This document shows, piece after piece, positions 1-32,276 of a DNA stretch of 32,276 nt. The position numbers and the translations under genes are program-made. Location of the stretch: the IMG/VR virus record IMGVR_UViG_3300017734_000039, positions 1 through 32,276 of that record, one strand, 5' to 3'. This stretch comes from a virus. The notes beneath the pieces are model-generated. The model worked only from the letters and a program-made list of their open reading frames with translations, had not been told where the DNA came from and ran no database searches. Positions within the stretch are counted from its first letter, which is position 1; each line of letters begins with the position of its first letter.

Positions 1-123
1 CTACAGTATAGTTGGTAAAGGTACTCCACTGTCCAAAATAGTAGTTGTAGACTAGGATGTTACCGCCATCTGTAGTAAATCTTACTTCATTAACATCATC
101 CAATAGGTTAGCACTGGTGATAG
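1..123. repeat. Terminal duplication marking a circular assembly (left copy)
   Basis: These 123 bases are identical to 32154-32276. The duplicated stretch lies inside a protein-coding gene, and the reading frame stays open through the join. This is what an assembler leaves when it closes a circular or circularly permuted molecule. A true T7-type terminal repeat normally sits outside genes, so I read this copy as redundant. Confidence 0.95.
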
Positions 124-2446
124 TTTCTGAGTTAAAATCTTCTACATTAGCTCCGATATACTGCGCTTGTAGTGACCTATCAAGTAAATAGATACCTTTA
201 GCAGACTTAAAGAATAAGCCTTGTGGGCCAAGTACAACACTGTTGCCATCAACACAACCTACATCGGAAGATATAAGCTCTGGCTCAGTTAGTGTGCTGT
301 CTTGTCCTGTATCATTTAGACCTTCTCCACCTACTCTATAGATATTATCACGCTTAAATACAATCAAGTTAGCATCCATAGAAGCCAAGTTAGTGATTTC
401 ACCACCAGTAGGGTCTATTTGGATACTTAAAAGCTCATTAAATGCGACACCTTCGCCCCTTCTGACGATCTTACTATAGCGGATTTCATTCTTATCCTGA
501 AGTCCAGCGATAAATAGTCTGTTAGTATGAGAGGTTACGATATCACATGATGGTGCAGCAATGTTTTCCAGTACATCACCAGTAGTGTATAGAATCTCAT
601 TAGAGATAATACTAGAGTCAGCTAGAGTATCAGTAATGGTTACAGTGTCTACTGTAAGATCATTGAACTCAGGGCTTGACACACTGGTTACTTTGTACGG
701 AATTGTTCCTGCATCTTCTGTTCTGTATAATTCGATAGTTACCTCTCCTCTGGCCCCAGTCTTTTGGGTAATAGGAAGAGTAGGTACATCTATATCCTGT
801 GTCTGTGAAGAACCACCAGCATTTGTTGTAGCTGATAAAGCTATACTAGGAGCTGACCTATGGATATTACCTTTGTTGTCTATCCATTGATAAACAGCAT
901 AATACAGGTAAGTACCGTCTGACATACTACCACCAGAAGCACTGTTGGTCCCAGCTGCAACCCCTTCAGGAAACAAATGGAAGCCTTGCTCTGTTATATA
1001 CTGGCCATCATATACGTTTAGTAGTCCACCTACAGCATATAGGTTACTATTGAGTGTAGTACTATTATATAAGTTAGGGCCGCGGAAGTCCAGCTTGGCC
1101 ATAGAGAGGCCCAGCAGACTAAATAAAGTCGCGTTTTCACTTCGGATTACTCCTTTGGTGTTCATTACAAAGATGAACTCTTCATTAGCTAACTGCTCAA
1201 CATTAGTAGGTGCATGTAGCGCTGACGCTGATCCTGCCTGCCCCTTAGACAATACAGTAACAACCTCTCCTGACTCATTAACAGTAAATACAGTAGCTTG
1301 GAGGTCAGACTCATATAGGACATTAATCAATAAAGTATCGCCGTTATTAAAGGCATTAGATACAATAGATACTTGCCTAAGAAACTGGGCAGCAGTACCT
1401 ACAGTACCATCAAGGTCAAGCGTATTAGAGCGAACACCGTCTGAGGCAGTAGTGTAGTAAATCCTAACAGAGTCACTGTTGTTACGCTGCGCCAAAGTAA
1501 TATTGCTAATATCAGTTGTAGCGCTATCAATTGTCTGTAGAGCAGATTTAACAACCATGTTGGCATTATATATCCCTGCCTTGATAACACTTGCTGTCTC
1601 CTTGTATGCCAGGTTTAGGTAAGCTACGCTGTCAGAAGCCGTATATGCACTCACAGAGAGGCAATCAACAACGGTGGCTGTGACAGTACTATCAGATATT
1701 ACCGCGCCTGACGTGTTAATTTCGAGCTGTTGGACAGTACTTGCAGTAGTACCTTTGTAGAAGATATAGCCAGTTAGTCCAACCTTAGTTACATCAATGA
1801 TATGATCAGTATGTAAATCTTCATAGTCTGTTGATATAGTTCCAGTGCCCGCCGCACCACAAGGAATAGTAGCAGAGACAGATAGGAACTTAAGGTCAGT
1901 GCCATCACCATAGAACACAGCTAAGGTATTACCTAGAGCTAGGCACCTAGGGCTATCACCAGTTGCCGAAACAACTTGATTTTGTACAAAGAAGCTACCA
2001 GAATTAACATCTCTAACACTGTACAGAAGCTCCCCGTCCTGTTCCCATGCAACAAGTGATACCCCGTTTGCAGTACACATATCAAAGTTTTCTTGTTGTT
2101 TAGCATTAGATACAATACTGTCGATCTCCACAGACGCAGAGAGTACTGTATCCTTAGATACCCATTTGTCTAAGGGGGTAGAATAACTATACAAGTTAGA
2201 GTCAGCAAATAGGACCATTTCTTTGTCATCAAAGACAGATAATGCATCCATATTAGATATTGAGGATTCAAGACAGTCTGTATTAGCTAGTCGGTTGAAC
2301 CCTTTTCGCTTGTCAACTGCCCCAGCCTTAATAAATACTCGATTCTCAAGACTCTCAAGACTGCCTTGTGGTAGTACCTTAGGGTCTACCTTGCTGTTGA
2401 TACCCTCGGTAAAGAGTATATCCAGCTTATTCTTTTGGAGGCTCAT
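1..2446 (-). CDS. Tail nozzle / stabilisation-like protein, N-terminal 815 residues (continues at 32153)
   Basis: This is the first part of a 991-residue protein. The rest lies in 31624-32153 because the circle was opened inside the gene. The ATG overlaps the preceding stop by one base (TAATG) and has AAGGAT upstream. The N-terminus carries the pattern of phage nozzle/neck proteins (EGINSKVDPKVLPQGSLESL, then an ENRVF...KRKGF stretch). The body is a long series of short beta-strand-like segments with Ser/Thr/Asp-rich turns, resembling a beta-propeller. Near the join a LFFKSAKGIYLLDRSLQ segment matches a pattern I know from marine podovirus nozzle proteins. T7 gp12 and P22 gp10 are functional analogues; homology to either is not shown. 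It follows two collar-fibre genes, fitting a role at the tail tip. Confidence 0.78.
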   Translation of the reverse strand, partial: MSLQKNKLDILFTEGINSKVDPKVLPQGSLESLENRVFIKAGAVDKRKGFNRLANTDCLESSISNMDALSVFDDKEMVLFADSNLYSYSTPLDKWVSKDTVLSASVEIDSIVSNAKQQENFDMCTANGVSLVAWEQDGELLYSVRDVNSGSFFVQNQVVSATGDSPRCLALGNTLAVFYGDGTDLKFLSVSATIPCGAAGTGTISTDYEDLHTDHIIDVTKVGLTGYIFYKGTTASTVQQLEINTSGAVISDSTVTATVVDCLSVSAYTASDSVAYLNLAYKETASVIKAGIYNANMVVKSALQTIDSATTDISNITLAQRNNSDSVRIYYTTASDGVRSNTLDLDGTVGTAAQFLRQVSIVSNAFNNGDTLLINVLYESDLQATVFTVNESGEVVTVLSKGQAGSASALHAPTNVEQLANEEFIFVMNTKGVIRSENATLFSLLGLSMAKLDFRGPNLYNSTTLNSNLYAVGGLLNVYDGQYITEQGFHLFPEGVAAGTNSASGGSMSDGTYLYYAVYQWIDNKGNIHRSAPSIALSATTNAGGSSQTQDIDVPTLPITQKTGARGEVTIELYRTEDAGTIPYKVTSVSSPEFNDLTVDTVTITDTLADSSIISNEILYTTGDVLENIAAPSCDIVTSHTNRLFIAGLQDKNEIRYSKIVRRGEGVAFNELLSIQIDPTGGEITNLASMDANLIVFKRDNIYRVGGEGLNDTGQDSTLTEPELISSDVGCVDGNSVVLGPQGLFFKSAKGIYLLDRSLQAQYIGANVEDFNSETITSANLLDDVNEVRFTTDGGNILVYNYYFGQWSTFTNYTV

Positions 2447-3774
2447 TATTTTATCCTTACGATATAATTAGTTGTAATGAACTCAGGTACATTGTCAATT
2501 GATGACCCACTTCCAGTGCTGCCGCTTGGGCCGCTGTGGTCAGTAACAGAGCCACTGATTGATATCTCAGTTGAACTAGAGTTTCCACCTGTCGTTGCAC
2601 TAGCACCACTCCCACTGGGAGCACCTATAGCACCTGTAGTGTGTTTGTTGCCGTAGCTAACCTCAAACACAGTGGCAGCAGCAAGTATACCAGAACCCGA
2701 TGTAGAATAGGCTTCAGATTCATCAAACCCAGTCAGGAACTCAGAGCTACTGTTATTAGAGATAGAAGTATCCGACGGATCACTGGAAAACTGTGTACTG
2801 TATCTATCAGTTACACCCGAACCGAACGCAACCCTTTGATATTTATGCGTATGAGGCATAGTATGTGTGTGACTTACAGCCCCCACTTCAGCATCACCAA
2901 GAGCAATTGTGTCACTGTGGCCATGGTTTATGGTATGTGTGTGAGCTGGTAACTGACTCTCGGTAAGAGTATAGGAGTCAGAACCCCCAGAAGTCCCAGC
3001 TGTAGAGTTACCCATGATAAATACACCGTTGTTGATATTAGGTAAAGTAACCCCATCCATCGGAGAATCAGCATCATCAACCACTGATCCGTCAAGTAAT
3101 TGCCAACCATCCGGCACAGAAACACCTGTGATATTAGTAGGCAGCAGTAACACACCACCAACAGGTACTATTCCACGCCCAGTATTATTACCGGAAAGAG
3201 TAACATCATCAGTAAAAGTAGGGTCACCAGTTATAGTCAGGTCATCAAGAGTAGCATCTGTGAGTGTAAAAGTAGATAATATAACCCCAGAGCAAGCTAT
3301 GTTAGTACACTCCAGGTCATCAATAATAAGGTCACCAGAGGCCAATGTAGAGTCCTGGAAGGTATATTTCTTAGTTGTATCATCATACGTGATAGAAGCG
3401 GCTGTAGATGAGTAATCACCACCGACACCACCAAACCCAGAAAAGTTAATAGCTCCACCATTTGTAATCTGGACATCATTTGATGCCCCGTCCCGAAAGT
3501 AGACCTCTCCAGCTACAACAAAGCAGCTGTTATTTGTGGTTAAGGCTGAGTCCTGGGAAGTAAACTGAGAAGCCTGCACAGATCGTAGAAACTCCTCAGA
3601 AAACGCCAAGTTACTGTCTATATTTATACCAGCACTAGTTAGTCGTTGTCCCTCTCCAGATGTATGGTCGTGACTGTCAACTTCAGTTAGGGCTGTGTTG
3701 AGCTGTGTAGCCCATGTAGGACTTAGAGCAGTCCTGGGCTGGGGTAGGTCCAGATTCATAAAGAATGTAGCCAT
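2446..3774 (-). CDS. Tail fibre with phage collar domain (paralogue A)
   Basis: A 442-residue fibre. The N-terminal ~55 residues (WATQLNTALTEVDSHDHTSG, then an AGINID segment) are shared with the fibre gene two places upstream and probably attach it to the virion. The middle is a Ser/Thr/Asp-rich beta region. Residues ~205-290 form a Tail Collar domain: PVGGVLLLPTN, DGWQLLDGS, LPNINNGVFIMGNS. A His-rich tip follows (AHTHTINHGH, SHTHTMPHTHK), like the metal-binding HxH tips of T4 gp12-type fibres. It ends in a Gly/Ser-rich stretch and IDNVPEFITTNYIVRIK. The start has TAGGAG seven bases upstream. Receptor binding is the likely role; the receptor is unknown. Confidence 0.85.
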   Translation of the reverse strand: MATFFMNLDLPQPRTALSPTWATQLNTALTEVDSHDHTSGEGQRLTSAGINIDSNLAFSEEFLRSVQASQFTSQDSALTTNNSCFVVAGEVYFRDGASNDVQITNGGAINFSGFGGVGGDYSSTAASITYDDTTKKYTFQDSTLASGDLIIDDLECTNIACSGVILSTFTLTDATLDDLTITGDPTFTDDVTLSGNNTGRGIVPVGGVLLLPTNITGVSVPDGWQLLDGSVVDDADSPMDGVTLPNINNGVFIMGNSTAGTSGGSDSYTLTESQLPAHTHTINHGHSDTIALGDAEVGAVSHTHTMPHTHKYQRVAFGSGVTDRYSTQFSSDPSDTSISNNSSSEFLTGFDESEAYSTSGSGILAAATVFEVSYGNKHTTGAIGAPSGSGASATTGGNSSSTEISISGSVTDHSGPSGSTGSGSSIDNVPEFITTNYIVRIK

Positions 3775-3783
3775 ATTAGTCTC

Positions 3784-4014
3784 CTAATTGTTAAGAGGGA
3801 CTGATACGCCTGCCTCTTTTTCCATTGATTTCTTAGTCACAGCAACCCAATCAGCTCCAAGTCTGACTGAGCACTGTCGCCATCCAGCTATCTCTTTCAA
3901 GCCACCATCCGGGTAGTAAATTACCATCTTGTCTTGTTCTTGGTTGTAACTATGCCCAACTACTGTCTCTTTTTTCCACCAGAATTTTCTTTTGTACTTG
4001 AATGTATATGTCAT
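3784..4014 (-). CDS. Small hypothetical protein between the two collar fibres
   Basis: 76 residues, basic and aromatic-rich (KYKRKFWWKKETVVGHSY), then a hydrophobic YYPDGG...GWRQCS core and an acidic/basic tail. There is no signal peptide or membrane segment. It sits tightly between two paralogous fibre genes, three bases after the upstream stop, so it is probably cotranslated. I have an impression of similar small proteins beside virion genes in aquatic podoviruses but know no function. A fibre chaperone or small virion component is possible from position only. Confidence 0.7.
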   Translation of the reverse strand: MTYTFKYKRKFWWKKETVVGHSYNQEQDKMVIYYPDGGLKEIAGWRQCSVRLGADWVAVTKKSMEKEAGVSVPLNN

Positions 4015-4017
4015 GTC

Positions 4018-5352
4018 TTATTTAATCCTCATTACGTATTTTGCAGTTATGAAACTTGGTCTATTGTCTATTGAGCTGCCTGCCCCTGTACTCCCACTAT
4101 CACCACTATGAGAAGTCACTGCTCCTGATAGAGTCACAGTAGTAGTAGATGCTGCACCCCCTGTCAGAGCGCCGGAACCGGACCCTGAAGGCGCATCTAT
4201 AACACCAGTAGTATAGAAGCTAGTATTAGAAGAAAGCGGCGTAGAGACGACGGGTACGGTCCCTGAGCCTACATCAGCCGTTCCGAGCCAGTCTGAATCA
4301 CTTGCAGATACGCTGGTTGAGGAAGTGTCACTAGCTGTCTTAGTATAAAACTCCGCCGCAGAAGAGGAATAGAAACCCCACTGGTGAGTATGACTCATAT
4401 CGTGGCTATGGTCGCTAGATGCAACAGTATTGTTAGATAGTGCAAATGTATCAGCATGTCCATGGTCAATGCTATGTGTATGGGCCGGAAGCTGCCCTTC
4501 AGTAAGTGTAAATGAGTTACTTCCGCCTGTTGTACCCGCTGTACTAGCTCCTCGGACAAATAGATCATCATTGATATTAGGTACAGTCTCGCCATTGAGG
4601 GGACTAGATGGGTCAGATATAGTTTGACCTCCACATACAACAAAGCCATTAGCGTCTGCTACGGTTGTTGCTGTGACATCTGTTATGCCCGTCAAATTGG
4701 ACATTAGAGGCACGATAGACCCAACAGGTAGTATACCCCTACCGGAAGTATTTCCGGTGAATGAGGCGGCTCCTGAGACGTTTAAGGCACCATTTACGGT
4801 AGTAGTACCATTAAGGGTAGCCGAACCGGCTACTGTCACAGTACCAGTCACACTCAAGTTACCTGTATTAGTGATATCTCCACACTCTACATCTCCACAC
4901 TCTACATCAGCTAGAGCAGCGGCACTGTCATTAAATGTGTACTTTTTAGTTGAATCTGTGTAGAATAAACTAGCGGGAGTAGTAGAGTAATCCCCACCAA
5001 TGGAACCCAATGAACCAACATTTACTGCCCCGCCACTAGTTAATCTAATCGCATTGCCCGCAGCATCATTGTAGAATAAATCACCACTAACAACATATAA
5101 TGATGTCAGATCAGATACACTTGCTGATAGGTTTATATACTCAATAGCACCAACATTAGTGGCTCTATTACTGTTGAAGGATAAGTCAGCATTAATATTA
5201 ATACCTGCTGTGGGTACTTGTTGCCCCTTGCCGGAGCTATGATCATGTGAATCAACAACACCTAGTGCTGTATTTAGTTCCTGTGCCCATATTGGACCTA
5301 TTGTGCTGCTTACTGTTGGCAGCTCTAGCCCCATAAATGTTGTTGTAGTCAT
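4018..5352 (-). CDS. Tail fibre with phage collar domain (paralogue B)
   Basis: 444 residues, collinear with paralogue A. It has the same N-terminal attachment motif (WAQELNTALGVVDSHDHSSG, AGININ) and a strand-turn repeat region of ~190 residues rich in G-T-V-T segments. A Tail Collar domain follows (LPVGSIVPLMSNLTG, VPNINDDLFVRGAS), then a His-rich tip (AHTHSIDHGHAD, SDHSHDMSHTHQ). It ends in a Gly/Ser region and IDNRPSFITAKYVMRIK. The termini match A closely while the tip between them differs, as expected if two receptor-binding proteins compete for the same attachment site. The start is ATG with AGGAAG upstream. Confidence 0.85.
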   Translation of the reverse strand: MTTTTFMGLELPTVSSTIGPIWAQELNTALGVVDSHDHSSGKGQQVPTAGININADLSFNSNRATNVGAIEYINLSASVSDLTSLYVVSGDLFYNDAAGNAIRLTSGGAVNVGSLGSIGGDYSTTPASLFYTDSTKKYTFNDSAAALADVECGDVECGDITNTGNLSVTGTVTVAGSATLNGTTTVNGALNVSGAASFTGNTSGRGILPVGSIVPLMSNLTGITDVTATTVADANGFVVCGGQTISDPSSPLNGETVPNINDDLFVRGASTAGTTGGSNSFTLTEGQLPAHTHSIDHGHADTFALSNNTVASSDHSHDMSHTHQWGFYSSSAAEFYTKTASDTSSTSVSASDSDWLGTADVGSGTVPVVSTPLSSNTSFYTTGVIDAPSGSGSGALTGGAASTTTVTLSGAVTSHSGDSGSTGAGSSIDNRPSFITAKYVMRIK

Positions 5353-5494
5353 ATATATTACTTCCTATTATGATGTTATTTATATCTGCTCCGCGCCGCC
5401 GCTTCGCTACGGGCCGCTAGGGCCATATTAATCCCGCAGTACCCGATATCCTAGAAAAGCTCTCAGATTGGCGATATGAGACTCTCCGGGGGTA
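5353..5494. other. Intergenic gap with a GC-rich element
   Basis: A 142-base gap between two fibre genes. Bases 5389-5424 are almost pure G/C in an otherwise AT-leaning genome and can fold (GGCC-GCTAG-GGCC plus repeated GCGGC/GCCGC). On the minus strand an imperfect hairpin (TCTCA...TGAGA then GCTTTTC, about 5452-5482) could act as a weak terminator after the 356-aa gene. No convincing gene is present; a 16-codon ATG reading frame over the GC-rich part has no clear ribosome site. Confidence 0.5.
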
Positions 5495-6565
5495 TTATGT
5501 AAGCCTAGTGATTAGTAATTGATTACAATTAGCCACAGTAGTAGCATTACCAGCCACAGAGTTGATTTTACGTACCCTGATCTCAATAGTATCAGAGGCG
5601 GCTAAGTCAGCTACATGTGTTATAGCCACTTGTGTGTCATTTGACCCACCATTAGACCTAATGTAACCACCTTTCGCAGTTTTTAGTTCAGTTGTTCCAT
5701 TTTTCCATATCTGAATCTCTCCAGTCCACCTATAGTTACTCGCAGCCCCCGCAACACATATGTAGGATTCTATTTTATGCCTACCTGCCGAAGTCACTGT
5801 AACTACTCCAAGTGTATTACTGTACTCAGAGTCTTCAAAGTCATTATCATCCATAGGTATAGTAGTATAACTAGTTGAATCTACTGAAGTACCACCAGTA
5901 CCATCATAGTACTGAGCCGAGGCATATACATCATCAGCTTTATCATCCAGGGCAGCCTGTGTTGCTGTGGAGATAGGTTTGTTAACATCAGAAGTATTAT
6001 CTACGTTCCCTAGTCCGACCTGAGAGGCTGTAACTGAGTGGGGGTTACTGGTCGATGATATGTGCGTATCTATCTGAGCATGGGTATTTGTGCCGATATC
6101 TGTCAAATCTGTATGAGATTTATTAGTGATATCAGCTATATCCGATATAGTCTTGTCTATTTGTGCCCATGTATAATCATTGGTTGCTGAGACAACGGCA
6201 CCAGTACGTCCAAAGACTGAGGTTACTGCTCCACCACCACTAGCGGGTTGCCATGATATATCTGTCCCATTAGATGTTAGTATGTGCCCACTCGCACCAG
6301 CACCTAATCTAGTTGTTGTATTTGTATTATCTCTGTAGATGATGTCTCCCCTAGTAGTCATAGGGTCAGCAAATCCAGAGGGGCTAGTCTTCCATTCTTG
6401 TTCGCCGGTCTCACCATTAGAGGTAAGTACTTGACCTGATTTCCCTTTTCCGGGGTCTGACTTCAGCAAGCTGTGATTAATAAACTGCTGGAAGAAGTCC
6501 TTTAGAGACTGGACAAGTCTTGAGAGTTCGGCATCTTTTGGCCTAAAGCTTCTCCAATTCTTCAT
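5495..6565 (-). CDS. Tail/head fibre-like structural protein
   Basis: 356 residues. Residues ~40-110 contain repeats typical of phage fibres: GQVLTSNG, GDIIYRDNTNTTTRLGAGA, GHILTSNGTDISWQ. These are followed by a GAVTSVFGRTGAVVSATNDY segment and the widespread fibre motif ASQVGLGNVDNTSDVNKPIS (~residues 180-200). The last ~120 residues look like a C-terminal jelly-roll of the TNF/C1q-like type often found at fibre tips. The start has AAGGAGTTATT before ATG. A terminator-like hairpin lies directly upstream, so this gene may be expressed less than the adaptor gene, or from its own transcript. Whether it is a tail or head fibre cannot be told. Confidence 0.75.
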   Translation of the reverse strand: MKNWRSFRPKDAELSRLVQSLKDFFQQFINHSLLKSDPGKGKSGQVLTSNGETGEQEWKTSPSGFADPMTTRGDIIYRDNTNTTTRLGAGASGHILTSNGTDISWQPASGGGAVTSVFGRTGAVVSATNDYTWAQIDKTISDIADITNKSHTDLTDIGTNTHAQIDTHISSTSNPHSVTASQVGLGNVDNTSDVNKPISTATQAALDDKADDVYASAQYYDGTGGTSVDSTSYTTIPMDDNDFEDSEYSNTLGVVTVTSAGRHKIESYICVAGAASNYRWTGEIQIWKNGTTELKTAKGGYIRSNGGSNDTQVAITHVADLAASDTIEIRVRKINSVAGNATTVANCNQLLITRLT

Positions 6566-6577
6566 AATAACTCCTTG

Positions 6578-6599
6578 AAAAAAGAGGGCCTAAGCCCCC
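6578..6599 (-). terminator. Intrinsic terminator-like hairpin before the fibre gene
   Basis: On the minus strand a six-pair stem (GGGGGC / GCCCTC with one G-U pair) and TTAG loop are followed by six U. It lies between the adaptor gene and the ribosome site of the fibre gene and is one of several strong hairpins inside the late series. Confidence 0.75.
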
Positions 6600-6604
6600 C
6601 ACTA

Positions 6605-7291
6605 TTAGAAATCCCACCAATACCATTGACCTGCGCGGTCCTGAGTATCTGAGATTGCTTCTGGTTGATCAGCATCACGATTAACTGCCATATCATTGAT
6701 CCGTTTGGTCATCAGTGCCTTAGCCCTGTCGAGAGCCATAGTATCTGATTCCTCTTTGACTAGACATTTGATAGCTGCATCAATTACAATATACTCATCA
6801 AATCCAGCAGGAGCGTCAACTGTGTCAGTTCCATCAACAAGAAAGGCTATCTGTGGCATATACCACAATCTGTAGTCACCATCAGAGCTGGCCTTAGGTG
6901 TCAGCTTGATCTCATTCTTGACAATGCGATACTCAACATAGAGTCCCTGGGCAGCCCTTAGTCTGTGTGGGGCACTATCCTTGACGTTACGCTCATTGAA
7001 ATTGTACTTGTATACTGTGATGTAGTCCTCATTACTGCTGCCCAAAGACCTATCAAGGCCCCTAAGCTTATAAAAGTCACTAGGTAAGGTCAATACACCA
7101 TCCTGATTAGAGGCTGTTAGATCGACTTCTACCGTGTAGTAATCTTCATAAGTAGCAATTATGAGGTCATACAGTTCAGCATAAGACTCGTTAATGTATG
7201 TTGTCAACTCAGAATCACTGATAAATGTTGAGTTTTCCATGTCACATCGTTCACGGACTCTGGTTTTCAATTCAGCTAGAGTTGATGCCAT
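6605..7291 (-). CDS. Head-to-tail adaptor protein (phage adaptor family)
   Basis: 228 residues. The N-terminus (LAELKTRVRERCDMENSTFI, then DSELTTYINESYAELYDLII) is the recognisable helical start of the phage adaptor family found downstream of capsid genes in short-tailed phages. A beta-rich middle (LTLPSDFYKLRGLDRS) and a C-terminal helical part with an aromatic end (GQWYWWDF) follow. The product should sit under the portal and connect it to the nozzle. The start is ATG with GAGGATTAAAAT upstream. It is the last gene before a terminator-like hairpin. Confidence 0.8.
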   Translation of the reverse strand: MASTLAELKTRVRERCDMENSTFISDSELTTYINESYAELYDLIIATYEDYYTVEVDLTASNQDGVLTLPSDFYKLRGLDRSLGSSNEDYITVYKYNFNERNVKDSAPHRLRAAQGLYVEYRIVKNEIKLTPKASSDGDYRLWYMPQIAFLVDGTDTVDAPAGFDEYIVIDAAIKCLVKEESDTMALDRAKALMTKRINDMAVNRDADQPEAISDTQDRAGQWYWWDF

Positions 7292-7294
7292 ATT

Positions 7295-7570
7295 TTAATC
7301 CTCGTCTTTACGTTTTAGCTTACCAAGGTCCATAAGATTTCCCCAGGCTAGTACAGCTTTCTTGCTGTCGCCAGATTGAATACACTCCATGAACTCTTCC
7401 ATAGCTGCTTGATGACCATGGGATTCAGAATCTTCGTCCTCAGAAGGCATTTTATAGTCTTCTTTCTCAGAATATCCCTCTTCGCCCTTGTCAACAAAGT
7501 CAGTGGATTCTTCGCGATCACCAGGCTTCTTTACGATAAGCATAGCAACCTTCTTTTTATCCATCATCAT
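7295..7570 (-). CDS. Small acidic hypothetical protein in the head gene cluster
   Basis: 91 residues. It begins with three Met codons (MMMDKKK), then a short hydrophobic strand (VAMLIVKK), a very acidic low-complexity middle (residues ~18-50), and a helical end (AAMEEFMECIQSGDSKKAVL). A GGGGAG ribosome site precedes the first ATG. It lies three bases before the adaptor gene. The acidic disordered centre with a C-terminal helix could suit a small assembly factor; that is inference from composition only. Confidence 0.68.
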   Translation of the reverse strand: MMMDKKKVAMLIVKKPGDREESTDFVDKGEEGYSEKEDYKMPSEDEDSESHGHQAAMEEFMECIQSGDSKKAVLAWGNLMDLGKLKRKDED

Positions 7571-7576
7571 AGTCTA

Positions 7577-7945
7577 TTACTCCCCAGAAGTAGAGTTCTT
7601 TAGCTCAAGCTTGAGAAGAAGTACAGAACCATCAGAAGGATCAGTCTCAGTAGCACCGGCTTTGCACTGAAATACAAAGGACTGGTTGTTACTGGCGCGA
7701 GACTCTAACTGGAAAGTAAGGTCTTCAGCAGCAGCTTCTAGCTGTTGGCATCCAAACCACATTAATCTTACGTACTTATCTTCCAAAGTAACAGTATATA
7801 CACCAGCAGAATCACGCTCTACAGATGCAACACCAAGCCCAGAAGTCAATGTTGGAGCACCAGAAGCACCGATAGCTACTTCAGCATACAGAGTTTTAAC
7901 CTCTTTTTCGAGCGCCTGATAAGAATTAAAGTTTCTACTAGCCAT
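7577..7945 (-). CDS. Putative capsid-associated (decoration-type) virion protein
   Basis: 122 residues, with a helical start (YQALEKEVKTLYAEVAI), a Gly/Ala/Ser segment, and beta-strand-rich remainder (GVYTVTLEDKYVRLMWF). It follows the major capsid gene, interrupted only by an HNH gene and a terminator, which is the usual place for decoration or head-completion proteins. No catalytic motif or membrane segment is seen. The decoration role is inferred from position, size and fold impression. Confidence 0.65.
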   Translation of the reverse strand: MASRNFNSYQALEKEVKTLYAEVAIGASGAPTLTSGLGVASVERDSAGVYTVTLEDKYVRLMWFGCQQLEAAAEDLTFQLESRASNNQSFVFQCKAGATETDPSDGSVLLLKLELKNSTSGE

Positions 7946-7946
7946 T

Positions 7947-8426
7947 TTAAATAACCTTTCTATGCTCTATTAGAGCATTTATCATTAATTTTGTTTCTTC
8001 AACAGAGAAATATCTGTTTCGGGTTTTGTTACATATAGTACAGCAAGGTAGAACATTAGTTAGTGTGTACCCAACATCATTGTCTATCCTATCAAGTCCT
8101 GAGCCTCCTTGAGTTTTTCTATCCCCGATTTGGCCATTACAATAGTAACATTCTTCTTTTAGTAGGATATAAAATTCATCCTCTGTAATTGTCCATTGGT
8201 GTCCACGTTTGGCAGCAGCCCTAATACTTGTTTTGTATCGTGTTCTAGGTTTTTTGCTGTCTATTTTAGCTTGCTCATTGACTTGCTCTCGCCTACTCCA
8301 CCGATATTGTCTAGTGGCCTCTCTAGCACAGCTTTTGCAGTGTGATTGTAGTCCATCTTTACTTTTGACGGCTTTGTGGAACTCTGTAAACGTCTTATGT
8401 TCTTTGCATTTACTACATTGTTTCAT
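7947..8426 (-). CDS. Free-standing HNH homing-type endonuclease, next to the capsid gene
   Basis: 159 residues. The N-terminus is a zinc finger (CSKCKEHKTFTEFHK, then CKSC). The nuclease part is a variant HNH fold: CYYCNG, the metal-binding segment GLDRIDNDVGYTLTNVLPCC, then CTICNKTRN, so two further Cys pairs bind zinc. A basic helix links them. It overlaps nothing and sits between the capsid terminator and the decoration-type gene, splitting an otherwise standard head cluster. That suggests a mobile gene inserted beside the capsid gene. Expected activity is cutting of intron-less or marker-less alleles. Confidence 0.85.
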   Translation of the reverse strand: MKQCSKCKEHKTFTEFHKAVKSKDGLQSHCKSCAREATRQYRWSRREQVNEQAKIDSKKPRTRYKTSIRAAAKRGHQWTITEDEFYILLKEECYYCNGQIGDRKTQGGSGLDRIDNDVGYTLTNVLPCCTICNKTRNRYFSVEETKLMINALIEHRKVI

Positions 8427-8445
8427 TATAAATCCTACTGAGATG

Positions 8446-8476
8446 AAAAAGAGGCAGGGATATCATTACCCCCACC
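8446..8476 (-). terminator. Terminator after the major capsid gene
   Basis: On the minus strand an eight-pair stem with some G-U pairs (GGTGGGGG / TCCCTGCC) and an eight-base loop are followed by TCTTTTTC. It begins 15 bases after the capsid stop codon. A terminator directly behind the capsid gene is common in T7-like late operons, where partial readthrough lowers downstream expression. Confidence 0.75.
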
Positions 8477-8491
8477 TAAATATTGCTTTTA

Positions 8492-9724
8492 TTACCCTAG
8501 AGTAACGCGAGCGTTGAAGCCAGGCGCTCTCGACCCGACCTGTCCGTAGAAACCGTACCGAACTTCTACACCGTCAGCAGCAGCTTGACGAAGCATAGAA
8601 AGACCATCAGCATCAATAACTCGAACAGCTTTTCCAAGAGAGTAAAGCTTCCACTTGTCCATCTGTAACATATAAGCTACATTAGCAGGACAGTTTTGGT
8701 CAGCGATAACCTTGATTGACCCGCGAGGACCGTTGATTTCGATTCCTCTGAAACCAACTTCAGCATTCATAGTCAAGTCTACGTACTGAACCTTAGAACC
8801 TAGAGCTTTCTCCAGATCAGCATATGCTGCATAGTTAAGGAAACAGTAATCAACTTTACCACCTTCGCGAGATACTTTAGAAGCGCCGTCGATTAGAGCC
8901 TCTTCGATTGGCTGAGAAGAACCATCGTGTCTGACGCCAGCAAGACGAGTAACGTCAGAGCTTCTGTCAACACCAAAGAAACTATCACCAGCAGTAGGAG
9001 CAGTTTCAGGCAACCAGCTATCTAGGCCAGAAAGAGCCAGTCCTCTATCACCTTCTACGAATAGAAAGTCATCAGCAGCGATAGTACCAGAAGCGTCATA
9101 AGCATCAGCAAAAGTGATAGTACCGTTGCTTCTGTCTACAGCAGAGATTACTAGAGAAGTAGTAGAACCATCAACAGAACGCTGTGATCCACCAGACTTA
9201 GCACTCCAGATGTTGATAACCATACCAACTTCAAAGTTAGTTACACTGTCAGCACTCTTAAGAGTAAGAACAGTAGTAGCAGCTTCAGAAGGCTCCGCAG
9301 CAACTTGTCCGATGTTACCATCAGAACCACCATAGATACCGATAGCGATTGAACGAGTCAATGCTTGGATAGCGCCATCGATCTCAGTTGTAGCAGCTTC
9401 CATGAATGCATTAGCATCACCCTTAGAGGCTTCTAGTGTTTCGTTGTCGATAGTAGCAATTGAGTAATCCTTAACTCGAGTAAGTACGAAGTCAGTGATC
9501 AATGAGTTAGTAACAGAGCCGCGAGTCTGAGCGTTAGAGAACGTCTTAGATCGGCCTTGAGGGTTACCGTAGATGATGGGTATAGGAAGGTTCTTACCAC
9601 CAAAGCGCTCGTACTTAGGCATGATAGCTAGAAGTGGGTTATCCTTGTAAACCATGTTCTCAACCATGTCAGTCGTATAATGCTCCTTAAGAGCACTAGA
9701 AAAAGAGTTTAAATCCAAAGACAT
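8492..9724 (-). CDS. Major capsid protein (HK97-like fold)
   Basis: 410 residues, a usual length for podovirus capsid proteins. The start (DLNSFSSALKEHYTTDMVEN, NPLLAIMPKYERFGGKNLPI) and the middle pattern are typical of this capsid family. A long helix segment carries DNETLEASKGDANAFMEAAT; a Ser/Thr-rich inserted region occupies ~150-250; the end is GFYGQVGSRAPGFNARVTLG. It follows the scaffold gene and precedes a strong terminator, as expected for the most abundant virion protein. The start has AAGGAATATT upstream. Confidence 0.92.
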   Translation of the reverse strand: MSLDLNSFSSALKEHYTTDMVENMVYKDNPLLAIMPKYERFGGKNLPIPIIYGNPQGRSKTFSNAQTRGSVTNSLITDFVLTRVKDYSIATIDNETLEASKGDANAFMEAATTEIDGAIQALTRSIAIGIYGGSDGNIGQVAAEPSEAATTVLTLKSADSVTNFEVGMVINIWSAKSGGSQRSVDGSTTSLVISAVDRSNGTITFADAYDASGTIAADDFLFVEGDRGLALSGLDSWLPETAPTAGDSFFGVDRSSDVTRLAGVRHDGSSQPIEEALIDGASKVSREGGKVDYCFLNYAAYADLEKALGSKVQYVDLTMNAEVGFRGIEINGPRGSIKVIADQNCPANVAYMLQMDKWKLYSLGKAVRVIDADGLSMLRQAAADGVEVRYGFYGQVGSRAPGFNARVTLG

Positions 9725-9750
9725 AATAATATTCCTTATTTATAGTTTTT

Positions 9751-10641
9751 TTAGTTATTCCATTTTAACATTGCTGCTGCTCTGCGCTTAGATTCTTCAG
9801 CAGTCAATGGTTTGTTTGAAACCGCTACTTGAGGGGTATTAGTAGACATGGAACTTGTTAACGTCTTAGAGCTAATTATTTTCTTTTGCTCCGGTTGTGC
9901 CGCAGTTTCTTCTAGTGGCGTGTTAAGTTTTCGGGCCTTAGCAATCTTCTGGAACTTTTCATCTAGGTGCGCTTCAACTAGATCAGCTGCTCTCGAAGGT
10001 TCTAAGACTTCTCCATATTCATTATAATGTGCCTCTGTCACTTCCCAAACTAGATCATGTGCTTCATTTAGGTGTATTAACTCATACTTACCATCATTGT
10101 CTTTTAATTCAGCTTCTATTGATCTTTTATGTGCTTCAACAGCCCGGTCGATTGCCTCTTGTTGCGCGCTCTCCTGGGCTGCTACTGCTTCTTCTTTCTC
10201 TCTCTGTACTTGCTCTTTATAGGACTCAAAATCACTCTGTAACTTAGATACAGGATCAATCTCTTCCTGGGGAGCAGCATCACCTAGACTAGCCATAATT
10301 AAGGAGTCTAGGTCAATACCTAAATGGTCAAGTGCTGCCATCGGGTTCTCTGAGATAGATTCTCTTAGTTTGTTATACTCGTCTAGTTTCTCTCTCGCTT
10401 CCTTTATCTCTTGTCGTTCCTTACGAGTCCTTTCCTCTTGACGTGCCAATGCCGCAAATCTAGCTGCTATGTTGACATCCTCCTGGGACTCCTGTACAGG
10501 CTTCTGAGCGCCCGTTTCTTCTACGGGTACCTCGGTATTTTCTACAGGTGTTTCGTCCACTACAGGGGCAGTTTGAGCCTCTGGTGAAGGTGCTGGAGTA
10601 GTTGGGCCGATATTTACTTGTTTTACTGGAACTTCAGACAT
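9751..10641 (-). CDS. Capsid scaffolding protein
   Basis: 296 residues, highly charged. Residues 1-55 are Pro/Glu/Thr-rich and probably disordered. Residues ~60-110 and ~140-200 are strong coiled-coil candidates (ARQEERTRKERQEIKEAREK; EQVQREKEEAVAAQESAQQE). The C-terminus is basic (AEESKRRAAAMLKWNN), like the capsid-binding hook of P22-type scaffolds. It lies between portal and capsid, the invariable scaffold position. No protease motif is visible. The start has AATAGGAGAAACTTA upstream. Confidence 0.88.
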   Translation of the reverse strand: MSEVPVKQVNIGPTTPAPSPEAQTAPVVDETPVENTEVPVEETGAQKPVQESQEDVNIAARFAALARQEERTRKERQEIKEAREKLDEYNKLRESISENPMAALDHLGIDLDSLIMASLGDAAPQEEIDPVSKLQSDFESYKEQVQREKEEAVAAQESAQQEAIDRAVEAHKRSIEAELKDNDGKYELIHLNEAHDLVWEVTEAHYNEYGEVLEPSRAADLVEAHLDEKFQKIAKARKLNTPLEETAAQPEQKKIISSKTLTSSMSTNTPQVAVSNKPLTAEESKRRAAAMLKWNN

Positions 10642-10675
10642 TAAGTTTCTCCTATTGTAGTCTGATTATACTAGT

Positions 10676-10692
10676 CCAGGCATTACGCCTGG
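10676..10692. promoter_or_regulatory. Perfect hairpin spanning the portal stop codon
   Basis: On the minus strand CCAGGC-GTAAT-GCCTGG forms a perfect six-pair stem that includes the portal TAA. No U tract follows, so it is not a classical terminator. It may protect mRNA ends or slow ribosomes before the scaffold gene. Confidence 0.5.
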
Positions 10693-12542
10693 GGGATTAA
10701 GTCACTTTGCGGTAATGCTTCGGGCACAGCCGCTAGTGGTTGGGGTTGTTCGGGTACTGCTGGGGCTGGTTGCTCTGGTTCGTTTAACTTTGCTAACCTG
10801 TTGGCATCATCCATATACCTGAGAAGAAGCTCAAGTCTCTCCTCTGGTAAATTACTGAGGATACCTTCCAAGTACTGTTGCTGGGCATATTTAGCACAAT
10901 AAGCTAAGTCCTGCTCAGGTTCAGGCGGATTATACTCACCTTTGTCTATTATTTCTCCTACAACCTTTTGAGTTAGATGCTTATCTGCTTGCTCAAGAGT
11001 AGCAAATGCCTCAAGGTCAGGGAAGTCAAGCAATGCTCTACCTTCAGCTGGAGCAAGCATACCACTTTGGATAAGTTCTTGAATCTTCTGAAGTCTTCCG
11101 GCTGGAGTAGTAGGTAATAGACTTACTGGGTAAACCTTCATAATAAACTCATCATCACGTAGGTCAACATCTTTCCATTTGATCGATTCGATAAAATCAC
11201 CACCTGGCACATTAATTGATAATGAAGGGTCAGCAGTGTATATATCACGGCTCATATCTATAACAATATTAGCCAGTTGTAGGAATAATGTTTCGTACCT
11301 TTGTCCATTAAGTATGAATCTCTCAGTCTCTATATCATTATACTCTCGTAAGGCAACGCCACTGTCAATACCGGCGGGCTTCCTACTTGTTGCTGATAGC
11401 TGAGATACACCTTCTACTTCATATGCACTAGAGATTAACCACTTAAGATGATTATAAGTCTCAGCGTTCATAGCTGTAGCAGTCTCAACCACTGGCCTTT
11501 GTCCTGTATATTTGATCACAGAACCTATCTGATTAGTAAACTGAGCAGTAGATACCTTTGAGCCATTCTCTAGGAAGACCCTAGGTACAGCAGCTAGTGT
11601 TTGAGCTTTCTGTATATTTCTTAGTATCTTATTGATCTCTATCTGTATACCTACAAGATTCTCAGTCATTCCTTGCCCGAAGAAGCCAGCTAGTCTCTCA
11701 CTCCACTTATAGAATACAAATGGGAAGTAAGGCTTATCATAATCCTCTTCAAATAGAGTACAATTCTCAATAGTAATGGCATGCTTCTTGCCTAAGTACC
11801 AGCTTTCAGTGACCTGGATCATGTCAGCAACATTTGATGACTTGCCAGATTGCTCCAATGCTGTCTTAGCACTAATGATCTCAACACTCTTATCGGGGTA
11901 TAAGTCCAAAAGCTCTTGTCTAGCTACTAGTCTTGCCTGGTGTAATTGCTTAGGTTTACCATATCTGCCATCAGCATCATCCACAACTAATTCAGTAGGA
12001 GATACACGCTCTACAGCTATACGGTTGTTCTCGATATAAATCTTAAGGACCCCAGTACCAAATACACAAGCATCAATAAATGCATCCTGCGCTTTCTTGT
12101 ATACCTTGGTGTCATAGAAGATACCATCAATATACTTAGTTAGCTTCTTAGCCCTAGCCTGCTGGGCATAGTCTCCTCCACTAGTGAGGAATAAGGGCCT
12201 AGGTCTGTTCTTACTGATCTTAGCGGCAGCGGTATCAATTACACTCTTGACAACATTATATGTCACAGTATTAGTTGTTGCTACTTGTGGAGTGCGCCCC
12301 GTGTAAGTACCATATCCTAAGCCAAACATCTCTAAGTTACCATAAAGACGTGCAAATTTATAATTCAGAGTCCTCATATAAGATTGACTCTCTGTGATGT
12401 TGTTGACTACTGCTTGTACAGAGTTAGCCAGCTCATCACCCTTTTGATTCCACCAGTCAAAATTAGTGATTTCTATCTCTTTTCGCTTACCAATATTCTC
12501 TTGTCTGACCTTTGGCGGTCCTTGTCGGTTGTCCTTGTCCAT
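10683..12542 (-). CDS. Portal protein
   Basis: 619 residues, within the range for podovirus portals. It has an N-terminal helical region (WWNQKGDELANSVQAVVNNI), then YNVVKSVIDTAAAKISKNRP, a core with a KKAQDAFIDACVFGTGVLKI helix, and a GMTENLVGIQIEINKILRNI segment suited to the stem and crown helices. The C-terminus is a low-complexity Pro/Ala/Gln tail. It sits near the large terminase and directly before scaffold and capsid. The ATG has CGAGGAGTCTAC upstream. The first 70 coding bases overlap the end of a 67-aa gene in another frame. Confidence 0.9.
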   Translation of the reverse strand: MDKDNRQGPPKVRQENIGKRKEIEITNFDWWNQKGDELANSVQAVVNNITESQSYMRTLNYKFARLYGNLEMFGLGYGTYTGRTPQVATTNTVTYNVVKSVIDTAAAKISKNRPRPLFLTSGGDYAQQARAKKLTKYIDGIFYDTKVYKKAQDAFIDACVFGTGVLKIYIENNRIAVERVSPTELVVDDADGRYGKPKQLHQARLVARQELLDLYPDKSVEIISAKTALEQSGKSSNVADMIQVTESWYLGKKHAITIENCTLFEEDYDKPYFPFVFYKWSERLAGFFGQGMTENLVGIQIEINKILRNIQKAQTLAAVPRVFLENGSKVSTAQFTNQIGSVIKYTGQRPVVETATAMNAETYNHLKWLISSAYEVEGVSQLSATSRKPAGIDSGVALREYNDIETERFILNGQRYETLFLQLANIVIDMSRDIYTADPSLSINVPGGDFIESIKWKDVDLRDDEFIMKVYPVSLLPTTPAGRLQKIQELIQSGMLAPAEGRALLDFPDLEAFATLEQADKHLTQKVVGEIIDKGEYNPPEPEQDLAYCAKYAQQQYLEGILSNLPEERLELLLRYMDDANRLAKLNEPEQPAPAVPEQPQPLAAVPEALPQSDLIPQA

Positions 12543-12676
12543 GTAGACTCCTCGGCAAAATTAATTTGTTGTTGAGCCTCTTCCAAGACCTCATTGATTT
12601 TATCCAACTTAGTATCCATACTATTCAATTTACTATTAATTAAATCAAATAGTTCCTGTCTTTCTTCGTTTGTCAT
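12473..12676 (-). CDS. Small coiled-coil protein overlapping the portal start
   Basis: 67 residues. Residues 1-40 are a heptad-like helix (NSKLNSMDTKLDKINEVLEE). The rest is basic (TRTTDKDRQRSDKRILVSEKR minus its last residues) and is encoded inside the portal gene in another frame. ATAGGAAAAGAT lies before the ATG, eight bases after the stop of the membrane-protein gene. The helical half is outside the overlap and looks protein-like; the basic half may be constrained by the portal frame. Function unknown; a partner for the 73-aa membrane protein is possible. Confidence 0.58.
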   Translation of the reverse strand: MTNEERQELFDLINSKLNSMDTKLDKINEVLEEAQQQINFAEESTWTRTTDKDRQRSDKRILVSEKR

Positions 12677-12684
12677 ATCTTTTC

Positions 12685-12906
12685 CTATGAGTGCGGCATG
12701 AATTTTGCAATAAGCCCCAGTATGGCCATTATGCCCATAAATGTAACACTGCCTGCCTTGACGGCACCTCTTGAGAAGTTCCAGCTCTCTTGTAGTGTCT
12801 CTACATCTTCACGTAGCTCTTTTAATTCTTCTCTAGCTTCAACAAGTCTCTTATCATGTTCATCAAATCTGTGGTCTAAGTGCTCCTTAAGTTGTTCTAG
12901 GTTCAC
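12685..12906 (-). CDS. Coiled coil plus C-terminal membrane segment: holin/XhlA-like candidate
   Basis: 73 residues, starting at GTG with AAAGGAGTAACAGTT upstream. Residues 3-45 form a charged coiled coil (HDKRLVEAREELKELREDVE). Residues ~50-70 are a hydrophobic segment (AGSVTFMGIMAILGLIAKF) ending in a short MPHS tail. This layout matches XhlA-type haemolysin/holin-accessory proteins. A second protein of the same layout (89 residues) lies at 23810. It may act in lysis; a membrane anchor for replication is an alternative. It lies in a group of small genes before the portal. Confidence 0.65.
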   Translation of the reverse strand: MNLEQLKEHLDHRFDEHDKRLVEAREELKELREDVETLQESWNFSRGAVKAGSVTFMGIMAILGLIAKFMPHS

Positions 12907-12936
12907 AACTGTTACTCCTTTACCTTTAATTCCTTC

Positions 12937-13050
12937 TTACACAAGGAGCAAGTGGGGGCACTGCCCGCCTCGCTCCATTGTACATTTACATTCACTACAA
13001 TACTGGGATGTCTGGACCTTCTGATGACCAGAATAAGGTAGCTTCATCAT
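12937..13050 (-). CDS. Candidate 37-aa zinc-finger microprotein
   Basis: This short reading frame overlaps the end of the 68-aa gene in another frame. It begins with two ATGs behind AAGGAAGA, a good ribosome site. It carries a C-x2-C-x-C ... C-x-H pattern in YCSECKCTMERGGQCPHL, then ends LLLV. Paired Cys at this spacing suggests a single zinc knuckle. The final half lies in sequence no other gene uses, and the Cys residues fall there. Function unknown. Confidence 0.5.
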   Translation of the reverse strand: MMKLPYSGHQKVQTSQYCSECKCTMERGGQCPHLLLV

Positions 13051-13201
13051 CTTCTTCCTTGCCTTTGGCTTCTGTAATCTCTGCTTCTGGTGCCCTAAAT
13101 CCGGCTTTAGTTACCTTTATTTTTACATCACCATCAATATACTCGACAGAGCCTAGTAGCTCTACTTCCATCAGTTCTGCTATCTCTTTAAGTAGTTTCA
13201 T
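12995..13201 (-). CDS. Small hypothetical protein
   Basis: 68 residues: an N-terminal helix (LKEIAELMEVELLG), beta-like segments (VEYIDGDVKIKVTKAGF), an acidic stretch, and a hydrophobic end (TLFWSSEGPDIPVL). The ribosome site is GGTG, weaker than most here. No known domain is recognised. It is placed between the primase and the holin-like gene. A small DNA- or protein-binding factor is possible but unsupported. Confidence 0.6.
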   Translation of the reverse strand: MKLLKEIAELMEVELLGSVEYIDGDVKIKVTKAGFRAPEAEITEAKGKEEDDEATLFWSSEGPDIPVL

Positions 13202-13234
13202 ATCTTATCACCTTTCCTTAAATAGTGGGGTAAT

Positions 13235-13256
13235 GGGGGCACCATGCACGGCCCCC
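13235..13256. promoter_or_regulatory. Strong GC hairpin between the primase and 68-aa genes
   Basis: GGGGGC / GCCCCC arms with a ten-base loop. No U run follows on either strand, so it is not a standard intrinsic terminator. It may mark an RNA-processing point or pause site. The rest of this gap (13202-13272) holds only the ribosome site of the 68-aa gene. Confidence 0.5.
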
Positions 13257-13272
13257 GCCTCTTTCTCGGTGC

Positions 13273-14034
13273 TCACCTAAAGCCTCTTAATTTCTTTGCC
13301 ACATATTCTGTCGGATGCGGGTCTTGTTGGGAGTCATTCCACCAGTACACACATTCTTCTGCTTCCTGGCGGGTCAGACCAGCCCTCTGCGCGGACTTGA
13401 ACACAATATACATATGAGGGGTTCTGCAACCAACCCCCCGCACTGCAAGCAAATTAAGGTGCAACTGAAACTCAGCTTCTGGCGATCCTTCCTCCTGTGC
13501 CCAGTCTTGGACACCACTTGCAATGGGCGGGGGGGTCAACATTGGGATCACCAATGGAGTTCCTGCAATCTCACGTACTATTGTTTTTCTACGTCCCGTC
13601 TTCTGGTGTATTGCACCAAGAGCACGAAACTGGCCCGCAGGCCTGTAGATACTAGTATCAACCAGTTCCCACAAGCCTGCGCTTTTTAACCATCTCTTTT
13701 GACTGTAAATGGTATTTGGCCCAAGTAAAGGAGAGGTGGCCACTTCGGCATGAATCCCGCGATTGCCTGTACTCAGTATCTTGACTGGAGCCTTCAGGTC
13801 TTCTAGGATTGCTGTAGCTTTGGCAACATGCCCTGGCTTGTCGATGTCAATGTACAATGTGTCACTGTATACTGAACATCCATCAAGGTTCTTCATGTGG
13901 CCTTGTGTTTCTATTTTGTTAACGGTTTCTGGGGGAAAACAATATACACTGTGGAAATTGTAATCACCAGGATTTGATTCGGCAAGCTTAGGCTTACCAT
14001 ATCGTACTACGGACTTTCGCCACTCTCTTTTCAT
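13273..14034 (-). CDS. AEP-family primase (primase/primase-polymerase catalytic domain)
   Basis: 253 residues. The three catalytic motifs of the archaeo-eukaryotic primase superfamily are visible in order. Motif I is TLYIDIDKPG, with D63 and D65 as metal ligands. Motif II is STGNRGIHAEV (S88-H95). Motif III is ELVDTSIYRPAGQFR (D126), followed by the supporting GAIHQKTGRRK segment. The last ~80 residues form a small helical domain (LLAVRGVGC, RAGLTRQEAEECVYWWNDSQ) resembling a PriCT-type helical tail. No helicase domain is fused and no helicase gene is found. The enzyme should make primers, and some relatives also extend DNA. It sits directly downstream of the large terminase. Confidence 0.75.
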   Translation of the reverse strand: MKREWRKSVVRYGKPKLAESNPGDYNFHSVYCFPPETVNKIETQGHMKNLDGCSVYSDTLYIDIDKPGHVAKATAILEDLKAPVKILSTGNRGIHAEVATSPLLGPNTIYSQKRWLKSAGLWELVDTSIYRPAGQFRALGAIHQKTGRRKTIVREIAGTPLVIPMLTPPPIASGVQDWAQEEGSPEAEFQLHLNLLAVRGVGCRTPHMYIVFKSAQRAGLTRQEAEECVYWWNDSQQDPHPTEYVAKKLRGFR

Positions 14035-14096
14035 ATTATTATCTCTCTTTGTTTATTCAAGGATGTCTTAGTCTTACTACCTCATGGGAGGCATAC

Positions 14097-15566
14097 TTAC
14101 CATCCTGTCTCCCATATATCTTTGTCTTTACCCATACCAAACTCAGCCTCAAGCCAGTCTTCTTCTTCATCAACCTGCTTCTTCTGCTCTACTTTCTCAC
14201 TCTCTTTCTCCCACCACTGATCAACAGCAGCTTCAGATGTAGGGGCATGTCTGATTTCTCTAACATCAGGTCTGTAATTTAAACAGTAGCGCCAAGCGTA
14301 TAACATGGCATCACATAAATGATTAGGGCACGCCGGATGCTCTTTCCAGATGCCCGCTGCTCTCTTACGCTGATCCCAGATTAAGTTTGCCATCTCATCA
14401 GCAAGCTCATAAGTCTTAGACTCTACTAAAAGTACCTTATTGTTCTCCAAATCACTGTTTAAGAGTTCCACGAAGTCCTTCTTACCGTGTTTCTCGGCAG
14501 CTATAAGGGGCAGGTTATGCCTTTGCTTAAGCTCCTCTACGGCCTGTTTGGAGGCCCCATCGACTATCATAGTGTGGAAGGAGTATCGGCTTTGTAATTC
14601 CCGTACCTTATCAGCAACATCACTGATTATCATCTCACCCTGCTTGTAAGTCTCTACAATATATAGGCTAGGGTCATAGTCAGTGTATGCACAAACAACA
14701 AAGGCTGTAGGATCATTGTACCCAAGGTCAAGCCCTAGTACGTAGTTCCACTCATCTCTGTGGTCAGGCAAGCTCTTGATAATGTTGTCACCATTAGCTT
14801 TGTAGATAGTAGCATCAGTATCGATAGCCCATTGGTTCAAATACATACGTTTGAATCCTGGAGTCTCTTTGATCTCTGGATTACGTGCTATCATCTCTTT
14901 TATTTCTTTGTTGAGTTTGTCTCTCATATATGGATTATCAGTACCAGCCCATTTGTGTGTGCTCCATCCCTTTTCTTCGCCATGCATAACACGATAAAAT
15001 AAAGAGTTAGTAATATCACTGGTGGTGGATATCATAATAATCTTACCCTTAGCGCCATAATCCATAGTGGCAGGCTTAAGGATATCATAGACTAATTCAT
15101 TCAGATTAATCCTAAAGAAAGCAGCCTCGTCAATAACACATGTGAGGTATTTACCCCCCAGTATCTTGTTCATCTGTCCTTCATCAGTATCAACACCCAT
15201 AAGGATAATCTTCGATCTGTTAGGTAGTCTCATGGACAAATCTGCGATATTAAAGGTAGCCCCTAAGTTATACGTTCTATCGATCTCCCGCAGGACATTA
15301 TCAAATAGGATATTCTTAGCTGATTGCCTAGTAAGTGCCATATAAAGACTGACACTGCGAGGGTTCTCATAGGCTCCCTTAATCAATGCAAGGCCCGCCC
15401 CATAGGACTTACCTGATCTTCGGGGACACTGCACACTAATTAAAGGTGCAGCATCATTAATAAAATCATTCTGTGCATCAAAATCAGGAGTGTACCAACT
15501 AGGCTGTTTACTTGCTTTTCTTAGCTCTGCCGCCTTTATTAGTGCTTGTATTTCTAGTTTGTTCAC
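14097..15566 (-). CDS. terL: Terminase large subunit (DNA packaging ATPase-nuclease)
   Basis: 489 residues. The ATPase domain shows Walker A CPRRSGKS (47-54, K53) and Walker B LTCVIDE (141-147, D146-E147), with a likely coupling MISTTSD at 178-184. The C-terminal nuclease is RNase H-like, with acidic residues D280 (GLDLGYND), D336 (MIVDGAS) and D419 (HLCDAMLYAWR). It packages DNA into the prohead through the portal. The start is GTG with AGAGGAG at good spacing; the first 59 bases overlap the 84-aa gene. It is followed by the primase and, ~1.5 kb on, the portal. Confidence 0.93.
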   Translation of the reverse strand: MNKLEIQALIKAAELRKASKQPSWYTPDFDAQNDFINDAAPLISVQCPRRSGKSYGAGLALIKGAYENPRSVSLYMALTRQSAKNILFDNVLREIDRTYNLGATFNIADLSMRLPNRSKIILMGVDTDEGQMNKILGGKYLTCVIDEAAFFRINLNELVYDILKPATMDYGAKGKIIMISTTSDITNSLFYRVMHGEEKGWSTHKWAGTDNPYMRDKLNKEIKEMIARNPEIKETPGFKRMYLNQWAIDTDATIYKANGDNIIKSLPDHRDEWNYVLGLDLGYNDPTAFVVCAYTDYDPSLYIVETYKQGEMIISDVADKVRELQSRYSFHTMIVDGASKQAVEELKQRHNLPLIAAEKHGKKDFVELLNSDLENNKVLLVESKTYELADEMANLIWDQRKRAAGIWKEHPACPNHLCDAMLYAWRYCLNYRPDVREIRHAPTSEAAVDQWWEKESEKVEQKKQVDEEEDWLEAEFGMGKDKDIWETGW

Positions 15567-15762
15567 TCTTTTTCTCCTCTATTGTCCAATAAGGTACATT
15601 ATATAGAGATGTATAGGCAACATTACCTTTGTCATCAGTTACTCTGACGATATTGCCTGATATCTCTGCATTTATTTTGGAGTTTTGGTCAATATAGGTA
15701 TGTTGTGTAGTCCCAACACGTATAGCATTGTGGAATTTCATTGATATAACCTTACTCGCCAT
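15508..15762 (-). CDS. Small hypothetical protein overlapping the terminase start
   Basis: 84 residues: beta-strand-like segments (KFHNAIRVGTTQHTYI; AEISGNIVRVTDDKGNVAYTSLYNVPYW) and a basic tail (GGRAKKSK). The tail lies within the overlap with the terminase. The ATG overlaps the end of the 61-aa coiled-coil gene. Position next to the large terminase and a compact beta body with a basic tail would fit a small DNA-binding factor; no family is recognised. Confidence 0.66.
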   Translation of the reverse strand: MASKVISMKFHNAIRVGTTQHTYIDQNSKINAEISGNIVRVTDDKGNVAYTSLYNVPYWTIEEKKSEQTRNTSTNKGGRAKKSK

Positions 15763-15937
15763 TAGCTTCTCTCTCCATAGCTTCTTTTAGCTTTACTCTT
15801 AGCGCACTAGCTTTCCCCTTGAAGTATTCCCTATCAAGTTCAGCTTGTCCAAGTCTTGAGCATGTATCAACATACTCTTGTTTTAATTCTCTCATAGCCT
15901 GTAAAGCTTGTTCACTTTCTTTAAGTGTCTTTTCCAT
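15752..15937 (-). CDS. Small coiled-coil protein
   Basis: 61 residues, helical throughout (LKESEQALQAMRELKQEYVD; KGKASALRVKLKEAMEREAN) with heptad spacing. The start overlaps the preceding stop by one base (TAATG) and has AAGGGT upstream. Translational coupling with the GNAT gene is likely. No domain is recognised. Confidence 0.65.
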   Translation of the reverse strand: MEKTLKESEQALQAMRELKQEYVDTCSRLGQAELDREYFKGKASALRVKLKEAMEREANGE

Positions 15938-16380
15938 TATTTACCCTTTCGTGTCTCTAGGAGATATGGGTTATATACCACATCATATTTGGTTACTACT
16001 TCACGCCACTCGCGAGGTAAGTGTGTAAAAAACTTAATATTGTCTGGGTTAGGCTCTAGTTGTGCAACAAGTGCTGCTGCTATTCCTAACTTTCTAAAAT
16101 TATACTTGACATATACATAATGTATTGTGGACACTGCTGGAGTTTTCTCTAGGCAAGCAAACCCATATATCTGGGCAGGGTTGTCAGGATTAACAGCCAG
16201 CAGTATATCAACACTGTCATCACCAAGCAGGCTTGAGACAATAAGCTTGTGATTACTAAAGAATACATCACTAACCATGGTTTTTCCACATGGGGAGTCT
16301 TTGTACGACTTCAGCCAAGCGTTATATATAAACGATTCGTCCCCAGCATTAGGGGTTCTAAATTCTATCGGAAGCTTCAC
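15937..16380 (-). CDS. GNAT-like N-acetyltransferase (first of two)
   Basis: 147 residues, starting at GTG behind GAGGAGAATAGA. The core shows GNAT order: a helix with NAWLKSYKDSP, strands LLAVNPDN and IYGFACLEK, then motif A VYVKYNFRKLGIAAALVAQL (~90-108), whose R-K-L-G-I-A loop binds the acetyl-CoA pyrophosphate. The C-terminus is the expected beta-alpha end. The acetyl acceptor is unknown; phage GNATs may modify host proteins or small molecules. It lies in the early/packaging block. Confidence 0.72.
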   Translation of the reverse strand: MKLPIEFRTPNAGDESFIYNAWLKSYKDSPCGKTMVSDVFFSNHKLIVSSLLGDDSVDILLAVNPDNPAQIYGFACLEKTPAVSTIHYVYVKYNFRKLGIAAALVAQLEPNPDNIKFFTHLPREWREVVTKYDVVYNPYLLETRKGK

Positions 16381-16382
16381 TT

Positions 16383-16628
16383 CTATTCTCCTCTGAGCAC
16401 TTCTAAAGCTTCTTTTAGTTTTTGTTCTGTTTCTTCATCTGTTAAAGATTCAAATTCACCCACTTTAAGTTGCTCGCGTGCGTCTTTATTTAAAGTTACT
16501 AGGGTCTTAGCATAGTCTGTGAGCTTTTTAGAGGTAGCTGTTTCCATGCCCTCTTGTCCGTTCTCCGCAGCTTCTATGTCCTTTTCTATCAAGGCTATGA
16601 CCCTATCTAATAATTTTTCGTTACTCAT
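16383..16628 (-). CDS. Small helical protein, possible terminase small subunit
   Basis: 81 residues, nearly all helix: LLDRVIALIEKDIEAAENG, a KLTDYAKTLVTLNKDAREQL segment, and an acidic C-terminal helix. The TSKKLTDYAKTLVTL pattern recalls small terminase-like proteins that sit upstream of large subunits. Four genes separate it from terL in one tight series. No helix-turn-helix is certain, so this is only the best of the small candidates. The start has GGAGAGTAGT upstream. Confidence 0.5.
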   Translation of the reverse strand: MSNEKLLDRVIALIEKDIEAAENGQEGMETATSKKLTDYAKTLVTLNKDAREQLKVGEFESLTDEETEQKLKEALEVLRGE

Positions 16629-16629
16629 A

Positions 16630-16944
16630 CTACTCTCCAGCAGCTATGTAGCCAATGAGTTCGTCATCTTCTACACAAAATGTGACTGCACTTCCCATAT
16701 CCTGTACAATTCTTGATACATCTTCTGGTGTGGAGATTGTAAACTCCTTGGAAATAGGGAAAGCTTCTATTTGCTTATCTACCATACTAGCCAAGCGGCT
16801 CTGGTACTCTACAGCATTATCTGGAGTACACTTACCTATCTCTTCTTCTAGCGCATCCATGGCATCAGAAAGAATAGTCTGGGCTTTCTTCCGATCAGCT
16901 TCTTCAATCGGCTTTCCATGAAATTCAAATATCTTAACCTTCAT
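16630..16944 (-). CDS. Small hypothetical protein
   Basis: 104 residues from the ATG at 16944, which has GAGGAGAGACAGT directly upstream. An in-frame ATG 39 bases earlier lacks such a site and would lie well inside the 48-aa gene. The protein starts with a beta strand (KVKIFEFHG), continues as helices (ADRKKAQTILSDAMDALEEE; YQSRLASMVDKQIEAF) and ends with strand-like AVTFCVEDDELIGYIAAGE. No known family. It may be an early host-takeover or packaging factor, from position only. Confidence 0.6.
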   Translation of the reverse strand: MKVKIFEFHGKPIEEADRKKAQTILSDAMDALEEEIGKCTPDNAVEYQSRLASMVDKQIEAFPISKEFTISTPEDVSRIVQDMGSAVTFCVEDDELIGYIAAGE

Positions 16945-17080
16945 ACTGTCTCTCCTCGTTGTCTTCTTCAAGTTGTTCGACATAATCCAAGAAATGCATC
17001 ACTGCAAAAATCTCTTTATCCGTAGGGTTCTCAGATTGAACCCAATTCTTTAACATTAGCTTATACTCTATAGCTTTCAT
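16934..17080 (-). CDS. 48-aa hypothetical microprotein
   Basis: Reading MKAIEYKLMLKNWVQSENP, then TDKEIFAVMHFLDYVEQLEE and an acidic end. The ATG has TAGGAGAGATAT upstream, and the coding end overlaps the next gene by 11 bases, carrying that gene's ribosome site. It is predicted to be a pair of amphipathic helices. It is first after the terminator that closes the exonuclease gene. Confidence 0.6.
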   Translation of the reverse strand: MKAIEYKLMLKNWVQSENPTDKEIFAVMHFLDYVEQLEEDNEERQYEG

Positions 17081-17106
17081 ATATCTCTCCTAGAGGTTGT
17101 CTTAAT

Positions 17107-17131
17107 AAAAGGGGGGAGTCCCCATGACCCC
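17107..17131 (-). terminator. Terminator-like hairpin after the exonuclease gene
   Basis: On the minus strand GGGG-ACT-CCCC plus two further C is followed by TTTTATT. An alternative longer stem uses the upstream GGGGG. It separates the exonuclease/HNH block from the 48-aa gene and packaging block, suggesting a drop in transcription or a new transcript start here. Confidence 0.6.
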
Positions 17132-17182
17132 CAAGAAAGGGGCTTCGATCGACCATTTCCGGCCTTCTCTCTCTTATTGCTG

Positions 17183-17220
17183 TGTAAACAGGCCCCGCAT
17201 CCAGAGCACCGCTGTTTACA
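17183..17220. repeat. Perfect 9-bp inverted repeat at the exonuclease stop
   Basis: TGTAAACAG at 17183-17191 and CTGTTTACA at 17212-17220 are exact inverse copies, 20 bases apart. The right arm covers the exonuclease stop codon. No U run follows on the minus strand. It could be a protein-binding operator or an RNA hairpin. The remainder of 17081-17215 contains the terminator and no well-supported gene. Confidence 0.6.
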
Positions 17221-18055
17221 ATTTAATTGGAACAAGCAGTCCCATATCTTCTTTTTTTGAATCTAATTTATACCGATTTCGGTAATATACACCAAGGTCA
17301 GGATTGATATACATCTTGTATTCGGTTCCTGTGTTACTGTTGGTCCATACACCCTGAGACTCAAGCTCCTTGCCGGTAACCCTACATGAAGGTACACCAG
17401 GAATTGACAAGTCAACACACTTGTTAGGATAGTACGCACAAGTACGTTCATATACCTTGAACAATGTATTATAGATGTCACCTATATTGTATTTCATCAT
17501 CTCGCGAAATGCGTCAATGTCACCATCAGCACACCGGTCCCACAGATCATAACCTACAGATATCTTGTGTGTGCCAATCAGTGAATGGCTGAGGTAATCA
17601 AGCTTTTTGGAGTTCATATTGAATCCATTCAAGCCTTTGTAAGTGCAAACAACCTTATAGGGGGATGGTAATTTCATCCCAAGCCGTAAGAACCTTCCTT
17701 GTAGCCAGCCTTGGTCAAACCGAGCGTTATGGCAGACAATTGTATCGGCCTCATCCAGTATTTTCCACACATATTTCAACACTTCAGTATCGTCTATAGG
17801 ATTGTCTTTGAATGTGTCAAACATGTGGTTCCCTACTCCCCACACACCAGCTTCCCCTTTTGTGTACAGATCATACATGGAGCCGCCCGCTGCGGACAGT
17901 AATCTTGTTTCATCTTTTACCTGATCAATACGGATATACTGATTTCCTGTTGAAAATATCCTAGCTGTAACTAAACTTGTCTCAATATCAAGCAGGACGC
18001 AGCGTTTCATTTTCTCGGCCACAATTGGGTTACTTATATTAAAGTTCGCTTTCAT
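17216..18055 (-). CDS. Stand-alone DnaQ-like 3'-5' exonuclease
   Basis: 279 residues of an RNase H-fold exonuclease. Exo I is LLDIETS (D23, E25), Exo II is CHNARFDQGWL (D114), Exo III is MMKYNIGDIYNTL (Y189 and D193). Between them PYKVVCTYKGL, KKLDYLSHSLIG and LWDRCADGDIDAFREM match the phage-type exonuclease pattern. There is no polymerase domain: the ~75-residue extension (NKCVDLSIPGVPSCRVTGKE onward) is too short. It should degrade or proofread 3' ends, perhaps recycling host DNA or assisting replication. Its start overlaps the HNH gene stop by four bases (ATGA). Confidence 0.82.
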   Translation of the reverse strand: MKANFNISNPIVAEKMKRCVLLDIETSLVTARIFSTGNQYIRIDQVKDETRLLSAAGGSMYDLYTKGEAGVWGVGNHMFDTFKDNPIDDTEVLKYVWKILDEADTIVCHNARFDQGWLQGRFLRLGMKLPSPYKVVCTYKGLNGFNMNSKKLDYLSHSLIGTHKISVGYDLWDRCADGDIDAFREMMKYNIGDIYNTLFKVYERTCAYYPNKCVDLSIPGVPSCRVTGKELESQGVWTNSNTGTEYKMYINPDLGVYYRNRYKLDSKKEDMGLLVPIKL

Positions 18056-18621
18056 ATATTGTCTTTCTTTCTTCTATTTTCTCTACGAGGGAGCACCTGT
18101 AAGTTAATCGGTATGCGCTTTCCGCCCGTTGCTATAGGAAAAATGTGATCTACTTCGTAAGGCTCTCCAAAAAGCCTTGTCATTATACTTGCTCTTTTGT
18201 ATATGCTCTCTATCCACCTCTTTTCTCGTGGCGTGAGAGGCACTTCAGACTTGCTCCTGCGCAGTGCTCTTGCTAGTCTCTTCTTTTCTTTTACTTCTGG
18301 TCGTTGGTGATAGTCTTCCTTCAGATAATCTTGGAACTTCTCTTTATTTGCTTCCATCCACTGGCGGTTCTGTTCCTGCTTCTCCTCTTTGTTATTAGTA
18401 TACCACTTCTTGTGGTATTCCTTATGATACTTTTGGTACTTTTCTTTATTAGCTTTCCTGTACTGTTTATGATATTCTGATACACAGGATTTACACCCAC
18501 GGCCCGCTTTCGTAAAGTATTGCAATTGCTTAGACATATGACACATAGAACAGTATTTATGTCCATACGGCTTAATCATCTTTGTATACTTTATTTTTTC
18601 ACTGTGATTTAATTCTTTCAT
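18052..18621 (-). CDS. HNH endonuclease (second)
   Basis: 189 residues. An N-terminal zinc finger (CSMCHMSKQLQYFTKAG, CKSC) leads into a long, very basic Lys/Tyr/Glu helix region (KYQKYHKEYHKKWYTNNKEE) and a C-terminal HNH motif: YEVDHIFPIATGGKRIPINL, then NLQVLPRRENRRK. The D-H pair and downstream Asn/Arg are the active-site residues. It overlaps the exonuclease start by four bases, so it is translated with it. It is probably a homing-type endonuclease in the early region, unrelated in its middle part to the one near the capsid gene. A role in host DNA breakdown is an alternative. Confidence 0.85.
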   Translation of the reverse strand: MKELNHSEKIKYTKMIKPYGHKYCSMCHMSKQLQYFTKAGRGCKSCVSEYHKQYRKANKEKYQKYHKEYHKKWYTNNKEEKQEQNRQWMEANKEKFQDYLKEDYHQRPEVKEKKRLARALRRSKSEVPLTPREKRWIESIYKRASIMTRLFGEPYEVDHIFPIATGGKRIPINLQVLPRRENRRKKDNI

Positions 18622-18687
18622 TTGAGTCTCTCTAAATTGGGTTAAAGATGGCAGGGCCTCCCAATAGACCCTACCAAGCTGGGCTAA

Positions 18688-18816
18688 TTACTTCCCAGCT
18701 GCTATGTTCTTTTGTTTAGTTTCGCACTCAATACAGATATCTTTCCGTACTGGGTACATAAGCCGCCTGAACTGTACAGGCTCTTTAGATTCGTAGCAAC
18801 GCTTGCATACTATCAT
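18688..18816 (-). CDS. 42-aa zinc-finger microprotein
   Basis: Behind AAAGGAGCCGCG, an ATG opens a frame with two Cys pairs: VCKRCYES at the N-terminus and ICIECETK 24 residues on, separated by a basic stretch (QFRRLMYPVRK). This is a classic C-x2-C ... C-x2-C treble-clef or zinc-ribbon spacing, as in many phage early proteins. The strong ribosome site and complete finger make it a credible gene. The 66 bases after it, up to the HNH gene, show only weak hairpins. Confidence 0.7.
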   Translation of the reverse strand: MIVCKRCYESKEPVQFRRLMYPVRKDICIECETKQKNIAAGK

Positions 18817-18829
18817 CGCGGCTCCTTTG

Positions 18830-19087
18830 TTATCGTGTTTCAGCGAGGACGGCAAGGGCCTCCTCAAGTTCAGCAGACATCATCTCTGATAATCCGCTGA
18901 TTCCCAATCTCATGTGTTCACTCTCATGGGCTAATACTCTTTTGTACTCTGCACCCTCAAGGCCAACGTGCAGTCTGATTGTGCGAGAGGACACAGTACA
19001 ATCCCCATATATACCTTCTGATGTGAGGTCAACATGGTCAAGTGTAACCCACTCACCAAATATCTTGATTCTATTTCGCTTTTTCAT
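18830..19087 (-). CDS. 85-aa HExxH mini-metallopeptidase-like protein
   Basis: The ATG at 19087 has GGGG seven bases upstream; a TTG just before it is a less likely start. A beta-rich N-terminal half (IKIFGEWVTLDHVDL; VSSRTIRLHVG) leads to a helix with H54-E55-S-E-H58 (AHESEHMRLGISGLSE), and then an acidic helix (ELEEALAVLAE) that could supply a third zinc ligand. This is the minimal zincin arrangement seen in small phage and ImmA/IrrE- or SprT-like domains. A protease acting early on a host factor is possible; catalysis is unproven, and no DNA-binding domain is attached. Confidence 0.68.
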   Translation of the reverse strand: MKKRNRIKIFGEWVTLDHVDLTSEGIYGDCTVSSRTIRLHVGLEGAEYKRVLAHESEHMRLGISGLSEMMSAELEEALAVLAETR

Positions 19088-19140
19088 CAAATACCCCGTA
19101 AGACCAGGAGGCTTACAGGATATACCCTGCTCCCGGCTAA

Positions 19141-19422
19141 TTATATTCTCTTTGTTGTCTTTAAGTTGAAGAAAGTCTCAAAGCTTGGGTCTTTCTTTAC
19201 TAAATCTCTAGCAAGACAGGCAATATAGTCATTGCTGATTTTAAAGGCTTCAGTTCTTTTTAAATCTGAGTGCCAACGCATTACTTGAACAATAGTCCAG
19301 GCCGAGTACTTGTCATGCCCGGCACTTCTAACCTCGTTGGCAAGTTTTTCAAACAATATAAATGCTTGGGGGGTGCCTTGCAACCAGTTACGGTACTTTC
19401 TCAGTAATTCAGTGTCTCTCAT
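19141..19422 (-). CDS. Small conserved-type protein with S-A-x-x-I...R-W...FKI-N signature
   Basis: 93 residues: WLQGTPQAFILFEKLANEVR, then AGHDKYSAWTIVQVMRW, then FKISNDYIACLARDLVKKDP. This order (F-E helix, Y/F-S-A helix before R-W, FKI-x-N-x-Y, A-R) matches a family of small proteins I know from many phages and bacterial genomes; its function is not established. A compact helical DNA-binding fold is plausible. The start has AAGGATAAAAA upstream. It lies second in the early leftward block. Confidence 0.72.
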   Translation of the reverse strand: MRDTELLRKYRNWLQGTPQAFILFEKLANEVRSAGHDKYSAWTIVQVMRWHSDLKRTEAFKISNDYIACLARDLVKKDPSFETFFNLKTTKRI

Positions 19423-19435
19423 TTTTTATCCTTCT

Positions 19436-19651
19436 TTATTTGGTACGCTTTAATTTGTATTCTTCCCTAAACCAAGCGGGCCAGTACTGCGGGTCAACAT
19501 TGGAATAATCATAACCATTTGTCTTGTTATTCTTAAACAAATACTGTCCCCTGTCCTTTTTGAGTTGGACTGGGGCATCAGCAATACTTAAGTGGTCTGC
19601 CTTGTTGTTGATCTCATCATTCATCAGATCGTGAATTGTGTACTCTTTCAT
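19436..19651 (-). CDS. First gene of the leftward early block, hypothetical
   Basis: 71 residues: an N-terminal helix (YTIHDLMNDEINNKADHLSI), a Lys/Gln-rich centre (VQLKKDRGQYLFKNNK), and an aromatic C-terminus (DPQYWPAWFREEYKL). AAGGATAACGAG lies before the ATG. It is the first gene transcribed leftward from the control region, where phages often encode host-takeover proteins. No domain is recognised. Confidence 0.65.
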   Translation of the reverse strand: MKEYTIHDLMNDEINNKADHLSIADAPVQLKKDRGQYLFKNNKTNGYDYSNVDPQYWPAWFREEYKLKRTK

Positions 19652-19823
19652 TGTCTCGTTATCCTTATGTCTTAAAACTAGATGTCACTGCTGTGCATCA
19701 TATATAGAATGAGCGGGAGCCATAGAGACTCCCTATACTCCCCGATGACTAGCGATCAACTCTGTGAACATGTTTAGGGGAAGTTATTATATTATATTGA
19801 AATCCTTAAGAAACTGACTGGCC

Positions 19824-19837
19824 CCCTCAAATGAGGG
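19824..19837 (-). terminator. Leader hairpin, proximal
   Basis: On the minus strand CCCTC-ATTT-GAGGG follows. The region after it is only moderately U-rich (GTTTCTTAAGG). It lies in the leader between the leftward promoter and the first early gene, so it may act as a weak attenuator. Confidence 0.4.
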
Positions 19838-19882
19838 AACCTATCACGAAAACAAAAATCAGATATCACTAAGAAAAGATTA

Positions 19883-19903
19883 CACAGGCATAAATAGCCT
19901 GTG
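19883..19903 (-). terminator. Leader hairpin, distal, terminator-like
   Basis: On the minus strand CACAGGC-TATTTAT-GCCTGTG is a perfect seven-pair stem followed by TAATCTTTTC. It lies ~135 bases downstream of the predicted leftward start and just after the two 22-bp repeats, a layout compatible with attenuation or antitermination. Confidence 0.5.
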
Positions 19904-19925
19904 ATAGTATTATTACTGAGTTACT

Positions 19926-19990
19926 ATCCATCAGCATTGGGTACTGCTTGTTGTATACCCAGGGTACCATCCATCAGCATTGGGTACTGC
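19926..19990. repeat. Two exact 22-bp direct repeats in the leftward leader
   Basis: Identical 22-base copies lie at 19926-19947 and 19969-19990, 43 bases start to start. Their core on the + strand is CAGCATTGGGTACTGC. Both fall inside the predicted leftward transcript between its promoter and the first hairpins. Candidate roles are a DNA operator, an RNA antitermination site, or phage-polymerase promoter elements. Confidence 0.8.
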
Positions 19991-20043
19991 ATGATATATG
20001 TATATAGCATTGACCACCAGCTGTCTCATTGTACCTGTATCTA

Positions 20044-20072
20044 ATTGTACAGATTTCCACAAGGCTTGTCAA
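20044..20072 (-). promoter_or_regulatory. Leftward sigma-70-type promoter for the early block
   Basis: On the minus strand a perfect -35 TTGACA is followed after exactly 17 bases by -10 TACAAT (five of six). Transcription would begin near 20037 and enter the early genes after a ~385-base leader. It is the only strong leftward match in the control region. Confidence 0.8.
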
Positions 20073-20121
20073 GCACTAATTTATACCTATCTGGTATAAT
20101 ATACTCAATAGCGTCCTCGTT

Positions 20122-20155
20122 CGACTCTCATTTCGAGCTGTCGCTCTCATTCGAG
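20122..20155. repeat. Imperfect CTCTCATT-CGAG repeats
   Basis: CGACTCTCATTTCGAG (20122-20137) and CGCTCTCATTCGAG (20142-20155) are near-copies in tandem. A related ACTCTCATTTGACACTC lies at ~20372. They lie upstream of the leftward promoter, and look like protein-binding iterons, but the role is unknown. Confidence 0.5.
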
Positions 20156-20183
20156 TCTCACTCTAGGGGGATTCTCTCCCCTC

Positions 20184-20294
20184 CTATCTAAAGGGCACCC
20201 CAAACTTTTAGTGCCTCATTCTGGGCATTTGCAGCTGTCTGCTGATGCCTTGCCTCCCAATTCGGAGGTGTTCTCTATCTAAAGGGCACCCCAA
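20184..20294 (+). repeat. Two exact 20-bp direct repeats containing TAAAGGG
   Basis: CTATCTAAAGGGCACCCCAA occurs at 20184-20203 and again at 20275-20294, 91 bases apart, with different flanks. The TAAAGGG core resembles the start-site part of T3 promoters (CACTAAAGGGAGA), which suggests, without proving, a phage RNA polymerase promoter or a regulator site reading rightward. Confidence 0.6.
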
Positions 20295-20550
20295 CGTGAT
20301 TCACAACAATATCAGGAGGTTGCAGTACCCCCCCCTACTGGATAGGTTGCGTGATTAGTTTCCCTGCGCGACACTCTCATTTGACACTCTTTCGTGGTGT
20401 CTGGGAGGCAAATACCTGCATATGCCCTGGAGAGTTACAAAATGGCTTTCTGAGGCCCGTTTTAAACTTTCAGGTACATTGCTATTCCAGACGGCCAAAG
20501 GCGCTCAGATCGCCTGTTTTCAATTATTTTAACTTTTCGTAAATTAAGGG

Positions 20551-20579
20551 TTGACAAACCGGGTCAATTAGTGTAAGAT
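20551..20579 (+). promoter_or_regulatory. Rightward sigma-70-type promoter 1
   Basis: TTGACA, a 17-base spacer, then TAAGAT (four of six against TATAAT). An AT-rich tract follows. It drives toward the 73-aa gene and the RNA polymerase. Confidence 0.65.
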
Positions 20580-20690
20580 ATATATATAAGGCAAAGAGTT
20601 TCTCCACAGATGCTGCCGTATACTTGATTTTACCCCTAATTTACTGTACGGTAGTAATATCAACCAGTTATCATTTTTATCACTTTTTGC

Positions 20691-20718
20691 TTGACAGGAG
20701 TGTAATACAGGGAATAAA
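20691..20718 (+). promoter_or_regulatory. Rightward promoter 2, weak candidate
   Basis: TTGACA at 20691-20696, followed after 16 bases by AATAAA (four of six). The -10 is poor, so this may be only a -35 look-alike between two better promoters. Confidence 0.35.
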
Positions 20719-20756
20719 AAAAGAACCCAATGATTTCCGTTGATTACATTTTTTAC

Positions 20757-20785
20757 TTGACAAAATCGGATTTTTGGTGTATAAT
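20757..20785 (+). promoter_or_regulatory. Rightward consensus sigma-70 promoter 3
   Basis: TTGACA (20757-20762), 17 bases, TATAAT (20780-20785): a full consensus. Transcription would begin near 20792, giving a leader of about 58 bases before the 73-aa gene. It should be a strong host-polymerase promoter at the start of infection. Confidence 0.9.
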
Positions 20786-20810
20786 AAGGGTATAAACAAA
20801 AAGTTATTCT

Positions 20811-20826
20811 CCCACAATTTCGTGGG
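20811..20826 (+). promoter_or_regulatory. 5' leader hairpin of the polymerase transcript
   Basis: CCCAC-AATTTC-GTGGG forms a five-pair stem ~20 bases from the predicted 5' end and before AAAGGAAAG. It may stabilise the mRNA 5' end. Confidence 0.5.
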
Positions 20827-20849
20827 ACAACAACAAAAGGAAAGAAATT

Positions 20850-21071
20850 ATGGAAAAGTACACACTAGACGAGTTGAGAAAGAAAGCAGGAATTAATTAT
20901 AGCATGTATGACGTAGCAAACAGACTCAAGCGGACATGTGGAATCAAACACACAGACCGGCTGAATTTGGACCAGTGGGATGCTACTTTAGAGTTCCTAG
21001 AAGAGAATTACGACTACTCAGGTGTGTTCACACTCAGGAAGCGTGTTCAGAAGCTCAAATCGGCCTCCTAA
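20850..21071 (+). CDS. 73-aa protein, first gene of the rightward operon
   Basis: 73 residues, mostly helical and charged: YTLDELRKKAGINYSMYDVA, then KRTCGIKHTDRL, LDQWDATLEFLEENYDY, and a basic end (LRKRVQKLKSAS). The two-helix start could fit a small helix-turn-helix regulator, but no family is certain. AAAGGAAAGAAATT precedes the ATG. It is directly behind the consensus promoter and 45 bases before the RNA polymerase gene. The stop lies in a small hairpin (GGCCT-CCTA-AGGCC). A transcription regulator or polymerase partner is a fair guess from position. Confidence 0.72.
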   Translation: MEKYTLDELRKKAGINYSMYDVANRLKRTCGIKHTDRLNLDQWDATLEFLEENYDYSGVFTLRKRVQKLKSAS

Positions 21072-21116
21072 GGCCCGAAAACAAAAGTCTAATACCAACA
21101 TAAGGAAAGAAAAAAG

Positions 21117-23330
21117 ATGGAAAACAAGACACAAATAGAATTTCAGCGTAACAAAAACATAGAGCGTAAGGAAGAAGTAGCCAAGCGCATCGAGACCAGC
21201 CGAGCTGAAGGTACATACGACCTATTCACTGATAATGATATGATTATAACATTCAGTGACCACCTGAGGGAGCAGCACAAAGCTCTGACATCCAGATCAG
21301 CATTGTCCAAGTTTATCGCCACCTTACAGGACCAGAAAAAATCCGGCTCCATATTCATTGATGACAAAACAAGCATTTACGATGTGATATCAGTAACCGT
21401 CTACAAGTTTATCATCTCCAAGATGTTCACGCAGACGACCCGCAGTGACCTAGTGTTTGGTATGAACTTACTGTACTGCTGGGAAAATGGTGCAGCATTA
21501 TATCTTGTTGAGGAGTTTACAAATCTTTTCAGTGATAAGATCGAAAAAGAATCTGTGGTTGTTGAAGGTAAAACAGAAGTGCAGATATTCCCAACTGAGG
21601 AGTTCGCAGAGGAACTTGAGCAGCATGAAGCTATATTATTGGAAAGCCAGAAGGTATTTTGGCCCCTAGCAGTGAAGCCAAAGGATTGGACACAGTATCG
21701 TGATACTCCATTCCATGACCCTCTTATTTCATATCAGATTGTTCGGAGAAAGTTCAATCCCACAAACTTTAACCTACAAGGCATGTTTGATGTTGCCAAT
21801 GGACTCGCCAGCACTTCCTTTAAGGTTAACGCGCTGGTTCTGGATCGAGCCAAGCAGGCCCTTAGGTCTCGCAACATGAACATCTTTAAGAGCAAGAAGT
21901 ATTCTGCTTGGGAAGACCGAAGCGCAAAGCGCGGCAGTAAATCCAGTGCCTTACGTAAGATAAAAGCTGCTTTAAATGCTGCCGAACACTTCAGAGACTC
22001 TGAGTTTTGGCATGTATGGTGTATGGATTACAGGGGGCGCTGTTACGCAGTAGACCGTATCCTTGACCCACAAGGTTCCGAACTGGAAAAAGCACTTCAC
22101 ATAGCCAGTGAAGCCGTCCCTGTAGGTGAGTCTGGTATTCGTGAGCTTAAGATTGCCTTGATTACCGCCATGGGTGACGACAAGATCAGCCTGGTAGAGC
22201 GAATTGCAAAAGCAGAAAAATTGCTTGAGGATGGCACACTAGGACAATGGGTACTAGGTACTGACAATGGCTGGATGGATGCTGATGAGCCTTTCTTTGC
22301 CCTGACATATGCCAACGAGCTAGTCAAGTGGAAGGCTTCTGGTTATGACCTGAACATGAAGTCAGGTGTATTTGTTGCTGTTGATGCCTCTTGCAGCGGC
22401 ATGCAACTAGCCGCAGGTATCCAAAAGGACGAGAGCCTAGCAAGCCTGGTTAACATTGACACCAGTGACAGCGTAGGCGACCTGTACTCAGCCGTAGGAC
22501 GCGCAGTACACGACCACTATGAAGGGCCTCTGAAGGATCGCATACTCAATCGTAAGATATGGAAGCGACCTACAATGTGTACTCTTTACAGTTTGACCTT
22601 TATTGGTGCATGGAACTACATCAAAGAAGAGCTAGATAAAGACACTACAATCAACGAGTGGGGCCATGAAACAGTTACCGAAACCATAAATGGGCAAAAA
22701 GTGACAGTGGAGCGTGTAACTGAGGAGTACAAGAAGGAGCTGACAGCGCTGACGAACATCTTCTTCAACAAAGCAATGCCAGCAGTAGCCCCCCAAGCCT
22801 TCGAGATACTTGCTATTATGCAAGGATGGGCCAAGGATGTCTGCAAAAGCGAAGAGTTCAAAAAGACTGACACACTTAAGTGGACAACTCCAAGCGGTAT
22901 GATTGTTAACCAGCGTCAAATGGTTATGAAAAAGAGACGTATTAAGGCGTGTCTATCAAATCGTACAAAGGTCCAGCACACTATTCAGGAGCCAACTGAC
23001 AAAGTTGATGCTAAAAAACATGCATCCTGTATCGCAGCAAACATGATCCACAGTATGGATGCTGCTGTTATGTGGGGTGTTGTACTAGGGATGGCCAAGC
23101 AAAATATGCCAATGCTTCATTGTCACGACGCTTTCGGCACTGTCCCAGGCCATGCCGCTGAAATGGGCAGGATAATCCGTGAAGTGTTTCTTCAGGTTGT
23201 TCTTGATAACCCCCTGGAAGCTGTGAAAAAAGAGCTAGAAGGCCGATACAACATTACGTTGAGAGACCTTCCGGCACCTGGGGAATTGGACGTGAAGGTA
23301 ATTCTGCAGTCCCCCCACGCCTTCAGATAA
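21117..23330 (+). CDS. Single-subunit (T7-like) RNA polymerase
   Basis: 737 residues, shorter than T7's 883. The catalytic residues are present: D423 in VAVDASCSGMQL (T7 D537), R479/K483/Y491 in RKIWKRPTMCTLY (T7 R627/K631/Y639), and D671 in LHCHDAFGTVP (T7 D812). CMDYRGRCYAVDRILDPQG at ~302-320 matches T7's MDWRGR element, and KKHASCIAANMIHSMDAAVM the region after the specificity loop. The N-terminal ~180 residues are poorly conserved, and much of the length loss seems to be there. The end, PHAFR, differs from T7's FAFA foot. It should transcribe phage late genes from its own promoters. It is encoded on the opposite strand to nearly every other gene, behind host-type promoters. Confidence 0.95.
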   Translation: MENKTQIEFQRNKNIERKEEVAKRIETSRAEGTYDLFTDNDMIITFSDHLREQHKALTSRSALSKFIATLQDQKKSGSIFIDDKTSIYDVISVTVYKFIISKMFTQTTRSDLVFGMNLLYCWENGAALYLVEEFTNLFSDKIEKESVVVEGKTEVQIFPTEEFAEELEQHEAILLESQKVFWPLAVKPKDWTQYRDTPFHDPLISYQIVRRKFNPTNFNLQGMFDVANGLASTSFKVNALVLDRAKQALRSRNMNIFKSKKYSAWEDRSAKRGSKSSALRKIKAALNAAEHFRDSEFWHVWCMDYRGRCYAVDRILDPQGSELEKALHIASEAVPVGESGIRELKIALITAMGDDKISLVERIAKAEKLLEDGTLGQWVLGTDNGWMDADEPFFALTYANELVKWKASGYDLNMKSGVFVAVDASCSGMQLAAGIQKDESLASLVNIDTSDSVGDLYSAVGRAVHDHYEGPLKDRILNRKIWKRPTMCTLYSLTFIGAWNYIKEELDKDTTINEWGHETVTETINGQKVTVERVTEEYKKELTALTNIFFNKAMPAVAPQAFEILAIMQGWAKDVCKSEEFKKTDTLKWTTPSGMIVNQRQMVMKKRRIKACLSNRTKVQHTIQEPTDKVDAKKHASCIAANMIHSMDAAVMWGVVLGMAKQNMPMLHCHDAFGTVPGHAAEMGRIIREVFLQVVLDNPLEAVKKELEGRYNITLRDLPAPGELDVKVILQSPHAFR

Positions 23331-23343
23331 CAGGCCGAATATA

Positions 23344-23377
23344 GGGGAGCACTTAGTTGGTGCCCCCCCCGTTTTTT
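23344..23377 (+). terminator. Terminator of the RNA polymerase operon
   Basis: GGGG-A-GCAC pairs with GTGC-C-CCCC around a seven-base loop, followed by CCGTTTTTT. The hairpin is also readable on the minus strand but lacks a U tract there. It separates the convergent polymerase and 54-aa genes. Confidence 0.85.
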
Positions 23378-23540
23378 ACTTTTCTAGTGCCTCCTTGACC
23401 ACTGCAAGCAGTTCATCATCAGCTTTCGAGTCAGTAGCTTCCACTAATTTCTCTAGCCCCAATATAACTACCTTTTCAATGACCGGGCCTGCCAACAGCT
23501 TCATACCCATAGACACAAGTGTTGAAATTATAATCTGCAT
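23376..23540 (-). CDS. 54-aa microprotein with hydrophobic helix
   Basis: AAGAGGAGTTAGT precedes an ATG that opens MQIIISTLVSMGMKLLAGPV, IEKVVILGLEKLVEAT and an acidic end. The first ~32 residues are hydrophobic with few charges, so they may form a membrane-associated or amphipathic helix. It is the last gene of the leftward series and ends inside the U tract of the RNA polymerase terminator. Similar small proteins occur beside phage holins. Function unknown; a lysis accessory is a guess. Confidence 0.65.
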   Translation of the reverse strand: MQIIISTLVSMGMKLLAGPVIEKVVILGLEKLVEATDSKADDELLAVVKEALEK

Positions 23541-23541
23541 A

Positions 23542-23808
23542 CTAACTCCTCTTGATTCTTACGTTTTTATAACATTTACTGCCCTGATACTTAATGGGCA
23601 GTATCCCCTTCTTTTTAAGTACCAAAGTTACCATATTTCTACTTTTGTTGCTACTCCCAAGGTCCAACTCCCTAATAATAACATCCTGCACTGCGCCCCT
23701 GCGCTCTCGATTATCAGGTGAATACTCTAGTAAGGTTGGCACTAAAAGATCAATAGCCTCATAAAGCTTATATTCCATTAGGAACGCTCTAGCCTCGGCT
23801 TTTGTCAT
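23542..23808 (-). CDS. Small basic hypothetical protein
   Basis: 88 residues: an N-terminal helix (KAEARAFLMEYKLYEAIDLL), then TLLEYSPDNRERRGAVQDVI, and a basic strand-rich end (VLKKKGILPIKYQGSKCYKN). GGAGGGTAAT precedes the ATG, one base before the holin-like gene's stop. The arrangement of helices followed by a basic hairpin resembles a small winged-helix DNA-binding protein, but no family is certain. Confidence 0.62.
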   Translation of the reverse strand: MTKAEARAFLMEYKLYEAIDLLVPTLLEYSPDNRERRGAVQDVIIRELDLGSSNKSRNMVTLVLKKKGILPIKYQGSKCYKNVRIKRS

Positions 23809-23809
23809 A

Positions 23810-24079
23810 TTACCCTCCGACGATTTTTATCATACCTAAAACAACTGAAATCACAACCCCTAGTATAGCCATCCCTTTACCTACTCCAACCCACATCATA
23901 TGATTGTTGGCTAGTGGCTCCAGAGCGTCCTCTAGTAGTTGTGTTCTACGCATATGCTCCTCAAGGTCATCAGCATTACGCTCAATATCCTTCCCTTGCA
24001 TAGCTTGATTAATCTTAATAGCAGTGACGTCCTCCCCGATTGTCTCTAGCTTTTTGAATATCTTATCAATATCGTCCAT
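23810..24079 (-). CDS. Coiled coil plus C-terminal membrane segment: holin-like
   Basis: 89 residues. Residues 1-55 are a charged coiled coil (IDKIFKKLETIGEDVTAIKI; DLEEHMRRTQLLEDAL). Residues ~62-86 form a hydrophobic span (MMWVGVGKGMAILGVVISVVL minus the last residue) with a short GMIKIVGG tail. The layout matches XhlA-like holin-accessory proteins and the 73-aa protein at 12685. It lies at the end of the late series, the usual lysis position. No endolysin is recognisable nearby. Confidence 0.68.
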   Translation of the reverse strand: MDDIDKIFKKLETIGEDVTAIKINQAMQGKDIERNADDLEEHMRRTQLLEDALEPLANNHMMWVGVGKGMAILGVVISVVLGMIKIVGG

Positions 24080-24091
24080 CTTTTTAATTCC

Positions 24092-24598
24092 TTATAATTT
24101 TACTATCTTAAACCCATTTAGGGTAAAGGTGGCATCACCCCCAGTGGGTTTAATTTTTACGGTAATTTCGCCATTAACCTGCTCTTGACCATCCATTGTT
24201 AATATGACGCTTTCTAAGACCTCATATACGCGAGTGCTTGCTGTCATATTAAGGATATGCTCTTTGATGCTGAAAGAGAAAGTGTTAGACCCAGAATTAT
24301 CCTTAGCTTGCCAGAATAACTCTAACTCTATATCAACGGCATCATCAAGAGCTGAAACACAGCTACCATCAATCCTTAAAAGGACTGCTTCTCCTATGGA
24401 TAGGCCATCTAGGACAATCTTTCCACTGCTTAGGTAAGACTCTACACCTAGCGGAAGGTTGTCCTCATTAGTGTAGACACCTAAACCATCATTTAAAATA
24501 TCTGTGGTATTACCGTCTGTCAAAGAGAAGGCTGACCCTGCATGATTGTAATCAACCGCCCCGTGACGTCTATATAAAGTTTCAATACTCGAACTCAT
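24092..24598 (-). CDS. Beta-rich virion protein
   Basis: 168 residues of alternating strands: LSIGEAVLLRIDGSCVSALD, DIELELFWQAKD, TFSFSIKEHILNM, GEITVKIKPTGGDATFTLNG. This looks like a compact jelly-roll or carbohydrate-binding-type sandwich. It overlaps the upstream gene by four bases (ATGA), so the two are probably a coupled pair, perhaps stalk and tip of one fibre. GAGGATACC precedes the ATG. No catalytic motif is seen. Confidence 0.65.
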   Translation of the reverse strand: MSSSIETLYRRHGAVDYNHAGSAFSLTDGNTTDILNDGLGVYTNEDNLPLGVESYLSSGKIVLDGLSIGEAVLLRIDGSCVSALDDAVDIELELFWQAKDNSGSNTFSFSIKEHILNMTASTRVYEVLESVILTMDGQEQVNGEITVKIKPTGGDATFTLNGFKIVKL

Positions 24599-25551
24599 GG
24601 TATCCTCGAATTAATTTCACCTTGCGCTGTTTGTGGTAGATAGAAAACAGCCCTTGATGTGTTAGAAAGATCAGTACAATTTCCTCTTAAGAAGATGTAA
24701 CCTAGAAAAGCTGCCCCATCGATTGCTGGAAACTTAAGAAACTGATCTTCATATAGCCCTCCGATTGCACTCCTTAAGTTATTGTACCTTTCTTGGCCAT
24801 ACTGAACTAGTAAAAAATCCTCACTAGAAATATAAACTCTTTGAACTGTCCACCCGGCGTTCCCCGCACTAATCAGTGTTCCTGAGCCATCATCGTATTG
24901 TGCTGGATCAATTTTATCCAGTATTGAAGTAGTCCAACCTCCAGCGCCATCTCGATAAATGTAAATATATTCCCCGGCTGAAAAAGTCTTCTGGTTAATG
25001 GAGACAGTGTTGGGATTAGTAGGATCAATCTTGTAACGTGTCATAGGCGAGAAAAATGAACCAGACTGCACCTGAACTTGTAAGTTCGATCCAGCTGGGT
25101 CAATTTGAGCGCCCTCAATAATGAGAGGTCTTAGAGTCCTACCTAAATCAAATAGCACGCCAGGAATGTTTGCTGATGAGACATTAACTATGTCATCAAT
25201 TTCAAAAATAATCCCAGTATTGATACTGACAATACCAATCTGTATTTTTTCATTAAGTGTTGGGTGTTCTTGAACAGAAGTGCTCTGTATGACATTCAGA
25301 CTTCTATCTATTTCTACATAGATCGTGCCAGTAGAAATAGCTGGAACTACACCTACTGCACCTGGAAAAACCACTTCCGTAACTGTCGTATTGACAGCAC
25401 TAGACGAGTCTACCCACTGAAGCACGCCGGGTGCAATATCAAATGTAGCTCCGCCGCCTGATATTGTAATTTCACACCCACTTACCCATTGAGATACTAG
25501 TACACTCCTAGCTATAAGGTCAGCACTACCAACATAAGTTTTTACAGTCAT
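24595..25551 (-). CDS. Beta-rich structural protein (fibre/baseplate-type)
   Basis: 318 residues from the ATG at 25551, which has GGAAGGG upstream and starts one base after the preceding stop; a GTG six codons earlier is less likely. The N-terminal ~120 residues are strand-rich (ATFDIAPGVLQWVDSSSAV; TGTIYVEIDRSLNVIQ). A middle domain carries AGEYIYIYRDGAGGW and the end PAIDGAAFLGYIFLRGNCTD. This reads like a virion fibre or baseplate attachment protein. No family is certain. Confidence 0.65.
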   Translation of the reverse strand: MTVKTYVGSADLIARSVLVSQWVSGCEITISGGGATFDIAPGVLQWVDSSSAVNTTVTEVVFPGAVGVVPAISTGTIYVEIDRSLNVIQSTSVQEHPTLNEKIQIGIVSINTGIIFEIDDIVNVSSANIPGVLFDLGRTLRPLIIEGAQIDPAGSNLQVQVQSGSFFSPMTRYKIDPTNPNTVSINQKTFSAGEYIYIYRDGAGGWTTSILDKIDPAQYDDGSGTLISAGNAGWTVQRVYISSEDFLLVQYGQERYNNLRSAIGGLYEDQFLKFPAIDGAAFLGYIFLRGNCTDLSNTSRAVFYLPQTAQGEINSRIP

Positions 25552-25552
25552 A

Positions 25553-25903
25553 TCAGTTACCCTTCCCACTAAATTCTACTACATAAGTATCCCCAGGATT
25601 AGTAAGTGTCCCGAACTTGAGTCTAACATACGGAAATGGTAGACCAGCTCCAGTACCAGCAACATCAAATAGTCTGAAAGGTGTAGCGTTGTCTATAGTA
25701 TCTGCTGTACCAGACAAGTCATCCCAGTCCTCACCATTGATACTAGCCTGTATAGTAACAGGAGCGGATGTACTACTAGCTGTAGTAGTTTTCTTTATAG
25801 AGAAGCACACCGCCTCTACTAACTCTATCTCTATGCCTTCTGACGCACTATCTGTAGCTGGTACATCATTATACACTTCTATTGGTCCAATTTTCTTATA
25901 CAT
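25553..25903 (-). CDS. Small beta-sandwich virion protein (paralogue 1)
   Basis: 116 residues. The pattern VTIQASINGEDWDDLSGTAD, then PYVRLKFGTLTNPGDTYVVE and FSGKGN parallels the 113-aa protein at 26560 (FSVEVSNDGETWVEA, FVRLVYTASS, HITGKSIS). Both look like small sandwich domains that expose loops on capsids or fibres. AGAGGGAATAA precedes the ATG. Decoration or fibre-attachment is inferred; no family name is certain. Confidence 0.65.
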   Translation of the reverse strand: MYKKIGPIEVYNDVPATDSASEGIEIELVEAVCFSIKKTTTASSTSAPVTIQASINGEDWDDLSGTADTIDNATPFRLFDVAGTGAGLPFPYVRLKFGTLTNPGDTYVVEFSGKGN

Positions 25904-26119
25904 TTATTCCCTCTTCGATTAAAACAGCCCCAAGCTGCGACGATGCAGCATCAGGGCAAATTAAGTCAGTTTTTTCTTAGGTAATATGTATCTTATCTTA
26001 GGGAACAAGTCCCTGGAACTCTTACTCTGTTCCATAGTACAGTCATTTTAGTTACCTAGTTTATATGAAGTTTAATTCCTCTACTGGTACTGAGAACCTA
26101 ATGGTTGGTTATACATATA
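25904..26119. other. 216-bp intergenic gap in the late series
   Basis: The longest gap inside the leftward series apart from the control region. It contains a terminator-like hairpin near its left end, a small hairpin (AGGGA-CTTGT-TCCCT, about 26010-26024), and AT-rich tracts. A minus-strand segment, GACTGTACTATGGAACAG (about 26027-26044), is loosely like a T7-type promoter. A 17-codon frame is present but has no ribosome site. A late promoter is a reasonable expectation. Confidence 0.5.
25921..25957 (-). terminator. Terminator-like hairpin before the 116-aa gene
   Basis: On the minus strand GCCC...GCTGC pairs with GCAGC...GGGC around ATCGTC, with an internal loop, followed by TGTTTTAATC. 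It lies 17 bases upstream of the 116-aa start codon and could limit readthrough into the last genes of the series. Confidence 0.55.
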
Positions 26120-26548
26120 TTATGGCAATGTGTAAGTAAATCTAACGCCATATATGTTAGTGGCCCCAACTCCTCCGCCGCTGTTACCTGAGTCAATACC
26201 CATAAATATTTTTGTATCAGATGCACTATTACCAAACAAACCAGAAACTACATACCGATTTCCAGATGTGAAATACCACGTTGCGGTGCCTCCAAATTGT
26301 GTTGAGTTAGTGACCCCCGGTAAGCCTAGTGAAGTAAAAACTAGAGATGTATTATCGTCTACTGCACTTGTGGTTAAACCGTCTATACTATCAATTTCAA
26401 CAAAGACCTTTTTACCTATTACAGTATATCTTGGATTATTGAAAACAGGTGTCCCTGTCAGGTTTGTATCTGAATCGTAAGTTGGTGTCCAAGTCCCTTC
26501 TGAGGCACCCGCCCCTTTAAAGGCACTTGCGGTTGCACATTGTGTCAT
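26120..26548 (-). CDS. Beta-rich virion or fibre-tip protein
   Basis: 142 residues. After a short N-terminus (TQCATASAFKGAG) comes GTWTPTYDSDTNLTGTP and a series of strands (RYTVIGKKVFVEIDSI; TSLVFTSLGLPG; GTATWYFTSGNRYVV; NIYGVRFTYTL). The W-T-P start followed by Y-x-x-I/V-G-x-x-V is typical of phage tip domains of the C1q/tail-spike type. AAAGGAGATTACT precedes the ATG. It may be a receptor-binding or head-surface protein. Confidence 0.68.
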   Translation of the reverse strand: MTQCATASAFKGAGASEGTWTPTYDSDTNLTGTPVFNNPRYTVIGKKVFVEIDSIDGLTTSAVDDNTSLVFTSLGLPGVTNSTQFGGTATWYFTSGNRYVVSGLFGNSASDTKIFMGIDSGNSGGGVGATNIYGVRFTYTLP

Positions 26549-26559
26549 AGTAATCTCCT

Positions 26560-26901
26560 TTAGGCGCTTATACTCTTACCTGTTATGTGTACATTTAGAG
26601 TCCCTACACTGGAACTAGCTGTATATACTAACCTAACAAACTGAGCCGCTGTCTCTACATCAATAAAAGCGGCATCAGCTGATCCGGTTGCTGTTACAGG
26701 AGTTGACAATGCTGCTTCTACCCAGGTTTCACCATCATTAGATACTTCCACAGAGAACGTGCCATTAGGTGTTCCTGTCCATGATAGCTGGTATCCTACC
26801 CTATCCATATATAAAATATTTGTACCTTCTGATGTAATGTCACTAGACATGTCGCCATCAACTACTAATTCGCTGTAATTTAAAGTTCTTTTTACACTCA
26901 T
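26560..26901 (-). CDS. Small beta-sandwich virion protein (paralogue 2)
   Basis: 113 residues: strands RVGYQLSWTGTPNGTFSVEV, SNDGETWVEAAL, QFVRLVYTASSSVGTLNVHI, ending TGKSISA. The spacing and the G-E-x-W and x-V-R-L-x-Y motifs match the 116-aa protein at 25553, suggesting duplication. The start has CAGGAATTT upstream. It is likely virion-associated. Confidence 0.66.
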   Translation of the reverse strand: MSVKRTLNYSELVVDGDMSSDITSEGTNILYMDRVGYQLSWTGTPNGTFSVEVSNDGETWVEAALSTPVTATGSADAAFIDVETAAQFVRLVYTASSSVGTLNVHITGKSISA

Positions 26902-26946
26902 ATCATAAATTCCTGTGGTTAATTAAGGCCCTATACAGGCCACGGA

Positions 26947-27669
26947 TTAAGTAAACTCTAATTCTTGTTGTTTCGTAAGCTGTGCTTCAGCTACTTGAGG
27001 TGCCTGCCCCCCTTGAGGCGCGGACGGCTGTCCTTCTTGTGCTGGCTGATAGTTAGCTTGTAATCTCTGTAAAGCATCTGGGGTGACTCTTGGTACACCT
27101 AAAAGAATACCTAGTTGAGAGTTCTTCCTTCTACCTAGAGGCTCTTTGTTTAATGCCAGCTTCTCAAGCACGCTTTCTACTATTTGTTGATAGTATAGGG
27201 GATAGAATTGCTGTAATGTTTCCACTTCCAGTCCACTTAATTGACCAGACTTGAGTAAACCCAACACAATATGGGGGTTTTCCAACACCTCCAGTCTTCT
27301 CCTGTACTCACTTTGCTCAGATCGGGAAGGTTCCCTGTCATCAACACCAAATAAAGTAGCAGATTGATTGAGTGGGCGTAAGTCCCTAATAGTATTGTAA
27401 ACTGATGTCAGCCCAACAATAGCATCCTCATACAGCTCGGAGGCCCCTTCTAGGCCAGCAAGCTTACCTGACATATCAACTTCTTCTTCTAATGTCTTAG
27501 TAATATCCTCCCAGGAGCCTAAGTTGGCCCTCTGAGGGGCTTTCTCTAGCTTGGGGGACAGTATACCCTTTGTGTCTTTAAGAGCGTCCAGGGGCTTGTT
27601 CGGCACCTTCAGCGGCTTATTATTGAATAAGTCCTTCAGTGACGCCTTAGCGAGTATATCCTCTAGCAT
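26947..27669 (-). CDS. Internal virion/ejection-type protein
   Basis: 240 residues from the ATG at 27669, with TTGGAGAATAAT upstream; the TTG four codons earlier is part of that ribosome site. It is mostly helical: EDITKTLEEEVDMSGKLAGL, YNTIRDLRPLNQSATLFGVD, SRSEQSEYRRRLEVLENPHI, QLSGLEVETLQQFYPLYYQQ, with a Pro/Gln/Ala-rich tail. The SEYRRRLEVLENPHIV and LEVETLQ-x-FYP patterns are familiar from marine podovirus virion genes. It is next to two larger internal-type proteins. No enzymatic domain is seen. Confidence 0.7.
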   Translation of the reverse strand: MLEDILAKASLKDLFNNKPLKVPNKPLDALKDTKGILSPKLEKAPQRANLGSWEDITKTLEEEVDMSGKLAGLEGASELYEDAIVGLTSVYNTIRDLRPLNQSATLFGVDDREPSRSEQSEYRRRLEVLENPHIVLGLLKSGQLSGLEVETLQQFYPLYYQQIVESVLEKLALNKEPLGRRKNSQLGILLGVPRVTPDALQRLQANYQPAQEGQPSAPQGGQAPQVAEAQLTKQQELEFT

Positions 27670-27689
27670 ATTATTCTCCAATTAAAGGA

Positions 27690-27706
27690 GGAGGGACTGG
27701 CCCTCC
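27690..27706 (-). terminator. Terminator-like hairpin between ejection-protein genes
   Basis: On the minus strand GGAGGG-CCAGT-CCCTCC is a perfect six-pair stem followed by TCCTTTAATT. The U content is modest, so it is a weak terminator or attenuator between the 720-aa and 240-aa genes. Confidence 0.5.
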
Positions 27707-27715
27707 ATCTATTAT

Positions 27716-29878
27716 TTATCTCTTAAGCAAAGTTCCAAGTATTTTCCTGGCCATAGGTCCACCAAGAGTACTAAGTCCGGGTAATCCTAGGACATAATCA
27801 ATAGCAGCATCAACACCAGCATTCTTAGCTAGGTCAGCAGCCTTGCCCTTGACATCTTTTGGTAACTTGTTGTAGATATTCGCCACTGATTTAGCAGCAG
27901 ATACCTTCTTAGCACCAGTCTTACCTATAGCTTTAGCAGCTTGGGCAGCCTTAGAAGCGGCTTTTCCACCACCAACTACGGCCCCGCCACCAAGCAACCC
28001 AGCAGCAACGCCTGATATCTGGCCAGCAGTAAAGAGATTAGGGTTATCCTCCTGAGCTTGCTGAATAGCTTTGTCAACTTCTTCCATTCTTTTACCAAAT
28101 GTGCCAGTCAACTGCTCAGGATTCTTAGGTCTTCCAAACTCATCTAGCTCCGCAGGAGGCCCCGAAGGATTAAATGCTTCACGTAAATCATCCAAGAAAG
28201 ACTTACCAGCAGCTTCTATTGTTGCTCCTCCAGGAGTTACGTCCTGTGCCCCTCTTGCGAAAGACTCAATACCGCTAGTACCCCCAGATTCAGAGGCAGT
28301 AGCAGCTTCACTAGATGCCTTTGCTTCAGGTTTACTTGGTTTGTAGCCACTTAACGAACCTTTTTCTTCAAAATACCTAGCCTTATCGTTCTTACTGCGA
28401 GCTTGGTTCTCAAGATCACCAACCAAACGCTCTAATCGCTTGATATTATTCTCTTCAGACTCATTCTCATTCCAAGTATTCTGAATTATCCTCTCACCTT
28501 CCTTCTCAGTAAACTGAGCACCTAGGATGGCACGTAAGGAGTTCATAACTGTGGACTGTACATCAGCACGTGCTGCAAGTCTAGCATCAGAAGCCAAGGC
28601 ATCAGGTATAGCGATGTTTTCTCTACCAAGAGATACATTACCATCTTTGATGTTCTTAATTACACCCTTAAGCTTTTCGATCTCACTAGAAGCAAGGTCT
28701 GACCCACCAGAGGTCCAATCATTATAGTCCTTTGCAAAGGCTTTGTCTAATGCTATCTCTCCAGGTGTAGCAGGCCCTTCTGCTCGTAGAGGTAATCCTG
28801 TCTTCGGATCGATCTGTATGTTGGCGATCTCTCTGTTAACAGTAGAAGTAACCTGTTCTCCTAAGTCCTTCTCGAAGTCAAGCCTAGACTTGGCCCTTTG
28901 TTGGTCTAAAGTAGCCCTTAGCTGTTCTAGTTTAGCCTGATAACGAGGATCAGCGAACTTATTAGCTAGGTTATCTATCTTAGATTGAACTTGAAGTATA
29001 TCAGCTTCCTTCTTAGCCTGTAGACCAGCAATCTGATCATCAATTAGTTGCCTTTTGGTCTTAATATTTAACCTTGAGGAGTTAATTGCGGCTATTCTGT
29101 TCTTAGTAGCATCTTTATACTGATTAAAGTCATCATCCATTGCCTTGTTGATGATAGTTAGAGCTGTGTTACGTCCACCAGATAAGGCAGAGCCATAAGC
29201 ACCTAAAGCCAAAGCTAAGGCACCAGCTATCTTCTCACCAGTTGATTTATTAGACCAGTATCCTTCGTATTTACGTTCAGATAGTTCAGCAGTCTTCTGA
29301 TCAATTTCAGCAAGAGTATTGTTTATCTGTTCCAGACCTTTATCCCGGATAGTCTTCTCAGCAGCAGCGGCTTCAGCAAGGACTTTTTGGCGTTCTTGTT
29401 CAAGGTTATAAGTCTCAGCAGCTACCTGACGATCAACATCAAGTTTCTTAGCCTCAGCCTCACTAGCCTTTACTAGAGACTTTTCAAGGTCTTCTTGAGC
29501 TTTTAAAGCACCCTCAGTAGCAGTTTTCTGCTTAGAGGTAATGGTCTGGGCTTCTCCAACAACTGTTGGTATGCTGATGGGAGCCGCAGGAGCAGGGACA
29601 GGAGTAGTAGGTTCAACTACAGGAGGTGTGGCTACAGGAGCAGCTGGCTGACTAACAATATCAGACAGTTGAGCTTCCATCCCAGGAGTAACAGGAGCTA
29701 CAGGCTCAGGCTGAACAGGTACACCAACAGTCTCAGGCATTGCTGGCTGTTCTGGTAATCTTTCAAACATATCTCCAGTAGTGAAAGCATCCTTTTCTTG
29801 CTTCTCTATAACACTATTATAGGTAGCTTGACTGATCTTTCCCTCGTCAAAGAGACGTTGAGCTAGTATAGGGTCCAT
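27716..29878 (-). CDS. Large internal virion (ejection-type) protein
   Basis: 720 residues. Residues 1-110 are Pro/Ala/Val-rich (AQRLFDEGKISQATYNSVIE; repeated PVAPVTP-like segments). Residues ~110-370 form a long coiled coil (ALKAQEDLEKSLVKASEAEA; LDQQRAKSRLDFEKDL) interrupted by a hydrophobic IAGALALALGAYGSALSG. The C-terminal part has Gly/Ala-rich hydrophobic stretches (ISGVAAGLLGGGAVVGGG) and a helical end (DYVLGLPGLSTLGGPMARKI). Such amphipathic, membrane-prone proteins form the ejectosome of podoviruses. No lytic transglycosylase motif is seen. Its ATG overlaps the upstream stop by one base. Confidence 0.75.
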   Translation of the reverse strand: MDPILAQRLFDEGKISQATYNSVIEKQEKDAFTTGDMFERLPEQPAMPETVGVPVQPEPVAPVTPGMEAQLSDIVSQPAAPVATPPVVEPTTPVPAPAAPISIPTVVGEAQTITSKQKTATEGALKAQEDLEKSLVKASEAEAKKLDVDRQVAAETYNLEQERQKVLAEAAAAEKTIRDKGLEQINNTLAEIDQKTAELSERKYEGYWSNKSTGEKIAGALALALGAYGSALSGGRNTALTIINKAMDDDFNQYKDATKNRIAAINSSRLNIKTKRQLIDDQIAGLQAKKEADILQVQSKIDNLANKFADPRYQAKLEQLRATLDQQRAKSRLDFEKDLGEQVTSTVNREIANIQIDPKTGLPLRAEGPATPGEIALDKAFAKDYNDWTSGGSDLASSEIEKLKGVIKNIKDGNVSLGRENIAIPDALASDARLAARADVQSTVMNSLRAILGAQFTEKEGERIIQNTWNENESEENNIKRLERLVGDLENQARSKNDKARYFEEKGSLSGYKPSKPEAKASSEAATASESGGTSGIESFARGAQDVTPGGATIEAAGKSFLDDLREAFNPSGPPAELDEFGRPKNPEQLTGTFGKRMEEVDKAIQQAQEDNPNLFTAGQISGVAAGLLGGGAVVGGGKAASKAAQAAKAIGKTGAKKVSAAKSVANIYNKLPKDVKGKAADLAKNAGVDAAIDYVLGLPGLSTLGGPMARKILGTLLKR

Positions 29879-31281
29879 TATTTATTCTTCCTCTTGGTTA
29901 GTGCTTCCTCTAGGGACATAATTCTCTTGTTTGCATCAACATTGGCGGCAAGCATAGCAGGTAGAAGCTTATTGTAGTCCACCATCTTACCTTCTGGGGT
30001 ATCTATAACAGCCTCTTTACCGATCTCAGATTTCTCTAAGTCTTGAGCCATTACAGAGGTTTGCCTACCTTCACCAAACTTCTCATCTTTGTAATCATAG
30101 TCATAAACATCTAGGTTACTTAGTAAGTCCTTCAGTCTATCATCAGAGTCTACATCTTTGTCGATAAGAGCTTCCCCCAGGGACTTCTTTTCTATATTCT
30201 TCTTTAAGTTTACATCAGAGGCAGCGATTGCAGCGGCCCCTAGAGTACCTAATGAACCTAAAATACCACCCATCATCTGGCTTTGTCCTTGCTTTCTTGC
30301 GATAGCTTCCTGAGACTGGATACCAGCTTGGCCAATTGCCTGGTTCATTTCTTGCTGAGACAAGTTAAGTTCAGCTTGTAGTACTGCTCGCGCCCTATCT
30401 TCATCCATACCTAGTAACTGTAACTGAGTATTTAGGTTAGCAATATCAGCGGCACTTCCAGCGGCAGCATTAGCCTTAAGAACATCAAGATCAACACCTT
30501 GGTTGGCTAGGTTAGCTCTCAACTGAGACTCAACATTAGCTAGTTCAGCCTGTTGTGCTAGGCCCGCTTGTGATGTAGCTAGTCCGATATCTGCTCCTCT
30601 GATGTCACTGGTAAGTCCAGCTAGTGCTTGTTCTGCTCCAGCTTGTTCCTGTGCTCTGAGGATGGCAGCTTCTCTAGCAGCTTCCTGTGATAATAGTCCT
30701 TGCTGACTAGCAGCTTGTCTACGGGCAGCCGCAGCTTGAGGACCAGTAGCTCCAGCTTGTAGGGCTAACTGTTGTGCCAAAGACCTATCAGTAGACCTTT
30801 GTAATTGAAGTTCAGCAGCAGAAGGTGCCTCTCCTCTGGCTCTAGCAGCGAGTTGTTGAGCTAGTGTCATTTGTTGACCTCTAACTTCCCCTTGTGGGCC
30901 TCTAGCTATCTGAGCAGCAGTAGCAGTAGGAGCAGTTACATCTTGTACCTGACCTCTATCTATAGTCTGTGCTTGTATGGCTTCAGGGGCCTGTATGGCC
31001 TTTCTACCGGCAAAAGTATCAAGAGCACTCCTAGCACCCTTCTTGGCTTTTTCAGCTTTGGCAGCAGTCTCAGCAGCCTCTCTTTCAGCAGTTTGAGCTT
31101 GCTGTCTACGAGCAGTCTCCCCAGTAGCAGAGCTTATGAACTTCTTACCTTCTTTACTTCCTAAAGCACCAGCAACGGTAGCACCAAGAGGTCCACCAAC
31201 TGCACCGCCAATAACGACAGGGGCAACATCTTTTACAGCGCCACCAATATCCCCTTTTAGGAGTTTCCTAGTAGTTCCCAT
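29878..31281 (-). CDS. Ala/Gln-rich internal virion protein with C-terminal S74 chaperone domain
   Basis: 467 residues. The N-terminus is Gly-rich and hydrophobic (APVVIGGAVGGPLGATVAGA). Residues ~50-330 are Ala/Gln-rich helix and coiled coil (LAQQLALQAGATGPQAAAAR). After a Gly/Ala linker (MMGGILGSLGTLGAAAIAA) comes an intramolecular chaperone (peptidase S74) domain: S355-D356 in ASDVNLKKNIE, then VYDYDYKDEKFGEG, TSVMAQDLEKSE, KMVDYNKLLPAMLAA and a final coiled coil. In S74 proteins, cleavage falls between this Ser and Asp after trimer folding. AAAGGAATATAA precedes the ATG. It lies just before the 720-aa ejection-type protein. Confidence 0.8.
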   Translation of the reverse strand: MGTTRKLLKGDIGGAVKDVAPVVIGGAVGGPLGATVAGALGSKEGKKFISSATGETARRQQAQTAEREAAETAAKAEKAKKGARSALDTFAGRKAIQAPEAIQAQTIDRGQVQDVTAPTATAAQIARGPQGEVRGQQMTLAQQLAARARGEAPSAAELQLQRSTDRSLAQQLALQAGATGPQAAAARRQAASQQGLLSQEAAREAAILRAQEQAGAEQALAGLTSDIRGADIGLATSQAGLAQQAELANVESQLRANLANQGVDLDVLKANAAAGSAADIANLNTQLQLLGMDEDRARAVLQAELNLSQQEMNQAIGQAGIQSQEAIARKQGQSQMMGGILGSLGTLGAAAIAASDVNLKKNIEKKSLGEALIDKDVDSDDRLKDLLSNLDVYDYDYKDEKFGEGRQTSVMAQDLEKSEIGKEAVIDTPEGKMVDYNKLLPAMLAANVDANKRIMSLEEALTKRKNK

Positions 31282-31283
31282 AT

Positions 31284-31619
31284 TTATATTCCTTTATAAA
31301 AGTATATGATTTCTTTATCAGATTCCAAAAATTGCATCCCATGAGCCAGTAACACAGCTATGGAATCAGTGGGAGAAGAAGAGTTAGTAGCCACAGAGCC
31401 AAGGAGGTATTTAGCCCCCTCAGCAGCAGCAATAGCCTGAATCTCTTCAGACAATACACTAGCTAATCCATCTTCTCTTCTATCAGGTACTATGTAAATG
31501 TCTTCTATATACACTCCTCGCTCCCCTTTTACAGTAAGGTAGCTATAGGTAGCAAAGCCCCATTCTTTCTCCAACACGTTGAAGCCTGGGTATCTCTCTT
31601 TCTGGTAGTCAAACCACAT
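31284..31619 (-). CDS. GNAT-like N-acetyltransferase (second)
   Basis: 111 residues. EKEWGFATYSYLTVKGERGV, then motif A: VYIEDIYIVPDRREDGLASV (residues ~36-55), in which R-E-D-G-L-A forms the acetyl-CoA loop, then the helix LSEEIQAIAAAEGAKYL and a C-terminal strand/helix with HGMQFLESDKEIIYFY. This is a short but complete GNAT core lacking an N-terminal extension. It lies between the nozzle-like and internal protein genes. Small GNATs occur in this place in other podoviruses; substrate unknown. AAGGGATAAGGCG lies upstream. Confidence 0.78.
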   Translation of the reverse strand: MWFDYQKERYPGFNVLEKEWGFATYSYLTVKGERGVYIEDIYIVPDRREDGLASVLSEEIQAIAAAEGAKYLLGSVATNSSSPTDSIAVLLAHGMQFLESDKEIIYFYKGI

Positions 31620-31623
31620 CGCC

Positions 31624-32276
31624 TTATCCCTTTCGTCCTTCTCCGAGGTTCTTGTTGACGCCTCTCTTACTTCCGATCTCTAAAGTAAGCCCAGTGATCG
31701 CTGCACCTTCCCCAGAGCCGTCATTATCAGCATTGGAAAAGATATCCTCTATCTCTACCCTAACTGCTTGACATTTCTGCTTTTTCATGTGTAACTCAAA
31801 CTGATAGACATCTGAATTGTCAGTACCGTAGTTGTCAGACCCATATACACCATCTCCATAGAAACCGGAGTTAGCAGATAGGATTGAACTCACATCAAAC
31901 ATGTGCTCTTGTACTGGTATTACCGAATAGTCATTGTAGATTGTCATCTTTAGCATATGCTTGGACCTAAAATCACCAAGAATAGCAACTTTATAGACTC
32001 TTTGAAACCCCTGGATACCGCTTACCTTAATCCAAGGAGTCGTGATCTTAGAGTTTACAAAGCCCCCATTGTCCTTATACCCGTTATATTCTTGCCAAAC
32101 ATTGTCATTATCATCAATGAAAGTGTAAGCATTGTTGAATACAAGAGCATCATCTACAGTATAGTTGGTAAAGGTACTCCACTGTCCAAAATAGTAGTTG
32201 TAGACTAGGATGTTACCGCCATCTGTAGTAAATCTTACTTCATTAACATCATCCAATAGGTTAGCACTGGTGATAG
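31624..32276 (-). CDS. Tail nozzle / stabilisation-like protein, C-terminal part (continues from base 1)
   Basis: The last 176 residues of the 991-residue protein whose N-terminus is at 2446; bases 32154-32276 duplicate its coding from 1-123. Sequence includes EVRFTTDGGNILVYNYYFGQ, WSTFTNYTV, a YTFIDDNDNVWQEY strand pair, VYKVAILGDFRSKHMLKMTI, DYSVIPVQEHMFD and a VRVEIED segment before a basic Gly-rich tail. The series of strand pairs supports the beta-propeller reading. It ends four bases before the GNAT start, so the two genes are translated from one message. Confidence 0.78.
   Translation of the reverse strand, partial: ITSANLLDDVNEVRFTTDGGNILVYNYYFGQWSTFTNYTVDDALVFNNAYTFIDDNDNVWQEYNGYKDNGGFVNSKITTPWIKVSGIQGFQRVYKVAILGDFRSKHMLKMTIYNDYSVIPVQEHMFDVSSILSANSGFYGDGVYGSDNYGTDNSDVYQFELHMKKQKCQAVRVEIEDIFSNADNDGSGEGAAITGLTLEIGSKRGVNKNLGEGRKG
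32154..32276. repeat. Terminal duplication marking a circular assembly (right copy)
   Basis: Exact second copy of bases 1-123. Removing one copy gives a unit of 32153 bp. The copy lies in the coding region of the nozzle-like tail protein, which continues from base 1 into base 32153 on the minus strand. Confidence 0.95.

Follow-up and report, generated by a model that had tools for sequence, protein, structure and literature searches.

A free-standing archaeo-eukaryotic primase (AEP) with an intact predicted active site in a complete phage genome without the family-A DNA polymerase that accompanies its relatives

The virus record IMGVR_UViG_3300017734_000039 (32,276 nucleotides, analysed over its whole length and here called the window) encodes a free-standing AEP whose membership in the AEP superfamily is established by its motifs and its modelled fold. 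Homologous AEPs of uncultivated viruses are normally found with a family-A DNA polymerase (PolA), and no helicase was detected beside them; the window phage, in whose complete genome neither was found, appears to be a natural case of polymerase loss with the primase kept. We consider it fairly probable that the window AEP is a stand-alone primase with an intact active site, the primers of which are extended by a host polymerase. The gene and its parts are:

13273..14034, minus strand: predicted stand-alone AEP primase, 253 aa (motifs, homologs, fold, family and PDB profiles)
within 13273..14034, minus strand: catalytic AEP core (residues ~27-160) and probable PriCT-like helical C-terminus (~185-251)
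13840..13848, minus strand: motif I, D63-I-D65, predicted metal ligands (aligned to S-2L E85/D87)
13750..13773, minus strand: motif II, STGNRGIH (88-95), with T89, R92 and H95 predicted to bind nucleotide (sequence and S-2L alignment)
13657..13659, minus strand: motif III, D126, predicted metal ligand (sequence, homolog alignment and S-2L alignment)
13594..13626, minus strand: motif IV, R137-ALGAIHQKTG147, with R137 and H143 (spacing like S-2L D146/R157/H163; PMC8065100)

The reading frame starts with ATG, and has GAGAGA ahead of it as ribosome-binding site; the plus frame over this interval contains several stops. An earlier note, made from the letters alone, had read a full AEP active site into D63/D65, residues 88-95 and D126, followed by GAIHQKTG; all of these lie where it placed them (GAIHQKTG at residues 140-147), and the active site is borne out by the motif match, by invariance in 15 sequences and by the register with S-2L, the motif II triad by S-2L numbering being T89/R92/H95 and not S88. 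The note had also linked GAIHQKTG to primase-polymerases, a link that does not hold, since R137..H143 is the motif IV that is also present in archaeal PriS; the His, Arg and His of motifs II and IV form the HRH signature described for that protein (PMC5862659). The acidic pair of motif I, [ST]xx[KR]xxH and the Asp of motif III, which define the superfamily, are all present, and His95 of motif II, where RepB' would have Gln, is invariant in the 15 sequences. The pattern DxD..[ST]xx[KR]xxH..D-(10)-R-(5)-H was obtained in 5 of 200,000 shuffles of the window AEP and had no second occurrence in the six-frame translation of the window genome. Chance motifs in an unrelated protein were ruled out by the shuffle test and by top fold matches that are AEPs only.

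Used as a single query, the window AEP had no match in Pfam, NCBIfam or PDB, reached only E 0.28 as its best value against PHROGs, and gave no match among isolate phages at E 0.01, nor any listed up to E 10; single-sequence scans of IMG/VR and GTDB returned no relative. Its orphan status was dropped after RxPG[ST]xHxKTG, a degenerate DNA pattern built on the motif IV block, retrieved homologs. With a first version of the motif pattern, L010 was the only AEP retrieved, a distant stand-alone one among unrelated ORFs. The motif IV pattern gave five true homologs (phmmer E-values as low as 1e-18, for a small set), whose alignment then led to homologs at 18 loci on contigs of uncultivated viruses; isolate phages queried with two other family members, and GTDB queried with one, yielded no homologs. 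The window AEP matches the family over both the AEP core and the PriCT-like tail. The 15 aligned homologs are about 25% identical and all contain the catalytic residues: F27, S29, Y31, D63, D65, G90, G93, H95, D126, Y130, R137, G140, H143 and G147 are invariant, and the relatives have T/S and R/K at the positions of T89 and R92. The family matched the primase phrog_16345 (four of six members, 1.5e-5) and, weakly, PriCT_1 (PF08708) in the C-terminus (three of six members, best 8e-4). Neither PF08708 nor PF09250 was found in the window, for PF08708 including the AEP itself, for which a PriCT-like tail is likely.

Against PDB, the A2 profile of the family retrieved NHEJ polymerase, PriS and CAPP, with 5dmu matched at 3.3e-3, and hhalign placed all motifs of the family in register with S-2L kin (P 4e-4, probability 34%; unrelated control 0.5). 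An AlphaFold model built from 15 sequences (mean pLDDT 69, pTM 0.52) was good in the core and in the C-terminal helices, which extend over 185-251, and a poor single-sequence model (pLDDT 43) was left out of the analysis. The earlier note had proposed a structural comparison with PrimPol and RepB'-type AEPs and would have been refuted by a fold unlike AEP; this was not the outcome, as the top 14 PDB fold matches of the model are all AEPs, with a modest best E of 1.2e-3 and TM-scores of about 0.3: the AEP domain of S-2L PrimPol ranks first and RSF1010 RepB' third, with Prim-PolC and NHEJ/LigD polymerases among the other best matches. The first-ranked match and the register of the profile alignment might suggest that the AEP both primes and polymerises and is the phage's sole replicative DNA polymerase, as was proposed for S-2L PrimPol and shown for NrS-1 polymerase, perhaps with the phage exonuclease proofreading in trans; the invariant Tyr31 in FxSxY, outside the aligned region, could be a steric gate like S-2L Y63 (PMC8065100). 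A role as sole replicase nevertheless seems rather unlikely to us. Besides the AEP gene, the window contains:

1..123, identical to 32154-32276, no strand: terminal direct repeat (genome complete, ~32,153 bp unique)
14097..15566, minus strand: large terminase, directly upstream of the AEP gene and in the same direction (47% identical to L002)
17216..18055, minus strand: DEDD-type 3'-5' exonuclease, matched to phrog_403, 'DNA polymerase exonuclease subunit' (three of the AEP+PolA phages have homologs)
19652..20849, no strand: 1.2-kb non-coding divergent region with two direct-repeat pairs, separating the RNA polymerase gene from the main operon
21117..23330, plus strand: T7-like single-subunit RNA polymerase, PF00940 (profile match)

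The 123-bp terminal repeat, together with an ORF which is broken by the contig ends and whose two pieces align one after the other to a single 987-aa protein in a relative, indicates that the genome is complete, so that absences can be read as real. PolA was found at no threshold, and because the ORFs above 300 aa are all assigned (structural proteins, terminase and RNA polymerase), there is no room for another known polymerase; a hidden PolA or a truncated contig was excluded by the terminal repeat, the junction ORF and the failed PolA searches. The window yielded no DnaB_C, no Helicase_C and no convincing P-loop except that of TerL, which confirms the earlier description of a free AEP without helicase partner, neither fused to nor encoded with a helicase as in replicases of the S-2L/NrS-1 PrimPol type. 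Its position behind the large terminase was likewise correctly described (same strand, 62-bp gap). Nothing in the window phage was recognisable as an SSB, an origin-binding protein, a phage ligase or a Ku-like protein.

A PolA gene (PF00476) is present in the records of 17 of the 18 relatives, most of which are fragments, usually a few hundred bases from the AEP gene; the only record without it, G008, is a 10-kb fragment. The two genes are mostly neighbours that run in the same direction, with PolA directly upstream or with at most a protease gene and/or a small ORF in between; L021 shows the opposite order, and three ORFs separate the two. The intervening protease gene, as in L033 (9105-9959) and with homologs in 10 loci, encodes a ClpP-like prohead protease and so has its place within the replication module. 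Terminase, portal or acetyltransferase genes of several relatives are homologous to those of the window. No relatives' record contained DnaB_C, Helicase_C was found in none of eight phage records tested (with S-2L detected as positive control), and P-loop inspection revealed nothing helicase-like in G003, a relative that has PolA and ends in a terminal repeat of 99 bp; these absences refer to two Pfam families and a motif scan, which can miss atypical Walker motifs and did miss the S-2L SF2 helicase that Helicase_C caught. It thus looks as if the family ordinarily has a free AEP, no phage helicase, and PolA as the partner; the AEP is probably the primase of the relatives' PolA. The lack of a helicase, which the earlier note had singled out as special, is real but shared with the searched genomes of the relatives, whose AEP is accompanied by PolA; the peculiarity of the window phage is the absence of PolA.

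In the tree the branch leading to the window AEP is very long, at 7.5 changes per site, and the point at which it joins the family is without support; vertical descent and transfer are for these reasons inseparable, and we therefore only infer a loss of PolA in the window lineage. The terminase tree groups the window with L039, which has AEP and PolA, and with G001, which yielded neither of them. The phage L002 (also L015-L016; IMGVR_UViG_3300029156_000010, 35,034 bp, 99-bp terminal repeat) has a structural block syntenic with that of the window and a different early module, comprising an AAA ATPase, an apparent Erf-like annealing protein and an apparent YqaJ-like nuclease; neither AEP nor PolA was found in it. 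Replication modules seem to have been swapped wholesale in the window/L002 lineage. The exonuclease was considered as a remnant of the lost PolA and this was rejected, as relatives have a PolA with its own DEDD residues plus a separate homologous exonuclease.

The complete genome without any other DNA polymerase would suit a sole replicase. However, the AEP of the relatives coexists with a PolA bearing its own DEDD residues and need not be a replicase, the PrimPols of S-2L and NrS-1 have helicase domains (PMC8065100, PMC7102993) and the window phage has none, and phages below 40 kb often do without a polymerase and use that of the host, a statement for which PMC9860041 cites other work. We give little credence to the fullest version of this idea, in which, after loss of the partner PolA, a helicase-free AEP of 253 aa would be the only replicative polymerase of a 32-kb phage, with the DEDD exonuclease as proofreader in trans and the T7-like RNA polymerase opening the origin; if true, this would be a minimal replisome that needs neither a DNA helicase nor a conventional DNA polymerase.

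With terminase on one side and portal on the other, the AEP gene belongs to the structural-gene operon and not to the early genes. One might suppose that the primase is produced alongside the structural proteins, enters the virion and is injected, and then starts synthesis on the incoming DNA, but the AEP is not fused to other domains, the relatives hold the gene in a replication module, and a survey of injected polyvalent proteins found PrimPol domains only in conjugative elements and not in phages (PMC5512222); delivery in the virion is therefore very improbable. The displacement into the structural operon, the long branch and the profile similarity to NHEJ polymerases could also mean that the AEP is a relic or was retasked after PolA loss, for gap filling or end repair of phage DNA without genome priming. 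The frame is open, however, with a ribosome-binding site and every catalytic residue retained, and a phage ligase or Ku-like protein was not recognised, so we regard a relic or retasked AEP as distinctly unlikely.

Elsewhere in the window, probable homing endonucleases are encoded by two HNH/endonuclease VII-like genes, of which 7947-8426 comes directly downstream of the major capsid gene and 18052-18621 overlaps the exonuclease start, and two GNAT acetyltransferase-like genes are present (15937-16380 and 31284-31619), the first with terminase-near homologs in several records of the lineage. The T7-like RNA polymerase was found in none of the 18 relatives' records. The repeats of the divergent region (19922/19965, 35 nt, 89%; 20184/20275, 20 nt, exact) occur nowhere else in the genome, and 19652-20849 may be a candidate origin or promoter region; GC skew tracks the coding strand only and gives no clear origin. 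The 20184/20275 repeat, CTATCTAAAGGG, has the faint look of a T7-type promoter end.

For the reading that we prefer, a primase serving a host polymerase, we infer priming activity, use of the host enzyme and a role of the RNA polymerase as follows. Near the origin and along the displaced strand, the AEP would make short primers on single-stranded phage DNA, host Pol I, or Pol III, would extend them, and the phage RNA polymerase may open the strands and prime the leading strand, as in T7. An active site invariant in 15 homologs, the association of AEP with PolA in the relatives and a complete genome without PolA or a detected helicase argue for this, and there are precedents: Pol I extends the primers of ColE2 Rep, and Pol III those of RSF1010 RepB' (PMC4538821), and MPP-C cyanopodoviruses are podoviruses that have no polymerase gene and have kept a primase (PMC9860041). 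Against it stand the location in the structural operon, a nearest fold match that is a true DNA-synthesising PrimPol, the failure to recognise an SSB or origin-binding protein, and a branch length of 7.5, with which the function of the AEP may have shifted.

The fold, motifs and chemistry of the window AEP are already known. This AEP family, absent from the Pfam, NCBIfam, PDB and isolate-phage searches, its association with PolA without a detected helicase, and the polymerase-less variant were not found in the databases or literature searched. The two states, PolA present and PolA absent, make it testable whether the AEP takes over synthesis or recruits a host polymerase, and a compact, helicase-free AEP could serve as a useful priming enzyme.

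Among known systems, S-2L PrimPol (MW334946 S2L_32, PDB 6ZP9) resembles the window AEP in its AEP core, as the best PDB fold match and as the sole polymerase candidate of its own phage; its E85/D87, T112/K115/H118, D146, R157 and H163 correspond to D63/D65, T89/R92/H95, D126, R137 and H143 (PMC8065100), with identical spacings (D-R 11, R-H 6). Its 737 aa, however, also include PriCT-2 and, at the C-terminus, a helicase-like domain, and its phage has an SF2 helicase, compared with 253 aa and no helicase here. NrS-1 polymerase is likewise a phage AEP, one that primes and polymerises; it is fused to an SF3 helicase, and NrS-1 also encodes a helicase and an SSB (PMC7102993). ColE2 Rep is a free AEP primase that passes its primer to a family-A polymerase (PMC4538821) but is a plasmid protein with specific origin binding, and the window family has no Pfam Replicase match. 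RSF1010 RepB' shares an AEP with a C-terminal helix bundle and no zinc site, and primes for host Pol III, but in its family a Gln replaces the His of motif II (PMC5862659), and RSF1010 encodes a separate helicase, none having been found in the window phage. Free phage AEPs are themselves already known: in a Nodularia phage a stand-alone AEP is followed by a helicase gene, and L010 is another example. The AEP of L010 (9287-10168, 293 aa, on a 62.8-kb viral contig) has a C-terminal zinc-ribbon-like Cys-rich region and is followed by an apparent split family-B polymerase. The MPP-C cyanopodoviruses, like the window phage, are polymerase-less and have kept their primase, which in their case is a primase/helicase bifunctional protein and not a free AEP (PMC9860041).
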